A DNA stretch of 64,000 bases from assembly GCF_019084045.1 (NCBI RefSeq), contig NZ_JAHRED010000004.1:1-64000 (forward strand), given 5' to 3'. A model generated the notes under the pieces. It had not been told where the DNA came from. It ran no database searches and saw nothing but the letters and a program-made list of their open reading frames with translations. The DNA is from Paeniglutamicibacter quisquiliarum (lineage in GTDB: Bacteria > Actinomycetota > Actinomycetes > Actinomycetales > Micrococcaceae). Made by a program: the position numbers and the translations under genes. Shown piece by piece: positions 1-64,000 of the stretch (positions within the stretch are counted from its first letter, which is position 1; each line of letters begins with the position of its first letter).

Positions 1-147
1 CGCAGCTTCAACGCCCTGAAGCAGTGGCGCGGGATGGCGACCCGCTACGACAAGCTCGCCCTGACCTACCGCTCGGCGGTGGCGCTCCACGCGGTGGTCA
101 TCTGGAGTGCCGCCCTCGAGAAATCACCATTGGGAGACACGCCCTAG
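1..147 (+). mobile_element. C-terminal fragment of an IS5-family transposase
   Basis: The first 48 codons read in frame 1 end at TAG 145-147 and include ALKQWRGMATRYDKLALTY, a pattern typical of the C-terminus of IS5-group DDE transposases. The last catalytic-core residues would lie upstream of the window, so I cannot tell whether the element is intact. The stop codon overlaps GAGACACGCCCTAG, which resembles a terminal inverted repeat running into a CTAG-type target; that is inference, because the other end is not visible. No second copy is seen in the window. Confidence 0.75.
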
Positions 148-284
148 GGGCTAGTGATCCGGGTCCGGGCCGGGACATTCTCATGAAGAGTTCTTTCCGA
201 TGTTTGGCGCAGTTTCCTGGGTCCAACGCGAAGGTGTCGACGGGCAGGCCTATGCTGGGCACAGGACACTTCGAGGAGGAACCG

Positions 285-734
285 ATGGCATCAGACGCAC
301 TCCCAAGGACTACTCCGGCCGAAGGTACGCCACCGGCGGGCGATGCCCGCCGGCAGGCCCCGCAAGAACCCTTTGACACCGAGCCGGTGCCCGATGTCTG
401 GCGAATGCCCTCCCGCGGCATTGAGTGGTGTGACTGCGGGCAGCATCATGACGTGGACCGGAAGATTGTGCTCGATTTTGCCGAGGCCGCGGTCGAAGAC
501 CGGGAATGGATGACCCACGACGAAGTTGTCGACACCGCCATGGATCTGTGGAACTACGAGTCGGTTTGCGAGTTCTTCTTCATGGCCATCCGCCGGTCGG
601 CGAGCGCCGTGAACGGCGGACCCGCCCGGAAATACCGCTTTGAGCGCGGGCTGGAAATCGTGGCGTACTTTTCCAAGAGCTGGCAGGGGTGCCCGGAAGA
701 AATTTGCTCCGTCGTGCGTGAACACCGGGGTTAA
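285..734 (+). CDS. Hypothetical protein, 149 aa
   Basis: I do not recognise this protein. The start at ATG 285 is chosen because GAGGAGG lies a few bases upstream; the open frame continues further 5' but without a comparable ribosome site. The first 45 residues are rich in Pro, Ala and Thr and look disordered. A compact part follows with a WCDCGQHHD motif (two Cys, two His, possibly metal binding) and an acidic, aromatic helical segment. Its stop overlaps the stop of the convergent umuC-like gene by a few bases. No function is assigned. Confidence 0.6.
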
Positions 735-2005
735 GCCTTCACCACCGGGATTTCCGCCCAGTCGGTGGTGAATTTGGGCGAGGAGTAATCCCTTTTCATT
801 GACCAGCCCGGTTCCACCGCCAGTCCCCCGGAGCCCAGGCCAATGGACTTGTTCCCGAATCTTGCCTTGACCGCACCCAGTACGTCGCCGACGTGTTTTG
901 CCGCGATGTCCTCCTCGAAGAGCGTGAAGGCGGCTTGTCCCGGTTCCGGTTGCAGCCCGGAGAGCACCACCCCGCCGCGTACGTATGAAGCGCCGGGCTG
1001 CATGATTTCACGCATGGCACCGACGGCCAGACGGGTGAGCAGGATCGGGTCCTGGGTCGGTGAGGGAAGTTTGAGCGTCACGGAGGGGAACGAGGCTTCC
1101 CCTCCGGCGAAGCGGCTCGTGCCGGCGGTGACGGTGAGCAAAGTGGCCCAGAGCCCGTCGGACATCAGCCTGGCCGCACCACGCTGGGCATAGATGGACA
1201 TGACCTCGACCATGTCCTCGATGGTGGTCACGGGGCTGGAGAAGGACCGCGAGTACATGATTTGCTGTTTGTCGGCCCGTTCCTCGTTGTGGGGAATGCA
1301 CGGGGTCCCGTTGAGTTCCAGGACCGTTCGCTGGAGCACTACGGAGAACTTCTTGCGGATCTCTGTCACGTCGGCCGCCTTGAGGTCGGCGATGGTGGAG
1401 ATGCCCATGCCCGAAAGCCGTGCTCCGGTGCGGGCTCCGACACCCCACAGGTCGGTGACCGGAACCCGGGATTGGATGTCAGCGACCAGGCGCGGGTCCA
1501 TTGAATCCATGGAACACACGCCTCCCAGGTGCGTGTTGTGCTTGGCCACGTGGTTGGCGAACTTCGCCAGGGTCTTGGTCGGTGCCACGCCCACGCAGAC
1601 AGGAACCCCCACCCCTCGCCCGATGGCCGTGCGAATTCGCGTCGCGAGCTCCCCGAGCTGGTCGGGATTTCCCTGGACGCCGAGGAAGGACTCGTCAATG
1701 GAGTACACCTCCTGCCAGGTGCCAAAGCGCGAGAGCACCTCCATGACCCGGGCGCTCATGTCCCCGTAAAGTTCGTAGTTGCTCGAGCGCACGGCCATGC
1801 CGTGGCTTTGGATGAACTGCTTGACCTGGAAGAAGGGTGCACCGGTGGTGATTCCCAGTTCCTTGGCCTCCTGCGAGCGCGCCACCACGCAACCGTCGTT
1901 GTTGGACAGGACGACAACGGGCTTGCCGATGAGCTTCGGATCGAAGACCCGCTCGCAGGACACGTAGAAGTTGTTCACGTCCACCAGCGCAATCCGCTCC
2001 GTCAT
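731..2005 (-). CDS. umuC: Y-family DNA polymerase, UmuC type
   Basis: Translesion polymerase subunit. The palm carries [11 protein letters not shown] near residue 9 and SIDESFLG with D104/E105, the two clusters of metal-binding carboxylates of Y-family polymerases. A helix-hairpin-helix segment ([17 protein letters not shown]) and a little-finger region follow, and the C-terminus ([14 protein letters not shown]) matches the DUF4113 tail of UmuC rather than DinB. Length (424 aa) matches UmuC. The start at ATG 2005 has AAGGGAC upstream. It is the last gene of a umuD-hypothetical-umuC set on the minus strand and so is expected to be damage-inducible through the LexA-like box at 2921-2934. Confidence 0.93.
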
Positions 2006-2086
2006 GGCGTCCCTTGGTGGTGCAGTCGCGAAACAACGGCCGATGGCACGCACGGTTCCACAAGCGGGACCCTCAAGTTCCCTGGT

Positions 2087-2374
2087 TCAGAGCGGCCGCC
2101 CGTAGGGATAGTCCACCCATTGCCCGGTTCCTTCCTCAGGGCATTCCCTTTCGGCGCCGTGGCGTACGCACCATGCGTCTGCGGGGTAGCGCCACCCTTG
2201 AAGCACCGCGTCGATCTTGACGTCTTGTTCTTCCCGGCCATCGGCGAATCGTGCATCGAACCGGATGCTCCTGTATCGGGTCCTGGGCCAGTGGCGCCGG
2301 CGCTTCCAGGAGGCACTGGCCCGAACGGCAACGGGCAGCTCCGGGTTTTCATCCCGTTCCTGCTGTGGCTTCAT
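2087..2374 (-). CDS. Small hypothetical protein between umuD and umuC
   Basis: A 95-residue frame on the same strand as its neighbours, 107 bases after the umuD stop and 81 bases before the umuC start. The N-terminal third is strongly basic (KRRRHWPRTRYRS), followed by an acidic stretch and an aromatic C-terminus ending WVDYPYGRPL. I do not recognise a family. It is kept because it fills the gap in an otherwise tight operon and its composition is protein-like, but frames on the opposite strand are also open here, so it may be spurious. Confidence 0.45.
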   Translation of the reverse strand: MKPQQERDENPELPVAVRASASWKRRRHWPRTRYRSIRFDARFADGREEQDVKIDAVLQGWRYPADAWCVRHGAERECPEEGTGQWVDYPYGRPL

Positions 2375-2481
2375 GTGGAGGGGTCCTCTTGTCGATGGCA
2401 GGGGTTATCCAGTGCGGCGATTTTCGTTCCCGGGTTTGTCGCAGCACCGGGGATTGCTGTCTGCAGATGCCGTTCCCGCGT

Positions 2482-2904
2482 TTACACATGGTGCAGGCAG
2501 CGGGTGACGACGCCCCAGATGGTGGTTTCCTCGGCGACGGCCTCGGCTTGCTCAACCGGTTCTTCGTCGCTGGACAGGACCGGGGTGCCCCGGCGGGAGA
2601 CGAGCCGACGGATGACCAGTTCCCCGCCCTGGACGGCGATGACCACCGAACCGTCGCGCGGGGCCACGGCCCGGTCCACGATGACCTCGTCGCCGTGGCT
2701 GATCCCGGAAGATGCCATGGAATTGCCCGAGACCCGCATGAGGAAAGTCGAGGTCCTGTCCCTGATCAGCAGGCGGTTCAAATCTATTCCGCCGCCGTAG
2801 TAGTCTCTCGCCGGGGACGGGAAGCCCATGGCTTCGACCGCGCCGACCGGTCCCTGGGATTCCGGCGGCGGGGCGGGCGGCTGCGGCAAGTCAATTCCAA
2901 ACAC
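2482..2904 (-). CDS. umuD: UmuD-like S24 peptidase with the catalytic lysine replaced
   Basis: LexA/UmuD-fold protein of about 140 aa. GFPSPARDYY marks the position that follows the self-cleavage site in UmuD, and SGNSM carries the nucleophilic serine (S62). In E. coli UmuD the general-base lysine K97 lies 37 residues after S60; here that position, in ELVIRRL, is R99. The residue before the cleavage glycine is Met rather than Cys or Ala. Self-cleavage is therefore doubtful, while the fold and partner role may remain. GTG 2904 is preferred because AAGGTGG lies upstream; GTG 2913 is also in frame. First gene of the umuDC operon. Confidence 0.88.
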   Translation of the reverse strand: MFGIDLPQPPAPPPESQGPVGAVEAMGFPSPARDYYGGGIDLNRLLIRDRTSTFLMRVSGNSMASSGISHGDEVIVDRAVAPRDGSVVIAVQGGELVIRRLVSRRGTPVLSSDEEPVEQAEAVAEETTIWGVVTRCLHHV

Positions 2905-2920
2905 GGCCCCCACCTTTCGT

Positions 2921-2934
2921 AGAACATAGATTCG
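2921..2934 (-). promoter_or_regulatory. LexA-like SOS box upstream of umuD
   Basis: The minus strand reads CGAATCTATGTTCT, close to the Gram-positive SOS consensus CGAAC-N4-GTTCG (one change in each half). It sits about 8-17 bases before the umuD start, where bound repressor would block transcription. Position and sequence together support it; binding is not shown. Confidence 0.65.
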
Positions 2935-2975
2935 ACTCCAAGCCTACCAGCGGAGGCCCCGGATCCGGAGTCTCG

Positions 2976-3869
2976 CTACTGTTTTTCGAAAGTGCCATTC
3001 CCGCGCGGGATCTCGCCGGCCTCGGCGTTCTTCACTGTTCCTGCAGACGCATGCCCGCCGGTGCGGCGCACTGCGGCACGGAGCCACCAGGCCAGCAGGA
3101 ATGCGCCGACCAAGGCGGTCCAGGCCCACGATGGAACAGCTGCGTCCAGTTGCCTGCCCACGTTTTCCACCGCCGCAATCATGTTCCTGGGCAACAGCTC
3201 CGGAACGGCCGCCATGCCATTGGTGAAGATCATCAGCCACCCGACGACCACGGTAATCGCACCCATCAACAGGGAAGTCGTGTGCAGGCGCAACCTGCCG
3301 ACCGTGAGCTGGCGTCCCCTCATCCAACCCACCGAGCGGTGGCCCAGCCTGCGGATCACCAAGGCAATCAACATGATCGGCAAGACCATCCCCACCCCGT
3401 AGAGCCCCAAGAGCGTCCCGCCCCGGGCCGGGCTCGAGGAGGTTAGCGCCAGGGTGAGGATCGCACCCAGCACCGGGCCGGTACAAAACCCTGCCACGCC
3501 GGAGACCGAACCCAGGACGAAGGTCCTGGCCAGGGACCCGACCGCGGGGCGGGGTTTGCCCGGCAGAAGCCGGGTGAAATCGATTCCGCCGCCCCCGGCT
3601 GTCAGCAGTCCCAGGGCAATGAGCACCCACCCGGCGCCGTTGAGCAACAGCCCGCGGTCGAGAACAATGGTTCCGCCCAGCCACCCCAGCCCCAGTCCGA
3701 GCGGTACCAGTGTGGCGAGCAAGCCAGCCAGGAAAGTGGTGCCCAAGCCCAGCAACCTAGCACGGGAGGTGGAGATGGTGGCGAAGAACGCGGGCAACAG
3801 CAATGCGTTGCAAGGGCTGAAGACCCCAAGCATTCCGCCAATCAGTGCGTATCCGAGCCCGACGTCCAT
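2976..3869 (-). CDS. ccdA: CcdA/DsbD-type thiol-disulfide membrane transporter
   Basis: Polytopic membrane protein (297 aa) that would carry reducing equivalents from cytoplasmic thioredoxin to extracytoplasmic thiol proteins. The family signature is present: one cysteine in the first helix (GVFSPCNALLLP) and a second in SGVAGFCTGPVLGAIL, the pair that shuttles electrons. Six or more hydrophobic helices are visible, with a short polar C-terminal tail. It starts 18 bases after the DsbA-like gene ends, so the two form an operon. Whether it serves cytochrome c maturation or only the DsbA-like partner cannot be told; no resA or ccsA gene is in the window. Confidence 0.85.
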   Translation of the reverse strand: MDVGLGYALIGGMLGVFSPCNALLLPAFFATISTSRARLLGLGTTFLAGLLATLVPLGLGLGWLGGTIVLDRGLLLNGAGWVLIALGLLTAGGGGIDFTRLLPGKPRPAVGSLARTFVLGSVSGVAGFCTGPVLGAILTLALTSSSPARGGTLLGLYGVGMVLPIMLIALVIRRLGHRSVGWMRGRQLTVGRLRLHTTSLLMGAITVVVGWLMIFTNGMAAVPELLPRNMIAAVENVGRQLDAAVPSWAWTALVGAFLLAWWLRAAVRRTGGHASAGTVKNAEAGEIPRGNGTFEKQ

Positions 3870-3887
3870 CGTTTGCCCCGCCCTGGC

Positions 3888-4625
3888 CTAGCGGGCGAGT
3901 TCTTCGTCAATGGTTTGCACGAAGACTTCCAGCGGCTGGGCGCCGATCAACGGGCGGCCATTGACGATGAAGGTCGGGGTTCCGGTGACGCCCAGGGCGC
4001 CGGCCTCGTCGTGGTTCTTCTGCACCAGGGCCGCGGTGTCGGCGTGCGCCGCGTCTGCCGTGAATTGCTTGGCTTCGACTCCGATGCGCCCGGCCAATGC
4101 CGCAATGCCCTTGGCGGAGTAGTCTGCGTCCTTCGCGGTGGCCCCTTCGGCGAAGATCGCGTCATGGAATTCCTGGTACTTGCCCTGCTTGCCGGCCGCG
4201 ACGGCCAGCTCCGCGCTCTGGCGCGAATTCTCACCGAAGAACATGATGTCGCGGTACTCAATGCGAAGCTGTCCCCCGGCCACGTACTTGTCCAGGAGGG
4301 TGGGCAACGATTCGGATGCCCACTTGGCGCAGTAGCCGCATTGGTAGTCGGAATAGGCGACCATGACAACCGGTGCCTCGAGCTCGCCGACCGCCGTGGG
4401 GTCATTTGCATCCCGCCGTTCCACGTTGATCCGCTGCTGGGCCTCCGCGGGTTCAGCCTGGACCGGGCTCGGGTCCTGCTGCGCAACAGCGGCCGCCGGG
4501 GACGCATCGCCCGGTGCGGCAATTTGCATGCCAATCACGATTCCCAGTCCCAGGGCCACCGGGATGGGGAGGATCCAAAACCACGGCAGTCTCGGCCGGG
4601 TGGGTGTTGCAGGGGATTCCGTCAT
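3888..4625 (-). CDS. DsbA-family membrane-anchored thiol-disulfide oxidoreductase
   Basis: An N-terminal transmembrane anchor (WILPIPVALGLGIVIGM) after a short Pro-rich cytoplasmic segment is followed by a thioredoxin-fold DsbA domain. The redox motif is CGYC (C96, C99) after YSDYQ, and the cis-proline loop is GTPTFIVNGRP. The protein would act outside the membrane on disulfides of secreted proteins, with the adjacent CcdA-like protein as likely electron donor. ATG 4625 is chosen because AAGGAA lies upstream; an in-frame ATG at 4673 has no ribosome site. Confidence 0.85.
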   Translation of the reverse strand: MTESPATPTRPRLPWFWILPIPVALGLGIVIGMQIAAPGDASPAAAVAQQDPSPVQAEPAEAQQRINVERRDANDPTAVGELEAPVVMVAYSDYQCGYCAKWASESLPTLLDKYVAGGQLRIEYRDIMFFGENSRQSAELAVAAGKQGKYQEFHDAIFAEGATAKDADYSAKGIAALAGRIGVEAKQFTADAAHADTAALVQKNHDEAGALGVTGTPTFIVNGRPLIGAQPLEVFVQTIDEELAR

Positions 4626-4904
4626 GTCCGAGACACCGGTTCCTTCCCGGTCGGGCCCTCGTTTCCCCGTCATGGCCCGTCGTTCACTTGGGGCGGGACG
4701 GATTGACGGTGCGGATGATGGGCGGGGGTGGCTTCCTCCCTCGAACGTATCGAAGTGAGCGGCACTTGGCGAATTGGTGTCGGTGCATCATCGGCCGGCT
4801 CCCACTACAGGGCGCGGGCGGCACCCGGAAGGCAAATGTCCACGGTCCCATGGAACAGGTATTTTCCGTGATCCCGCTTCGAGGTCACCCGCCGCGGGCC
4901 AGGG

Positions 4905-6743
4905 TTATTTGTTGGCCCGGGAAGAGGAGATCTCCGCGTGGATGTGGTCCATGTGCCGCGTGGTGTCGTTCCATCCGCGGGAGGATGCCAGGTGCTTGCC
5001 CCAGCCGCTGGTTGAATACGGTCCCCACTGGCCGTCCTCGGCCAGCCACAGCTTGTCCCGCCAGATCAGGTAGCTGATCCCCATCCGCTCGTGGTTTTCC
5101 ACCAGGTACTGGGCAATCCGGTCGCCGGCCTTGATGCCTGCGTCCGAGGAATAATCCTTGATCATGAAGTCCGCGGCCAGCCCCGAGCTGTGCCCGACGG
5201 AGCCGGCGCGCGAACCGCCTACGCTGCTGATGTCGTCCCCGAAGCGGTCCCTCACGTCGCTGATCATGGACCGGGTCATGGGCTGCAGCTCCTTCGGCTC
5301 CCGGTACTCGACGCTGGTCAGCAGCGTGTTCTTGATCCAGCCCGTTCCCTTCGACGACTTTACCTGCGACCATCCCTCGGCGGTCTGCACAAAGGCCATT
5401 TTTTGGTTCGCGGGGATGATGCCCAGGGTGCTGAAGGAGGTTGAGGGGCCGGTGCGTACGTTGGCGGCGTAGGCGGTCCACCGATACGAGGTGGAATTGC
5501 TGCTCGGCTCGCTGGTGGCCAGTGAAGAACTGGGAATCCAGCCGTGGCCGCTCGGTGTTTCGATGTAGGACCAGTTTCCGGAGCTCTTGATCAGCCGGAC
5601 CCTGGTTCCGCCGGTTTGCACCGCCAGGCGGTTGGAGGAAAGCGAGGCCTCGGCATAAATCGGTTGGGTGCCGTCCACCCAGCGGTTGGCGCCGGCGACC
5701 GCGTTGGATTCGGGTGCCTGGCCGGAGACCTTCGTCAGGTAGTCGGAACTCACCCACCCGGTCCGCGAACCGGCCTTGACCTCCCACCAGGCACCGCTGG
5801 ACTTCCCCGTCCGGGCGACCGCGGTGCCCTTGGGGAGGACCACCAGCGACCTGTAGTGGGTGCCGGGGTTTTCCCGGAGGTTCAGGTTCGCACTCGTTCG
5901 ATGGGTCGCAACCGCCGTGGGGGCAGGGGCCGTAGGCGCCGTGCCGCTGGGCTTCGTCAAATAGTTGGAACTCACCCACCCGGTCCGCGATCCTGCCTTG
6001 ACCTCCCACCAGACACCGCTGGATTTCCCCGTCCGGGCGACCGCGGTGTCCTTCGCGAGAACCACCAGCGACTTGGAGTGGGTGCCGGGAGCCTGCCGCA
6101 GGTTCAGGTTCGCACTCGTTCGATGGGTCGCAACCGCCGTGGGGGCAGGTGCCGTAGGCGTGGGCGCCGTGCCGTTGGACTTCGTCACATAGTTGGAACT
6201 CACCCACCCGGTCCGCGAACCTGCCTTCACCTCCCACCAAACACCGCTGGACTTCCCCGTCCGGGAGACCGCAGTGCCCTTCGCAAGAACCACCAGCGAC
6301 TTGGAGTGGGTGCCGGGGTTTTCCCGCAGGTTCAGGTTCGCACTGGTTCGATAACCCGCAACCGTCTGGGGCGCGGGAGACTTGTCGGCGGTCTTCGCCA
6401 GATAAACGGAACTGACCCATCCGGTCCGCGAACCGGCCTTCACCTCCCACCAGACGCCCTTGGCATGCCCTGTTCGCGTGACCGCGGTGCCCTTCGTGAG
6501 CACGGCCAACGAGTCGTAATGGGCACCGGCGTGCTGCCGCAGGTTCAGGTTTGCGGTCGTTCGAAGGGTCGTGGTGGCTTGCGCGCGCGGGGCAACGGGC
6601 TTCTTCGCGACGACGAGATGCACCGGAGGCACCGCGGTGGGTATCGGCGCTGCCGTCACTGCGGGGGCAAGGCCACCCACGGCCATCGACGCACCGAACG
6701 TCGCCGCTGCTATCCGCAGGGAAAGTAGTGGTTGGGCGCTCAT
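4905..6743 (-). CDS. Secreted protein with six SH3-type repeats and an M15-like C-terminal domain
   Basis: A 612-residue exported protein. A signal peptide with an AAP-type cleavage region comes first, then six bacterial SH3-like units; the first four are near copies sharing RTSANLNLR...GVWWEVKAGSRTGWVS and are joined by Pro/Thr/Ala linkers. The last 130 residues contain GHSSGLAADFM and HMDHIHAE, a His/Asp/His arrangement like the ARB_07466/M15-type peptidase domain, suggesting wall-peptide hydrolysis with the SH3 units binding peptidoglycan. GAAGGAG sits 11 bases before ATG 6743, fixing the start. It stands alone, with no obvious terminator seen in 4674-4904. Confidence 0.8.
   Translation of the reverse strand: MSAQPLLSLRIAAATFGASMAVGGLAPAVTAAPIPTAVPPVHLVVAKKPVAPRAQATTTLRTTANLNLRQHAGAHYDSLAVLTKGTAVTRTGHAKGVWWEVKAGSRTGWVSSVYLAKTADKSPAPQTVAGYRTSANLNLRENPGTHSKSLVVLAKGTAVSRTGKSSGVWWEVKAGSRTGWVSSNYVTKSNGTAPTPTAPAPTAVATHRTSANLNLRQAPGTHSKSLVVLAKDTAVARTGKSSGVWWEVKAGSRTGWVSSNYLTKPSGTAPTAPAPTAVATHRTSANLNLRENPGTHYRSLVVLPKGTAVARTGKSSGAWWEVKAGSRTGWVSSDYLTKVSGQAPESNAVAGANRWVDGTQPIYAEASLSSNRLAVQTGGTRVRLIKSSGNWSYIETPSGHGWIPSSSLATSEPSSNSTSYRWTAYAANVRTGPSTSFSTLGIIPANQKMAFVQTAEGWSQVKSSKGTGWIKNTLLTSVEYREPKELQPMTRSMISDVRDRFGDDISSVGGSRAGSVGHSSGLAADFMIKDYSSDAGIKAGDRIAQYLVENHERMGISYLIWRDKLWLAEDGQWGPYSTSGWGKHLASSRGWNDTTRHMDHIHAEISSSRANK
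5720..6560 (-). repeat. Four near-identical in-gene tandem repeats of 213-228 bp
   Basis: The sequence GGTTCAGGTT recurs at 5879, 6101, 6329 and 6542, giving steps of 222, 228 and 213 bases. Each unit encodes one SH3-like domain plus a linker. Long stretches between units are identical at the DNA level, so unit number could vary by recombination. All periods are multiples of three. Confidence 0.85.
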
Positions 6744-6866
6744 GGTGGTTACTCCTTCAACAGAGGAATTGACCCGTGAGACATCAATCCCTGTGGATAA
6801 GTACTCGCTTGGGTACACCCTATGTGGCTAGAGTTGCTAATGTCACGGGTGTGACAGTCGGGATTT

Positions 6867-6909
6867 AAAAAAACCGGCCGCCCCGGTGCCACTTTTACCG
6901 GGACGGCCG
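6867..6909 (-). terminator. Intrinsic terminator of the acyl-CoA synthetase gene
   Basis: On the minus strand a GC-rich stem (CGGCCGTCCCGGT pairing with ACCGGGGCGGCCG, one mismatch) is followed directly by seven T residues. It lies about 30 bases after the stop of the gene ending at 6940. Confidence 0.85.
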
Positions 6910-6939
6910 ACTGCGGAAACGCGCCAACGCGCGGCTTCG

Positions 6940-8529
6940 CTAGGCGTTTTGCCGCAGCACGTTCTTTTGCACCTTGCCGGTGGAGGTGCGCGGCAAATCC
7001 TGTGGGAAGTGAATCGCCTTGGGAACCTTGAAGCCCGCCAGTTGCGTGCGGGCGTGGGCCTGCAGCGCCGCCGCGTCGATCTGCGAGCCGCTGGCCCGAA
7101 TCACGTAGGCCACCGGGGTTTCGCCCCATTTTTCGTGCGGCACGCCGATCACGGCCACGTCAAGGACCTCCGGGTGGCTGGCGAAGGCCTGCTCCACCTC
7201 GATGGTCGAGATGTTCTCCCCGCCGGAAATGATGATGTCCTTGGCGCGGTCCTTGAGCTGGATGTATCCGTCGGGGTGCATGACGCCCAGGTCCCCGGTG
7301 TGGAACCAGCCGCCGGCGAATGCTGCGGCGGTGGCTTCCTCGTCCCGGTAGTAGCCGATCATGACGTTGTTGCCGCGCAGCAAGATTTCCCCCATGGTTT
7401 CCCCGTCCGCGGGCACGTCGTTCATCTCTGCGTCCACGATGCGCGCCGATTCGGCCTGGACCATGCCCACGCCCTGCCGGGCGACCTTTTGGGATTTTTC
7501 CTCGTCGTCCAGTTCGTCCCAGGCGTCCTGCTGTTCGCAGATCGTATAGGGCCCGTAGACCTCGGTGAGGCCGTAGACGTGGACGACCTCGATGCCGAGT
7601 TTTTGCAGCTTCCGGATGATCGCCGGCGAGGGCGGGGCCCCGGCGGTGGTGATCCTGAGGCCGCGTTCCAAAACATGGGCACGGGCCGAGTCGGCGATGA
7701 TGGAGCAAACGGTCGGGGCGCCGCACAGGTGCGTGACGCCGAATTCGTCGATCGCGTCCCACACCGATTCCTCGCGCACCGCGCGCAGGCACAGGTGCGT
7801 TCCGCCGGCGGCGGTCACCGCCCACGGCGTGCACCAGCCGTTGCAATGGAACATCGGCAGGGTCCAGAGGTAGCGGGTGCGGGCGTCAAAGCCCTGATGG
7901 AAGGCCTCCCCCAGCGAGTTCAGGTAGCTGCCGCGGTGCGAATACAGCACCCCCTTGGGCTTGCCGGTGGTTCCCGAGGTGTAGTTCAGCGTGATCGGCG
8001 CCCGCTCGTCGGCAACCGCGTAGCCGATCTCAGCCCCGGTGCCCCCGGCAATGAACTGCGCGTACGTTCCGTCCACCGCAACCTCGGGCCGGGTGCCGGT
8101 GAATTCGGTGTCCTGGATCTCAAGGAGCGCCTCAAGGGTCGGGACCTCTGCGCGCAGCGCCGCCGCGGCGCCGAGCAGCTCCGAGTCGGCAAAGAGCAGT
8201 TTCGCGGCCGAGTGCTCCATGATGTAGCCGAGCTCGCGGGCCGACAACCGGGTGTTCAAGGCCACGAGTACGCCCCCGGCCAACGGGACGGCATAGTGGG
8301 CGATGAGCATCTCGGGAATGTTCGGTGCCAACACCGCGACGCGGTCCCCTGGCGCAATGCGTGTGGCCAGCGCCTTGGCGAATTGCTGCACCTCCGCCCC
8401 GAATTGCGCATACGTGTAGGTTCGCGCCCCGTGCACGACGGCTTCCTTGCCCGGGTACACCTCCACCGAACGCTGCAGGAATCGCAGGGGCGTCAGTTCC
8501 GAGTGGTTGGCCAGTGGTTGCACGCCCAT
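6940..8529 (-). CDS. AMP-dependent acyl-CoA synthetase, fatty-acid type
   Basis: Activates a carboxylic acid to its adenylate and then its CoA thioester. Core motifs are in order: NYTSGTTGKPKGV (phosphate loop), GLTEVYGP (A5), YIQLKDRAKDIIISGGENIS (A8 hinge) and PRTSTGKVQKNVLR (A10, adenylation lysine). At 529 aa it has the length of medium/long-chain fatty acyl-CoA ligases. ATG 8529 is preferred because GAGGAC is placed upstream; the frame stays open to 8601. The substrate cannot be read from sequence and no beta-oxidation genes are adjacent. The gene has its own strong terminator. Confidence 0.9.
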   Translation of the reverse strand: MGVQPLANHSELTPLRFLQRSVEVYPGKEAVVHGARTYTYAQFGAEVQQFAKALATRIAPGDRVAVLAPNIPEMLIAHYAVPLAGGVLVALNTRLSARELGYIMEHSAAKLLFADSELLGAAAALRAEVPTLEALLEIQDTEFTGTRPEVAVDGTYAQFIAGGTGAEIGYAVADERAPITLNYTSGTTGKPKGVLYSHRGSYLNSLGEAFHQGFDARTRYLWTLPMFHCNGWCTPWAVTAAGGTHLCLRAVREESVWDAIDEFGVTHLCGAPTVCSIIADSARAHVLERGLRITTAGAPPSPAIIRKLQKLGIEVVHVYGLTEVYGPYTICEQQDAWDELDDEEKSQKVARQGVGMVQAESARIVDAEMNDVPADGETMGEILLRGNNVMIGYYRDEEATAAAFAGGWFHTGDLGVMHPDGYIQLKDRAKDIIISGGENISTIEVEQAFASHPEVLDVAVIGVPHEKWGETPVAYVIRASGSQIDAAALQAHARTQLAGFKVPKAIHFPQDLPRTSTGKVQKNVLRQNA

Positions 8530-8637
8530 GTGGTCCTCATTCCGGTCTTCATCGATTTCCCCGGTCGCAGCTGCCATGGCGGCGTGTGACGCGGGCGACA
8601 TTTGCCATGCAACAGACTAAGGTTTCGGAACCAAGTT

Positions 8638-9189
8638 TCACAATCCGACACCGGGTTCCACCGTTTGTGTCGTTTCCCCTGCACCTTTGGCGGGAGCGGG
8701 TCGGCTCCGCGATTCCTGGAAGGCCTGGAAGTGCAGGTAGCGGATTCGCGGCACCAGCTCCTCGGCCGGCCCGTCTACCTGGAGGCCGGGCACCACCATG
8801 TTCACGGGCAATGCGGCCAAGGGCCCGGGAGCCACACCCCATTCCCGGTGCCAGGAATCAAGCATGGCCGCCGAGGCGGCGAAGACCACTCGGCCCAGCC
8901 CGGCCCAGCCGTGGGCTCCGGCACACATCGGGCAGTGCTCCCCGGAGGTGTAGACCGTGGCCGCGGCCCGGCGCTCCGGCTCCAAGTTCCCCAGGGCCCA
9001 CTGCGCAATGGCCAGCTCGGGGTGCGCGGTGGAATCACCGCCTGCAACGTGGTTCCTGCCCTCGTACAGGACCTCGCCGTCGGCGTCGACCAGGATGGAC
9101 CCGAAGGGCTCGTCGCCCGCCTCGAGGCCCTCCTCGGCAAGCTCAACACAGCGGGTCAAGTGGTCAATGTCCAGGCGCGTCAATCCCAT
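8638..9189 (-). CDS. Nucleoside/guanine-deaminase-like zinc hydrolase
   Basis: CMP/dCMP deaminase superfamily protein (183 aa). The zinc site is complete: AHPELA supplies H56 and the proton-shuttle E58, and GEHCPMCAGA supplies C86 and C89. Spacing and the preceding TSGEHCPM fit the guanine deaminase/tRNA-specific branch, with a hydrolytic base deamination expected. ATG 9189 gives a normal N-terminus (MGLTRLDID). It lies upstream of the acyl-CoA synthetase on the same strand, about 110 bases away, with no functional link evident. Confidence 0.8.
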   Translation of the reverse strand: MGLTRLDIDHLTRCVELAEEGLEAGDEPFGSILVDADGEVLYEGRNHVAGGDSTAHPELAIAQWALGNLEPERRAAATVYTSGEHCPMCAGAHGWAGLGRVVFAASAAMLDSWHREWGVAPGPLAALPVNMVVPGLQVDGPAEELVPRIRYLHFQAFQESRSRPAPAKGAGETTQTVEPGVGL

Positions 9190-9302
9190 GTGCCCATCAT
9201 GCGACACGGTCGCGGGATTGCCCACCCCGGCATGCCGGTGAAGGGCGGAATGCGCGCGGCTGGTAATCGGCGTAGGCTCAACGGGAGGGCGAAAGGTGAA
9301 TA

Positions 9303-9932
9303 ATGAGCCAATCCGAGTACTTTGAAGAACAGTTGAGCAAGGTGGAGGACGATTCCGTCGCCGAACTCACGGCACTATGTCGCAAGCTGCAGGACCAGCA
9401 GCCCGGTTCCCGGGTTCCGCTCATCGACCCGGTGCACGACGTGGATGAGGCTCGGGTTATCTCGCTCCAAATCGCGCCGGGCCCCGGATCGTCTTCGGGT
9501 TTCCTGTCCCTGCGCAACGACGATCCCACCGCGGCACGACTCGCTGCAGTCTATGAGGCTGCCGGGTTGGAGCCGCGTTTTGGCATCCCGTGGAACGTCT
9601 TTCCGTGGGAGTTGCCCGATGGCGGCACCAAGCTGACCCCTGACCAGGTGAAGGCCGGGATCCGACCGCTCAAGGAGCTCATGCGCATCGCGTACCGCAC
9701 CTCGGCGATCGTGGCCCACGGGACCGAGGCCAAGCGCCTGGTCCAGGCCTGGATCAAGGCCGGCGGCCAGCAGGTCATCAACCAGCGCGGCATCAAGATC
9801 TATGAAGTGCGCTCCACCGCGGACCGTGCCTTCCTGGGTTCGGCCGAAAAGCAGCAGGCGTGGTTCGACGAAATGGTTGCGGCCTACGCCGACGCCATGG
9901 CGCGGGCCGGATTGCGTCCAGCCGCCAAATGA
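9303..9932 (+). CDS. Uracil-DNA-glycosylase-like protein
   Basis: A 209-residue soluble protein. The segment IAPGPGSSSGFLS, then RFGIPWNVFPWELPDGG, resembles the first active-site loop and following region of divergent uracil-DNA-glycosylase-superfamily proteins found in actinobacteria. The C-terminal part has a VAHGTEAKRLVQAW segment in the place of the usual HPS loop. Catalytic competence is not evident from motifs, so this is a fold-level call. It overlaps the next gene by four bases (ATGA), implying translational coupling. Confidence 0.5.
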   Translation: MSQSEYFEEQLSKVEDDSVAELTALCRKLQDQQPGSRVPLIDPVHDVDEARVISLQIAPGPGSSSGFLSLRNDDPTAARLAAVYEAAGLEPRFGIPWNVFPWELPDGGTKLTPDQVKAGIRPLKELMRIAYRTSAIVAHGTEAKRLVQAWIKAGGQQVINQRGIKIYEVRSTADRAFLGSAEKQQAWFDEMVAAYADAMARAGLRPAAK

Positions 9933-10783
9933 AGGTCCTCGTTCTCGGTGCCGGGGATCTCGGCACCGAGGCGGGCCTGCGCTTCCGGGCCGCCGGTCAC
10001 CACGTCACCGCGTGGCGCCGACGGCCCGAAGTGCTGCCCACTGACTTTGCCACCCGCCGGGTCGACCTGTCGGATGACGCCATCGCGTTGCCGGCGATTG
10101 ACCCCGACACCGACATCGTCGTGTTCACCCCCGCGGCGCCCGAGCGCAGCGAAGCCGCCTACCGCCGCACCTATCTGGATGCGGCACGGCGCGCGTTCGA
10201 CGCCCTGGCGCGCGACGGGGTTTCCCCCCGGCGCTTCCTGCTGGTCTCCTCCACCGCCGTCTACGGCGATGCCGCCGGGGGCTGGGTCGACGAGGACACC
10301 GCGATATCCCCCGGCACGGCAACCGCCCGGATCCTGGCCGAGACCGAGGAACTGGTGCGCGCAAGCGCCGCAACGCCCGTCATCCTGCGCCTGTCCGGCA
10401 TCTACGGGCCGGGCCGCAACCACTTGATCACCCAGGTGCGCAGCGGCAACGCCCGCACCCCGGAGAAAACGGTGTGGACCAACCGGATCCACCGCGACGA
10501 CGCGGCCGCAGCCATCGTGCACCTGTGCACGATGGACCCCACGCCCGCGCAGCTATATCTGGGTGTCGACCATGAGCCGGCGGGCCTGGCCGAGGTCCAG
10601 GAATTCCTCGCCGAAAGCCTCGGCGTACCCCGCCCCGGGACCGGTGCCGCCCGGGTGAATCGCGGCGGCGACAGGCGGTTGTCCAATGCCCGCCTGCTCT
10701 CCACCGGCTTTGAGTTCACGTTCCCGACCTACCGCGAAGGCTACGCGAGCGTGCTTGCGGGCCAAGGCGTGCGCCACCCCTGA
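9929..10783 (+). CDS. NAD(P)-dependent epimerase/dehydratase-family (SDR) protein
   Basis: Extended SDR-type Rossmann protein (284 aa). The N-terminus MKVLVLGAGDLGTEAG is the dinucleotide-binding turn, LLVSSTAVYGD contains the expected Ser/Thr before the YG dipeptide, and LRLSGIYGPGRNHL is the second family motif. The canonical YxxxK pair is not obvious, as in the YeeZ-like branch, so it may bind nucleotide without classical epimerase activity. ATG 9929 overlaps the previous stop and is preferred over upstream in-frame starts. A perfect palindrome follows 23 bases after the stop. Confidence 0.75.
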   Translation: MKVLVLGAGDLGTEAGLRFRAAGHHVTAWRRRPEVLPTDFATRRVDLSDDAIALPAIDPDTDIVVFTPAAPERSEAAYRRTYLDAARRAFDALARDGVSPRRFLLVSSTAVYGDAAGGWVDEDTAISPGTATARILAETEELVRASAATPVILRLSGIYGPGRNHLITQVRSGNARTPEKTVWTNRIHRDDAAAAIVHLCTMDPTPAQLYLGVDHEPAGLAEVQEFLAESLGVPRPGTGAARVNRGGDRRLSNARLLSTGFEFTFPTYREGYASVLAGQGVRHP

Positions 10784-10806
10784 GCCGAATTCGGACGCCG
10801 TCGACA

Positions 10807-10826
10807 CCCGGGCATCGATGCCCGGG
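10807..10826 (+). terminator. 20-bp perfect palindrome after the epimerase gene
   Basis: CCCGGGCATCGATGCCCGGG is self-complementary over its whole length and lies 23 bases after the stop at 10783. No T-run follows, so termination is only plausible. Confidence 0.4.
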
Positions 10827-11089
10827 GAATCGCTGACTGCACCAGAAATGGTCCACGCGCGGGGCGTCATTGGCGCCGCCGTCGCTGTCTGTCGCCTGGC
10901 CGGTGGTGTCCGTGTTTTGCCCGACCGTCGGGCGCGCAGGCAGGCCAGCTGGCGCCCCCCCCTGCGGTGCCGGGCGCCTCGCTCGCCATGTGGCTGGTGA
11001 CCGTTCCGGGGCCACCGCGTTCAGCAGGATTCAGGCCTCGGCTCCTTGCCCTCAGGCCTTCCCTATTGGCCAGTCTGCCCCGCTCACGC

Positions 11090-11143
11090 CGGAACCCCGA
11101 CGGTCGGTGCGGGGCCGAGCCCGCACCGACCGCCGGGGTTCCG
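11090..11143 (-). terminator. Long hairpin between convergent genes, 24-bp arms
   Basis: The left arm (11090-11113) and right arm (11120-11143) pair over 24 positions with one mismatch around the loop GCCGAG. It sits about 20 bases beyond the stop of the dadA-like gene. There is no T-run on either side, so it would work as a bidirectional or Rho-assisted block. Confidence 0.6.
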
Positions 11144-11164
11144 ATGGTTTTGCCGCTTGCGGGA

Positions 11165-12442
11165 CTAGAAGCCCTTGCGCAGGGGGTCGAAGTGGCGTGC
11201 CACGGAAGGCTTTTCCTTGCCGAGGATGCCTGCGGCGATCAGCTTTCCGGTCAGCGGGCCCAGGGCCACGCCCCACATGCCATGTCCGCCGCCGACGTGC
11301 ACGCGCGGGGAACGGGTGGCGCCGACCAGCGGCATGCCGTCGGCGGTGCAGGGGCGACCGCCGACCCACTCCTCCTTGCGGTTTTCCCAGTTGATGCCCT
11401 TGTAGACCGGGGCGGCCGCGGCCACGATGGCCTCGATGCGCTTGGGCTCCAGCGGGTGGTTGGCGTCGCGGAATTCCATGGTCCCGGCGATGCGGAACCG
11501 GTCCCCGAGCGGGGTGCAGGCCACGCGCTGGGACGGGAAGTAGATCGGGTGGGTCGGCATGACCTCGGGCTGGACCGTGAAGGAGTAGCCGCGGCCGGCC
11601 TGGACGACGACGTTCACGCCGAACTTCTTGGTCAGGTCGTTCAGCCAGGCGCCGGTGGCCATGACCACGTGGTCGGCAGTGATCGAGCGTCCCTCGGAAC
11701 CGATGACGGTGACGGAGCTTCCGTTGTCGCGAATGTCGGTGACGTTGAAGGACCCGACGATGTCGCCGCCGCGCGCGATCACTGACTCGGCCAGCGAATC
11801 CATGTACTTCGGCGGGTTCAGGAAGCGCTGGTTCTTGATGGCCACGCCGGCAGCCACGTCATCGGAAAGGGTCGGCTCGATGGCGCGCAGTTCGTCGCCG
11901 GTGAGCAGGTCGAACTCGACGTTGCCACCGGTCTTGCGGATCATGTCGAACTCGTGGAGCAAGCCCTCGCGGTCCTTGAGGGTCTTGAATCCGGTCAGGA
12001 ACGGGTCGGCGGGCTTGGTCTTCTCGAGAACGCCCGGTCCTGCATTGGTGCCTTCGGCGATCTCGTCGAACGCATCCAGGCCGGTGGTGCCCAGTTCCGA
12101 GTAGATGCGCATGGCTTCCTGCCACTTCTTCGGGGTGCTGTGCCAGGTGAACCCGATCAGGAAGCGGAGCAGGTTGGCATTGGCCTTCAGCGGAATATAC
12201 AAGGGGGAGGCCGGATCCATCATCATTTTCAGCCCGCTGGAGAAGATGGAGGGCTCGGCGATCGGCAGGGTCAGCGCCGGGGTCAGCCATCCGGCATTTC
12301 CCCACGAGGCGCCGGAGGCAACGCCACCGCGGTCGACCACCGTGACCTTGACGCCTTCTTCCTGCAGGTACCAGGCAGCGGACAGCCCGACAAACCCGGC
12401 GCCGACGATTACAACATGCTCAGGCGTCGCTGCGCTGGCCAT
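11165..12442 (-). CDS. dadA: FAD-dependent D-amino acid dehydrogenase (DadA-like), copy 1
   Basis: 425-residue flavoprotein of the DAO/glycine-oxidase group. VIVGAGFVGLSAAWYL is the FAD Rossmann turn, SWGNAGWLTPALTLP is the DadA-type flavin/substrate segment, and the C-terminus has VGGGHGMWGVALGP. It should oxidise D-amino acids such as D-alanine to 2-oxo acids and ammonia, passing electrons to the quinone pool or another acceptor. It is closely similar by eye over most of its length to the gene at 35677-37014. It stands alone, with a long hairpin downstream and a lower-GC upstream region (12443-12635) that probably holds its promoter. Confidence 0.85.
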   Translation of the reverse strand: MASAATPEHVVIVGAGFVGLSAAWYLQEEGVKVTVVDRGGVASGASWGNAGWLTPALTLPIAEPSIFSSGLKMMMDPASPLYIPLKANANLLRFLIGFTWHSTPKKWQEAMRIYSELGTTGLDAFDEIAEGTNAGPGVLEKTKPADPFLTGFKTLKDREGLLHEFDMIRKTGGNVEFDLLTGDELRAIEPTLSDDVAAGVAIKNQRFLNPPKYMDSLAESVIARGGDIVGSFNVTDIRDNGSSVTVIGSEGRSITADHVVMATGAWLNDLTKKFGVNVVVQAGRGYSFTVQPEVMPTHPIYFPSQRVACTPLGDRFRIAGTMEFRDANHPLEPKRIEAIVAAAAPVYKGINWENRKEEWVGGRPCTADGMPLVGATRSPRVHVGGGHGMWGVALGPLTGKLIAAGILGKEKPSVARHFDPLRKGF

Positions 12443-12635
12443 GGTTCACACTCCGTTCAAGAATTTCCAACTCTGGATCTCAACTTTGGCGTTGAATGCC
12501 ACGCGAAGCAACGGGACTTCACTTTTCATCGGTGACGCAGGCCACTACACGCCATGGATTGCATTAAATGCGGCCGATTGAGAACTATTCCGTTTTTTCT
12601 GCCCCAAGCCTTGGCGAGTGCGGGTTTCTGACCCG

Positions 12636-13248
12636 TCAGCAGGGGTAAGCCGTGCCTACATCCTCGATCGAATCGATCCTCTGGGCAAGGGCCAAGGCCG
12701 AGACCGGGGCGAATCCGTGTACATCGACTCCGACGTTGATGCCCCGGCCCGAGGCCAGGAAGGCGCCGTGAACATGCCCGTGCAGCAGCCATTGCCCCTC
12801 GTCAGGCAGGCGGAATTGCGAATAGCGGTCATCGCCGTGCGACCCCCCGGTACGGGAAGTGGCTCAGCAGCACCTTGCGCCCCTGCGCGTTCTCCCCGGT
12901 GGCCGGAAGCTTCACCCGGGCGAATGCGCCGACACTGGCAAAGCCCGCATCAAGAAATCTCTTCACGTACTTTTCCGCCCCGATCCTGCCGGGCCAGCAG
13001 GCGTCATGGGTACCCGCAACGAGGTGCTCGGTGCCTTGGAGCTCCGAGACGATTTCAAGCCCGCGGGCCTTGTCGCCCAACGCCCAGTCCCCCAGCACCC
13101 ACACGGTGTCCGCCGGTGCCACGGCAAGATTCCACCTCCGGATGAGTTCAACGTCCATTTCAGCGCTGTCGGCAAAGGGCCGGCTGCAGGTCTCGATGAT
13201 GCGCCCATGGCCGAAGTGCGTGTCCGCCGTGAACCAGGTTTTCCGCAT
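12636..13248 (-). pseudogene. Metallophosphoesterase, frameshifted at a G-run
   Basis: The reading from ATG 13248 begins MRKTWFTADTHFGHGRI, keeps VWVLGDWALGD and reaches LLSHFPYRG, all family motifs of small calcineurin-like phosphoesterases, then stops at 12829. The missing part, DDRYSQFRLPDEGQWLLHGH and HVHGAF, continues in another frame to TGA 12636-12638. Removing one base from the six-G run (C-run 12843-12848 on the plus strand) restores a single frame of about 203 codons with the final GHVH metal site. This is either a real mutation, a phase-variable tract or a sequencing error. It is divergent from the helicase gene. Confidence 0.8.
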
Positions 13249-13386
13249 GCCTGTCCCTACCTTCCTCGACCACCCGCCGGTCGGGCCGGCGGGTCTCTCT
13301 CCGGCACCGCCCTGCGCATTCAGCCGACAGGTGCACAGTGGCCGTTTTGGCTCCGATGCATGGTCGGCCCCCTTTAGACTATTTCC

Positions 13387-16300
13387 ATGCCTCCCGTTGC
13401 TCCAGTGCTTTCGTCGACCACGCTGATCCGGGAGCTTGTCGGCCCCCTCAGCCTTGACCGCGGAGCTGCCTACGCCACCCAGGGCAGGGTGCTGGACGTC
13501 AGCTGGGTGGCCCCGATGAGCATTGTGCGCGCCAGCGTCCTGGGATCGGGCGGCATGGTCTACCGCACCGCGGTCCACTCCCAGGTCCGCCACGGCTTCC
13601 TCATGCCCCAGCACGGGATTTGCACCTGCCCCGTCGGCGCAAATTGCAAGCACGCAGCCGCCGCCCTGTTGGCCTATATGTGGGATGAAACGAACTTCGA
13701 GGAACCCGATACCCGCGCCCCCTGGGAGCGCACACTGGACTCCCTGATGGGCGACGGCATCGCAGCACCCGACCAAACCGAGGAACGCAACCTGGGCGTC
13801 CAGTTCGAGCTCCGGCCCCGGACCCTTCACCGGTACCAGGCCGCGGCACTGCAGAAAATCAAGAACGGGGACATCCCGCATACCTCCAAGCTCGAACTGG
13901 TACTGCGCCCGGTCCAGCTCAACGACAAGGGCCGCTGGGTCTCCGGCAACCTTGCATGGCAGCACTTCCGCTACACCCGCGCCGGCGGCGTGCCCGTGCT
14001 GCCCTTCGACTACACCTACGACGCGGACCAGGTGGAATGGTTCTGCACCCTGCTGCAGCTGAACTCCTTTGCCGCCTGGAACGGAACGCACCTGTCCGCC
14101 GGTGACTTCCTCAGCTCGATGCTGTGGAACCACCTTGCCCAGGCCCCCGGACTGGGCATCGAGTTGCGCGGCCCGTCCGCAAAATCCGCGGTGAAGGTGC
14201 ACGAGCCCGTCACCATCCGCACCGACGTCGCCTCCGAGGGCGGGAAGTTGCGGATCCGGCCCTCCCTCGACGTCCTGCCCCCTGACTTCAACACCGACTT
14301 TATCGGCGCAGTCTCCGACCACGGCGTCTTTTGGTGGGACGCCACCGAGGGGATGAAACACCTCAACCTGCACCTGGCACCGACCCGCGCCAAGATCCCG
14401 GCGCTGGTCACCGGCCTGCTCGGAACCGACAAGAAGGTCGTGATTCCGGCCAATGGCCGGGACAGCTTCGAACAGGAGTACCTGCCCAGGCTCGCCAAGG
14501 CCACCGAGCTCTCCTCCCTCGACCGCTCCGTCGAGGTGCCGATGTCGCTGGCGCCGAAGATGCAGCTTCGCATCAAGCACATCCTGAGCAGGCCGGAGAC
14601 TTCGCGCAAACGCAAGGACGAATCGGCGGGCGTCCCCGGCCTCGAGCTGCGGTGGTGCTTTGCCTACGGCGACACCAAGGTCCCCCTTGTCGCAGCATCG
14701 GGCTCCGGCATCGAGCGCGACTCCAAGGCCGAATTTGCGCTCCAGCGCGAGGCCGGTGCGGCCCTGGCCGATTTCCCCGGAGCCCTGGGCACGGCCTTCG
14801 GCAGCAGCCAGTACCAGGTGCGGAACGACGACAGCCCCATTGTTATCTCCGGCGTCGACGCCGCACGCTTCACCGCCGCGGCGCTGCCGGCGCTCCAAGC
14901 GATGGAAAACCTGGAGGTGGCCATCGAGGGCGAGGCGCTGGACTACGAGGAGCTCACCGCCGACCCGCTGATCACCATCTCGGCCGGGAACACCGAAACC
15001 AACGACTGGTTCGACCTCGGCGTGGAGGTGCGGATCGACGGCAACAACGTCCCGTTCACCGAGCTCTTCCAGGCCCTGGCCCACGGCGACGAATACCTGA
15101 TGCTCCCCGACGGCAAGTACTTCGCGCTCGACCGCCCGGAATACGAACAGCTGCGCCGGCTCATCGAGGAGGCCCGCGCCCTCTCGGACTCCACCAGCGA
15201 TGGCACCATCCGGATTTCCAAGCACCAGGCCTCGCTCTGGGAAGACCTCAAGGACATAGCCACCAATGTCGAGGCCTCCGAGGCCTGGAAGGCCTCCTCC
15301 GAGGGATTGAGCAACATCCTCACGGTTGCCCACGCACCGCTGCCCGCCGGCATCGACGCCACCCTGCGCCCCTACCAGCGCGAGGGCTTCGAATGGCTCT
15401 CCTTCCTCTACGACAACGGGCTCGGCGGGGTGCTGGCCGATGACATGGGACTGGGCAAGACGCTGCAGACCCTGGCCCTGATCCAACATGCCAAGGACAA
15501 CCACGATCCGGCCGCGGGCAAGATGCCGCCGTTCCTCGTGGTGGCCCCGACCTCCGTCGTCTCCAACTGGGAGGCCGAGGCCAAGCGCTTCGCCCCGGAC
15601 CTGCGCAGCGTCTACATCACCGAGACGGTGCGCCGCGGCGGGGTCCCCGCCCACGAGATCGCCGCCGAGGTCGACATCGTCATCACCTCCTACGGACTGT
15701 TCCGCATCGACCAGGACGAGTACGCCGCCACCAGGTTCTCCGGGCTGATCCTGGACGAGGCGCAGTTCGTGAAGAACCCCGCCACGCAGGCATCCAAGCA
15801 GGCCCGCGACTTCCCGACGCCCTTCAAGCTCGCCATCACCGGCACACCCATGGAGAACAACCTCTCCGAGCTCTGGTCGATGTTTGCGATTGCCGCACCC
15901 GGACTCTTCCCCACGCTCAAGCGCTTCGACGAGACCTACCGCAAGCCCATCGAGAAGGACGGCGACAACGAGGCGCTGGGGCGCCTGCGGCGCCGGATCC
16001 GCCCGCTGATGCTGCGGCGCACCAAGGAACTGGTGGCCACCGACCTGCCCGAGAAGCAGGAACAGGTCCTGGAGCTGGAGCTGAACCCCAAGCACCGGGT
16101 CATCTACCAGCGCCACCTGCAGCGCGAGCGCCAGAAGGTGCTGGGCATGCTCGAGGACATGGACAAGAACCGCTTCGCGGTGTTCTCCTCACTGACCAAG
16201 CTGCGCCAGTTGGCCCTTGACGCCTCGCTCATCGACGACGAGTACGCCTCGGTTCCCAGCAGCAAGCTCGACGCCTTGCTCGAGCAGCTCGAGGACCTCA

Positions 16301-16764
16301 CCGCCGAGGGCCACAACGCGCTGGTCTTCAGCCAGTTCACCTCGTTCCTGTCCAAGGCCAGCGACCGGCTCACCGCGGCGGGGATCGAGCATGCCTACCT
16401 GGACGGCTCGACGACCAAGCGCGCCAAGGTCATCGAGTCCTTCACCTCCGGCAAGGTCCAGGTGTTCCTGATTTCGCTGAAGGCCGGCGGATTCGGGCTG
16501 AACCTCACACAGGCCGACTATTGCTTCCTGATGGACCCGTGGTGGAACCCCGCCTCGGAGAACCAGGCGGTCGACCGCGCGCACCGCATCGGGCAGAAGC
16601 GCAACGTCATGGTCTACCGGATGGTTTCCAAGAACACCATCGAGGAAAAGGTCATGGCGCTGAAGGACAAGAAGGCCAAGCTCTTCACCGCGGTGCTCGA
16701 TGACGATGCTGCCTTCGCCTCCGCGATCAGCGCCGACGACGTGCGCTCGCTCTTTGCGGAGTAA
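13387..16764 (+). CDS. SNF2-family helicase with N-terminal SWIM zinc finger
   Basis: A 1125-residue Swi2/Snf2-type ATPase. The SWIM motif (CTCPVGANCKH) is at residues 80-90. The motor starts near residue 680 with LADDMGLGKTLQ (Walker A), has LDEAQFVKNP near 790 (Walker B DEAQ box), ITGTPMENNLSELW (motif III), and the second lobe with NALVFSQFTSF and AVDRAHRIGQ (motif VI). Such proteins translocate on double-stranded DNA and remodel protein-DNA complexes. ATG 13387 has no clear ribosome site and may be leaderless. The next gene starts 71 bases after the stop, in the same direction. Confidence 0.93.
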   Translation: MPPVAPVLSSTTLIRELVGPLSLDRGAAYATQGRVLDVSWVAPMSIVRASVLGSGGMVYRTAVHSQVRHGFLMPQHGICTCPVGANCKHAAAALLAYMWDETNFEEPDTRAPWERTLDSLMGDGIAAPDQTEERNLGVQFELRPRTLHRYQAAALQKIKNGDIPHTSKLELVLRPVQLNDKGRWVSGNLAWQHFRYTRAGGVPVLPFDYTYDADQVEWFCTLLQLNSFAAWNGTHLSAGDFLSSMLWNHLAQAPGLGIELRGPSAKSAVKVHEPVTIRTDVASEGGKLRIRPSLDVLPPDFNTDFIGAVSDHGVFWWDATEGMKHLNLHLAPTRAKIPALVTGLLGTDKKVVIPANGRDSFEQEYLPRLAKATELSSLDRSVEVPMSLAPKMQLRIKHILSRPETSRKRKDESAGVPGLELRWCFAYGDTKVPLVAASGSGIERDSKAEFALQREAGAALADFPGALGTAFGSSQYQVRNDDSPIVISGVDAARFTAAALPALQAMENLEVAIEGEALDYEELTADPLITISAGNTETNDWFDLGVEVRIDGNNVPFTELFQALAHGDEYLMLPDGKYFALDRPEYEQLRRLIEEARALSDSTSDGTIRISKHQASLWEDLKDIATNVEASEAWKASSEGLSNILTVAHAPLPAGIDATLRPYQREGFEWLSFLYDNGLGGVLADDMGLGKTLQTLALIQHAKDNHDPAAGKMPPFLVVAPTSVVSNWEAEAKRFAPDLRSVYITETVRRGGVPAHEIAAEVDIVITSYGLFRIDQDEYAATRFSGLILDEAQFVKNPATQASKQARDFPTPFKLAITGTPMENNLSELWSMFAIAAPGLFPTLKRFDETYRKPIEKDGDNEALGRLRRRIRPLMLRRTKELVATDLPEKQEQVLELELNPKHRVIYQRHLQRERQKVLGMLEDMDKNRFAVFSSLTKLRQLALDASLIDDEYASVPSSKLDALLEQLEDLTAEGHNALVFSQFTSFLSKASDRLTAAGIEHAYLDGSTTKRAKVIESFTSGKVQVFLISLKAGGFGLNLTQADYCFLMDPWWNPASENQAVDRAHRIGQKRNVMVYRMVSKNTIEEKVMALKDKKAKLFTAVLDDDAAFASAISADDVRSLFAE

Positions 16765-16835
16765 GCCTGCACCGGCGGAAAGAATTTTCCACAGCATCCA
16801 CGGATTTCCAAGCATCAAAGGGGGACGACACCAAT

Positions 16836-18005
16836 ATGTCGAAATCGAAGCCTGCCAGCAACAAGTCGCGCGGAGGGCACCCCGCCCGTAGTTCGGGCGC
16901 GGGCGCATCCAAGTTTGAGAACCAAGTGCGTACCGCGATGCGTCCGTATCTGGCCCAGTTGCGTGCCTTCTTCAACCAGCGTCACGACGCGGCCGACACG
17001 GAGGCCGGCATCGAAGGGCTCGTGACCCTGCTGACCGTCCACTCGCGGCTGCGCGGCAAGGTTGCGGCATCCGAACTCGACCACGAGGCGCTGGCAATCC
17101 AGTTCGGGGACCTGCGCGCCATCGGTGACGAGGTTGCCGTTGCCTGCGCCTCAATGCTGCGGGAATTCGTGCTATTCCTGGCCGAAAGTGGCCGCTGGTC
17201 CGGCTCCGTGGAGGGATTCAAGTCGGTCTTCGACTTGATTTCCGCCCAGGGCGGCGAGTCCCCCGTGGTGGTCCCCGAGCTTGATGAAGCCGGCGCGGAT
17301 TCCCGCTGGGCCAAGTTGCCCATGGTTTCCACCGCTCGGGCATTGCTGGCCTGGGTTGGCGAGGGCCGCGAAGTGCGGCCGGATGGCTCATTGTTGGATG
17401 CGGACCTGGTCGCGGCCGCCGCGGCCGTGGGCCTCAAGGTCCAGCACGACCCCGGGGCCGAGGCCGTGCGGCTGCCTTGGGAACCGGAGGCCGAAGCCGC
17501 TGTCGCCACCCTCGCGCAGCTGCCAAAGCTGGATGCCTACTGGAATGCGTTGTTGCGGGCCGGCCTGCTGACCAACCAGCGGGGCAAGGCGGTGCCGACC
17601 CCGGTGGTGAGCGAGGCGCTGCATGCCGATTCGGGGTTCAGCGCCCGCGGAGTGAAGGACCTGATTGCCGAAGGGCTCTACGCCCACATCCTGCTCCATG
17701 CGGTGGGACCCGAGAACGACAACACCGTGACGCAAATGGCTGCCGCGTTGCTGGGCAAGGCCGGATCGGCGAATCCCCCGCGCACCGAAGTCGCGTTCGC
17801 GGTTCCTGCCCCCGGGGAGCTTGAGCCGGAGCAAGCCCATCTGCAGCCGCTCTTTGCAAGGACCGTCCCCGCTGCCGAGTCGCTGCTCCGCGCCGCGGAA
17901 TCCGAGGGACTGGTCCGCATCGGCAAGCACGTTCGGGTGCCGCGCGTCTTGCGTGCTCCCCTGGAACGTGCGCTGACACGGGTGGCCGAGGAAATCCTGG
18001 CCTAG
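16836..18005 (+). CDS. Uncharacterised protein, family A member 1
   Basis: I do not recognise a characterised family. The 389 residues start with a basic Ser/Gly-rich tail, then an all-helical block ending GRWSGSVEGF, a repeat-like unit ALLAWVGEGREVRPDGSLLD, the segment LDAYWNALLRAGLL, and a C-terminal EGLVRIGKHVRVPRVLRAPL. These four landmarks recur in the same order in the gene at 26613-27857, so the two are remote paralogues. The WVGEGR unit also resembles repeats in pRiA4b-ORF3-type proteins. It lies directly downstream of the SNF2 helicase and is probably co-transcribed. A GGGGGA element precedes ATG 16836. Confidence 0.75.
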   Translation: MSKSKPASNKSRGGHPARSSGAGASKFENQVRTAMRPYLAQLRAFFNQRHDAADTEAGIEGLVTLLTVHSRLRGKVAASELDHEALAIQFGDLRAIGDEVAVACASMLREFVLFLAESGRWSGSVEGFKSVFDLISAQGGESPVVVPELDEAGADSRWAKLPMVSTARALLAWVGEGREVRPDGSLLDADLVAAAAAVGLKVQHDPGAEAVRLPWEPEAEAAVATLAQLPKLDAYWNALLRAGLLTNQRGKAVPTPVVSEALHADSGFSARGVKDLIAEGLYAHILLHAVGPENDNTVTQMAAALLGKAGSANPPRTEVAFAVPAPGELEPEQAHLQPLFARTVPAAESLLRAAESEGLVRIGKHVRVPRVLRAPLERALTRVAEEILA

Positions 18006-18020
18006 TCTTTCCGCTTAAGA

Positions 18021-18065
18021 CGCCGTTGGGTGGGGACGTGCCATGCACGTCCCCACCCAACGGCG
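18021..18065 (+). terminator. Perfect 20-bp-arm hairpin between convergent genes
   Basis: The arms 18021-18040 and 18046-18065 are exactly complementary around the loop CCATG. The hairpin lies between the stops of the converging genes ending at 18005 and 18092 and can serve both strands. No T-run follows. Confidence 0.7.
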
Positions 18066-18091
18066 AATTGCTATTTGGAAATGGAGGCGAC

Positions 18092-18715
18092 CTAGATGCT
18101 GGTTGTTGCCGTTTCGATGTCGAGGCGCGGCAGACGGTCGAACCAGGGGTTCTCGCCCGGGGTGCCCACGTTGACGATCAGGAAGGCGTGGTTGGCGGTG
18201 TCCGCGTTGATGACGGTGTCCACGCCGGCGGCGTTGAAGCCGCCCATGGGCCCGGCGTGCAGGCCGGCGGCGCGGACGGCCATGATGAAGTAGCCGGCCT
18301 GCATCCAGGCGTTGTTCTTGGCGACTTCGGCGCGCATGGCCGCATCTTCGTCAAACATTGCCTTGCGTTCGGATGCGTGGGGGAAGAACACCGGGAACTG
18401 CTCGTGCCAGTCGGCGTCGTAGCTCAACACGGCCAGTGCGGGGGCGGCCAGGGACTTGGGCCGGTTCATTTCCATCATCTGGGCGACGACTGCCTCGCGG
18501 GCCTCGGCACTCTTGATCCAGGTAATGCGCAACGGCTGGTTGTTCATCATCGTCGGACCCATTTTGGTGAGCTCGTAGATGGCGTCCAGGGTCTCGTCGG
18601 AGACGGTCTCGTCCGAGAAGGTGTTGGCGGTTCGCGCTTCAAGGAATAGCTTGTCGGCGGTTTCTGCATCGATCGACAGTTGTTCGTACACGGTCGAGGC
18701 GGTCTCTACGCTCAT
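18092..18715 (-). CDS. Nitroreductase-family malonic semialdehyde reductase, RutE-like
   Basis: FMN-binding nitroreductase-fold protein (207 aa). GPTMMNNQPLRITWI matches the flavin loop of the RutE/HadB branch, followed by NAWMQAGYFIMAVRAAGLHAGPMGG, the second conserved stretch (split here as NAWMQAGYFIM and AVRAAGLHAGPMGG). RutE-type enzymes reduce malonic semialdehyde to 3-hydroxypropionate in pyrimidine breakdown; no other rut genes are near, so the substrate is open. AAGGAG precedes ATG 18715. It ends against the perfect hairpin at 18021-18065. Confidence 0.85.
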   Translation of the reverse strand: MSVETASTVYEQLSIDAETADKLFLEARTANTFSDETVSDETLDAIYELTKMGPTMMNNQPLRITWIKSAEAREAVVAQMMEMNRPKSLAAPALAVLSYDADWHEQFPVFFPHASERKAMFDEDAAMRAEVAKNNAWMQAGYFIMAVRAAGLHAGPMGGFNAAGVDTVINADTANHAFLIVNVGTPGENPWFDRLPRLDIETATTSI

Positions 18716-19161
18716 GCGGGGGTGTGCTCCTTGCGGCTTGTCAGTGGTTACCTACTAGGGCAAAACCACCACGGCCGGCGGCGACATTCCCCGCCGTCCC
18801 GTGAGCCGCATCACGGGAGATGGCCCGGAAAGCCCGCAAGGGGGCCTTTCGTGCTTAAACATCAGCACGCCCGACGACGCCGATGGTGGCTACTCTTGGG
18901 GTAGTAGCGACCGCGGAATCTTGATTATCAAATGCTCCTTGGGGGAAAGCATTTGACGCGATTCCTGATGCTGACCAACTTGGGGGCTTGGTCTGCGGGG
19001 CTGGCGTCGTCCGGCGTGCTGGAAATGAGTCCCTGAAACGCCACTCGCAAAACGCTCCGAGAACTCATCAATCGGCTATGCAGCCGATGTAGTACCTACT
19101 GTATCCATGAGAGCAGTCGCTCCACATTAGACCTTTGACCATACTTGGTGAGGTAGCCTCA
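18716..19161. other. Intergenic region with a 9-bp stem-loop
   Basis: About 445 bases without a supported gene. It includes the upstream region of the RutE-like gene and a hairpin at 18928-18956 (TCAAATGCT pairing with AGCATTTGA around an 11-base G-rich loop). The sequence just beyond the kinase stop is AT-richer than the window average. No terminator with a T-run is evident after the kinase gene. Confidence 0.5.
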
Positions 19162-20439
19162 CTAATGATCGGAAGGTTCGGATACTTCCTCGGGAGACTT
19201 CTGGCCCCCGTCGATGATGGCGGCCGGCAGCTCGGCGCGAACCACCCAGTCGCCGCGGACGCGCTTGGCAGAGAGGGTCCCCCCGAACGCCGCCATGCGG
19301 TCTGACATGCCCACGATTCCGGAGCTGTGCCCACCACTGTCAAACCCCTGGTCCACAACGTGTCGGGGCAACTTGTTGGCGACTTCCAGCCACACCCTGT
19401 CACCGACGACGAGGGCCTCAATGCGGCACGACGCATCCCGTTCGGCGTGCTTGACGATGTTCGTCGTGGATTCCTGCAGGACCCGGTAAAGTGCGGCCTG
19501 GGCAGACTGGGGCAAGCCGGCAAGCTTCGGGTCGGCCATGGTCTTCGTTGGATGGCCAAGGTCGACCAATCTCTCGGCAAAGATTTCAACGCCAATGAGA
19601 ATTTCCAGGCTACTGGCAGCATTCTCCGCAGGATCGACGAGCGAGCCGTCCACACGGGTCGTCGGACCGTCGGATCGCAGCACATTGAGCATGACGCGCA
19701 GGTCCTGGAGGGCCTCTTTCGACGTGGCGCCGATGACCTTGAGCGCGGCCTGGGCAACCGCCGGGTCCCCGGAAAAGCCGGCAGCCTTGGCCTGCATGGA
19801 AATCACCGTGATGTCATGGGCGACGATATCGTGCAGGTCCCTGGCAATGGCCTTGCGCTCGGCTTCGACGGCTTCCTGCTGCTTGCGGCGCAGCTCCTCA
19901 ATGCGTTTCCTGTCGGCTTCGCGCTGTTCCTGGTACTTCCGCGCGAAAAGGGCTACGAGGTAAGCGGCGGCGACCAAGGGAATGATGATGATCAAGAAGC
20001 CCACGTCGTAGGACCTGACGACGACGATCAGGATTGGCCACAGGCCAGTGATGCATAGATACCGGAACGAGAACTTACGAGTCTCCGTCAGGGTAACTAT
20101 TCCAACCAAGAGAGGAACAATAAGAAGCGCGACCAAATAGGCGCCGGTGAAAGCCGCCAGCGTCATTGCCACGATGGAAACAAAGACCGCATATCGCGTG
20201 CGAACCCACAAAAGTCCGAGCGCAAGAGCGAAAGCCGCATTGACGAAGACTTCGATTGCACGATCATGGAACTTTACGGGATCGGACTCACTGATCAAGC
20301 TGACAATGTCCGTAATTAGCAATAACGCGACAACGCCGCTCGCAACTAGGAGAATCTTCCTCCCCAATGTGGAGGAAGATTGCTCACTAGTAGCGTCGGG
20401 GGCAGAAACGAATCGGTTCACCGATCCATTCTCACCCAT
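19162..20439 (-). CDS. Sensor histidine kinase, NarL/DesK type
   Basis: 425 residues. The N-terminal 165 residues form about six membrane helices with short loops and no large sensor domain. A coiled linker (READRKRIEELRRKQQEAVE) leads to the HisKA_3 dimerisation block ARDLHDIVAHDITVIS with phospho-acceptor H203. The ATPase domain has TTNIVKHAERD (N box) and SSGIVGMSDRM (G box). It should phosphorylate the divergent LuxR-type regulator at 20782. A 66-residue secreted-peptide gene lies 31 bases upstream on the same strand. Base composition is visibly lower in GC than the flanking genes, hinting at transfer. Confidence 0.9.
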   Translation of the reverse strand: MGENGSVNRFVSAPDATSEQSSSTLGRKILLVASGVVALLLITDIVSLISESDPVKFHDRAIEVFVNAAFALALGLLWVRTRYAVFVSIVAMTLAAFTGAYLVALLIVPLLVGIVTLTETRKFSFRYLCITGLWPILIVVVRSYDVGFLIIIIPLVAAAYLVALFARKYQEQREADRKRIEELRRKQQEAVEAERKAIARDLHDIVAHDITVISMQAKAAGFSGDPAVAQAALKVIGATSKEALQDLRVMLNVLRSDGPTTRVDGSLVDPAENAASSLEILIGVEIFAERLVDLGHPTKTMADPKLAGLPQSAQAALYRVLQESTTNIVKHAERDASCRIEALVVGDRVWLEVANKLPRHVVDQGFDSGGHSSGIVGMSDRMAAFGGTLSAKRVRGDWVVRAELPAAIIDGGQKSPEEVSEPSDH

Positions 20440-20444
20440 AGAGA

Positions 20445-20464
20445 GGACTCATTCTTTTGAGTCC
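20445..20464 (-). promoter_or_regulatory. Small inverted repeat between peptide and kinase genes
   Basis: On the minus strand GGACTC and GAGTCC flank the eight bases AAAAGAAT, ending six bases before the kinase start. A 6-bp stem here could reduce kinase translation relative to the peptide. Short repeats like this can also be chance. Confidence 0.3.
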
Positions 20465-20470
20465 CCCTTT

Positions 20471-20671
20471 CTACCTAGGGCATGCTGCACCGAAGTATCG
20501 GCACAGCCAGTCGTTGAACGCATCTGAAGCGCCAGCAGGTGAAGCAACTGGCATTGAGCTGCCCTGGGACAGAGAACCGGGAGCCGTGGCTGCCTGGGCA
20601 GGAATGGCGGCCGGCAGCAACAAGGCAGCGGACATGGTAACAGCGGCGAAAATACGAGTTTTGCGAGTCAT
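20471..20671 (-). CDS. Small secreted peptide with C-terminal Cys pair
   Basis: 66 residues. A basic start (MTRKTR), a hydrophobic core and the AQAA site make a clear signal peptide, leaving a mature peptide of about 38 residues. A Ser/Pro/Gly-rich stretch is followed by DAFNDWLCRYFGAACPR with C57 and C64, which could close an eight-residue disulfide loop. It sits immediately upstream of the kinase gene and is divergent from the regulator gene, the position expected of a signal or accessory peptide. Family unknown; the receptor link is inference. The ribosome site is weak. Confidence 0.65.
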   Translation of the reverse strand: MTRKTRIFAAVTMSAALLLPAAIPAQAATAPGSLSQGSSMPVASPAGASDAFNDWLCRYFGAACPR

Positions 20672-20781
20672 GAGGCCTATTCTTGCATCTATTTCATTAA
20701 GTCAACAGATACTTTTAGTGAAACTTTTGAAGTCGGTCAGCCCCTGCGCCGATTTCGCCAAAGGTCACTAGACTCGAAACC

Positions 20782-21453
20782 GTGACTGATATCCAAGTTC
20801 TCGTGGTTGATAACGAACCCCTCATGCGTCAAGCCCTCAAAATAATTCTTGAAGCCGCCCCGGGGTTCCACTGGCTTGGGGACGCGACAAACGGCATAGA
20901 AGCCGTGGATTTCTGCGCGGGCAACAGCCCTGACGTCATACTCATGGACATGCAGATGCCTCGCATGGACGGGGTTGAAGCGACCGCAATCATCACCACG
21001 AACTACCCGGATATTGGCGTGCTGGCCATAACCGCGTTCTCCTCGGAAGAATATTTGGTCCCGGCCCTACGCGCCGGGGCCGCTGGGTACTTGGTCAAGG
21101 ACGCAGAACCCACGGAAATCCTTGCTGCAATTCGGGCGGTGCACGACGGCAGCGCCGCCATTTCGGCGTCGGTATCGCAGGACCTCATCCGCGCAGTCCG
21201 AAATGGCTACGACATTAAACCGACTAGCGCTAGCCGACAGAGCCCCATGCCCTTGTCCGAACGAGAATTGGAAGTCCTGCAACTGCTCGCTCGAGGTTAT
21301 AACAATCCGGAAATTGCTGCCGAGTTGCATGTCTCCGAGGCCACCGTCAAGGCCCATCTGAGCCGTGTGATGGCAAAATTTGGCGTCCGGGACAGGGTTC
21401 AGGCCCTAATCCGAGCAGCACAGTACGGCCTTGTCGAACTACATATGGATTGA
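20782..21453 (+). CDS. LuxR/NarL-family response regulator
   Basis: 223 residues. The receiver begins VLVVDNEPLMRQAL, has phospho-acceptor D56 in ILMDMQMPRMDG, the switch threonine in LAITAFSS and the lysine in GYLVKDAEP. The usual second acidic residue of the metal pocket is Asn (D10-N11-E12), a tolerated variant. The C-terminal HTH reads LSERELEVLQLLARGYNNPE followed by VSEATVKAHLSRVMAKFG. It is divergent from the peptide-kinase pair, with 110 bases between. The start is GTG with no ribosome site in front, so the mRNA may be leaderless. Confidence 0.92.
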   Translation: MTDIQVLVVDNEPLMRQALKIILEAAPGFHWLGDATNGIEAVDFCAGNSPDVILMDMQMPRMDGVEATAIITTNYPDIGVLAITAFSSEEYLVPALRAGAAGYLVKDAEPTEILAAIRAVHDGSAAISASVSQDLIRAVRNGYDIKPTSASRQSPMPLSERELEVLQLLARGYNNPEIAAELHVSEATVKAHLSRVMAKFGVRDRVQALIRAAQYGLVELHMD

Positions 21454-21668
21454 CCGCCGGGCCACCCCCTTCCAATCGACCCGATTGGGTCCTCGCAGCC
21501 GGCACGTGGACCTTGGTCGACGACCTCCCTTGAACGACACTGTCTTTCCCCGCCGAACGTTGGCTTGACGTCTGGACCGAACAGTGGAGGCCTGTACCGC
21601 GAATGGCGAAAACTTGTATGTTTTAGTAAATGGTGTCGCTTTCACGGATCGGCAATCATTTGCAAACT

Positions 21669-21691
21669 AGGTGGGAATACCCACCTTTTTT
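21669..21691 (+). terminator. Intrinsic terminator 35 bases before the BCCT gene
   Basis: AGGTGGG-AATA-CCCACCT is followed directly by five further T residues. It is 215 bases after the response-regulator stop and ends 35 bases before the BCCT start. It can end the regulator transcript or act as an attenuator in the BCCT leader. A second small hairpin (GCCTAT-CGA-ATAGGC, 21705-21719) follows, close to the start codon. Confidence 0.8.
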
Positions 21692-21726
21692 GCTAATCGC
21701 CCCCGCCTATCGAATAGGCTCGGAAA

Positions 21727-23508
21727 ATGACAACTGAACTGACGAAGGCGAGCGCAACCCCCAGGGTTCACCGATGGGTCTTTTGGCCCGCGGCCATCAT
21801 CATCATTGTTTTTGCCACCTTCGCGATGACCATGCCAAGCCTTGCCGAGGCAGTCTTCGCTTCCGTCCAGTCCAAGATCATTGGCTACTTCAATTGGTAC
21901 TACGTCCTGATCGCCACAGGTTTTGTGGTGTTTAGCCTCTGGCTCGGGTTTGGGAAGTTTGGCGAAATCAAGCTCGGCAAGGACGACGACGAGCCGGAGT
22001 TTTCCCTCGGTTCATGGTTCTCGCTGCTCTTTGCCGCCGGCATGGGCATCGGGCTGGTTTTCTACGGCGTCTCCGAGCCGCTGAGCCACTTCGCCTCCCC
22101 CAAGCCCGGCGCTTCGGGTTCTCCTGCAGAGCTCGCCCAACAGGCCCAGGCCCAAACATTCCTGCACTGGGGCGTCCATGCCTGGTCGATCTACGTGGTC
22201 ATCGGTTTGGCACTGGCCTACGCGATTCATCGACGTGGCCGACCCATTTCGATCCGGTGGACCCTTGAGCCACTGCTGGGCCGCAAGGTCCATGGCGGAC
22301 TCGGAAACCTCATTGACGTCGTCGCCCTGGTTGGAACGATCTTCGGCGTGGCAACCTCCTTGGGGTTGGGCGTCCTGCAGATCAGCGCGGGCCTGCAAAG
22401 CGCCGGATTGATCCAGGCCTCACAGTTCATCGACCTCGTCATCATCGCAGTGGTCACTGCATTGGTGCTCTTCTCCGTGCTTTCGGGAGTCGGAAAGGGC
22501 ATGAAGTGGCTCTCGAACACCAACCTGATCCTGGCCGGTGTGATGGTGGTCTTCCTGCTGATAGTAGGACCGACGCAGTTCCTGCTGAGAAACTTCGTGC
22601 AGTCGGTCGGCAACTACCTGCAGAACTTCCTCGCGATGTCCTTCAACGTCAGCGCCTTCACCGGCACCGAGGGTGAGATCTGGCAAGGCACGTGGACCAC
22701 GTTCTACTGGGGCTGGTGGATTTCCTGGGCCCCGTTCGTGGGAATCTTCATTGCCCGGATTTCGCGGGGGCGCACGGTACGCCAGTTTGTTGCCGGCGTC
22801 ATTCTGGTCCCCACAGTTGTCACGATGATCTGGTTCTCCGTCCTGGGCGGGATCGCCCTGCATGGCCAGCTGGAGGGCACGGGGAATCTTATCGCCCCGG
22901 ACCGTTCAATTGACACCGAGGGCGCACTATTCGCCATGCTCGATCAATTGCCCGCCGGCTCCGTGCTGACGGTGGGTGCGATCATCATGATCGTCATCTT
23001 CTTCGTCACCTCTGCCGACTCGGGTGCTCTGGTCATGGGGATGATTGCCACCGGCGGGGACGTGGAGCCGAAGAACTGGATCCGCATCTTCTTCACGCTG
23101 GCGACTTCCCTCTTGGCAGCTTCCCTGTTGCTCTCCGGTGGCCTTGAGGCACTCAAGACGGCAGCGATCATTATTGCCTTGCCCTTCAGCCTCGTGCTGA
23201 TCCTAATCTGTTGGGCGACGTATCGGGCGTTCTCTCGTGAAGTGAAAGTCTACGAAAAGGCTCGACGAATGGCGTTCGTCGACCACATCGGCGATTTCTA
23301 CGGCCTGGAAGTCGAAGCCCCGAACCAGGATTCACAGCTGATCAATCTGCGGAACTTCACTGCGCGGCTGCGGCGGGCCGTTCCGACAGCACACCGAGCC
23401 GATCCCCGGGTTTCTGCAGGCCGGGTACGCACGGAAGCGGCCCCTGACGCTGGTGGGCCAGGAATCGATGGCAGCCAACCAGAGCAGCCGCCGAGCGGCA
23501 CCAGCTAG
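21727..23508 (+). CDS. BCCT-family betaine/choline/carnitine transporter
   Basis: 593 residues with about twelve membrane helices. Conserved points include SLLFAAGMGIGLVFYGVSEP (helix 3 glycine stretch) and the family signature WTTFYWGWWISWAPFVG in helix 8, carrying the aromatic box that binds quaternary ammonium groups. Transport is expected to be Na+- or H+-driven uptake of glycine betaine or related compounds. The cytosolic C-terminus is long and Arg-rich, as in osmosensing BetP-like carriers. Expression may be attenuated by the upstream terminator. Substrate is not settled. Confidence 0.92.
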   Translation: MTTELTKASATPRVHRWVFWPAAIIIIVFATFAMTMPSLAEAVFASVQSKIIGYFNWYYVLIATGFVVFSLWLGFGKFGEIKLGKDDDEPEFSLGSWFSLLFAAGMGIGLVFYGVSEPLSHFASPKPGASGSPAELAQQAQAQTFLHWGVHAWSIYVVIGLALAYAIHRRGRPISIRWTLEPLLGRKVHGGLGNLIDVVALVGTIFGVATSLGLGVLQISAGLQSAGLIQASQFIDLVIIAVVTALVLFSVLSGVGKGMKWLSNTNLILAGVMVVFLLIVGPTQFLLRNFVQSVGNYLQNFLAMSFNVSAFTGTEGEIWQGTWTTFYWGWWISWAPFVGIFIARISRGRTVRQFVAGVILVPTVVTMIWFSVLGGIALHGQLEGTGNLIAPDRSIDTEGALFAMLDQLPAGSVLTVGAIIMIVIFFVTSADSGALVMGMIATGGDVEPKNWIRIFFTLATSLLAASLLLSGGLEALKTAAIIIALPFSLVLILICWATYRAFSREVKVYEKARRMAFVDHIGDFYGLEVEAPNQDSQLINLRNFTARLRRAVPTAHRADPRVSAGRVRTEAAPDAGGPGIDGSQPEQPPSGTS

Positions 23509-23531
23509 CCGTCTCGGCCTTTGCAAATTCG

Positions 23532-23571
23532 AGGTGTTGGGTTCCCATCCATGGATGGGAACCCAACACCT
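23532..23571. terminator. Perfect 40-bp palindrome between convergent transporter genes
   Basis: Positions 23532-23551 and 23552-23571 are exact reverse complements with no spacer. As RNA it gives a long hairpin with a minimal loop. It lies 24 bases after the BCCT stop and 200 bases beyond the APC stop on the other strand. No T-run follows. The rest of 23509-23770 shows no gene. Confidence 0.65.
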
Positions 23572-23770
23572 AGAATGCGTTTCAAGTCATGCAGCGGGCG
23601 GCTGCGGGTATCTACTGCCCTTGCTGATAGGCAACACCCGACAGCTCATTGCAGATGTCTTTGAACCTTGCCTATGCATCCCTTGCCGTCTGCCCTTCAC
23701 AGTCTCCCCTGCCGTGCAGGCACATGCCACAGGTCCCCCGGCCTTGCGCCCTCTGGGCAAAGATCGGCCG

Positions 23771-25030
23771 TCAGGAACCGACGCGCAGCCGAACGGCGCG
23801 ATAGCCGAGGCCCACCGCAAACATGACCAGTCCCCCGATGACCGCGCTGGGCGGAAGCGTGGCAACGAGCACGACGCAGCCAATGGCCCCGGCTATGCCC
23901 AACCAGACAGGGCTCAGACGCTCGTCCCGCGGCTGCTTGACCGCCGCGATGTTGGCGATCAGGTAGTAGACCAGCACGCCGAACGAGGAGAATCCGATGG
24001 CAGTTCGCAGGTCGAAGAACATGATCAGCAAAACCACCGCGACACCGACGGCCAACTCGGCGCGGTGCGGCGTGGCGAACCTCGGGTGGATGGCAGCCAA
24101 GGGATGGGGCAGGTCGTGCTCCCGTGCCATGGCCATTGCAGTGCGTCCGATTCCCGCGATCAACGCAAGCAACGCCCCGAGGGATGCCAACGCCGCGGCG
24201 ATCTGGACCAGCGGCAGGGCCCAGGAATCCCCCAGTGCGGTCGCCAGCGGCTTGGCGCTCTGCGCAACGCCGCCGGCGCCCAGGACAGTGAGGAGCACCA
24301 GGGCGACCGCCGTGTAGAGCACCACGACTATGCCCAGTCCGATCGCAATGGCACGGGGAATACTCTTTGTCGGGTTCCGCACTTCCTCGCCCAGGGTCGC
24401 GATGCGTGCATATCCGGCGAAGGCGAAGAACAGCAGCCCTGCTCCCTGCAGGACGCCGAGGAGGCCCATGCTGTCCCCTGCCGCATAGGCCGGTGGCACA
24501 TGGGTGCCGGCCAGGATCACCACCAAGACCACGGCCAGGAGCGCCAACACCGCGGTGACAATGACTCTTGCAGCGGCCGCGGTGCGTGTAACTCCCAGAT
24601 AGTTGACTCCGACAAGCACCGCCACCGCCAGCGCGGCAACGGGCTTCACCCAGGGTTCGGGAACCGTGTATGTTGCGAAGGTCAATGCCATGGCCGCTGC
24701 CGAAGCCGTCTTGCCGACCACGAAACCCCAACCCGCGATGAAACCCGGCCACGGGCCGAGCACTTCGCGTCCGTAGGCATAGGTGCCGCCCGAGGTTGGG
24801 TAGCGTGCCGCGAGTTGGGCGCTGGACCGTGCGTTGGCGTATGCCAACGCAGCGGCCAAGAACAGGGACACCAGAAGGGCTGAACCGGCGGCGGAGGCCG
24901 CGGGGGTGAACGCGGAAAAGATCCCGGCTCCGATCATGGCACCCAGCCCGATCATGACGGCGTCTTTGGTGCCTAACCGACGTTGAAGGCTTGGACTCAC
25001 TTCTTCTCCACTCAGGCTTCGCATTCTCAA
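23771..25030 (-). CDS. APC-superfamily amino acid permease
   Basis: 419 residues with about twelve helices. MIGLGAMIGAGIFSAFTPAA is the helix-1 substrate/backbone-binding signature of the APC family, and ARYPTSGGTYAYGREVLGPW the conserved helix-3 entry loop. GYARIATLGEEVRNPTKSIP is the typical helix 6-loop element. Substrate is unknown. The start is TTG 25030, with GGAG six bases upstream; ATG 25024 is an alternative. It is convergent with the BCCT gene and divergent from the exonuclease gene. Confidence 0.88.
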   Translation of the reverse strand: MRMRSLSGEEVSPSLQRRLGTKDAVMIGLGAMIGAGIFSAFTPAASAAGSALLVSLFLAAALAYANARSSAQLAARYPTSGGTYAYGREVLGPWPGFIAGWGFVVGKTASAAAMALTFATYTVPEPWVKPVAALAVAVLVGVNYLGVTRTAAAARVIVTAVLALLAVVLVVILAGTHVPPAYAAGDSMGLLGVLQGAGLLFFAFAGYARIATLGEEVRNPTKSIPRAIAIGLGIVVVLYTAVALVLLTVLGAGGVAQSAKPLATALGDSWALPLVQIAAALASLGALLALIAGIGRTAMAMAREHDLPHPLAAIHPRFATPHRAELAVGVAVVLLIMFFDLRTAIGFSSFGVLVYYLIANIAAVKQPRDERLSPVWLGIAGAIGCVVLVATLPPSAVIGGLVMFAVGLGYRAVRLRVGS

Positions 25031-25242
25031 CTCTTACTCCATCGAGATTAACGTTGGGCGACGCCCCAACAACATCGGACGCGCCCATGCACGCGCTCCC
25101 GCCCCCGGAAACCTGCACGAACCCGGCGATTTCGGCGGCAAGGGTGGCTGTCCACAACACGTCGTTCTCCTGTACATGATCCAAGGGTGGTTCGCATAGT
25201 CTCAGAAGGGATCGTTGGATATGGCAAGATTCGGGGAATCGC

Positions 25243-26490
25243 ATGGCGTTGGGACATTTCGCAGTAATTGACACGGAAACCACGGGACTTTTCCCGGGAA
25301 ACCACGACCGCATTGCAGAGATTGCGGTGATTACGATGGACAGGTCCGGCACGATCCTGGATCGATGGGAGACATTGATCAACCCGGAGCGTGATCTGGG
25401 CAAGCAATCTATCCATGGGATTCGCGCCAAGGACATCCTTGGTGCGCCGCGCTTCGGCGACATTGCGCAGGAACTTGATTGGCGTCTTTCCGGAACCCTC
25501 GTTGTCGCCCACAACCTTCGCTTTGACGCGCGATTCCTCGGCGCCGAGTTCCATCGCGCGGGGCTTGCACTTCCTGGGTTCTTTCTACCCCGCGGACTGT
25601 GCACGATGCAGATGGCGCACGAGTATTTGCCCGGCGCCGGGCGTTCCCTGCAGGATTGCTGTGATTCATTCGGTATCGAGCTGCATCACGCCCACAGCGC
25701 CGGGGACGACGCCGAAGCCGCGGCGGTGCTTCTTTCCCGATACATGGAGCTGGACCCCGATCTTGGCGACTGGGACTTCCTGCTGTCGGAGGCCGCGACA
25801 ACAGCTTGGCGGCCGTCTCCTCCGTCCGGACTTCTGGCACCGGCGCTTCGCTCATCCGCGGATTCCAGGGAGACGCACTTTGTTGAGCGTATTGTGGTTC
25901 GCCTGCCGGAAGTCTCCGGGCCCGTCGAGCATCAGGACTACTTGGCGCTGCTTGACCGGGCGCTGCTTGACCGATACCTTTCCGCCCACGAACAGTCAGC
26001 GCTGGTTGCCCTGGCCGATGAACTGGGAATCAGCCAGGCCACCGTCCGGGAATTGCACGCGCGCTATTTCGCTTCGGTGTCGGAAGTTGCATGGTCCGAT
26101 GGCGTTCTCACCGATGAGGAACTCAATGACCTGACAACCATCGCGGAGGTGCTCTGCATTCCTGGCGAACAGCTCGAGGCCGTCTCCCAAAGGAGACAGG
26201 AAACGACACCGCATGTTCCTGGATCGGAGGCCGCCTCCACGGCGTTCCTGGAACCCGGCGACCTAATCGTGCTGACCGGAGACATGAGCCGGCCGCGTGA
26301 CGCCATCGAAGCCGAGCTGGAATCAGCCGGGTTCAGGCCGCACGGAGCCGTAACAAAGAAGGTCAAACTTCTGGTGGCGGCCGATCCGGACAGCCTCTCG
26401 GGCAAGGCACGAAAGGCACGCTCCTACGGCATACCGGTCGTCGGCGAGGATTACCTCTGGGGCCGCCTGCTCCACATACCGGACAACTGA
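25243..26490 (+). CDS. DnaQ-like 3'-5' exonuclease with C-terminal BRCT domain
   Basis: 415 residues. The exonuclease (1-170) has FAVIDTETTG (ExoI), VVAHNLRFDARFL (ExoII) and HAHSAGDDAEAA (ExoIII), the DEDDh set of metal ligands with the catalytic His. The middle (about 230-320) includes VAWSDGVLTDEELNDLTTIA, which resembles a TerB-type acidic helical motif. The C-terminus (about 345-415) is a BRCT fold with GDLIVLTGDMSRPRD and GIPVVGEDYLWG. This is not the replicative epsilon subunit and more likely acts in repair. GGGGAA precedes the ATG. Confidence 0.88.
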   Translation: MALGHFAVIDTETTGLFPGNHDRIAEIAVITMDRSGTILDRWETLINPERDLGKQSIHGIRAKDILGAPRFGDIAQELDWRLSGTLVVAHNLRFDARFLGAEFHRAGLALPGFFLPRGLCTMQMAHEYLPGAGRSLQDCCDSFGIELHHAHSAGDDAEAAAVLLSRYMELDPDLGDWDFLLSEAATTAWRPSPPSGLLAPALRSSADSRETHFVERIVVRLPEVSGPVEHQDYLALLDRALLDRYLSAHEQSALVALADELGISQATVRELHARYFASVSEVAWSDGVLTDEELNDLTTIAEVLCIPGEQLEAVSQRRQETTPHVPGSEAASTAFLEPGDLIVLTGDMSRPRDAIEAELESAGFRPHGAVTKKVKLLVAADPDSLSGKARKARSYGIPVVGEDYLWGRLLHIPDN

Positions 26491-26612
26491 CAGCGCTTCA
26501 GAAATATTCGCCAACTGTACTCTCGATCTGGGCTCGCTAGTATGCTCAAGTCATCAGCGGCGATGCCTTGGTTGCAGGCACCGCCAAGAGGCTCAAACTG
26601 TGCGGAAAAAAG

Positions 26613-27857
26613 ATGTCTCCCAAAGATCCGAAATCAGCCGACAAGGTCGAACCGTCAACGGGCGAGGCGGCCGATTCATCAGTTGTGAGCATCGACCGGC
26701 TTCGGATCCGCCGCGAACTACCGCGCGTCCTCCCGGCGTTTGACGCGTGGTGCGAGGAACGTCGGTTCGATACCCATGGTTCCGAGCTCCGGGAACGGAT
26801 CGTTGCCTTTCTGGAACACTATGCGCGCGTCAACAGCAGTCGTGAAATCACGTTCCTGAACCTTCCGGCGTTTGCGGCAACACTTGATGACTTGATGTTT
26901 GGCAAGAAGACCAACGATTTCCTGGAAATGACCCATGTCTTGGGTGCCTACCTTGAGTTCTTGCACGCCACGGGAACATGGACGGGCACCCATGAGGAAT
27001 TCCAGCGGGTCGAAACCTACTTCAGCTGCTTCAACTTCCCCAAGTTCGAACCGGATTATTCCGCGATCCCCGAATTGCAAAGTGTCTTGATCAGGGTGCC
27101 GAGGCTCACCCGTGAAGAAGCCATGGCGGGGATCAAGGACCTGGCGCTCGCCGGCAGAGTGCAGTCCTTCTTGCGGTGGTTCGGTCCGAAGCGTGGAATT
27201 ACAGGTGCGAAGATCTTGAACCGGAAGCATGTACAAGAGGCAGCCGCAGCCCTCGACATCCATGCTATTTATGACGATTCGCCGACACCCATAGGTGGAC
27301 CGTCCAAAAACGGGCCGGTTCGGTTCAGATCGGCACGGAATGTGGCCCGGCTGGGCCTGTACTGGGATGCCCTGGTGGGTGCGGGACTCATCGAGTTGAG
27401 TGCCACTCGCGCCTACCCGAGCAAGGAGGCCATCGACTTCCTCGACGATCCTGCCGCAAATCTGGTCAATGTGGTCCGCCGCGTCGCGCAACAGATGTAC
27501 CGAGCCGTATCGGTGGAAGTCGACGATCGCTACATCGACCCGGAGATGGGTTACCTGACCCGCTATTTCCTGCTGGAGGCAGCCGTCGAACCGATCAGTG
27601 TCGAGGTTCTTAGGCACCCGATCCGCGGCCTGAACAACTTCGATCCGCGGGGAACCCCCGACACCATCGAGGTTGCCTGGCAAAACCTGGAGCAACTTCG
27701 CGATGAAGGGCTCGTGAGAATCGACGCAAAGCTCACGATCCCGCCGGTGTTATGCAAGCCGTTGGTTCTGGAGCTCGCGAACGCTTCCGTGGTCGAGTAC
27801 ACCTTCGAGGACCGAAATGACGAGGACCCTGAATTTACGGGGAATCCCCCGTCGTGA
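26613..27857 (+). CDS. Uncharacterised protein, family A member 2
   Basis: 414 residues, family not recognised. Landmarks match the protein at 16836-18005 in order: a helical block ending GTWTGTHEEFQ, the unit SFLRWFGPKRGITGAKIL, GLYWDALVGAGLIEL, and the C-terminal DEGLVRIDAKLTIPPVLCKPL. Identity is low, so this is a remote paralogue. It has a hydrophilic N-terminal tail and an acidic C-terminal tail. ATG 26613 has GGAA nearby; a TTG at 26568 in the same frame is less likely. It follows the exonuclease-BRCT gene by 120 bases in the same direction. GC content looks lower than in neighbours. Confidence 0.75.
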   Translation: MSPKDPKSADKVEPSTGEAADSSVVSIDRLRIRRELPRVLPAFDAWCEERRFDTHGSELRERIVAFLEHYARVNSSREITFLNLPAFAATLDDLMFGKKTNDFLEMTHVLGAYLEFLHATGTWTGTHEEFQRVETYFSCFNFPKFEPDYSAIPELQSVLIRVPRLTREEAMAGIKDLALAGRVQSFLRWFGPKRGITGAKILNRKHVQEAAAALDIHAIYDDSPTPIGGPSKNGPVRFRSARNVARLGLYWDALVGAGLIELSATRAYPSKEAIDFLDDPAANLVNVVRRVAQQMYRAVSVEVDDRYIDPEMGYLTRYFLLEAAVEPISVEVLRHPIRGLNNFDPRGTPDTIEVAWQNLEQLRDEGLVRIDAKLTIPPVLCKPLVLELANASVVEYTFEDRNDEDPEFTGNPPS

Positions 27858-27955
27858 ACCTGGCGGCCCCGGCTATTGGCCTTCGAACATTCTGGGGTTC
27901 CGCGGGTGGTCCCGTTGGCTGGCCATCGACGTGCGTCCATCCCGAGGCCGAGGGA

Positions 27956-29155
27956 CTAAGGCTGGATACCCAGGTACCTTGAAAGCACATGCTCGGCAAT
28001 CGCCATGGAGGAGGTTGCCGCCGGCGACGGGGCATTGCGCAGCACGGTGACCGGACCTACCTGGTCCACGGCAAAATCATCCAGCAAGGACCCGTCCCTG
28101 GCCCAAGCCTGGGCGCGGACGCCCGCGGTGGTCCGATGCGTCAGGTCCGAAGGCCTCAGCTCCGGGATGAAGGCCTGGGCCGCCTTGAAATACAACGGCT
28201 TGTAAACCGAGGCCGCGATTTCCTTTCCGCCCATTCTCCAGTGGTCCCTGGCCAGCTTTCCTGCCCCGGGCCAGCGCAAGGACTCCCAGGTATCGCGAAC
28301 CGAAATCCTGCCCCAGGAGTATCCCTCGCGGGCCAGTGCAGGTACGGCGTTGGGCCCCACATGGATCTCGTCATAAACCCCCCGGGTGAAATGAACCCCG
28401 AGGAACGGAAAGGCCGGATCCGGAACAGGGTAGATCATGCCCCTGACCAGCTCATTTCGTTCAGGGGCCAACGACCAGTATTCGCCCCGAAATGGCAGGA
28501 TCCGGGGCGAATCCGAGGCGCCCACCAACTTGGCGATCGTATCGGAATGCAGGCCGGCGCAAACCACCAGCCGGTCAAAGGCGTGCGTGGTTCCGGCGGT
28601 TGAGACCAGGCACGCGCCGGCGGAAGTTTGAACGGCCGTGACTTCCTGATTCAGCAGCACCCTGCCGCCGGCCTTCCGGATCTGGTTGGCCATTGTTTCG
28701 GCAATGGCCGCATAGTCGACCACGGCGGTATGCGGGGAATGCAGTGCTGCCACTCCCGCGGCATGCGGTTCGATGTCGCGCAGCCGCTCCACGGATAAGC
28801 GGGCCAGGCCGGGCACGGCATTGAACCGGGAGCGGCGTTCGATCTCGTCAAGACGAGGCACCTCGTCACCATTCAAGGCAACGACCAGTTTTCCGGTTTC
28901 CCGATACGGGAGGGAGTGTTCCCGGCAATACTCGCGAATCTGGGCACGACCCCTGGCACAGAGTTCGGCCTTGAGCGAGCCCGGTTGGTAGTACAGCCCG
29001 GCATGCACGACCCCGGAGTTGTGTCCGGTTTGGTGCGTGGCCACCCGTGCTTCCTTTTCCAGGACCGTGACGTCAAAATCCCCGGTGCGCGCCAAGGCCT
29101 GCGCAATGGCAAGTCCAACGATGCCGGCACCGACAATCCCGATTCGTTCAGTCAT
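27956..29155 (-). CDS. lhgO: L-2-hydroxyglutarate oxidase
   Basis: 399-residue FAD enzyme. IGIVGAGIVGLAIAQAL is the nucleotide turn and THQTGHNSGVVHAGLYYQPG is the LhgO signature with the flavin-linked His. Later parts (RGEYWSLAPER, FPFLGVHFTRG, GPNAVPALAREGY) match the same family. It oxidises L-2-hydroxyglutarate to 2-oxoglutarate, a metabolite-repair step feeding electrons to the membrane quinone pool. It is convergent with the family A gene and lies 139 bases downstream of the phosphatase gene on the same strand. Confidence 0.92.
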   Translation of the reverse strand: MTERIGIVGAGIVGLAIAQALARTGDFDVTVLEKEARVATHQTGHNSGVVHAGLYYQPGSLKAELCARGRAQIREYCREHSLPYRETGKLVVALNGDEVPRLDEIERRSRFNAVPGLARLSVERLRDIEPHAAGVAALHSPHTAVVDYAAIAETMANQIRKAGGRVLLNQEVTAVQTSAGACLVSTAGTTHAFDRLVVCAGLHSDTIAKLVGASDSPRILPFRGEYWSLAPERNELVRGMIYPVPDPAFPFLGVHFTRGVYDEIHVGPNAVPALAREGYSWGRISVRDTWESLRWPGAGKLARDHWRMGGKEIAASVYKPLYFKAAQAFIPELRPSDLTHRTTAGVRAQAWARDGSLLDDFAVDQVGPVTVLRNAPSPAATSSMAIAEHVLSRYLGIQP

Positions 29156-29294
29156 CGAATCGGCCGCTCCCCCGCGGCTCCGCGAATTTCACCCTGGCCT
29201 TCATCTTCGAATCGTCTCATGTTGCGATTCAGCTGACCACGGCGATTTGAAACAATTTCCCGGCAACGGCTGCGGCCGGCCGCGAGCGGGTCGG

Positions 29295-29864
29295 TTACTG
29301 GGCGAGCGGGGATCCAATCGTTTCCCCGTTGACGCTGCGAACCGTCCATGGACCGTCGACATTGTCGCTCAGCGAGACGGAGCCATTGAGAATGCTGTCG
29401 AATTGGACTCCGGCGAGCGCGGAGAGGGTGTAGCGGATGATCGTTCCGTGGCAAACGACGGCAACGTTCTTCCCCGGAAAATCGGCAGCGATCTGGTCGA
29501 TTGCGGCACGGCCGCGGGCCACGACGGATTCCAGGGGCTCTATTCCGCCGCCGTCCTTGTTTGGCCACAGCTTTTCCCATTCGCCGTCCTGCATGCCCTC
29601 GGCCTGGCCGTAATCGCGCTCGATGAGCGCGTCATAGCTTCGTCCCAACTCGATGCCCAGGCCGGCGGCGATAATCTCTGCCGTTTCGCGCGCCCGGGAC
29701 AGCGGGGAGCTCACGATCGCATCCCAGGTGTCCGTGCCCAGCACCGCCACGGCGTCGCGGGCCTGCTGGCGTCCCACGTCGTTGAGCGGGATGTCGCTGG
29801 AGCCCTGCAGGCGGCCTTCGGCGTTCCAGTTGGTTTGTCCATGGCGAATGAATCCGAGTCTCAT
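29295..29864 (-). CDS. Histidine phosphatase (phosphoglycerate-mutase-like)
   Basis: 189 residues. FIRHGQTNWNAEGRLQG contains the RHG motif with the phospho-accepting His and the arginine of the branch-2 loop, and VVCHGTIIRYTL supplies the second catalytic His. Glu in LIERDYGQAEG fits the proton donor. The small size suggests a phosphatase of the CobC/PhoE type rather than glycolytic mutase; the substrate is open. A GGAGGA site abuts the ATG. Confidence 0.9.
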   Translation of the reverse strand: MRLGFIRHGQTNWNAEGRLQGSSDIPLNDVGRQQARDAVAVLGTDTWDAIVSSPLSRARETAEIIAAGLGIELGRSYDALIERDYGQAEGMQDGEWEKLWPNKDGGGIEPLESVVARGRAAIDQIAADFPGKNVAVVCHGTIIRYTLSALAGVQFDSILNGSVSLSDNVDGPWTVRSVNGETIGSPLAQ

Positions 29865-30026
29865 TCCTCCATTCTCGTGTGTGCATGCCCGGACCGCCTA
29901 CTTATGACTCCCGTTTCGGGAGGTTGTCGGCCACCCTCGAGGCACGGAGCGGTGGCGCCTCAATTGCCGGCCCTGTCCAAGGGCCCTGTTTCCGTGCGAT
30001 CCTCTAATGGTTGAGAGGTGTGACAC

Positions 30027-31187
30027 ATGGGCGCATATCGGCTGGAAGCCGCACTGGCTGCATTCGAGGATCCGGCAGCCAAAGCCCGGTCCCTGGTGCC
30101 CCTGCACCGGACCTGGGCCAGCACCGAGACCATCCCCGGACCGGTGCGTCCCGTGGTGGCCCGCTCGTGGCAGCGGCAATCGCTGAAGAACCCGGCCATC
30201 CGGCCTTTGGGCTCCGAAGACATCGGAGACCGCAGGGAACGCGCGGCGGTGCTCTCCGGCCTGGTGCCGATGCTTGAGGACCGCCTGTTGCAATTGGCCG
30301 CGGATGCCGGCAACGAGCTGGTCATCAGCGATGACGAGGGGTACGTCCTGTGGGTTGCAGGGCCCTCCCCCATTCGCCGGCGCAGCGAGGACATCGGTTT
30401 TGTTGCCGGGGCGCGGTGGAGGGAATCCGACGTCGGCACCAACGGGCTGGGTGCCGCCATGGCCGAACGCACCCCGGTGCAGATTTTCGGCCCCGAGCAC
30501 GCCCGGGAGGAACAACACACCTGGGTGTGCACCAGCGCCCCGATCATCGAGGAGCGCACCGGCCAGGTGCTTGGCGCCATCACGCTCTCCGGGTCCTACC
30601 GCACCGCCCATCCGCACACCCTGGCACTGGTCAGCGCAACCGCGCGGGAGGCAACCGGCTTGCTGGCCGCGCGGCACGACCGCGAGTTGCATCTGCTGGC
30701 GGGCTCGGTCCCCGCCCCGGCCGGCCGCCATGTGCTGGTCGATGCGCAGGGCTGGGTGGCGCATTCGGCGGGCTTCGGGGTGGGAACCCGCCTGCGGTTG
30801 CCCGGGACGCTGTGCGCGGGAGGTGCCTGGCTGCCCGAACTCGGGGCGGTGGTGGCCGCGGAGGTCCCCGGGGGTTGGCTGCTGCACGGCGGCAACCGCG
30901 ACTCCGACGCCCGACTGGAATTGTCTCTCGCCCCCGCGCCGGTTGCCGTCGTCGTCCAGGACGGGCAGCGAACCGAGATCCGCCTCAGCGAGCGGCACGG
31001 GCAGATCCTGGCGCTGTTGGTTGCCAACCCCTCCGGCCTGGACGCACACGGCCTCATGGAGCGGCTTCCAGGGGTCACCACCACCGTCACTGTGCGTGCC
31101 GAGCTGTCGCGGCTGCGCGCCAGGCTCGGCGGCCTGGTTGAGTCCAGGCCCTACCGCCTCGGCCTGCCGGCCGGCTTCAGCGCCTGA
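30027..31187 (+). CDS. GAF-domain transcriptional regulator
   Basis: 386 residues. The first part (RPVVARSWQRQS) is the AcoR/DhaR-type N-terminal segment, followed by a GAF domain (ELVISDDEGYVLWVAG, SDVGTNGLGAAMAE, GAITLSGSY). The sigma-54 AAA+ module of AcoR is absent; instead the C-terminus has a winged-helix-like segment (LSERHGQILALLVANPSGLD, then VRAELSRLRARLGG). It therefore probably works with ordinary sigma factors. It directly precedes the flavin monooxygenase gene and likely controls it in response to a small molecule bound by the GAF domain. Confidence 0.82.
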   Translation: MGAYRLEAALAAFEDPAAKARSLVPLHRTWASTETIPGPVRPVVARSWQRQSLKNPAIRPLGSEDIGDRRERAAVLSGLVPMLEDRLLQLAADAGNELVISDDEGYVLWVAGPSPIRRRSEDIGFVAGARWRESDVGTNGLGAAMAERTPVQIFGPEHAREEQHTWVCTSAPIIEERTGQVLGAITLSGSYRTAHPHTLALVSATAREATGLLAARHDRELHLLAGSVPAPAGRHVLVDAQGWVAHSAGFGVGTRLRLPGTLCAGGAWLPELGAVVAAEVPGGWLLHGGNRDSDARLELSLAPAPVAVVVQDGQRTEIRLSERHGQILALLVANPSGLDAHGLMERLPGVTTTVTVRAELSRLRARLGGLVESRPYRLGLPAGFSA

Positions 31188-31199
31188 GGCCGCCAGGCG

Positions 31200-31217
31200 T
31201 TGCAACCTCTTGCAACC
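31200..31217 (+). promoter_or_regulatory. Direct repeat in the monooxygenase promoter region
   Basis: TTGCAACC occurs at 31200-31207 and 31210-31217, ten bases apart, or about one helical turn. It lies 67-84 bases before the monooxygenase start, a suitable place for an activator site of the GAF regulator. The assignment is inference. Confidence 0.35.
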
Positions 31218-31283
31218 CTCGCGGAACTGTGACCCAGCTCATAGCATCATCTCCATCGCAACACGCTTTCGAAGGAGACGGAC

Positions 31284-33074
31284 ATGACTGAAGACAACGC
31301 CGGCACCGTGGCAGGGCAATGGCTCGGCGAGCTGGAACGTGCACTGGAGGCAGGCAACACCGAAGCGGCGGCTGCCCTCTTCGGCGAGGAATCCTACTGG
31401 CGGGACCTGTCCGCGCTGACCTGGAACCTGCACACCTCCGAGGGCCGTGAACAGATCAAGGACATGCTCGACGGGGTCGGGCCCGACGCCTGGCCGCGGA
31501 ACCTGGCCGTGGTCTCCGCCACCGAGGGCGACGGCGTGATCGAGGCCTGGTACACCTTCACCAACAAGTCGATCGACGGCAAGGGGCTGCTGCGGCTGCG
31601 CGACGGCAAGTGCTGGACGCTGCTCTCCACCGCGCAGGGCCTGCGCGAGTTCCCCGAACCCGCGGGGGCGCTGCGCGAACGCGGGGCTGACCACGGGTCG
31701 GAGATGTCAAGCGAGAACTGGCTGGACAAGCGCACCCGCCGCGAGGCGGAATTCGGAATCGCCGAACAGCCCTACGTGCTGGTCATCGGCGGCGGCCAGG
31801 GCGGCATCGGCCTCTCCGCCCGGCTCAAGCGCCTGGGCGTCCCGGCGCTGGTCATCGACAAGCACCCCCGCCCGGGCGACCAGTGGCGATCGCGCTACCA
31901 CTCGCTGTGCCTGCACGACCCGGTCTGGTACGACCACATGCCCTACATTCCCTTCCCCGACCACTGGCCGGTGTTCACCCCCAAGGACAAGATGGGCGAC
32001 TGGCTGGAGCACTACACCCGGCTCATGGAGCTCGACTACTGGTCCAACACCGAGGCCACCTCCGCCACCCACGACGCGGCCACCGGCACCTGGACGGTCC
32101 GGCTCATCCGGGAGGGCCGCGAACACACGCTGAATCCCGCGCACGTGGTCATCGCCACCGGCATGTCCGGGATCCCCAACATCCCCTCCTTCGAGGGCAG
32201 CGACGCGTTCGCCGGGGAACAGCACCACTCCTCCACGCACCCCGGGGGCGAGGCGTACCGCGGCAAGGACGTGGTGGTCATCGGCGCCAACAACTCCGCC
32301 CACGACATCTGCGCGGACCTGGTGCACAACGGCGCCAGGCCCGTGATGGTGCAGCGCTCCAGCACCCACATCGTGCGCTCGGAGTCCCTGATGAACACCG
32401 TGCTGGGCCCGTTGTACTCGGAGGAGGCGCTGGCCAACGGCATCGACCACGAGACCGCCGACTTGATCTTCGCCTCCATCCCGTACAAGGTGCTGCCCGA
32501 ATTCCACCGCCCCGCCTTCGAGAAGATCCGCGCCGACGACGCGGACTTCTACCAGGGGCTCGCCGACGCCGGGTTCGACCTGGACTTCGGCGACGACGAC
32601 TCCGGGCTGTTCCTGAAGTACCTGCGCCGCGGCTCGGGCTACTACATCAACATCGGCGCCTCCGAACTGGTCGCCGACGGGTCCATCGCCCTGGCCCACG
32701 GCGACGTGGCGCACCTGACCGAGGACTCGGTGGTGCTTACCGACGGCACGGTGCTGCCGGCGGACGCGGTGGTCTATGCCACCGGCTACGGGTCCATGAA
32801 CGGCTGGGCGGCAAAGCTCATTTCCCAGGACGTGGCCGATGCGGTGGGCAAGTGCTGGGGCCTGGGCTCGGACACCACCAAGGACCCGGGCCCGTGGCAG
32901 GGCGAGCTGCGCAACATGTGGAAGCCGACGCGGCAGGAAAACCTGTGGTTCCACGGCGGGAACCTGCACCAGTCCCGGCACTATTCCAAGTACCTGGCGC
33001 TGCAGCTCAAGGCAAGATTCGAGGGAATCGACACCCCGGTCTACGCGCTGGCCGAAACGCACCACACCTCCTGA
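31284..33074 (+). CDS. Flavin-containing monooxygenase with N-terminal SnoaL-like domain
   Basis: 596 residues. Residues 1-150 look like a SnoaL/NTF2-type fold (AAALFGEESYWRDLSALTW). From residue 168, VLVIGGGQGGIGLSARL is the FAD turn, HPRPGDQWRSRYHSLCLHDP is the class B monooxygenase region and VVVIGANNSAHDICADL the NADPH turn. YATGYGSMNGWA is the usual late ATG motif. It should oxygenate a heteroatom or ketone using NADPH and O2. AAGGAG is placed before the ATG. Relevance to the sulfonate genes is possible but not shown. Confidence 0.85.
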   Translation: MTEDNAGTVAGQWLGELERALEAGNTEAAAALFGEESYWRDLSALTWNLHTSEGREQIKDMLDGVGPDAWPRNLAVVSATEGDGVIEAWYTFTNKSIDGKGLLRLRDGKCWTLLSTAQGLREFPEPAGALRERGADHGSEMSSENWLDKRTRREAEFGIAEQPYVLVIGGGQGGIGLSARLKRLGVPALVIDKHPRPGDQWRSRYHSLCLHDPVWYDHMPYIPFPDHWPVFTPKDKMGDWLEHYTRLMELDYWSNTEATSATHDAATGTWTVRLIREGREHTLNPAHVVIATGMSGIPNIPSFEGSDAFAGEQHHSSTHPGGEAYRGKDVVVIGANNSAHDICADLVHNGARPVMVQRSSTHIVRSESLMNTVLGPLYSEEALANGIDHETADLIFASIPYKVLPEFHRPAFEKIRADDADFYQGLADAGFDLDFGDDDSGLFLKYLRRGSGYYINIGASELVADGSIALAHGDVAHLTEDSVVLTDGTVLPADAVVYATGYGSMNGWAAKLISQDVADAVGKCWGLGSDTTKDPGPWQGELRNMWKPTRQENLWFHGGNLHQSRHYSKYLALQLKARFEGIDTPVYALAETHHTS

Positions 33075-33134
33075 AGACGGTCCCGGTGCCCCGATTTCCC
33101 GCGGACTGTCGGGGCACCGGGGCACAATGGTGGT

Positions 33135-35600
33135 GTGAGCCCCACGCAACGCGATCCAGCCCAGCCGGAGTTGCCGCTGGATGTTGAATCGGTCCAGGGC
33201 GCGGCACCGGCCGACACCCACGCCCACGACAGCTCCCGGGAAGCTGCCGGCGTGCGGCGCGAGCTTGAGCAACTGCGCATCGACAACGCCCGGCTGCGCA
33301 AGCTGTTGTCCCTGGGTGTTTCCGAGGCGCGGGCGGCGGCCCCGGCCCAGGGGGAACTCGCGCTGCGCCCCTCGGGCCCGGTCACCGCCGGTTCCCCGGA
33401 AGCCGAGAAGATCCGGCTCTACATGGATCTGTTCCGCACCCGCACCGACGTCTTTGCGCTGCGCTGGGAAAATGCGGCCGAGGGAAAGGCCGGCTGGGTG
33501 CCGGCCGTTCCCGGGGGCTGGCGCAAGTGGATGGACCGGGAATCCGCCGCCTACACGAAGTTGACCCCGAGCGAGGTCGAGGGCCACCTGCGGGGCAGGC
33601 AGCACATCGGGCTCTACCCGTTGACGGCGCGGGACACCTGTTTCTTCGTGGCCGCCGACTTCGACGGGGACGCCGCGATGCTCGATGCGCTGGCCTACCT
33701 CAAGGCCGCGCGCCACCGGAACATCCCCGCCGCCCTGGAGGTCTCCCAGTCCGGGCGCGGCGCTCATGTGTGGATCTTCTTCGCCCAGGAGGTTCCGGCC
33801 GAGTCCGCGCGGGGGCTGGCCAGCGCGCTGCTTCACGAGGCCATGGGCATCAGGGGCTCAATGTCGCTGCGCAGCTATGACCGGCTCTTCCCCTCCCAGG
33901 ACAGGCACACCGGCAAGGGCATGGGCAACCTGATCGCCGCCCCGCTCAGTGGAAAGCGCCGCCGGCACGGGACCACGCTCTTCCTCGACACGGCAACGCT
34001 GGAACCCTATGAGGACCAGTGGGCCTATCTCTCCGGCCTCGGGCGGGTGAGCGCGGGCGAGTTGAAGTCGCTGTTGCGGGCCCTGCCGGCACCCGTCACC
34101 GGGCGCAAGACGCGCCTGGAGGTGCCGGCCTCCTCCAAGATCTCCCCCCGCCCGGCACCCTTGGTCAACGCGGTGATCGGTGCCCGCATCACGCTGCGTT
34201 CCACGGACCTGGGCCCTGCCATGGTCACCGCGCTGAAGCACGCGGCGGCCCTGCCCAACCCCGACTTCCACGAGCGCCAGCGGCAGCGGCGCTCCACCTG
34301 GGGCATCCCGCGCTTCCTCACCAGCTACGACGAAACCCTCGAGGGCGACCTCATCCTGCCCCGCGGGCTGCTGCCCATGCTGGAAAAGCTGGTGGAAACC
34401 GCCGGCAGCCGCCTCCTGCTCACCGACAACCGCGTCGCCGGCAAGCCCGGGGATTTCGCCTTCACCGCAACCCTGCACCCCGAGCAGCAGCGGGCGTTCA
34501 ACGCGCTGCGGGCCCGCACCCACGCGGTGCTGGTCGCGGCACCGGGCAGCGGGAAGACCGTCATGGCCTGTGCCCTGATCGCGGCAAAATCGGTCTCCAC
34601 CCTGGTGCTGGTGGACCGCAAGGCGCTGGCGGACCAGTGGCGCGGAGAGATCCTCACGTTCCTCGGCGAGAAATCCGGCCAGATCGGCGGCGGTAAGTCC
34701 AAGACCACCGGCCGCATCGACGTGGCGCTGCTGCCCACCCTGGCCCGGCGCAAGAACGTCGCCGAGCTGACCGCCGGGTATGGGTTCGTGGTCGTGGACG
34801 AGTGCCACCACGTGCCGGCCGCCGCCTTCAGCCAGGTCATGAACCAGATCCCCGCGCGCTCCTGGCTGGGGCTCACGGCCACCCCGTACCGGCGCGACGG
34901 GCTGGAGGAGCTGATCTTCCACCAACTGGGCACCTTCACCCATGAATTCGCCGCGCCGCGCCACGGGGAACTGCCCCAAGGCGCCGCCGAACACCCCGCC
35001 CCGGCCCTGCGGCTGCGCCTCCACGACACCGCGTTCGACTTTGCCGGGGACATCGACCCGAGCGCGCCCGGCGGCATCGCGCAGATCTACAAGGTGCTGA
35101 TCGAGGACGGGGCACGCCTGGCTCAGGTCGTCGGCGACGTCGCCGAGGCCCACGCGCAGGGCCGGCAGATCCTGGTCCTCTCCACCTGGAAGCGCCACCT
35201 GCAGCTGCTCGCCGACGGGCTGCGGGCCGCCGGGCTCGAGCCCATCGAGCTCACCGGCTCGCTGAAGACCGGGGAACGGCGCGAGGCGATCGCCCGGATC
35301 AACTCCGCCCCGGCCGACCAGCCCCTGCTGGTGCTGGGCACCGGGTCGCTGATCGGCGAGGGCTTTGACTGCCCGCGGCTTGACACCCTGTTTTTGGCCG
35401 CGCCGGTTTCCTTCAAGGGCCGGCTCGTCCAGTATGCGGGTCGCGTTACCCGCCCGTACCCGGGCAAGGATACCGCGGTGGTGCACGACTACATCGATGT
35501 GCTGACCCCGGTGATCGCCCGTGCCTACGACAAGCGCTCCGCCGGATACCGGGAGCTGGGGTTTTCCGCGGCGCCCGGCACCGGGAAGGCGTCCGGGTAG
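33135..35600 (+). CDS. TOTE-type archaeo-eukaryotic primase fused to an SF2 helicase
   Basis: 821 residues from a GTG start. A short coiled coil (VRRELEQLRIDNARLRKLL) precedes a primase-fold domain with ADFDGD near residue 175 (metal ligands), SGRGAHVWIFF and DRLFPSQD, as in the TOTE conflict-system primase. A DEAD-type helicase follows: APGSGKTVM (Walker A, near 468), VVDECHH (near 555), LGLTATPYRRDG, and motif VI in YAGRVTRPYPGKD. No nuclease domain is seen at the end. Such fusions are proposed to act in conflicts with mobile DNA. Neighbours are metabolic genes, so it appears as a solitary gene. Confidence 0.85.
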   Translation: MSPTQRDPAQPELPLDVESVQGAAPADTHAHDSSREAAGVRRELEQLRIDNARLRKLLSLGVSEARAAAPAQGELALRPSGPVTAGSPEAEKIRLYMDLFRTRTDVFALRWENAAEGKAGWVPAVPGGWRKWMDRESAAYTKLTPSEVEGHLRGRQHIGLYPLTARDTCFFVAADFDGDAAMLDALAYLKAARHRNIPAALEVSQSGRGAHVWIFFAQEVPAESARGLASALLHEAMGIRGSMSLRSYDRLFPSQDRHTGKGMGNLIAAPLSGKRRRHGTTLFLDTATLEPYEDQWAYLSGLGRVSAGELKSLLRALPAPVTGRKTRLEVPASSKISPRPAPLVNAVIGARITLRSTDLGPAMVTALKHAAALPNPDFHERQRQRRSTWGIPRFLTSYDETLEGDLILPRGLLPMLEKLVETAGSRLLLTDNRVAGKPGDFAFTATLHPEQQRAFNALRARTHAVLVAAPGSGKTVMACALIAAKSVSTLVLVDRKALADQWRGEILTFLGEKSGQIGGGKSKTTGRIDVALLPTLARRKNVAELTAGYGFVVVDECHHVPAAAFSQVMNQIPARSWLGLTATPYRRDGLEELIFHQLGTFTHEFAAPRHGELPQGAAEHPAPALRLRLHDTAFDFAGDIDPSAPGGIAQIYKVLIEDGARLAQVVGDVAEAHAQGRQILVLSTWKRHLQLLADGLRAAGLEPIELTGSLKTGERREAIARINSAPADQPLLVLGTGSLIGEGFDCPRLDTLFLAAPVSFKGRLVQYAGRVTRPYPGKDTAVVHDYIDVLTPVIARAYDKRSAGYRELGFSAAPGTGKASG

Positions 35601-35676
35601 GTGGGCGGCGCGCCGGCCATCCCCGTCACCAAGGGATGTCCGGCGCGCCGCCGCCGTCGTTGCGCCGGGTCGCCAC

Positions 35677-37014
35677 CTAGCGCAACGGGTTGAAGTGCCG
35701 CATGACGGCCGGGGTCGATCCCCCGGTGATCGAGGCGGCAAGCATCTTGCCGGTCAGCGGGCCCAGCGCCACGCCCCACATGCCGTGGCCTCCGGCCACG
35801 TGCACGCGCGGGGAGCGGGTGGCGCCGATGAGCGGCAGGCCGTCGGTGGTGCAGGGCCGCGACCCTACCCATTCCTCCTGGCGGTCCTCCCAGTTGATGC
35901 CGGTGAACAGCGGGGAGGCGGCCGCCACGATGGCCTCGATTCGCTTGGGCTCCAGCGGGTGGTCCGCGTCGCGGAACTCCATGGTCCCCGCCACCCGGAA
36001 CCTGTCCCCCAGCGGGGTGCAGGCCACGCGCTGGGCGGGGAAGTAGATCGGGTGGGTCGGCATGACCTCGGGGACCACGGTGAAGGAGTAGCCGCGCCCG
36101 GCCTGCACCACGCGCCTGACGCCGAACTTCCGCGCCAGCTTGCCCAGCCAGGCGCCGGTGGCAATGACCACCGCATCGGCGCCCTGGATCCGGCCCTGTC
36201 CGTCCACGACCTCGACGCCGTGGGCGTGTTCGCGGACGTCGGCCACCTCGAAGTCGGTGACGATTTCTCCGCCGCGGGCAATGACCGAATCGGCCAGGGA
36301 GTCCATGAACTTGGGCGGGTTGATGAAACGCTGGTGGTGGATCGCGACGCCGGCCTTGACCCCGTCGCCCAAGGTGGGCTCCATGGCCCGGATGTCCTCG
36401 GCGCCCAGCAGGTCGAATTCGACCTCGCCGCCGGAGGCGCGGATGCCCTCGAATTCATGGAGCAGCCCGTCTCGGTCCTTGAGGCTCTTGAAGCCGGTCA
36501 GGAAGGGCTCGGCCGGCCGGGTGGGTTCCACCACGCCGGTGCCCAGGGTGGCGGTGCCGCCGTCGTTGCCCGGGGCGCCGGGCCCGTTGACCGAGCCAGC
36601 CTTGCCGATCCTGCCGATGGAACTGGCCTCGGAGATCTCGTCGAAGGCGTCCAACCCGGTGGTCCCGATCTCGCTGAAGACCGCCATGGCCTCGCGCCAC
36701 TTGCCCGGGGTGCAATGCCGGGCGAAGCCCAGCAGGAAGCGGATCAGCGAGGGCTTGGCGGAGAGCGGAATGTAAAGCGGGGAGGCCGGGTCGAACATGG
36801 TCTTCAGGCCATAGGTGAGCACCGAGGGTTCGCTCAGCGGAAGCGTCAGCGCCGGGGTGAGCCACCCCGCGTTGCCCCAGGAGGAACCCGCGGCCACGCC
36901 GTCGCGGTCCAGCACGGTGACCTTGACCCCGCGTTCCTGCAGGTACCAGGCCGTAGACAGGCCCACCATGCCCGCACCGATGACAACCACGTGTTCCGGA
37001 CTCGTTGTGCTCAT
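35677..37014 (-). CDS. dadA: D-amino acid dehydrogenase (DadA-like), copy 2, next to xsc
   Basis: 445-residue FAD enzyme: VVIGAGMVGLSTAWYLQE (FAD turn), SWGNAGWLTPALTLPLSEPS and VAGGHGMWGVALGP. It is closely similar to copy 1 at 11165 but carries about two dozen additional Gly/Ala-rich residues around 150 (SVNGPGAPGNDGG). Placed 179 bases downstream of xsc on the same strand, it would convert D-alanine to pyruvate and ammonia and so recycle the alanine produced by Tpa once Alr has racemised it. A GGAG site precedes ATG 37014. A strong hairpin lies between xsc and this gene. Confidence 0.87.
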   Translation of the reverse strand: MSTTSPEHVVVIGAGMVGLSTAWYLQERGVKVTVLDRDGVAAGSSWGNAGWLTPALTLPLSEPSVLTYGLKTMFDPASPLYIPLSAKPSLIRFLLGFARHCTPGKWREAMAVFSEIGTTGLDAFDEISEASSIGRIGKAGSVNGPGAPGNDGGTATLGTGVVEPTRPAEPFLTGFKSLKDRDGLLHEFEGIRASGGEVEFDLLGAEDIRAMEPTLGDGVKAGVAIHHQRFINPPKFMDSLADSVIARGGEIVTDFEVADVREHAHGVEVVDGQGRIQGADAVVIATGAWLGKLARKFGVRRVVQAGRGYSFTVVPEVMPTHPIYFPAQRVACTPLGDRFRVAGTMEFRDADHPLEPKRIEAIVAAASPLFTGINWEDRQEEWVGSRPCTTDGLPLIGATRSPRVHVAGGHGMWGVALGPLTGKMLAASITGGSTPAVMRHFNPLR

Positions 37015-37109
37015 TTCACGCTCCACTCTCTTGCTTGCCGCGCCCCCGGGGCGGACGTCGCTGTCCGCGGGGGTGCCCGGCCGAATTGCCGATGTTCAAT
37101 GTCTGGGGG

Positions 37110-37167
37110 GTGGCCGGGAGTGCGCCGGAGGGTGTGCCCACCCTCCGGCGCACTCCCCCCGGCCACG
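37110..37167 (-). terminator. Long hairpin between xsc and dadA copy 2
   Basis: On the minus strand a GC-rich arm of more than 20 bases (ending CGCCGGAGGGTG on the plus strand) pairs with CACCCTCCGGCGCACTCC around a 3-base loop, with a small bulge. It starts 27 bases after the xsc stop. No T-run follows, so it may only reduce read-through into dadA or protect the xsc mRNA end. Confidence 0.6.
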
Positions 37168-37193
37168 GGGGGTCGTGCGGATGGAACTGCGGT

Positions 37194-38999
37194 TTAGACG
37201 TAGTCCTTGTACTTCTCCAGGTGGCGGACCGGGGTGGAGAGCGCGTCACGGCGGAACGGGTCGCCCAGTTCGCGGGTGCACATGATCTCGATGACGGTGG
37301 TCTTGCCGTCGACCATCTGGTTGTTCAGGGCTTCCTTGAGTGCCGACCCGACGTTTTCCAGCTTGTCCACGACGATGCCCTCGGCACCCATGCTGCGGGC
37401 CATCTCGGCGAAGGACTCGCCGTTGTCCAGCTCTCCGGCGATGAATCGGCGGTTGTAGAACTCGACCTGGTTCTTCTTCTCCGCTCCCCACTGGCGGTTG
37501 CGGAAGACGATCGCGGTGACCGGGAGGTCGTGGCGGACCGCGGTGAGGACCTCGCCCATGCTCATGGCCCAGGCGCCGTCGCCTGCGTAGGCGATGGCCG
37601 GGCGGTGCGGGGCCGCGGCCTTGGCCCCGATCATGGTCGGCAGTGCGTAGCCGCAGTTGCCGAAGGACATGGGTGCGAAGAAGCTGCGCGGCTTCTCGAA
37701 GCGCAGGTAGCTGTGCGCCACGGAGTTGATGTTTCCGATGTCGGTGGAGATCATGACGTCGTCCGGCATGGCCTTTTCCAGTTCGCGCAGCACCTGGCGC
37801 GGGTGCAGCCAGTTGCCCTCTTCACCTTCTGCCTCGGCGATCACGTCGAGTGAGTACTCGTCCTGCTCGTGGGTCCACTCGGAGAGCTCCTGCTCCCAGG
37901 CTTCCTTTTCGGCCTTGATGTTCGCTGCGCGTTCGGCCTTGGTCGCATCCGATGCCAATTCGATGCCCTCGAGGCGCTTGGAGAGCTCAATGGCAACCGC
38001 CTTGGCATCTCCGGTGATTCCGACCGCAATCTTCTTCACCAGTCCGAGCTTGGTGTGGTCCGCATCGATCTGGATGATCTTGGCCTCGGTCGGCCAGTAG
38101 GCCTGGCCGTACTGCGGCAGGGTGCCGAACGGGCCAAGCCGGGTACCCAGCGCGATCACGACGTCCGCCTGGGAGATGAGCTTCATCCCGGCCTTGGATC
38201 CCTGGTAGCCCAGCGGGCCCGCCCAAAGCGGGTGGCTGGCCGGGAAGGAGTCGTTGTGCTGGTAGCTGTTGACCACCGGTGCGCCGAGGCGCTCGGCGAG
38301 GGCCTTGGCTTCCTCGACGCCGTCTGCCATGACCACGCCGCCGCCGGAGACAATGACCGGGTTCTTGGCGGTCTTGAGCAACTCGATGGCCTCGTCGAGG
38401 GACTTGGTGCCGCCGGCGCCGCGGTCGACGCGGCGCGGGGCGGGGATCTCGGTGATGGACTCGCCGTAGAAGTAGTCGCGCGGGATGTTCAGCTGGGTCG
38501 GGCCGTTTTCGCTCATCGCGCGGTCGAAGCAGCGGGCGGTGAATTCGGCCATGCGGTTCGGGTGCGTGACATGGCCCTGGTACTTGGTGAATTCCTGGAA
38601 CATCGGCAGCTGGTTGGCCTCCTGGAAACCGCCCAGGCCGATGGTGTTGGTTCCGGCCTCCGGGGTGATGATCACGACCGGGCTGTGGGCCCAATAGGCG
38701 GCGGCGATGCCGGTGACGCAGTTGGAGATGCCCGGGCCGTTCTGCCCGATGACCACGCCGTGGCGGCCGGAGGCGCGGGCATAGCCGTCGGCCATGTGGG
38801 CAGCGCCCTGTTCGTGCACGACGGGCACCAGGCGGATGCCTGCCGGGGCGAAGATGTCCATGGCGTCCATGAAGGCAGAGCCCATGATGCCGAAGATGTC
38901 GGTGACATCGTTGGACACCAGCGTCTCAACGAAGGCTTCCGACGACGTCATCTTCTGCGCGCCCTTGACGACCTCGCGGGATGTGGCCTTTTCAGTCAT
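37194..38999 (-). CDS. xsc: Sulfoacetaldehyde acetyltransferase
   Basis: 601-residue thiamine-diphosphate enzyme that splits sulfoacetaldehyde with phosphate into acetyl phosphate and sulfite. The TPP-enzyme fold is visible: VVHEQGAAHMADGYARASG (catalytic Glu), the central domain (VIVSGGGVVMADG) and AYAGDGAWAMSMGE (metal-diphosphate motif). The Xsc-specific C-terminus FRRDALSTPVRHLEKYKDY and NRQWGAEKKNQVEFYNRRF separate it from acetolactate synthase. GAAGGAG precedes the ATG. The IclR gene is divergent, 191 bases away, and dadA copy 2 lies downstream. It is 10.5 kb from tpa and pta, so the pathway is split into two transcription units. Confidence 0.96.
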   Translation of the reverse strand: MTEKATSREVVKGAQKMTSSEAFVETLVSNDVTDIFGIMGSAFMDAMDIFAPAGIRLVPVVHEQGAAHMADGYARASGRHGVVIGQNGPGISNCVTGIAAAYWAHSPVVIITPEAGTNTIGLGGFQEANQLPMFQEFTKYQGHVTHPNRMAEFTARCFDRAMSENGPTQLNIPRDYFYGESITEIPAPRRVDRGAGGTKSLDEAIELLKTAKNPVIVSGGGVVMADGVEEAKALAERLGAPVVNSYQHNDSFPASHPLWAGPLGYQGSKAGMKLISQADVVIALGTRLGPFGTLPQYGQAYWPTEAKIIQIDADHTKLGLVKKIAVGITGDAKAVAIELSKRLEGIELASDATKAERAANIKAEKEAWEQELSEWTHEQDEYSLDVIAEAEGEEGNWLHPRQVLRELEKAMPDDVMISTDIGNINSVAHSYLRFEKPRSFFAPMSFGNCGYALPTMIGAKAAAPHRPAIAYAGDGAWAMSMGEVLTAVRHDLPVTAIVFRNRQWGAEKKNQVEFYNRRFIAGELDNGESFAEMARSMGAEGIVVDKLENVGSALKEALNNQMVDGKTTVIEIMCTRELGDPFRRDALSTPVRHLEKYKDYV

Positions 39000-39190
39000 T
39001 ACTAGTCTCCTTCGGGGATCAAGACGTCGCGATCACGCAAAGTCTCAAAAAATGATTCAAACTGCTCCCAAAAACGGGATTGATGTCAAAGCTATGCGAC
39101 ACATCTCACATCCGTCAAGCTTCTATTCCATTTATTCTTCGTCCTGATACGATTTAATGAAACTTCGCACATCGGCAGATTGGATCGATC

Positions 39191-40030
39191 ATGGAAAATC
39201 TCACGGAACCGGATCTCGGGCCCGCGGGCGCTGTCCAGGGGGAGACACCGGCCCTGCGCCTCTTCGCCCTGCTTGAGCTGATCACCACGCGCGACCAGCT
39301 CTTCACCCTGCAGTCGCTGGTGGACCAGACCGGCCTGCCCAAGCCCACGCTGCACCGCATGCTCCAGCAGCTCGAGGGCGCCAATCTGCTCACGCGGCAG
39401 TCCGACGGCCGGCACTACGGCACCGGTTCGCGCATGCGCCGCATGGCAGAGGACGTGCTGCTCAACGACACCCGGCACGGCACCCGGCACGCCATCCTTC
39501 GGGGACTGGTCGACGAGATCGGCGAGAGCTGCAACATCACCGCGCTGTCCGGAAACGAGGTCATCTACCTTGACCGCGTCGAGACCAACGAGCCCCTGCG
39601 TGTGCACCTGGGGCCCGGTTCCCGGGTTCCGGTGCATTGCTCGGCCAGCGGAAAGCTAATCCTTGCCCAGTTTGGGCCCACCCAGCGCGAACGCGTCCTG
39701 GCCACCGGGCCGCTGCAGCGCTTCACGGCCCACACGCTGACGGACAAGGCGGAAATCGAGGCCGAACTGGCCCGGATCCGGATCGACGGCTACGCCGAAG
39801 ACCGCCAGGAATACCTGGACGGGCTGGTCTGCCTCGCCGTGCTGGTTCCCAACCCTGCGGGGCGCTCGAACCTCTGCGTCGCGGTGCAGGCGCCCATGAT
39901 GCGCAAGAGCTCGGCCGACCTGCTCAAGCTGCTGCCTGCACTGCGCCGGGCCGCCGAGAGCATTTCGCGCATCGAAGACCATGCGGACTTGGGTTCCCCC
40001 GAGTCCGAGCCCATGGCGGTGGGGTGGTGA
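39191..40030 (+). CDS. IclR-family transcriptional regulator
   Basis: 279 residues. An N-terminal winged helix ([20 protein letters not shown], then [15 protein letters not shown]) is followed by the IclR effector domain ([46 protein letters not shown]). It is divergent from xsc and heads an operon with cobS-like and cobT-like genes, the first of which starts six bases after its stop. The natural prediction is local control of xsc and of its own operon, perhaps by a sulfonate or acetyl metabolite. No clear operator palindrome is visible in 39000-39190. Confidence 0.92.
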
Positions 40031-40035
40031 GGCAG

Positions 40036-41022
40036 ATGAACCATGAAGCCGCCGCCCTCCCGCAGCAGGAGCTGGTCCCGGTCCGCGAGATCTTCGGCAT
40101 CGACAGCGGCCTGCGGGTCCCCCGATTCACCGAAACCTCCGAGCACGTCCCCGTCCTCGACCCCGCCTACCGATTCAACCCGGATGCCACCCTGGCCATC
40201 CTGGCCGGCTTCACCCACAACAGCCGCGTCATGATCCAGGGCCTGCACGGCACCGGAAAGTCCACGCACATCGAGCAGGTTGCCGCCCGGCTGAACTGGC
40301 CGCTGATGCGGGTGAACCTCGACGGGCACATCAGCCGCCTGGACCTGGTCGGCAAGGACACCGTGGTGATCCAGGACGGCTCCCCGGCCACCAGGTTCCA
40401 GGAGGGCGTGGTCCCCTGGGCCATGGTCCAGCCCATGGCCCTGGTCTTCGACGAGTACGACGCGGGGCGGCCCGATGTCATGTTCGTGATCCAGCGGCTG
40501 CTCGAGCGCGACGGCGGATTCACCCTGCCGGACCAGAACCGCGTCATCCGCCCGCACCCGCACTTCCGGCTCTTTGCCACGGCAAACACCGTCGGACTGG
40601 GAAACCTCAACGGCCTCTACCACGGGGTGCAGCGCCTGAACCACGCCCAGCTGGACCGCTGGAACATCGTCGCCGCCCTCGACTACCTTCCGGTGGACGA
40701 GGAGGTCGCGATCGTTGCCGCCCGCGTCCCCGCACTGGCGGCAACCCCGGAAGGAGAGGACCTGATCCGCTCCATGGTGGAGGTTGCCAACCTGACCCGC
40801 GACGGCTTCGCCGCCGGGGACATCTCCACCCTGATGTCGCCCCGCACGGTGATCACCTGGGCGGAAAATGTCTCCATCTTCCGTGATCCGGCGCTGGCCT
40901 TCAGGCTCTCCTTCGTCAACAAGTGCGACGAGGCAGAGCGCTTTATCGTCTCCGAGTACTACCAGCGCGCCCTGGCCACCGAACTCGACGAGTCCTACGC
41001 GCTCGTTCCCGTCGGGGCCTAG
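40036..41022 (+). CDS. CobS-like AAA+ ATPase
   Basis: 328 residues closely resembling the CobS subunit of aerobic cobaltochelatase. [20 protein letters not shown] is the Walker A region (from residue 69), [20 protein letters not shown] the Walker B region, and [20 protein letters not shown] the sensor 1 region typical of CobS. CobS works with CobT to drive metal insertion by CobN; no CobN or other cobalamin gene is in the window. GGTGAGG precedes ATG 40036, six bases after the IclR stop. It may be an orphan MoxR-type chaperone for another metalloprotein. Confidence 0.88.
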
Positions 41023-41039
41023 GACAGACCCGGCACCCC

Positions 41040-42758
41040 GTGAGTGCAGCCCAGGCCACTGAACGCCGCGCCCAGGAAATCAGGGAGCTGTGCGCCGCGT
41101 CCCTGCGTGCCCTCGGCGCCGATCCGCGGCTTGAATTGCTCGGTTCCCGCCCCTACCGCGGCACCGACGTGCTTCCGTTCAATGCCCCGCACCTCTTTCC
41201 GCCGGCAGCGGGGGCAGCCTTCGAGTCGTTTCGCGGCGCCGCCGACGGGATGGCCCTGCGCGCGCTGCATTCGGACACCGCCGCGCATCTGGCCCTGCTC
41301 CCGCATTCCCCCAGCGCCCGGCTGGTTTTTGAGGTGCTGGAACAATTCCGCTGCGAATCCCTGGCCACCCTGCCCGGGGTCACCGCCAACCTCCGGGCCC
41401 GGCACGTCGCCTGGTCCAAGGAATACCTTGCCTCCGGCCTCACCGAAACCGCCCTGGGCATCCTCCTCTACACGATCTTCCAGGTGACCCGCTCGCGGAT
41501 CAGCGGCGAGCCGGTGGTCCACGAATCCGAGGACCTGATCGAGGCGACCCGCGCGAACCTGTCCTCGACCCTCGGCCCGTTGCTCCCGCCCCTTCGCCGG
41601 CACAAGCGCAGCCAGGCCGACTTCGCCCCCCACGCACTGCTGGTCGCCGATCTCGTCGCCGAGGCCGTCAGTGCCCTGGAGTCCCGGGCACCGGCCCGCA
41701 CAACGGCCAGGGCCAGGCAATCGACGGCAGCCGACTTCTCCCTGCTGGTTGACGTCGAGCACGATGCCGCTGCCATCGGGGCCCTGGGAACCGGAACCAG
41801 CAGTACGCTGGCCAGAGCCGCAAACGGCTACGCGGTCTTCACCTGTGCCCATGACAAGGTGTCCCCGGCCACCGCGCTGGTGCGCGAGGAGCTGTTACGC
41901 GGCTACCGCGAACGCGTCGCCGAGCGGGTGCGCACGGAGGCGGTGAATGTGGCGATGCTGGCCCGGAAACTCCAGGGACTGCTCTGCGTTCCGGAGCGCT
42001 CCGGCCACGATTCCGGCGCGGAGGAAGGGCTGCTCGACGCAACCCGGCTGGGCCAGCTCATTGCCTCCCCCACCGAGCGGCGGCTTTTCAAGACCGAGCG
42101 GTTCGAACCCTCCGCCGCGGCGACGCTGACGTTCCTGGTGGACTGCTCCGGCTCGATGAAGGAACACTCGGAGGGACTTGCGGCGTTCCTTGACGTGTTG
42201 GTGCGGGCGCTGGAGCGCATCGACGTGCCCTGCGAGGTGCTCGGCTACACCACCGGGGCGTGGAACGGCGGCCGGGCGCTGAAGGACTGGCGCCGCGCGG
42301 GAAGCCCGCAGCACCCCGGGCGGCTCAACGAACTCAGCCACCTGGTCTTCAAGGATGCAGCGACCCCGTGGCGCACCGGGCGCCTGGGGCTTGCCGCCAT
42401 GCTCAAGTCGACCCTGTATCGCGAGGGCATTGACGGGGAGGCCGTGCGCTGGGCTCTGGGCCGCCTTGAGGCCGGAAGCGAAGGGCGCAGGATCCTGGTG
42501 GTGGTCTCCGACGGCAGTCCCGCGGATGGTGCCACGGCAAACGCCAACGACGAAAACTACCTGCAGCACGATCTCGCAAACGTGCTCCACGAGGCCGAGG
42601 CGGCCGGTCGGGCAACTGTCGTCGGGCTGGGCCTGGGGCTGGACATGAGCCCCTATTTCAGGCGCAGCACCATCCTGGATGCGCAACGGCTGGGCGGTTC
42701 GGAAACAGTGCGTGACCTCCTGGTCCTGCTGGAACATTCGCTGCGCGCCACGCGCTGA
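41040..42758 (+). CDS. CobT-like protein with von Willebrand A domain
   Basis: 572 residues from GTG 41040, 17 bases after the cobS-like stop. The N-terminal half matches CobT in layout (LVFEVLEQFRCESLATLPGV) but lacks the long acidic linker of cobaltochelatase CobT. The C-terminal VWA domain carries the MIDAS motif DCSGSM (D368, S370, S372), then CEVLGYTTGAWNGGRA, HPGRLNELSHLVFKDA and DGSPADGATANANDENYL, all characteristic of CobT. It is the expected partner of the AAA+ protein before it. Function here is unknown because CobN is missing. Confidence 0.87.
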   Translation: MSAAQATERRAQEIRELCAASLRALGADPRLELLGSRPYRGTDVLPFNAPHLFPPAAGAAFESFRGAADGMALRALHSDTAAHLALLPHSPSARLVFEVLEQFRCESLATLPGVTANLRARHVAWSKEYLASGLTETALGILLYTIFQVTRSRISGEPVVHESEDLIEATRANLSSTLGPLLPPLRRHKRSQADFAPHALLVADLVAEAVSALESRAPARTTARARQSTAADFSLLVDVEHDAAAIGALGTGTSSTLARAANGYAVFTCAHDKVSPATALVREELLRGYRERVAERVRTEAVNVAMLARKLQGLLCVPERSGHDSGAEEGLLDATRLGQLIASPTERRLFKTERFEPSAAATLTFLVDCSGSMKEHSEGLAAFLDVLVRALERIDVPCEVLGYTTGAWNGGRALKDWRRAGSPQHPGRLNELSHLVFKDAATPWRTGRLGLAAMLKSTLYREGIDGEAVRWALGRLEAGSEGRRILVVVSDGSPADGATANANDENYLQHDLANVLHEAEAAGRATVVGLGLGLDMSPYFRRSTILDAQRLGGSETVRDLLVLLEHSLRATR

Positions 42759-42918
42759 TCGCGCGAGAACCAAGCAACGCGCACCGGCCAACGCCACCAC
42801 TCTCCACGGCCGGCGGCCTTGGGTGCCTGGCCGCCGCGGTCCGGGGGGCGCCGGCACTGGGGGTCTTCACCGGGCCGGCGGTACGCTGGGGTTGTCCACC
42901 ACCATCGCGAGGAGACCC

Positions 42919-43341
42919 ATGGCAGCGAAGCCGCCCGCAATGTCACCGTCGGACCTTCCTGTTGCCCAGGTGCTTGACCGGACCACGGGGCCACGTCGCG
43001 CCGAGGCCGAGGAACTGCTCGAGCTGCTCGGCGAGATCAGCGGCGAGCAGCCCGTCGTGTGGGCGGGCCGCATCATCGGCTTCGGAGAGTACGAGTACCG
43101 CTACGAGAGCGGACGCGGGGGACGCTCCCCCGTGCTCGCCTTCGCGCCGGGCCCGACGAAGCACACGATCTACCTCGTCAACGATTTTTCACAGCGCTGG
43201 CCCGACCTGATGGCCCGGCTCGGCAAGCACCGTGCCAGCAAGGTTTGCCTGTACCTCACACGGTTGACCGGGGTGGATCGCAGCGCACTGCGCCAACTTC
43301 TGGAACACTCACTCGCCGAGACCCGGCCCCCGGGGCGCTGA
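42919..43341 (+). CDS. DUF1801-family protein
   Basis: 140 residues. PVVWAGRIIGFGEYEYRYES and FAPGPTKHTIYLVNDF, followed by GKHRASKVCLYLTRLTGVD, match the DUF1801 (YdhG-like) family, small proteins with a frataxin-like fold. Biochemical function is unknown; some members bind iron. GAGGAGAC precedes ATG 42919. It lies 160 bases after the cobT-like gene with a modest GC-rich hairpin between (42811-42836), so it may be transcribed separately. Confidence 0.8.
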   Translation: MAAKPPAMSPSDLPVAQVLDRTTGPRRAEAEELLELLGEISGEQPVVWAGRIIGFGEYEYRYESGRGGRSPVLAFAPGPTKHTIYLVNDFSQRWPDLMARLGKHRASKVCLYLTRLTGVDRSALRQLLEHSLAETRPPGR

Positions 43342-43387
43342 ACACCGGAAGATCCCCAACGGCCGCGGCGCTCGGAACAGGAACCGG

Positions 43388-43408
43388 CCACGGGCTGCCT
43401 GCCCGTGG
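43388..43408 (+). terminator. Possible hairpin after the DUF1801 gene
   Basis: CCACGGGC-TGCCT-GCCCGTGG, an 8-bp perfect stem 46 bases after the stop. No T-run follows. Confidence 0.35.
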
Positions 43409-43439
43409 TCCCGCCGTGGCCATGGGCCTATCCTGAACC

Positions 43440-43907
43440 ATGGGTGTCTACGTTCTTGTTGCCTTTGTCGTTCCGGCGCGGGCCGGCTTGGTCTTCCCCC
43501 GGTCCGGCTGGCCGCTGCATATCACCCTGGTTCGCTTCGACACGCGGGAAAGCGCCGAGGTCGTACGCGCCCGGCTCGATGGCGTGCTGCCGGCGCGGCT
43601 GGGCTTTGGCGTGCGCGTGGGCCCGGACGCGCAGTTCGGCCGCGACGGGTCGGTGCCGGTCTCGCTGGTGGAACCGGAGCCGGCCCTGCAGCGGCTTCAC
43701 ACCGCCGCGCTGGAGGCCCTGGGAGAGCAGGTCCACCTGCCCGGGGCACGGCACAACGGCCCGAATTACCGCCCGCACGTCACCCATGCCGACACCCGCC
43801 TGCGGCCCGGGGACCGGGTCCAGATCCGGCAGGCAGCGCTGGTGGACATGCGTCCGGACAATGATCCTCGGCTGCGGCGGGTACTGGCCGTCTGGGAACC
43901 GGCGTAG
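43440..43907 (+). CDS. 2'-5' RNA ligase-type 2H phosphoesterase
   Basis: 155 residues. The two HxT motifs that define the 2H superfamily are present, WPLHITLVRF near residue 22 and YRPHVTHAD near residue 111. Such proteins hydrolyse 2',3'-cyclic phosphates or related nucleotides; the exact substrate is not visible. It is shorter than LigT/ThpR (about 180 aa). It is convergent with selO, 70 bases apart. Confidence 0.82.
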   Translation: MGVYVLVAFVVPARAGLVFPRSGWPLHITLVRFDTRESAEVVRARLDGVLPARLGFGVRVGPDAQFGRDGSVPVSLVEPEPALQRLHTAALEALGEQVHLPGARHNGPNYRPHVTHADTRLRPGDRVQIRQAALVDMRPDNDPRLRRVLAVWEPA

Positions 43908-43977
43908 AACAGGATCCGCCGCGGCCCGACGCCACGGCATTGAGCCGGGGCATGACCGGTATGGTCCGCCTTCAGGC

Positions 43978-45441
43978 TCAGGTTCCGCAGAACGTCCGGT
44001 AGGGGCCGAAGCCCTCCGGGGCCGCGGCGGCGAACCGCTCGAGGCCGGGACGCTCCTGGAAGGGTGCCGTGAGCGCTGCCAGAAGTTGCGAGAACGGCTC
44101 CTGGTCGCCGTCGACGGCGGCAGCGAGCGCCTCCTCGACGAGGTGGTTTCGCGGGATGTAGACGGGGTTTCTCCGGTCCATCAGGTCCGCGTCCGGTTCC
44201 AGTGCCCGCCAGCGCTGCGCCCAGGCGTCGAACGCTGCCGGGGAGGGGAACATGGAGCGCGCGGACCCGGCGTCACCCCGCGCGGCCCTGCCCAGGCTCA
44301 GGAAAAAGGACGTGTAGTCCACGCGGCCTTCCTGCAGGAGGGTGAACAATTCCCCGGTGAGTGAGGTGGCTGATTCATCGTCGAGACCGTCGGCCAGGCC
44401 GAGCTTGGCTTTCATTCCGTCCAGCCACGCGGCGCTGTACCGGGTGTGGAAGGTGCCGAGGGATTCCTGTGCCAGGGCAACGGCCTGCTCCTGGTCCTCG
44501 TGGAAGAGGGGCAGGAGTGATTCCGCGAGTCGGGCGAGGTTCCACTGCGCCACGAGCGGCTGGTTGCCGTAGGCGTAGCGCCCGGTTTCGTCGATCGAGC
44601 TGTAGACCGTGGCCGGATCGAAGACGTCCATGAAGGCGCACGGGCCGTAGTCGATGCCCTCCCCCGAGATGGTCATGTTGTCCGTGTTCATGACGCCGTG
44701 GATGAACCCCACCAGCATCCATTGGGCCACCAGCGCTGCCTGTGCCGCGAGCACCGCCTCGAACAGGGCGAGATAGGGGTTCTGCGCCTCCGCCGCTCCG
44801 GGATGGTGGCGCGCGATCGCATGGTCTGCCAGTCGACGCAGCAGGGCCTCGTCGTCCATGGCCCGGGCATATTGGAAGCTGCCCACCCTCAGGTGGCTGC
44901 TGGCCACCCGGGTCAGCACCGCTCCGGGCAGCATGGTCTCGCGGCTCACCGGCCGTCCCGTCGCCACCACGGCCAGGGAGCGCGTGGTGGGAATGCCCAA
45001 GGCGTGCATCGCCTCGCTGATGAGGTATTCACGGAGCATCGGGCCGAGGGTGGCAAGGCCGTCACCGCGGCGGGCAAACGGCGTGCGCCCCGAGCCCTTG
45101 AGGTGGATGTCCCGCAGGCGGCCCTCGGCATCGGCGATCTCGCCGAGCAGGAGCGCACGGCCATCGCCCAGACGCGGCGAGTAGGAGCCGAACTGGTGGC
45201 CGGCATAGCCCTGCGCCACCGGGGTGGCGCCATGGGGCAGCGCGGTGCCGATCAGCAGCCCAAGGCCCTCGGCATTGCCCAGGGACTCGGGGTCGAGGCC
45301 CAGCTCGGCGGCCAGCGGCCCATTGAGCACGACCAGTCGCGGATCCGGAGCCTGTCCGGCCTGCCACGGAACGGCCAGCTCGGGAAGTTCACGGGCAAAT
45401 TGGCCGTCCAGGATGACGGTTGATGTTGCGTCGACGCTCAT
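43978..45441 (-). CDS. selO: Protein adenylyltransferase SelO (YdiU/UPF0061)
   Basis: 487-residue pseudokinase-fold enzyme that transfers AMP to Ser/Thr/Tyr of target proteins. [19 protein letters not shown] (nucleotide-binding loop), [15 protein letters not shown] (lysine), and [12 protein letters not shown] with DYGPCAFMD (metal and catalytic residues) are intact. It ends YRTFCGT, the conserved Cys-containing tail that takes part in redox control. SelO is linked to oxidative stress. It is downstream of the yeiH-like gene on the same strand, with 213 bases between, and is probably independent of the taurine genes. Confidence 0.94.
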
Positions 45442-45654
45442 CTTTCAAGGGTACCTTCGACATCTGGCCGCAGGTGCGGAAAGACCGATGGTTGCCACCA
45501 CCGAGCGCTGTGCCCAATGCGGCCCCCGGGCGCTCGGCAACGGCGCGCCACCACACCGGAAAACGGGGAAGGACGCCCCCGCCGGCAAACCGAGCCGACG
45601 CACGCGCCCTTGCCTCCCTGTCCCCGCGGCGTGGATCGAGCCGCAGCCCGTGCC

Positions 45655-46737
45655 CTACATCTGCAGCAACAGGACTCCCGCGTAGCCGAGTCCGGCAATC
45701 AGTGCCCAGGAGCTCAGCGCCATAAGCAGGGAGGCACCCCTCGAGGCAAAGAGCTGGCGGATCCGCACCGCCGAGCCCAGGCCGAAGAGCGCGGCGGCCA
45801 GGACCACGTCCTGCACGATTGTCGCCACCTCCAGAACTTCCACCGGCACGTCGAAGATCGAGCGCACCGCCACCAACGCCACGAAGCCGATGATGAACAG
45901 CGGGACGATCGGTGGCAGCTTCAGCCCCTCTTCCCCGCCGTCCGCCCGGCCCTTGCGCCTGCCGATGATGCCTGCGGCGGCGACCATCGGGGCCAGCGTC
46001 AGCACGCGGGTGAGCTTGATGACGATGGCGATGGCCAGTGCCGAGGTTCCTGCGGTCTGCGCGGTGGCCACGACCTGTCCGACGTCGTGCACCGAGGCGC
46101 CGACCCATTGGCCGAAGGCCTCCGGGCCCAGGCCCAGCGGACCTGCGAGCAACGGCAGCACGGCAATGGCCAGCGTTCCGCACAGGGTCACCAGCGCCAC
46201 AGGGATCACGGTGTCTTCGTCCCGCGACCTGCGCACCGCGCTCATCGCGCCGATGGCCGAGGCGCCGCAAATGGAGAAGCCGGTGGCGACCAGCAGCGGC
46301 TGGTCCCCGGGAAGCCGGAACGCCTTGCCCAGCAGATAGGTCCCGCCGAAGGCCAGCAGCACGATCAGCACCACCACCCCGAAGGTCGCCCAGCCCAGCT
46401 CCAGCACGTCGACGATGCTCAGTTTCAGCCCCAGCAGCACGATGCCTGCGCGCATGAGTTTCTTCCCGGCGAATCCCAGCCCCTTCTTCCAGGGGCCTTC
46501 CACCAACCTGCCGGTCCCCGGGAGGTTGGCGGCCAGGATGCCCAGCACCACGGCCGTGGTCATCACCGGGATCGAGGGCACAAGCAGGTGGACCAGGAAG
46601 GACAGCGGGACCACCACGGCGCAGGCGGCCAATCCTGCCCAATGGCTAGAGATCCCGGCGCGGATGCGTCCGGAGGGCGCCGCGGAACCGGTCTCGACCG
46701 GGGGCTGCACGGCAGGCTCGTGTGTTTGATGCACCAT
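45655..46737 (-). CDS. YeiH-family putative sulfite/sulfate exporter
   Basis: 360 residues with about ten membrane helices. Family motifs include FSICGASAIGAMSAVRR and GASVHDVGQVVATAQTAG, typical of the YeiH (Cons_hypoth698) group annotated as sulfate exporters. In taurine dissimilation by Xsc, sulfite is released and must be oxidised or expelled; this carrier is the only candidate for that step in the window. ATG 46737 has AAGGAGCC upstream. The APC permease gene precedes it on the same strand, with a structured 123-base gap. Confidence 0.85.
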   Translation of the reverse strand: MVHQTHEPAVQPPVETGSAAPSGRIRAGISSHWAGLAACAVVVPLSFLVHLLVPSIPVMTTAVVLGILAANLPGTGRLVEGPWKKGLGFAGKKLMRAGIVLLGLKLSIVDVLELGWATFGVVVLIVLLAFGGTYLLGKAFRLPGDQPLLVATGFSICGASAIGAMSAVRRSRDEDTVIPVALVTLCGTLAIAVLPLLAGPLGLGPEAFGQWVGASVHDVGQVVATAQTAGTSALAIAIVIKLTRVLTLAPMVAAAGIIGRRKGRADGGEEGLKLPPIVPLFIIGFVALVAVRSIFDVPVEVLEVATIVQDVVLAAALFGLGSAVRIRQLFASRGASLLMALSSWALIAGLGYAGVLLLQM

Positions 46738-46766
46738 GAAGGTGGCTCCTTCGAAAATTTCCTTGC

Positions 46767-46822
46767 CGCGGTGCGGCCGCGGGCCCCGGGTTCCTGCCGC
46801 CGGGGAGTGCGGCCGCACCGCG
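46767..46822 (-). terminator. Large hairpin between the APC and YeiH-like genes
   Basis: CGCGGTGCGGCCGC (46767-46780) pairs exactly with GCGGCCGCACCGCG (46809-46822); the interior can pair again (CCCCGG with CCGGGG). It could partly terminate the upstream transcript and set a lower level for the exporter gene. There is no T-run. Confidence 0.5.
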
Positions 46823-46860
46823 CACAAGGTGTTGGGTACGGTTCCTATTCTGCCCTCTTG

Positions 46861-48417
46861 TCAGGCTCCCGGCGTCGCCGCCCGGCTCCCGGACTTGAGC
46901 TTGGTGCCGTCCGGGCGCGGGGCCCCGAGCACCAGGATGTCGACCTGCTCGTCGGACAGGGTCTTGTTGTGCCTGCGGCGCATCAGGAAGAACACGACGC
47001 CCAGCAGGGTCCAGACGGCCAGCGCCGTCATGGATTCCTTGCCCAGCATGCCCGGGGACCCGGGGACGAGCAGCAGCGCCATGAAGACCAGGGCGGTGAT
47101 GGCGCCCAGCGCACTGAGCACCTTCTTGGAGGTCGAGCGGGTGCCTTCGAGGTCTCCGGGGCGCTCGATGGAGTTGGTCGGGCGGAAGATCTTGAACGCG
47201 CACAGGCAGGTATAGAGGTAGGCGACCGTCACACCCACCGCGGACATGTCAACGACCCAGGTCAGTGCCGCGCGGCCGAACCACGGGCTGATCAGGCAGA
47301 CGGTTCCGACGAAGATAACGCCGACGTACGGGGTCTTGTACTTGGGGTGCAGGCGAGCGAACATCTTGGGGACCATCTGCGCCCGGCCCATTCCCAGCAG
47401 GATGCGGCTGGCGGAGACGTAGAAGCCGTTCAGGCCGGTGCTCACACCCATGGTGATGCCGATGGTCAGCAACAGCAGGCCGGACCCGCCCAGCACTCCT
47501 GTCAGCGCGTCCGCGGTGCCCCAGGCCGAATCGCCTGCCACGAGGGCCTCCCACGGGGCGGCCATGGCGACCGCGGCGATCATGGCCGCGTAGAGCAGTG
47601 CGGCGGCAAGCAGTGCCAGCACGATCAGCTTCATGGCCTTGGCCGGCGGGAAGTCGAATTCCTCGGCCGCCTGCGGCACGTTGTCGAACCCAATGAAGGC
47701 CCAGGGGGCGATCGCGACGATCGCGGCAATCGCCGCGACCGGGTTCACGCCCTCCGGGAAGGCAGGAACCGCGTTGGAGAAGACCACCTGCGGGCTGGCG
47801 ACGACGGCCACCAGGATGCAGGCCACCGCGACGAGCATGATGACGCAGGCAATGAACTGGATGCGGCCCGAAAGCGCAGTGCCTCGGATGTTCAGGTAGG
47901 CAAAGACCGCCAGCGCGGTCATGGAGATCAAGATCTCGACGATGTACACGTCCCAGCCGGCCACCGTGTAGAGGTAGCCCTGCTGCACGACGTCGGGCAT
48001 GAGCTTGCGGAAGAGCAGCGCCAGCGCCGAGGCGTTCAGCGCCACGATGCAGGTGTAGCCCAGGGTCAGGAACCAGCCGCAGAAGAAGGCGTGGGTGCGC
48101 CCAAAGCCGACCAGGGCGAAGGCGAGCTCGCCGCCGGAGACCGGGAACGACTTGATCAGGAAGCCGTAACTGACGGCGATCAACACCATCAGTGCGCCGC
48201 CGATCAGGAAACCGGAGATCGCTCCGAGCGGCCCTCCCATGGCCAGCCAGTCGGTGGGCAGGATGAAGGCGCCCCAGCCCACCGCGGAACCCAGGGCAAT
48301 GGCCCAGACCCAGTGGGCCTTGAGTGTTTTTTCCATGCGCTCGGGCTGGCCGCTGTCCGGACCTGGCGTTGCCGCTGCCATGGGCGTTACCACCGTCTTG
48401 TCTGTTGTGGCTTTCAT
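46861..48417 (-). CDS. APC-family permease of the taurine cluster
   Basis: 518 residues with about twelve helices. GSAVGWGAFILPTDWLAMGG is the helix-1 signature, FPVSGGELAFALVGFGRTHA the helix-3 loop and AFIGFDNVPQAAEEFDFPP the helix-6 element, as in the YjeH/EAT-like branch. It lies between pta and the exporter gene, 81 bases after pta. No TauABC or TRAP importer is present, so this is the best candidate for taurine or sulfonate uptake; that is inference from position. ATG 48417 with GAGG upstream is preferred over the in-frame ATG at 48453. Confidence 0.85.
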   Translation of the reverse strand: MKATTDKTVVTPMAAATPGPDSGQPERMEKTLKAHWVWAIALGSAVGWGAFILPTDWLAMGGPLGAISGFLIGGALMVLIAVSYGFLIKSFPVSGGELAFALVGFGRTHAFFCGWFLTLGYTCIVALNASALALLFRKLMPDVVQQGYLYTVAGWDVYIVEILISMTALAVFAYLNIRGTALSGRIQFIACVIMLVAVACILVAVVASPQVVFSNAVPAFPEGVNPVAAIAAIVAIAPWAFIGFDNVPQAAEEFDFPPAKAMKLIVLALLAAALLYAAMIAAVAMAAPWEALVAGDSAWGTADALTGVLGGSGLLLLTIGITMGVSTGLNGFYVSASRILLGMGRAQMVPKMFARLHPKYKTPYVGVIFVGTVCLISPWFGRAALTWVVDMSAVGVTVAYLYTCLCAFKIFRPTNSIERPGDLEGTRSTSKKVLSALGAITALVFMALLLVPGSPGMLGKESMTALAVWTLLGVVFFLMRRRHNKTLSDEQVDILVLGAPRPDGTKLKSGSRAATPGA

Positions 48418-48498
48418 TTTAACCTCGTTCTCGGGTGGTGGCGGCGATGCCACCGCTTGCGAAGACCTGTCACCCCGGAAGGGGGGCGGACCGGTGGG

Positions 48499-49512
48499 TC
48501 AAGATTTTTGGGACTGCATCATGCTGATGAGTGAAACGTTGACGATGTCCGCGACGCTTGCGCCGCGGGACAGGTCGTTGACCGGGGCGGCCAGCCCCTG
48601 CAGGATCGGTCCGTAGGCCTGGGCGCCGCCGAGCCTCTGGGTGATCTTGTACCCGATGTTTCCGGCCGCCAGGTTGGGAAAGATGAAGACGTTTGCGTGT
48701 CCGGCCACCGTTGAGCCCGGGGCCTTGGATGCGGCAACCGATTCCAACAGGGCGGCGTCGAATTGCAGTTCCCCGTCGATGCTCAGCGTCGGCTCGGCCG
48801 CCCGGACCAGGGCGGTTGCCGCGCGGACCGTGGAAATGGTTTCGTGCTCCGCGGACCCGGCGGTGGAAAAGGAGAGCATGGCGACCGCCGGGTCCTCGCC
48901 GGTGAGGATCCCGAAGGTCCGTGCCGTGGCGCGGGCGATGTCCGCCAGTTGCCCGGCGTCGGGGGTCGGGATGACGGCGCAGTCACCGTATCCCACATAG
49001 CGCCCGTCGGCCAGCCGCATCAGGAAGGAGGAGGAGATGGTGCCGTTGCCCGCGTCCGTGCCCACCACGCGCAGTGCCGCACGCAGCACGTCGGCGGTGG
49101 GGCGGGTGGCCCCGGCGACGGCGGCCGCGGCCAGTCCCGCCGGGACCGCCGCGACCGCCAGGAACAGCGGGTCCTCCATCCACCCGGCGGTCTTGGCGGG
49201 GCCGAGGCCCGCGACCCTGGCCGCCAGGTGGGCCCCGGCGGCGCCCTCGCGCAGTTCGGCCACGTCCATGACCGTGGTCGCACCGGTGAGCGTGAGGCCC
49301 TCCCGGACCGCCATCACCTTGATGCGCTCGTGCCCGCCGACCAGGATGGCGGGCACGCCGATCTCGTTCAGCACGCCGGCGGCGGCGATGGCCCGCGGAT
49401 CATGCCCATCGGCAAGGATGACAGGTCCGCGGGAGCCGGCGGCGGGGCCGGCCAGGAATCGGGCCAGGATGTTTTCGTCGACGCCCGCGGGTCTCACCGT
49501 TGCAATGGCCAT
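48499..49512 (-). CDS. pta: Phosphate acetyltransferase
   Basis: 337 residues, the length of the catalytic Pta domain without regulatory extensions. The C-terminal PTA_PTB motifs are present: ELQFDAALLESVAASKAPGS, VFIFPNLAAGNIGYKITQRL and AYGPILQGLAAPVNDLSRG with the acetyl-phosphate and CoA site residues. It converts the acetyl phosphate made by Xsc to acetyl-CoA. It starts 22 bases after the tpa stop with GGAGGAAAC before ATG 49512, so tpa and pta form one operon. Confidence 0.95.
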   Translation of the reverse strand: MAIATVRPAGVDENILARFLAGPAAGSRGPVILADGHDPRAIAAAGVLNEIGVPAILVGGHERIKVMAVREGLTLTGATTVMDVAELREGAAGAHLAARVAGLGPAKTAGWMEDPLFLAVAAVPAGLAAAAVAGATRPTADVLRAALRVVGTDAGNGTISSSFLMRLADGRYVGYGDCAVIPTPDAGQLADIARATARTFGILTGEDPAVAMLSFSTAGSAEHETISTVRAATALVRAAEPTLSIDGELQFDAALLESVAASKAPGSTVAGHANVFIFPNLAAGNIGYKITQRLGGAQAYGPILQGLAAPVNDLSRGASVADIVNVSLISMMQSQKS

Positions 49513-49534
49513 GGGACGGTTTCCTCCCCGGATC

Positions 49535-50929
49535 CTAGACCGCGGCCAAGGTGACGGCTGGCGACTTGAGGTAGCTGTCGGCGGCGCCCATCACGTGGTC
49601 GACCTTCTCCAGCAGGTCGTCCAGCACGTCCTGGTCCGCGACCAGCGGCGGGGAAAGCACCAGCATGGTGGCGCCGCGGTTGTCCGGGCGGGTGATCAGG
49701 TTGACCTCGCGCATGGCCTTGGGCATGACCCGGGTCAGCAGGTCCTTGGATTCCTCGGCTGTGAGTTCGCGCCCGGTTTCCCGGTTTCCGGTGAGCTCGA
49801 TGGCGTAGAAGAACCCCGTCCCGCGATATTCCTTGATGCTGGTGTGCGCCGAGACGATCTTGTCCAGGCCGTTCTGGAAGTACGGTTCCAGGCTCCGGAC
49901 GTTGCCGACGACATCCTCTTCCTTGAGCGCCGTCATGTTGGCCACCGCCACCGCGGTGGAGACCGGGTGGCCTCCCCAGGTGGCGCCGTGGGTGAACATG
50001 CCGGCCAGCGGCGAGGCAAGCATGGCGTCGGCCAGCGGCTTGCGGATGATGACCCCGCCCAGCGGCGCGTAGCCGGAGGTGGAGCCCTTGGCAAAGGTGA
50101 TCAGGTCCGGGACCACGCCGTACTTGATGCTGCCGAACCACTCGCCGAGGCGGCCGAAGCCGGTGATGACCTCGTCGGCAACGAGCAGGATGCCGTGCTC
50201 GTCGCAAATGGAGCGCAGTTCCTGCCAATAGCCTGCCGGCGGGACCAGCGCGCCGCGGGAGTTCTGCACCGGCTCGGCGAAGAGCGCGGCGATGGTGTGG
50301 GCGCCTTCGCGGGCGATCACCTCGCGGATGGCCTGGATGGAGGGCAGGTCCGCGGCGGAGCCGCCCTCGGGGACGACCTCGCCGAGGGTGTTGGGAACGT
50401 GGAAGACTCCTGGCATCAGGGTGCCGAAGGCCTCCTTGTAGGCGGGGATCCCGGTGACGGCCAGGGCTCCGAGGGTGGTGCCGTGGTAGGCCATGTTGCG
50501 GGCGATGATCTTGGTGCGCTCGGGTTCGCCCTGGCCGCGGTGGTACTGGCGGGCGAACTTGATGGCCGACTCGACGGCCTCGGATCCGGAGTTCACGAAG
50601 AACACGACGTCGAGGTCGCCCGGGGCCAGCCCTGCGATGAGCGTGGCGGCGTCGACCGCGGCCGGGTGGGCCGAACCCCAGTTGGTCCAGTAGGCCAGAC
50701 GCGACATCTGCTCGTACGCGGCCTTCGGGATGTCCTGCCGGCCGTGGCCGATGTTGGCGCAGAAGAGCCCGGCCAGCCCGTCGAGGAACTTGTTGCCGTC
50801 CTCGTCGAAGAGGTAGCTTCCCTCGCCCCGGGTGATGATCGGCAGGTTCGGGTCGTTCCACACCTGGCCTGCGGTGAAGTGCGGGTAGAGATGCCGCTGT
50901 GCACGATTGCGGATATCTGAGTTGGTCAC
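49535..50929 (-). CDS. tpa: Taurine-pyruvate aminotransferase
   Basis: 464-residue class III PLP aminotransferase. VNSGSEAVESAIKFARQYH and ADEVITGFGRLGEWFG are family motifs, and TFAKGSTSGYAPLGG holds the PLP lysine (about K281). Features such as SRLAYWTNWGSAHPAA fit Tpa, and the context with pta, alr and xsc supports taurine plus pyruvate giving sulfoacetaldehyde plus L-alanine. A related omega-aminotransferase activity cannot be excluded by sequence alone. GGAGGGG precedes the GTG start. Confidence 0.9.
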   Translation of the reverse strand: MTNSDIRNRAQRHLYPHFTAGQVWNDPNLPIITRGEGSYLFDEDGNKFLDGLAGLFCANIGHGRQDIPKAAYEQMSRLAYWTNWGSAHPAAVDAATLIAGLAPGDLDVVFFVNSGSEAVESAIKFARQYHRGQGEPERTKIIARNMAYHGTTLGALAVTGIPAYKEAFGTLMPGVFHVPNTLGEVVPEGGSAADLPSIQAIREVIAREGAHTIAALFAEPVQNSRGALVPPAGYWQELRSICDEHGILLVADEVITGFGRLGEWFGSIKYGVVPDLITFAKGSTSGYAPLGGVIIRKPLADAMLASPLAGMFTHGATWGGHPVSTAVAVANMTALKEEDVVGNVRSLEPYFQNGLDKIVSAHTSIKEYRGTGFFYAIELTGNRETGRELTAEESKDLLTRVMPKAMREVNLITRPDNRGATMLVLSPPLVADQDVLDDLLEKVDHVMGAADSYLKSPAVTLAAV

Positions 50930-51094
50930 GAGACCCCTCCATTCAAAGTTTTCCTGTCAGGGCCCCGGGTGTCTTCTCGACCCGGGGATCCCCGCACCAT
51001 CCGACGATGCGGTGTGGTGTGTATCACTCTGCCCTTGTGCTGGGCCCTTTCCCAGACCCAAATTGGCGTCACTTTCTAGGTACCAGATGCGCCC

Positions 51095-52276
51095 CTACAC
51101 GTAGATCCGCGGCACTCTGGTCCCCACGCGCGTCAGCACCTCGTAGGGAATGGTCCCGGAGGCCTGTGCCCACTGCTCGACATGCGGCTCCCCGGCGTCC
51201 CCGGGGCCGAAGAGCAACGCGGCGTCGCCGGGCGCGACGTCGTCGTCGGCCACGTCGATGACGAACTGGTCCATGCAGACCCGGCCCAGCACCCGGTAGC
51301 GCCCGGCCCCGACCTGGACGGGGCCGGCGGAGCTTGCGCTGCGGAAGACCCCGTCGGCATAGCCCAGCGGGACGACCGCCAGCGTCGTCTCGCGCTGCGT
51401 GGATTCGGTGTGCCCGTAGGAGATCCCGGCATCGGCCGGGGCGCGCTTGGTCTGCACCACCGCAGCGCCCAGGGTCATGGCCGGGCGCAGCGCCGGGCAG
51501 GTGCCGCGCTCCGAAACCGGCAGCGGGTTCACCCCGTAGACGGCGATGCCGGTCCTGACCATGTCGAAGTGGGCCTCCGGGGTCGCGAGCGTGGCGGCGG
51601 AGTTGGCGATGTGGCACAGCCCCGGGTCCAGCCCGAGGGACCGCGCCGCGTCGATGGCCTGCCTGAAGACCCGCAGCTGCGCCGCCACCGAGGGGTGTCC
51701 GGGCTCGTCGGCGCAGGCCAGGTGGGACCAGATGCCCGCCACCCGGATCCGGCCGGCGGCCTCCAGCTCCCGGGCCGCGGTGCACAGCGCGGGCCAGTCC
51801 CCGATGGTGGCCCCGCCGCGCCACATGCCGGTGTCGATCTTCAGGTGGATCCGGGCCGCCGCCCCGGCGTCCTGCGCGGCGGCGGCGATCTCCCGCAGCT
51901 GCGCCACCGAATACGCGGCAAGCTCGATGTCCTCGGCGATGGCCCGGGCATAGGGGGCGCCGGGGGCGGCCAGCCAGGAAAAGAGCGGGGCGCTGATTCC
52001 CGCGGCGCGCAGCGCGAAGGCTTCCTCGAGCACCGCGGTGCCGAGGTAGTCCGCTCCCCCGGCCAGGGCCGCGCGGGCAGCGGGCACGATGCCGTGGCCG
52101 TAGCCGTCGGCCTTGAGCACCGCCAGCAGCCTGGCGCCGTCGGCGACCTTGCGCAGCGCCCGCACGTTGGCGGAGATGGCAGCGGTTTCAATGTAGGCGG
52201 CCCGTTGCGGCACCGTCCCGGGTGCGGCCAGCGGGCCCGGTGCGTGGTTGTTTTCGAGCGTGCCGGAGAGATTCAT
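51095..52276 (-). CDS. alr: Alanine racemase
   Basis: 393 residues. LLAVLKADGYGHG near residue 50 carries the PLP lysine, and GISYGHTEST holds the second catalytic tyrosine of Alr. It interconverts L- and D-alanine. Placed upstream of tpa on the same strand, 165 bases away, it most likely serves taurine catabolism by making D-alanine from the L-alanine released by Tpa, for oxidation by DadA; a housekeeping wall-synthesis role is also possible. AAGGAAG precedes ATG 52276. Confidence 0.93.
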   Translation of the reverse strand: MNLSGTLENNHAPGPLAAPGTVPQRAAYIETAAISANVRALRKVADGARLLAVLKADGYGHGIVPAARAALAGGADYLGTAVLEEAFALRAAGISAPLFSWLAAPGAPYARAIAEDIELAAYSVAQLREIAAAAQDAGAAARIHLKIDTGMWRGGATIGDWPALCTAARELEAAGRIRVAGIWSHLACADEPGHPSVAAQLRVFRQAIDAARSLGLDPGLCHIANSAATLATPEAHFDMVRTGIAVYGVNPLPVSERGTCPALRPAMTLGAAVVQTKRAPADAGISYGHTESTQRETTLAVVPLGYADGVFRSASSAGPVQVGAGRYRVLGRVCMDQFVIDVADDDVAPGDAALLFGPGDAGEPHVEQWAQASGTIPYEVLTRVGTRVPRIYV

Positions 52277-52418
52277 GGCGACTTCCTTGTCGTGGGGATG
52301 GGTGCGCGCGGCGAGGTGCCCGCGTTAGGTTCTACTGTTGTGCAGGGACGCTGCGGGGCACAGATCCAGATCGGGTGGGGTTCAATGGGTCCACCGGCCG
52401 GGCTGGAGGGGGACGGCG

Positions 52419-53954
52419 CTAGCCGGCGAGCCTGGCGATGACGCGGCCCAGCTCCTTGATGCCCGGGCGGATGGCCTCGAGCTTGATGGCGGCAAAGCCC
52501 AGGCGGAAGTGGTTGCGGTTGGCGCCGGGGTCATCGAAGAAGACGTCCCCGCGCTCGATGACGACCCCGGCCTCCAGCGCCCGGGCCGCCAACTGCACGC
52601 AGTCCAGGTCCGCGGGTCCGGTGATCCAGATGCTGACCCCGCCCGGGGGCGCCACGACCTTCCAGGGCACGAATTCCTCCAGCGCCTCGGTGAGCACCTG
52701 CCACTTGCGCTGCAGTTGGGTGCGGCGCCGCGAGATCGTGCGGTGGTACTGGCCCGATTCGATCAGCAGCGCCATGGCGCGCTGCGGATGGCCGGGGATG
52801 TGCCGGATCTTGTAGCGCCGCTGGTTGCGCAACTCGGTGATCAGCTCCGCCTCCGCGACCAGGTAGCCCATGCGCAGCCCGGGGGCCAGGAACTTGGTGA
52901 AGGACCCCAGGTAGATCACGTGCCCGGAGTTCGGCAGGGCCTTCAGCGCCGGGGTGGGCTTGCCGCGGTAGCGGAACTCGGAATCGTAGTCGTCCTCGAT
53001 GACCAGTGCGCCGGCCTCGCGGGTCCCGGCCAGGATCTGCTGGCGCCGGCTGCCCGAGAGGGTGACGTTGGTGGGGCTGTGGTGGCTGGGCGTGAGGTAG
53101 AGCAGGTCCAGGTCCCCGAACCGCTCCGGAGGCACCAGCCCGTGGTCGTCAACCGCCAGCGGACGCAGCGTGGCCCCGGTGCGCGCGAAGGTGTGCCGGG
53201 CATCGACGTACCCCGGGTTCTCGACCCCGACCACGGTGTCGCGGCCCATCATGGTCTGCGCCAACAGGTCCAGGCCCTGCTGGGAACCGGCGGTGATCAG
53301 GATGTTTTCCGGCCCCGCCTGGATGCCGCGGGCCGGCAGGACCCGCTTGCACAGCACCTCGACCAGGTACGGGTCGTCCTCGTCCACCGAGTCGCGCAGC
53401 GAATAGAACAGGTGCGGTGGATCCAGGGCGTCGCGCAGCGCCCGCGACCAGGCCAGGCGCGGGAAATCGCGCTCGTCGACCTGCCCTGCCACAAACGGGT
53501 AGGGGTAGGTGGACCAGTTGCGGACCTTGGTGATCTCGGGCATGCCGGCGTCCTCGCGCGGGCGGATGTGCCGGGACCAGTCGACGGACGTCCCCTCGGC
53601 CGTGGCGGCGGCGCCGTCGAGTGCGCGGTTGTGCAGCATCCGGGTGTTGATGAAGTAGCCGCGCCGCGAGCGGGACTCGATCATGCCCGAGGCGAGCAGT
53701 TCCTGGTACGCGGAGTTGACGGTGTTGCGCGAGAGCCCCAGTTCGCGGGCCATCTCGCGCGAGGAGGGCAGCGGCTGCTCGGGCACCAGGGTGCCGACGA
53801 GGATCTGGTGCTCCAGCGCCTGCCGCAGCTGCCGGTAGAGCGGTTCGCCGGACTCCGTGGAGACCGCAATGGGCGCCCGCACCCCGTCGCGCGCTTCCGG
53901 CCGAGGCCGCCGGGTTTCCCGGTTCGCGGGGGGCCGGGCCCTAGACGTGCCCAT
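52419..53954 (-). CDS. MocR/TauR-like regulator (GntR HTH plus aminotransferase domain)
   Basis: 511 residues. The GntR winged helix (GEPLYRQLRQALEHQIL, LPSSREMARELGLSRNTVN) is followed by a fold-type I aminotransferase-like domain with YLGSFTKFLAPGLRMGYLV, where K354 should bind PLP. TauR and PdxR belong to this group; TauR activates taurine genes. It lies 142 bases upstream of alr, so alr-tpa-pta is a plausible target. ATG 53954 overlaps the end of the UspA gene by 14 bases, indicating co-translation. The frame remains open upstream, but that part is UspA antisense-frame sequence. Confidence 0.9.
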   Translation of the reverse strand: MGTSRARPPANRETRRPRPEARDGVRAPIAVSTESGEPLYRQLRQALEHQILVGTLVPEQPLPSSREMARELGLSRNTVNSAYQELLASGMIESRSRRGYFINTRMLHNRALDGAAATAEGTSVDWSRHIRPREDAGMPEITKVRNWSTYPYPFVAGQVDERDFPRLAWSRALRDALDPPHLFYSLRDSVDEDDPYLVEVLCKRVLPARGIQAGPENILITAGSQQGLDLLAQTMMGRDTVVGVENPGYVDARHTFARTGATLRPLAVDDHGLVPPERFGDLDLLYLTPSHHSPTNVTLSGSRRQQILAGTREAGALVIEDDYDSEFRYRGKPTPALKALPNSGHVIYLGSFTKFLAPGLRMGYLVAEAELITELRNQRRYKIRHIPGHPQRAMALLIESGQYHRTISRRRTQLQRKWQVLTEALEEFVPWKVVAPPGGVSIWITGPADLDCVQLAARALEAGVVIERGDVFFDDPGANRNHFRLGFAAIKLEAIRPGIKELGRVIARLAG

Positions 53955-54837
53955 GGTTGGCGCCCGCCGGGACCTGGATATGGAAGCGCGGGACGACCAC
54001 GATGGGCACCGGCAGGGCGCGCAGCATCTTGTTCGCGGTGGATCCCAGGAAGATCCGGCTCCGCTCCGCCAGCCGGCTGGAGCCAAGCAGGACGATCTCG
54101 GACTCGTCCCAGTCGAGGGCGTCGACGGCGGCTTCGGTCGAGCGGCCCTGGGCGACGTCGGCGGTGACGATCGTCCGGTTCCGCACGCCCGCGACGGCCG
54201 TCTCCAGTGTTTGCCGGGCGTGGGCGCGCGCCGCCTCGATGCGGTCGCCGTGGTGCTTCTCGCCGTCCATGGCCACCAGGGAGACCAGCCGCAGCGGAAC
54301 GTGGCGGATGGCGGCGGAATCCACTGCTGCCTCCAGCACCGAATCCGCCCCGGCGCGGGTGCCCAGGGCACAGGTGATGCGGGTGATTTCCCGGGGCGGG
54401 AGGTAGCCCGAGGGCGCCAAGGCCACCGGAACCGGCGAGGAATGCAGCAGGGCGTTGGCCACGGAGCCCACGGTGAACCGGCGCAGCGGCCCGGTGCTGG
54501 CGGCACCCACCACCACCAGGTCCGCCTTGAACGCTGCCACCGCCTCGAGCAGGCCCTCGGCCATCGAGGCGGCAAAGCGGATGTGGGTCCGCGCCACCAT
54601 GCTGGAGGGCACGAGCGCCAACGCCCGGTCCATCCATTTTTGGGCGGCCTGCTGGAGAAACTCCTGGTACACGCGCTCGTTGCGGGTGACGGCCTGGGCA
54701 GGCGGGACGCCGGGGATGATGTGGACCAGCTCGATCTCGGCGCCCAGGGGTGCGGCCAAGGACCGGGAGAGCGCCAGGGCCAGCGAGATGGCCTCGCGGC
54801 CGCGCTTGTCCTCGGTGCATCCAACGACATACCTCAT
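53941..54837 (-). CDS. Tandem universal stress protein
   Basis: 298 residues with two UspA domains. The first carries LVVVGAASTGPLRRFTVGSV and the second IVLLGSSRLAERSRIFLGST, each a version of the G2xG9G(S/T) ATP-binding motif, the first nearer consensus. It overlaps the MocR-type gene by 14 bases and is thus part of the same transcript, an unusual pairing of stress protein and regulator. AAAGGGGGA precedes ATG 54837. Partner and role are unknown. Confidence 0.88.
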   Translation of the reverse strand: MRYVVGCTEDKRGREAISLALALSRSLAAPLGAEIELVHIIPGVPPAQAVTRNERVYQEFLQQAAQKWMDRALALVPSSMVARTHIRFAASMAEGLLEAVAAFKADLVVVGAASTGPLRRFTVGSVANALLHSSPVPVALAPSGYLPPREITRITCALGTRAGADSVLEAAVDSAAIRHVPLRLVSLVAMDGEKHHGDRIEAARAHARQTLETAVAGVRNRTIVTADVAQGRSTEAAVDALDWDESEIVLLGSSRLAERSRIFLGSTANKMLRALPVPIVVVPRFHIQVPAGANHGHV

Positions 54838-54942
54838 GGCGTGGGTTCCCCCTTTACTGGGAGTCGGTGCGGGATGTTCACCTCATGACTACCAGTTCGC
54901 GCGGCGGGGGCAGAAAGAATGACGCCCCTGTGACGCGGCACA

Positions 54943-56442
54943 CTATTTGTCCATCGAGTGCTGCGCCAGGAAGGAATACACTTCGGTCTCGTCCACGCCC
55001 GGGAACGCCCCCTGCGGCATGGCGGCCAACAGGTGCGTCTGGGCACGGGCACTGGGCCATGCCTGCCCCGCCCACTGCCGTTGCAGCTCCAGCGGCGGGC
55101 GGCGGCAGCACGATTCGTCCGGGCAGGTGGAGGTCGAGCGCTCGGTGGTGTCGCGCCCGCGGAACCACTTCACGTGCACGTAGGGAACCCCGATGCTCAG
55201 CGAGAACTTGCCGGTGTTTGAACGCTCGGTCCGCGCGGTGCACCAGAAAGTGCCGGCGACCGTGTCGGTGTACTGGTTGTAGGCGCTGAACTGGTCGGCC
55301 ACGTCGAAGACCTCGCGGCTGGTCCAGTACCTGCACACCGACTGGCCCTCGATGGCGCCCATGTGGTCCATCGGGAAGTTCACGCCGTCGTTCTCGTAGG
55401 CCTTGTGGATGATGCCCGATTCGTGGACCTTCTGGAAATGCACGGTGATGCCCAGGTGCTCGGTGGCCAGGTTGGTGAAGCGGTGCGCGGCGGTCTCGTA
55501 GGAGACGGCGAAGGCGTCCCGGATGTCCTCGACGGCCAGCTCGCGGGCGCTCTTGGCGCGCTGCAGGAATTCCACCGTGGCCTTTTCCGGCATCATCAGG
55601 GAGGCGGCAAAGTAGTTGGTGGCCACGCGTTGGCGCAGGAACTCGGCGTAGTCGCCCGGGGTGGCATGGCCCAGCACGTGGTGGCCGAAGGCCTGGAGCA
55701 GCACCGAGCGGGTGGAATGTTCCGAGCGCTGGGACTGGGTGAGGTAGACCCGCATGTTCTTCAGGTCGGTGACCGAGCGGGTGGAGTGCGGCAGGTCCGA
55801 GACGTTGTGCAGGGAAAAGCCCAGGTGCGAGGCGATGTCGGCGACCTGGTGGTGCGAGAGCGGGCCGGACGCATGGCCGATGGCCTTGAGCACGCGCGCG
55901 GCCTCCTTCTCGATCGCCGGGAAGTAGTTGTTGCGCGCCTTCATCTCGCCGCGCAGTTCCGCGTTGGCGCGGCGGGCCTCTTCGGGCGTGGCCGACTGCT
56001 CGTTGAGCCGCCGCTCCAGCTCGCCCTGCAACCCGACCAGGGATTCGAGCACGTCCATGGGCAGGCGGGAGGAGATGCGCACCTTGGGCAGTCCGAGGGA
56101 TTGGTAGAGCGGACCGCGCTGGGCGCGTTCCAGCTCGATTTCCAGGGCCGCGCGCCGGGTGGGCGGCGCGGCGCCGAGCAGCTCGTCCAGCCCGACCCCG
56201 AAGATCGCGGCCAGGGACTTGAGCATGCTGAGCTTGGGCTCGCGCTTGCCGTTTTCCATCAGCGACAGCTGGCTGGGCGCGGTCCCGACGGCCTCGGAGA
56301 GGTCATCGAGGGTCATCGACTTGGCCTTGCGCAGGTGGCGGATCCGCCGGCCGAGGGAAATGATGTCCAGCTGCTCGGCGTCCTCCGGCGACAGTGCGCT
56401 CTTTTCCGGCGTAGCGGGCCGGCTCCATGTGGGGGTGCTCAC
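54943..56442 (-). CDS. ScfR/RamB-type XRE regulator
   Basis: 499 residues. The XRE helix-turn-helix (IRHLRKAKSMTLDDLSEAVG, SQLSLMENGKREPKLSML) occupies residues 30-85. An IrrE/ImmA-like middle has AFGHHVLGHA in place of a full HExxH site, and the C-terminal DUF2083 domain has conserved Cys (STCPDESCCRRPP). This architecture matches short-chain-acyl/acetate regulators such as RamB. It may sense acetyl-CoA flux from the taurine pathway. The start is GTG 56442 without a clear ribosome site. It is divergent from the GNAT gene. Confidence 0.9.
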   Translation of the reverse strand: MSTPTWSRPATPEKSALSPEDAEQLDIISLGRRIRHLRKAKSMTLDDLSEAVGTAPSQLSLMENGKREPKLSMLKSLAAIFGVGLDELLGAAPPTRRAALEIELERAQRGPLYQSLGLPKVRISSRLPMDVLESLVGLQGELERRLNEQSATPEEARRANAELRGEMKARNNYFPAIEKEAARVLKAIGHASGPLSHHQVADIASHLGFSLHNVSDLPHSTRSVTDLKNMRVYLTQSQRSEHSTRSVLLQAFGHHVLGHATPGDYAEFLRQRVATNYFAASLMMPEKATVEFLQRAKSARELAVEDIRDAFAVSYETAAHRFTNLATEHLGITVHFQKVHESGIIHKAYENDGVNFPMDHMGAIEGQSVCRYWTSREVFDVADQFSAYNQYTDTVAGTFWCTARTERSNTGKFSLSIGVPYVHVKWFRGRDTTERSTSTCPDESCCRRPPLELQRQWAGQAWPSARAQTHLLAAMPQGAFPGVDETEVYSFLAQHSMDK

Positions 56443-56586
56443 GTTTTCAGGGTACGCGAAGAAGTAAAGATCTTCCCAGCACTATGTCCGATCAGAAGGA
56501 TCCGGAAACGCCAAACATGCGCTTTGGGCAATTTTCAGGTTCGTGGTCTTCGCCCGGGGTTGCGCCGAATACACGCCGCTGACAGC

Positions 56587-57384
56587 ATGAAACCGGTGAC
56601 CGACCACGCGAAGTACCTCAAGGCCTACGACGACCAGCTCCGCACCGACGCCGAAACGCCCAGCGCTATCCGGGTCGCGAGGCTGGAGACCCTGCGGCTG
56701 GTGACATTCGCCGGCGGGCGCGGCTTCATCACGTACCGGGATCTGGGATCCCTTGACGAAGACGGGGTCGCCACACTCGTTGGCCGGGCGCTGGACCATT
56801 ACCGCAAGGATCCGAAAATCGCCGGCGTCGAGTGGAAGAGCCGGGGACACGACCATGCGCCGGGGTTGCACGAGGCGCTGCTGGCCCATGGATTCCTGCC
56901 CGGGGAAACCGAATCGATCATGATCGGGGCCCTGGAGGGGTTATGTGCCGACGTCCCGACCCCGGCCGGGGTGGGACTGCGGCGGATCACCGGCGAAGCT
57001 GATGTTCGCGCCATGTGCACGATGGTCGAGGCGGCATTCGGCAACCCCGCCAACACCCGGCTTGCCGATGCCCTTCTTAACCGCCTGGCACGCAACGACG
57101 GCATGGAGCTGTGGGTGGCCGAGACCGATGGGCGCATGGTCGGCGCAGGCAGGCTCGAGCCCGTCCCGGACACCGACTTCGTGGGCGTCTGGGGCGGCGC
57201 CACCCTCGCGGCCTACCGCGGGCGCGGCATCTACCGCGCCCTGACCGCGGCACGGGCGCGGTCGGCGCTGGCCCAGGGCAAGACGCTGGTCCACAGCGAC
57301 TCGACGGAGTACTCGCGGCCCATCCTCGAACGCTCCGGCCTGCTCAAGGTCTCGACAACCACCCCCTATAACTGGTCACGCTGA
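56587..57384 (+). CDS. GNAT-family N-acetyltransferase
   Basis: 265 residues. The C-terminal half is a GNAT domain: LWVAETDGRMVGAGRLEPV (strand 4) and GGATLAAYRGRGIYRALTAA with the RGRG acetyl-CoA loop. The N-terminal half is a degenerate second unit (VEWKSRGHDHAPGLHEALL). Acceptor unknown. ATG 56587 is chosen because upstream frame is antisense to the ScfR-type gene. It is convergent with the monooxygenase gene, 22 bases apart. Confidence 0.82.
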   Translation: MKPVTDHAKYLKAYDDQLRTDAETPSAIRVARLETLRLVTFAGGRGFITYRDLGSLDEDGVATLVGRALDHYRKDPKIAGVEWKSRGHDHAPGLHEALLAHGFLPGETESIMIGALEGLCADVPTPAGVGLRRITGEADVRAMCTMVEAAFGNPANTRLADALLNRLARNDGMELWVAETDGRMVGAGRLEPVPDTDFVGVWGGATLAAYRGRGIYRALTAARARSALAQGKTLVHSDSTEYSRPILERSGLLKVSTTTPYNWSR

Positions 57385-57406
57385 GCCGGCAGGCCACTGC
57401 TCCCGA

Positions 57407-58645
57407 CTACGCCTTTTTCGAGGCCCCGATGGCCCAGACCCGCGGCAGGGCCACGCCGTTGACGGCGCTGTCGCCCACCAGCCGGGCCTTGTAGACCCAG
57501 GGGTTGTGGTTGCCGGCGGTGCGGGCGTTGCGCCAGTGGCGGTCCAGGTTCTTGGTGGTGCTGGTGGCCGAGGCGGCCAGGGCGTCAAAGGCGTGGGTCA
57601 CCGCGTTGAGCACCAACGGGGTGAGCGCCACCTGCGCCTGGGCCGAGGCCAATTCCGCGGCATCGTTGGCTGCCTCGTCCTCTTGCCCGGTGACGTCGCC
57701 GGTGTGGATCCCGACGGCGGTATCGTGGGCGCGCTGCAGGGAGGCGGCCACACGCTCCACCGCACCGGCAGCGACGAATGCCGCGGCGGACACCTCGCCG
57801 ACGATTTGCAGCAGCTGCGGGTCCTGGCCCGCCACCTCGGCCGCCGCGTGGCTGAAGGTGCGCTTGCGTGCGGCCAGCTCGGCGGCGAACTCGCGTTCAA
57901 CGGCGCGCGCAGTTCCCGCCAGCACCGCCAGCAGCACCTCCTGGTAGAAGGCGGTCTGGTACTTGAACCGGGTGTCGAATTCGATGAGGTTCTCGGGGGC
58001 AACCACAGCGTTGGTGAATGTGGAGGTTCCGGTGCCGGTGGTGCGCTGGCCGAAGCCGTCCCAGTCGTCCTCGAGCCGCACGCCGGGCTGGTGGGCGTTG
58101 ACGGCTGCAATGACCCGGGTGCCGGTGTCGGCACGCTGCGCGTAGGTGTCGATCCAGTCGGCGTAGATCGACCCGGTCGAGTAGTACTTGGCCCCGTTGA
58201 CCACGAACCCGCCGTTGCCGTCCGGAGTGACCTTGGTGTTCACCTCCCCCACGGTGACGGTCCCGACCTCCGTCCAGGAGTTGCCGACCAGCTCGCCGGC
58301 GGCAAAGCGCGCCAACCAAATGTCGCGATTCTCGCCGGGTGCGGCGACCAGCCGGTCCTCCACAAAGGCGAAGTGCGCACGCAGCGCCTGGGTGATGTTG
58401 GGGTCGGCTGCAGCCAGTTCGGTGAGCAGTTCGAAGAGCTCCGGAAGCGTGGCACCTGCCCCGCCGTGGGACTCGGGCACGCGGACCGCCCCGAACCCGG
58501 CGGCGGCCAGCGCCGCCACCTGTTCGCGGGGTAGCGACTGGGTGCGATCGCGTTCCGAGGCACCGGCGGCGATGTCGGCGAAGAGCGGGGCGAAGCGGGC
58601 CGAGAGCTGCTCGAGCCGGCTGCGGGTCAGGGACGTCGTGGTCAT
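57407..58645 (-). CDS. DszC/SfnB-type acyl-CoA-dehydrogenase-fold monooxygenase
   Basis: 412 residues of the acyl-CoA dehydrogenase fold. VPESHGGAGATLPELFELL, FVVNGAKYYSTGS and YADWIDTYAQ with the late RNARTAGNHNPWVYKARLVG are typical of the flavin-dependent sulfur-acquisition branch (SfnB, DszC) rather than true dehydrogenases. Such enzymes use reduced flavin from a partner reductase to oxygenate sulfur compounds such as sulfones. AGGAGCC precedes ATG 58645. The SAM-I leader upstream predicts expression when sulfur is short. Confidence 0.85.
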   Translation of the reverse strand: MTTTSLTRSRLEQLSARFAPLFADIAAGASERDRTQSLPREQVAALAAAGFGAVRVPESHGGAGATLPELFELLTELAAADPNITQALRAHFAFVEDRLVAAPGENRDIWLARFAAGELVGNSWTEVGTVTVGEVNTKVTPDGNGGFVVNGAKYYSTGSIYADWIDTYAQRADTGTRVIAAVNAHQPGVRLEDDWDGFGQRTTGTGTSTFTNAVVAPENLIEFDTRFKYQTAFYQEVLLAVLAGTARAVEREFAAELAARKRTFSHAAAEVAGQDPQLLQIVGEVSAAAFVAAGAVERVAASLQRAHDTAVGIHTGDVTGQEDEAANDAAELASAQAQVALTPLVLNAVTHAFDALAASATSTTKNLDRHWRNARTAGNHNPWVYKARLVGDSAVNGVALPRVWAIGASKKA

Positions 58646-58787
58646 GTGTTGGCTCCTGGTGGTGTCGACGAATGGATGGAAATGGATCGGGTCGGCCGCG
58701 GAAAGCGACCCCTCACCTATTTCGGCGGGCAAGGACTGCGCGAAGCCGCTTCCCGTCGGACATGCAGGGCCGTCGGAATCGCGAAGC

Positions 58788-58881
58788 CTCCATCGTTCCT
58801 GGCCGAAGCACTATCCACGGATTGCTCCGTGGACTTGCTGCGGCGTCAACAAGCCAGGTCTCTCGGCCGCTCTGGATGGGT
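58788..58881 (-). ncRNA. SAM-I (S-box) riboswitch upstream of the monooxygenase gene
   Basis: The minus-strand leader carries the S-box core: CATCCAGAGCGGCCGAGAGA, then GTTGACGCCGCAGCAA. Closing stem P1 is CCATC (58875-58879) with GATGG (58790-58794); P2 is GCGGC/GCCGC; P3 is TCCACGG/CCGTGGA. A six-base pseudoknot CCTGGC (58853-58858) with GCCAGG (58798-58803) is present. It ends about 140 bases before the start codon, leaving room for an expression platform. Repression by S-adenosylmethionine is expected. Confidence 0.82.
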
Positions 58882-59195
58882 ACCCGTTGAGTCAAACAGC
58901 CGACATGATCGGGCGGAACCCGGCTGTCACATGAGGACCAAGTACCGACGCCCAAGGTCACATTCCGGATTTCCCGCGGCGCGGGTCCGGACCCCAGGGG
59001 ATATTCGCCAGGGCAACGCGTCATCGACGGCAAGAAACCTTTATCTTTCGACACGAACTTGGAACGGGGCCGGGCAGGTGCACCGGATGTCGGGCCCCTG
59101 GGAAGGGCAGGTCCACAGCCAAAACATCTTGCCGGATTTCATGCCACGGACCGCAGAAGAAAACTAGAATTGAGGTACGGACAAAGGACCCGGTG
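58882..59195. other. Intergenic region upstream of the SAM-I leader
   Basis: About 310 bases between the riboswitch and the small gene at 59196. It should contain the promoters for both divergent units. No gene or clear repeat is seen. Confidence 0.5.
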
Positions 59196-59498
59196 ATGAC
59201 GATGAAAAAGATGTTCCCCCGCCCGGAAGGCGCCCAGGGCAGGACCTCACGGATGGGTCCTGCCGCCCTGCACGGTTCGGCGTCAAGCCCCGGCCTTCCA
59301 AATCTCGCGGGTGCCCAGATCCCCGGTCCCGGCACCAGGCACCTGCTTTACGGCGAGGACGGCCGGTTGTCCGACGCGGCCGCCGACCCCTGGGAGCTTG
59401 AGGGACATTTGGGGTCCCGCGGCGGGCTTCGCCGTTTCCTGGGCCGCGTCCTCGGTCGCTCGGCGCGCCGCCAGGAATCCGATCCGATGAATCCCTGA
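59196..59498 (+). CDS. Small basic hypothetical protein
   Basis: 100 residues, not recognised. It begins MTMKKMFPRPEG, is rich in Gly, Pro, Arg and Ser, and ends with an Arg-rich helix (GGLRRFLGRVLGRSARRQE). AAAGGA lies seven bases before ATG 59196, and a hairpin follows 17 bases after the stop, so it behaves like a short transcription unit. No signal peptide or membrane segment is visible. Confidence 0.5.
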   Translation: MTMKKMFPRPEGAQGRTSRMGPAALHGSASSPGLPNLAGAQIPGPGTRHLLYGEDGRLSDAAADPWELEGHLGSRGGLRRFLGRVLGRSARRQESDPMNP

Positions 59499-59515
59499 CA
59501 CATCGGTCAACCCAG

Positions 59516-59546
59516 GCGCAGGAAACCACTTCCGTGGTTCCTGCGC
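59516..59546 (+). terminator. Hairpin after the small basic gene
   Basis: GCGCAGGAAACCAC and GTGGTTCCTGCGC pair around TTCC with a one-base bulge. Downstream is TTGATGTTCCC, only weakly T-rich. Confidence 0.55.
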
Positions 59547-59641
59547 TTGATGTTCCCACGGCCTTGTCACGAAAGTCTCCCGAGCCCTCCCGGTCTGGTT
59601 ACATGTAGCAAGGGAACGAGTGTGAGGGGGCGAGCGCCTAC

Positions 59642-60820
59642 GTGGCCAAGGAATCCACCGGCGCGGCCGGGACGATACCCGACCCGGTGCTTCGATCCGT
59701 TGGCTTCCTGGCATTTTTTGACCGCTTCGCCACCCCGCCGATGCTCGTCGCCCTGGCCACGTTCACCGAACTAACCCTTGCCCAGGCAGTCCAGTTGGTT
59801 GCCGCCTATTCGCTGTTCTACGCGCTCGGGCAGCCGTTGTGGGGCTTGCTCAGCGACCGGTTCGGCCGGCTGACGGTGCTGCGGCTCGCCTTGGCCGGTG
59901 CCGCGCTCGGCGCCGTCACGAGCGCCCTATTCGTTGCATACGGGCCGCTGCTCGTGGTCCGGGCATTCACGGGCTTCATGTTCGGTGCCCTCTACCCGAC
60001 CCTGCTCACGCTGCTGGGCGACACCCGGAAGGGGACCGACCGCGCACGGGGGCTCTCTGACCTGCAAATCTATTCCTCGCTGGGGGCAACCCTGGCCACT
60101 TTGGGCGCCGGAGCCGTTGCGACCTTTGTCGATTGGCGTCTGGTCTTCGGGCTTCCCGCGCTCGGGGCCGCGGCAATTCTCGTTGCGTTGGCAAGGGTGC
60201 GAGTACCGCCGGCGGTGCGCGGTCGATTCCGGCTGCGGCTGGCCTTCACTCGCGCGGCGGTTGGCCTCTATGCCATTGCCATGCTGGAAGGCATGGTGCT
60301 GCTCGGCACCCTGACCTACATCGTGCCGGCGCTCCAGCACGCCGGCGTGGGGATCGGTTTGGCCGGGCTGTTGGCCACCGGCTATGCCGTCGGGGTGATA
60401 GTCGGTGCCCGCGCGATGAAGGCCCTGGTGCACCATTTCTCCCGGACCCGGCTGATCTGTGCCGGGGGCTCGGTACTGGCGCTGGCCTGCGGGATCTCCA
60501 TGCTGTGGCCCGTCCCGGCGGCGGTCACCGCCACTGCGACCCTGATCGGGGTGGCCAACGCCGTCATGCATTCGTCCATGCAGGGCTGGGCAACCGACGT
60601 GTCACCACGGGCCCGCGCGACAACGGTATCGATGTTCGCCGCATCGCTGTTCCTGGGCGGATCGCTGGGAAATTTCGCCACCGCCGCGCTCGCCGAGACC
60701 GGTTCCTTTGCCGTCATCTTCGGATTCGGCCTGCTGGCCAGCGCGGTGCTGACAATCGCCGCGACGACCGCCCATGCCGGATGGAGCCGCGGCCACGCGG
60801 ATCCCGCAACCCGGGGATAG
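59642..60820 (+). CDS. MFS transporter
   Basis: 392 residues and about twelve helices. PLWGLLSDRFGRLTVLRLAL is the loop 2-3 signature, and the LYPTLLTLLGDTRKGTDRAR region matches the helix 4-5 part of drug:H+ exporters. The C-terminal half repeats the pattern (SSMQGWATDVSPRARATTVS). Substrate unknown; export is more likely than uptake. The start is GTG 59642 with a weak GAGGGGG element. It stands between a small gene and the phosphoesterase gene. Confidence 0.87.
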   Translation: MAKESTGAAGTIPDPVLRSVGFLAFFDRFATPPMLVALATFTELTLAQAVQLVAAYSLFYALGQPLWGLLSDRFGRLTVLRLALAGAALGAVTSALFVAYGPLLVVRAFTGFMFGALYPTLLTLLGDTRKGTDRARGLSDLQIYSSLGATLATLGAGAVATFVDWRLVFGLPALGAAAILVALARVRVPPAVRGRFRLRLAFTRAAVGLYAIAMLEGMVLLGTLTYIVPALQHAGVGIGLAGLLATGYAVGVIVGARAMKALVHHFSRTRLICAGGSVLALACGISMLWPVPAAVTATATLIGVANAVMHSSMQGWATDVSPRARATTVSMFAASLFLGGSLGNFATAALAETGSFAVIFGFGLLASAVLTIAATTAHAGWSRGHADPATRG

Positions 60821-61083
60821 CCGCCACGACGCTTTCGGGTGTTCCGCCCGTGCCACGTTACCCGGCGGTCCCCACCGGCCCGTGGTCGTTGCCGTTTCGG
60901 AACCGACGCCGGAACACCGGGGAAACATTGCCCGCGACCTCGTTCACCAACCTGTGGGCGAGTCTTTGCCGACAGGCCCCCTGCCCGGACCCCAATCCCG
61001 GTGTCCCATTCACCCGGGCTTGGAATGTTGGAGGTGCCCACGAAAAGGTCGGCAGGTATTCCCCCCATACCCGGAGGTACGTC

Positions 61084-62907
61084 GTGCAGTCGTTCACCAA
61101 ACCACCCAAGAAGCATTCATTGCGCCCCATCGGGCTCACCGCCGGAACCCTGGCTCTTCTGGCCGCGGCAGCCCTGGTCGCTCCCGCCGCCAGCGCCGCA
61201 CCGGCGGCCGGCGATTGGGACGCGGCCGCCTACCGCGGCGCCGTCGATGTCGTGAAGTCGGCAGGCGACACCGCCGGGCAGGCCATCGACGGAATCGTCT
61301 TCGATGACACAAACAAGAACTCCAGGCAGGACGCCAACGAGCGCGGCGTCAACGGCGTGACCGTGTCAAACGGGCGCGACGTCACCAAGACCGATTCGAA
61401 GGGCCGTTACGAGCTGCCTGCCTTCGACAACATGAGCGTGTTCGTCACCCAGCCACGCGGCTACCAGGTGCCGGTCGACGAAAACAACGTCGCCCAGTTC
61501 TCCTACCACCACCTGCCCGCAGGTTCCCCGGAGCTGAAGTTCGGCGGCATCGCCCCGACCGGCGCCCTGCCCGAGGCAGTGAACTTCCCGCTGGCCAAGA
61601 GCAAACTGACCCAGTCCCCCGAGCAGCACTGCCTGATCGGCGGCGACATCCAGACCTACAACCAGGACGAGGTCGAATACGCCCGCAACGGCGCCTTCGC
61701 CGACCTGGCCCAGCGCACCGACTACGAGGGCTGCGGCGCCCTGTTCATTGGAGACGTGGTCGGCGACGACCTTTCCTTCTACCCGCAGACCCGCGAGCTG
61801 GCCAGCGTCCTGAACGGCCCGGCGCGCTTCCTGCCCGGCAACCACGACCTGGACTTCGACTCGGCCACCAGCGAGCACGCGTTCGACACCTTCAAGGCCA
61901 ACCTCGGCCCGGAGTACTACTCCTACGACGCCGGCAAGGCCCACGTGGTTGCGCTTAACACCGTCGAGTACCCGACCAAGCAGCCCGCCGCGAAGGGCGA
62001 CTACACCGGTTCCCTGGACAAGCAGCAGCTCCAGTGGCTGCGCAACGACATCGCCCAGGTGCCGATGAACAAGGTCATCGTGCTGGCCGCGCACATCCCG
62101 CTGCTTGACTTCGCCGACCAGGGAAGCGCCAAGCACCAGGTCAAGCAGGTCGCCGAGATCTACGAACTGCTGAAGGGCCGCGAGGTCGTGGCATTGGGCG
62201 GACACACCCACAGCATCGAGAACATGCGCGAGGGCGACAAGCTCGAGGGCTGGAACGACATCTTCGGCATCGACGGCCTGCCCTTCACCCACATCACCGC
62301 CGGCGCCATCTCCGGCGACTGGTACTCCGGACGCGACGGCGAGAGCGGCTACCCGCTCGCCCTGCAGCGCGACGGCGGACGCCCGGGCGTGCTGACCCTT
62401 GACATCAAGAACACCGATGTCGTCGAGCGCTTCACCGTCCGCGGCGAAGAGGACTCCGTGCAGATGGCCCTGGGGCTGAACACCCCTGCCTACCGCGACT
62501 GGTACGCCGCGAACCTTTCCAACAAGGGCAAGGCCCCCGAGTTCGAGAACCCGCTGTCCGTGCCGAAGGCCGACCTGGCCAACAACACGTGGCTGACCAC
62601 CAACTTCTGGATGGGTTCCACCGGCTCCACCGTCAAGGTGAGCATCGACGGCGCGGCATCCACCGAAGCGACCCGCACCCAGGCGATGGAAGGCGAAGCC
62701 CCGCTGGTCGGCGCCGAGTACTCCGACCCGGTGGCAGTGGCCGAGCAGCTGGTCAACGGCGGCAGCGTCGCTGACCGCTCCATGCACCTGTGGCGCCTGG
62801 AACTGCCCTCCGGCCTCGCCGTCGGCGAGCACACCGCGGAGGTCACCGCGACCGACGTGCACGGCCGCGAATTCACGCAGACCCTGACCTTCGAGGTCAC
62901 CGAGTAG
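61084..62907 (+). CDS. Secreted calcineurin-like phosphoesterase
   Basis: 607 residues. A signal peptide (LAAAALVAPAASAAPAAG) is followed by a small SdrD-B-like beta domain (GIVFDDTNKNSRQD), then the metallophosphatase core with GGDIQ, GDVVGD, PGNHDLDFD, AAHIPLLD and GGHTHSIE, giving the two-metal site. The C-terminal 150 residues form a calcineurin-type accessory domain. It would act outside the cell on phosphate esters. GTG 61084 is fixed by GGAGGT seven bases upstream. A terminator follows. Region 60821-61083 shows no gene. Confidence 0.9.
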   Translation: MQSFTKPPKKHSLRPIGLTAGTLALLAAAALVAPAASAAPAAGDWDAAAYRGAVDVVKSAGDTAGQAIDGIVFDDTNKNSRQDANERGVNGVTVSNGRDVTKTDSKGRYELPAFDNMSVFVTQPRGYQVPVDENNVAQFSYHHLPAGSPELKFGGIAPTGALPEAVNFPLAKSKLTQSPEQHCLIGGDIQTYNQDEVEYARNGAFADLAQRTDYEGCGALFIGDVVGDDLSFYPQTRELASVLNGPARFLPGNHDLDFDSATSEHAFDTFKANLGPEYYSYDAGKAHVVALNTVEYPTKQPAAKGDYTGSLDKQQLQWLRNDIAQVPMNKVIVLAAHIPLLDFADQGSAKHQVKQVAEIYELLKGREVVALGGHTHSIENMREGDKLEGWNDIFGIDGLPFTHITAGAISGDWYSGRDGESGYPLALQRDGGRPGVLTLDIKNTDVVERFTVRGEEDSVQMALGLNTPAYRDWYAANLSNKGKAPEFENPLSVPKADLANNTWLTTNFWMGSTGSTVKVSIDGAASTEATRTQAMEGEAPLVGAEYSDPVAVAEQLVNGGSVADRSMHLWRLELPSGLAVGEHTAEVTATDVHGREFTQTLTFEVTE

Positions 62908-62935
62908 CATCCCGCTTCACACAATCCAGCGCACT

Positions 62936-62984
62936 GGCGGTGCGTCGCGGCTTTCGGGCCGCGGCGCACCGCCGTCGTTTGTTC
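62936..62984 (+). terminator. Intrinsic-type terminator after the phosphoesterase gene
   Basis: GGCGGTGCGTCGCGGC and GCCGCGGCGCACCGCC pair with one mismatch around TTTCGG, followed by a T-rich stretch (GTCGTTTGTTC). It lies 28 bases after the stop and can also act for the converging gene. Confidence 0.75.
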
Positions 62985-63023
62985 GGCTGCCCCGCGGCCG
63001 TGCCCGGTGGCACACGGTCGAGG

Positions 63024-63851
63024 TCAGGGGCGTTGTGTCTGTGCCAGCATGAACTCCCGTGCCGCGCGAGCCTGCTCCGCGGTCGGCCTTATGCCGGTGT
63101 AGAGCACGAATTGCTCCAGGGCCTGCAGTGCCGCAACATCGGTGCCTGTCACGACCGGCTTCCCGGCGGTGCGCGCCGCGCGAATCAGCGGCGTTTCCGC
63201 CGGGACGGACACGACGTCGAACACCGCCTGCGCGGCAGCCACCTGTTCCGGCGGGAACGGCATCTGGTCCGCCTCGGGGCCGCCGGCCATCCCAATGGGG
63301 GTGACGTTGACCAAAAGCTCCGCACCGTCGAAGGTCTCCGACGCCCAGGTGAACCCGTAAGTCTCGGCCAGTTTCCGTCCCGCCGCCTCGTTGCGGGCCA
63401 CCACCACCACGTTTTGGAAGCCGACGTGCCGCAGCGCCGCCACCACCGCCTTGGCCATTCCGCCGGAGCCCCTGACCATGGTCCGCAGGGTCGCGGGAAG
63501 CTGGTGGACCCTCAGCAGCTCGACCACCGCCGAAAAATCGGTGTTGTGGGCCGTGAGGACGCCGTTTTCATTGACGATGGTGTTCACCGAATCGATGGCC
63601 GCGGCGGAGGGCGCCAAATGGTCGACGAGCGGAATCACGGCTTCCTTGTAAGGCATGGAAACGGCGGCGCCCCGGATGCCCAGACCACGGATCCCGGCGA
63701 CGGCCTGGGCCAGGTCGGTGGGGGCGAATGCCTTGTAGATCCAGTTCAGGCCCAATTGCCCGTACAGGTGGTTGTGGAAAAGTGTCCCGTTGTTGCTGGG
63801 TCGCGCCGCCAACGAGATACAGAGCGTCATGTCCTTGTTCAAAATCGGCAT
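63024..63851 (-). CDS. Shikimate 5-dehydrogenase-like protein
   Basis: 275 residues. VSMPYKEAVIPLVD holds the substrate lysine and DSVNTIVNENGVLTAHNTDF the following shikimate-binding Asn/Asp, as in AroE. The nucleotide turn reads VRGSGGMAKAVVAAL (AroE: GAGGA). No aromatic-pathway gene is adjacent, and the N-terminus (ISLAARPSNNGTLFHNHLYG) departs from canonical AroE, so it is probably an AroE-like paralogue acting in quinate/shikimate use or another oxidation. A palindrome lies 33 bases upstream. Confidence 0.82.
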   Translation of the reverse strand: MPILNKDMTLCISLAARPSNNGTLFHNHLYGQLGLNWIYKAFAPTDLAQAVAGIRGLGIRGAAVSMPYKEAVIPLVDHLAPSAAAIDSVNTIVNENGVLTAHNTDFSAVVELLRVHQLPATLRTMVRGSGGMAKAVVAALRHVGFQNVVVVARNEAAGRKLAETYGFTWASETFDGAELLVNVTPIGMAGGPEADQMPFPPEQVAAAQAVFDVVSVPAETPLIRAARTAGKPVVTGTDVAALQALEQFVLYTGIRPTAEQARAAREFMLAQTQRP

Positions 63852-63883
63852 GACCTCAGTCTATTCGGCGGCCGCGGACCTAA

Positions 63884-63901
63884 TTTCTGGACGTCCAGAA
63901 A
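63884..63901. promoter_or_regulatory. 18-bp perfect palindrome, probable operator
   Basis: TTTCTGGACGTCCAGAAA is fully self-complementary and lies between the shikimate-dehydrogenase-like gene and the probable divergent gene starting near 63966. Its length and place suit a TetR-type repressor site. Confidence 0.5.
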
Positions 63902-63965
63902 AACGGTCCGGAGGCAACGGCCGGCCCCGAACGGGAATCCGAACAGCAAACGGCGAGCGCTGACG

Positions 63966-64000
63966 GTGAAGAACACCAACCCCGGTGAGGCCCGGATAGC
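63966..64000 (+). CDS. Possible start of a divergent gene, cut by the window end
   Basis: GTG 63966 opens a frame reading MKNTNPGEARIA to the last base. Only eleven full codons are visible. The divergent position across a palindrome would fit a local regulator, but nothing in the residues identifies it. Confidence 0.3.
   Translation, partial: MKNTNPGEARI

Follow-up and report, generated by a model that had tools for sequence, protein, structure and literature searches.

In Paeniglutamicibacter quisquiliarum, a gene for a small secreted peptide ending in a pair of cysteines lies between a six-helix membrane histidine kinase and a divergently transcribed LuxR-type regulator, and a small secreted gene accompanies one group of kinases in nine genera of the Micrococcaceae (labelled g1, g23, g4, g27, g15, g6, g31, g24 and g13, g1 being Paeniglutamicibacter). 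The trio keeps its gene order, the precursor is of the secretion type and under purifying selection, its linkage to the kinase is of long standing and its loop has diversified between genera. It is likely that the three genes form a peptide signalling cassette, with the secreted Cys-loop peptide serving as the autoinducer for the adjacent kinase. Unless a locus is named, coordinates refer to the window, the whole 64,000-nucleotide stretch of P. quisquiliarum DNA that was analysed.

The peptide gene occupies 20471..20671 on the reverse strand and encodes, from an ATG start, a precursor of 66 residues with orthologues in each of the 15 genomes sampled from the genus. The precursor comprises a Sec-type signal peptide, a variable linker and the tail DAFNDWLCRYFGAACPR. 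The signal peptide, predicted from the sequence pattern and a script of our own, covers about residues 1-28 (20588..20671, reverse strand), with cleavage predicted near AQA-A. An alignment of 25 peptides delimits a conserved core, ASPAG...DWLCRYFGAAC, at residues 43-64 (20480..20545, reverse strand), in which G47, W55, C57, G61 and C64 are invariant. C57 and C64 are seven positions apart, with six residues between them (C-x6-C). A preliminary description of the locus had reported a 66-residue gene with a signal peptide and two cysteines at this distance, placed 31 bases upstream of the kinase and divergent from the regulator, and the reading frames bear this out: the peptide stop codon ends at 20471 and the longest kinase frame begins with an ATG at 20439, giving a gap of 31 bp. 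The AlphaFold model of the peptide is of low confidence (mean pLDDT 55.9) and places a helix at residues 45-60. Searches of Pfam, NCBIfam, PADLOC, PHROGs and PDB sequences gave no convincing family match, the best PHROGs hit having an E-value of 0.023 in a library without a cut-off, and the plasmid records searched contained no match to the gene.

The kinase (19162..20439, reverse strand; 425 residues) has a DesK-type core, as judged by Pfam, an AlphaFold model and comparison with the PDB. Pfam recognises HisKA_3 (E 4e-17) and, below its cut-off, HATPase_c (E 2e-4). The model, built from an alignment of 10 sequences (mean pLDDT 62.8), has a membrane part of six helices, at residues 23-49, 54-79, 81-98, 101-118, 123-141 and from 146 onward, where the last continues into the kinase helix. 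Neither Pfam nor the model revealed an extracytoplasmic or other sensor domain, in keeping with the earlier claim of six membrane helices as the sole sensor. Among solved structures the core is closest to DesK, both by sequence (best E 5e-8) and by fold. The probable start of the kinase is a GTG at 20421 and not the ATG at 20439, as relatives align from about that point and differ before it; such a start, suggested by the alignment, would widen the gap between peptide and kinase to 49 bp. On the other side of the peptide gene, a response regulator of the LuxR/NarL type (20782..21453, forward strand; 223 residues) carries the Pfam domains Response_reg and GerE, which confirms the divergent arrangement. 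The stretch between them, 20672..20781, is the putative shared divergent promoter region.

Within Paeniglutamicibacter, the gene was recovered from all 15 genomes (E 6.5e-39 to 9.6e-8) with frame and tail preserved, and each time it is flanked by a kinase frame and, in the position of the regulator, by a divergent frame. Residues N53, D54, W55, C57, R58, G61, A62 and C64 are unchanged over the 15 sequences, and the linker varies in both length and sequence. The two cysteines, whose conservation the preliminary description had proposed to examine, are thus kept throughout the genus, as they are in distant relatives. Estimates of dN/dS from 14 genes (91 pairs) are 0.047 for the 20 codons that end at C64 and 0.161 for the signal peptide, both rough values with synonymous sites near saturation. 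Since the tail is nearly constant inside the genus, any species specificity there would be weak. Nine of the loci holding the gene belong to records of five Paeniglutamicibacter species, three strains labelled Arthrobacter and one Micrococcaceae MAG. A chance reading frame is ruled out by the conservation in 15 of 15 genomes, the low dN/dS and the background count given below.

A profile built from the 25 peptides was run on 395 genomes of the family, of which 182 match at E 0.05 or better. Only full-length matches with E below 1e-6 were counted, and these occur in 40 genomes from five genera (15 in g1, 18 in g23, one in g4, two in g27 and four in g15); most of the uncounted matches listed, together with order-level matches outside the family, cover mainly the signal-peptide part. 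One match in the tail region, in genome G215 (L144), was rejected, because a frame of 1268 residues spans its site on the opposite strand. At all 40 counted loci, a kinase frame follows the peptide and an opposite-strand frame stands at the regulator's place, the former being found in all 38 loci scripted and in the window. At L141 and L143 the script motif missed the regulator, and Pfam confirms one of the LuxR type. All 40 loci also have an adjoining match to the kinase membrane domain, a partly circular count, as 19 of these kinases built that profile. The peptides share the motif A/V-S/T-P/T-x-G, about nine residues, W-x-C-x-x-aromatic-G-x-x-C and then 0-4 residues, the script having allowed no more. 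The cysteines belonged to the search pattern of the 38-locus count, and four other positions, which did not, are nevertheless conserved: -10 is Gly in 38 of 38 loci, -2 (two residues before the first Cys) is aromatic in 35 (Trp in 28, Phe or Tyr in 7), +3 is Tyr, Phe, Leu or Trp in all 38 and +4 is Gly in 35. The loop residues differ between genera and the Cys pair is constant.

An independent search used the kinase as bait, with a profile of the membrane region only of 19 kinases run against 390 family genomes. At E 1e-12 or better it returned 76 matches in 74 genomes, 40 of them the loci already known. All 36 further loci were examined, and in 22 a small secreted ORF ending in C-x5..8-C directly precedes the kinase; 21 of these were detected by script and one (L215) by eye. 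The automatic filter required a signal peptide and C-x4..8-C within 4 residues of the ORF end, and over 466,124 bp in 34 stretches it selected one ORF besides 33 cassette peptides. Of the 22, 21 have a divergent LuxR-type regulator frame; at L214 (genome G122), peptide and kinase are present and the divergent gene (2961-3998, forward strand) encodes a HAD-type hydrolase, not a regulator. The tails include FWCMTFGFFC in g4, RIFCERWGLFCG and GFCTVFPFMCDER in g15, YVVCGWWPAICR and ICYYVPFWC in g6, YLCRFVDWC in g31 and FLCRWVSWC in g24. Some g6 precursors have no more than about 15 residues after the signal site, for example APRYVVCGWWPAICR at L217, and this remainder looks like a finished peptide signal.

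The remaining 14 of the 36 loci, all in genus g13 (L193-L195, L197-L200, L202, L204, L206, L208 and L211-L213), have no small secreted ORF by filter or inspection. The regulator frame is found in 13 of them, all but L204. In the ten that were measured, the longest regulator and kinase frames start less than 90 bp apart or overlap, so that there is little room for a peptide gene. The g13 genomes G228 and G275 also carry a second kinase with a candidate peptide, whose tail in G275 is FFCQYVDPFYCD. The preliminary description had suggested looking for the same small gene beside orthologous kinases in other Micrococcaceae, and had regarded orthologues lacking it as evidence against its reading; the gene recurs across the nine genera, and kinases without it were confined in this search to the 14 more distant g13 loci. 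In a tree of 71 kinases, 58 with a peptide and 13 without are split by one branch with 100/99 support, in a data set from which 7 loci were not extracted, in which L215 and L223 were labelled by eye and in which some long branches are unsure. Peptide presence needs a single change on this tree, the 13 peptide-less g13 kinases forming one clade; because the root is unknown, gain and loss of the peptide are not separable. The membrane-domain search and the tree together show that the peptide gene has been linked to a receptor-type kinase over long evolutionary time.

The sensor region of the kinase diverges faster than its partners. Within three genera its divergence is 1.7 to 4.2 times that of the kinase core or the regulator (0.48, against 0.18-0.28 for the core and 0.12-0.24 for the regulator). 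Partial Mantel tests on 38 of 52 loci gave r 0.49 between peptide and kinase-core distances and r 0.12 between peptide and sensor distances, the latter reached by 1.9% of permutations, and did not show that peptide and sensor co-evolve beyond what their common history explains.

Outside the trio, the genes change between genera, so the trio is inherited as a unit and its surroundings name no target. Of the loci compared, 9 of 11 in the genus have a BCCT transporter cluster on the regulator side, and all 9 in g23 have a Clp ATPase cluster there, both defined by gene clusters with Pfam run on one member each. On the kinase side lies a gene for a 389-residue protein without a Pfam match (16836-18005, forward strand), whose cluster, c2, is kept in 17 of 21 loci and stays near the cassette in two genera while other neighbours change. 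Across the 21 loci compared, the trio has no transporter, immunity or modification gene as a constant companion. By Pfam, neither an isoprenyl transferase/polyprenyl synthetase nor AgrB occurs among six neighbours in the window and nine at the g23 locus L079; neighbours at other loci were compared by gene clusters only.

Non-coding elements have also been detected around the peptide gene. In 12 of 14 aligned genus loci, a TTGACTT box is conserved 28-34 nt ahead of the peptide ATG. In ten g23 loci (L036 and L038-L046), a 12-nt block, AAGTATATAAGT, is invariant (10/10) at about 20-35 nt before the peptide start, and is a candidate promoter or regulator site; no regulator site was seen by eye in the promoter alignments. 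The mRNA spacer between peptide and kinase contains a predicted hairpin (20442..20467, reverse strand); for 9 of its 11 pairs, both bases are changed with pairing retained in one or more of 13 genus sequences. The window spacer folds at -15.3 kcal/mol, compared with -8.3 in shuffles (z -3.24), and seven copies from the genus gave z of -3.2 to -6.6. Among the ten g23 loci folded, the hairpin is less strong or not clear, and G002 has a different one; strong folds are also seen in several g4 and g15 spacers, as judged from the folds themselves. This element may hold kinase expression below that of the peptide, protect the peptide mRNA or act in the manner of CutF, as considered below.

In the proposed mechanism, the small gene would give a Sec precursor from which signal peptidase frees a short peptide with a C-terminal C-x6-C core, in which a disulfide probably forms once outside the cell. 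The six-helix kinase would sense this peptide in the membrane and phosphorylate the divergent NarL/LuxR-type regulator, which would act on the shared promoter (autoregulation) and on further targets. Processing, binding to the kinase, autoinduction and a sensing of cell density are steps that we infer from the layout, which is itself observed, and the peptide is probably a chemical signal detected by the adjacent kinase. Such a pheromone reading is suggested by the Sec precursor, the tiny mature part, the fixed Cys pair, the varying loop, the receptor-like kinase with its membrane-only sensor, which diverges faster than the core, and the one-to-one linkage, a combination that is the usual look of peptide pheromone systems. 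The preliminary description had proposed a peptide signal or accessory sensor on the basis of position; the long-term linkage strengthens that proposal, and the ligand role continues to be one that we infer. Counting against a ligand are the Mantel result, the near-constant tail within the genus, the hairpin, the changing neighbours that point to no target, the 14 g13 kinases and L214.

Other roles for the peptide have been weighed against the same data. Small secreted Cys peptides are often bacteriocins, and 5 of the 25 peptides touch the lactococcin 972 model, which would fit an antimicrobial or other effector whose production is merely controlled by the kinase-regulator pair. The best of these matches (E 0.0015) reaches 18.8 bits, however, below the TIGR01653 cut-off of 32.1 bits for membership of that family, and the matches begin at the signal peptide and stop before the first Cys. 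As no transporter, immunity or modification gene regularly accompanies the trio at the 21 loci examined and the one-to-one linkage to a sensor suits a ligand better, an effector is very unlikely. The DesK-like core and the restriction of the sensor to membrane helices would also suit an envelope-stress or DesK-like membrane sensor, modulated within the same cell by its exported partner as an accessory subunit or redox switch and not by a signal between cells; a subunit or switch need not vary its loop between genera as is seen here, and this role is considered unlikely.

The strongest mechanistic rival is cis translational control, in which export or stalling of the nascent peptide would open the spacer hairpin and set kinase translation, the peptide being a by-product. 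Two features, a small upstream Sec protein carrying a Cys pair and, in the genus, a covarying hairpin before the kinase, recall cutF-cutO as far as the available part of its description goes (PMC9973294). Nonetheless, the Cys pair is followed by only 0-4 residues and would not yet have left the ribosome at termination, and for this reason such control is rated as quite unlikely. The peptide also has no proline-rich end, its loop residues vary between genera, and the hairpin is weaker or less clear in the ten g23 loci and differs in G002. If the peptide is indeed a signal for the kinase, then signal, receptor and regulator are encoded together in a cassette that is compact and predictable, and peptides of this length can be synthesised, making cell-cell communication in these bacteria directly testable.

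Related kinases have been detected beyond the family with a broader membrane-region profile of 23 kinases. Matches were found in 11 of 258 genomes of the order, four of them from the family and including the window's own, and in one of 138 genomes of the class, the window itself. Seven loci come from other families (L221-L224 and L226-L228). L221 passes the automatic peptide filter, and at L223 a secreted-type ORF ending in CKRLGLFC was recognised by eye. At L222 (1285-1395), L226 (1289-1417) and L227 (1353-1445), a very small ORF that lacks a signal peptide and ends in C-x5-C, with a Trp close before it, lies between a divergent regulator-like frame and the kinase frame. No peptide-like ORF was seen at L224 or L228, nor at L225 from the family genus g31. 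Outside the cassettes, the 466 kb of background contain 26 instances of a loose Trp-Cys-Cys pattern, or about 0.006 per 200 bp of one strand; at this rate, three leaderless ORFs at the expected position are unlikely to have arisen by chance, and any one of them means little. A search of 13 genomes of its genus with the L227 peptide returned the peptide itself and one weak match, L230 (E 0.54), where an ORF ending in EWLCQIMGICA (1456-1560, reverse complement) is followed by a long frame that is kinase-like by appearance. A leaderless branch in other Micrococcales families is therefore a possible lead and not a result. There is about an even chance that these peptides represent a Cys-loop pheromone "language", a large and fast-diversifying family that is exported through Sec in Micrococcaceae, each member with its own multi-helix kinase and no dedicated processing enzyme, and that is apparently leaderless in two further families of the Micrococcales, with PTWLCEVFGICD as an example of the tail.

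Most known cases of peptide quorum sensing through membrane kinases come from Firmicutes. The titles and abstract starts of the open-licence texts listed, most subscription papers being outside this scope, contained no description of the peptide family and none of such a signalling system for Micrococcaceae. The Agr system likewise joins a small cyclic peptide to a multi-helix receptor kinase, with a thiolactone, an HPK10 kinase and a LytTR regulator; the cassette differs in its possible disulfide, its HisKA_3 kinase and LuxR-type regulator, and in having no AgrB-like protease among the neighbours tested (six in the window, nine at L079). DesK-DesR resembles the cassette in its kinase core and membrane-only sensor, and to our knowledge DesK has no peptide partner. 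CutF-CutO of Rhodobacter, in the part of its description available (PMC9973294), also combines an exported small Cys protein with a spacer hairpin before the downstream gene, which encodes a metal oxidase there and a kinase here; in the cassette the Cys pair lies at the extreme end, with no proline-rich stall motif after it. The closest known system in layout is ComX-ComP-ComA. ComA of Bacillus is a NarL/LuxR-type regulator, and the cassette has in common with that system a Trp near the peptide C-terminus and a multi-helix HisKA_3 kinase paired with a LuxR/NarL-type regulator. It differs in its Sec signal peptide, its fixed Cys pair, its divergent regulator and the absence of a ComQ-like gene among the same tested neighbours. 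The portion available of the comQXPA census (PMC4008528) places no locus outside Firmicutes, and describes there a precursor that is short and variable and has a Trp close to its C-terminus, encoded next to a multi-helix HisKA_3 (PF07730) kinase whose membrane domain varies, features that the Micrococcaceae cassette has as well.
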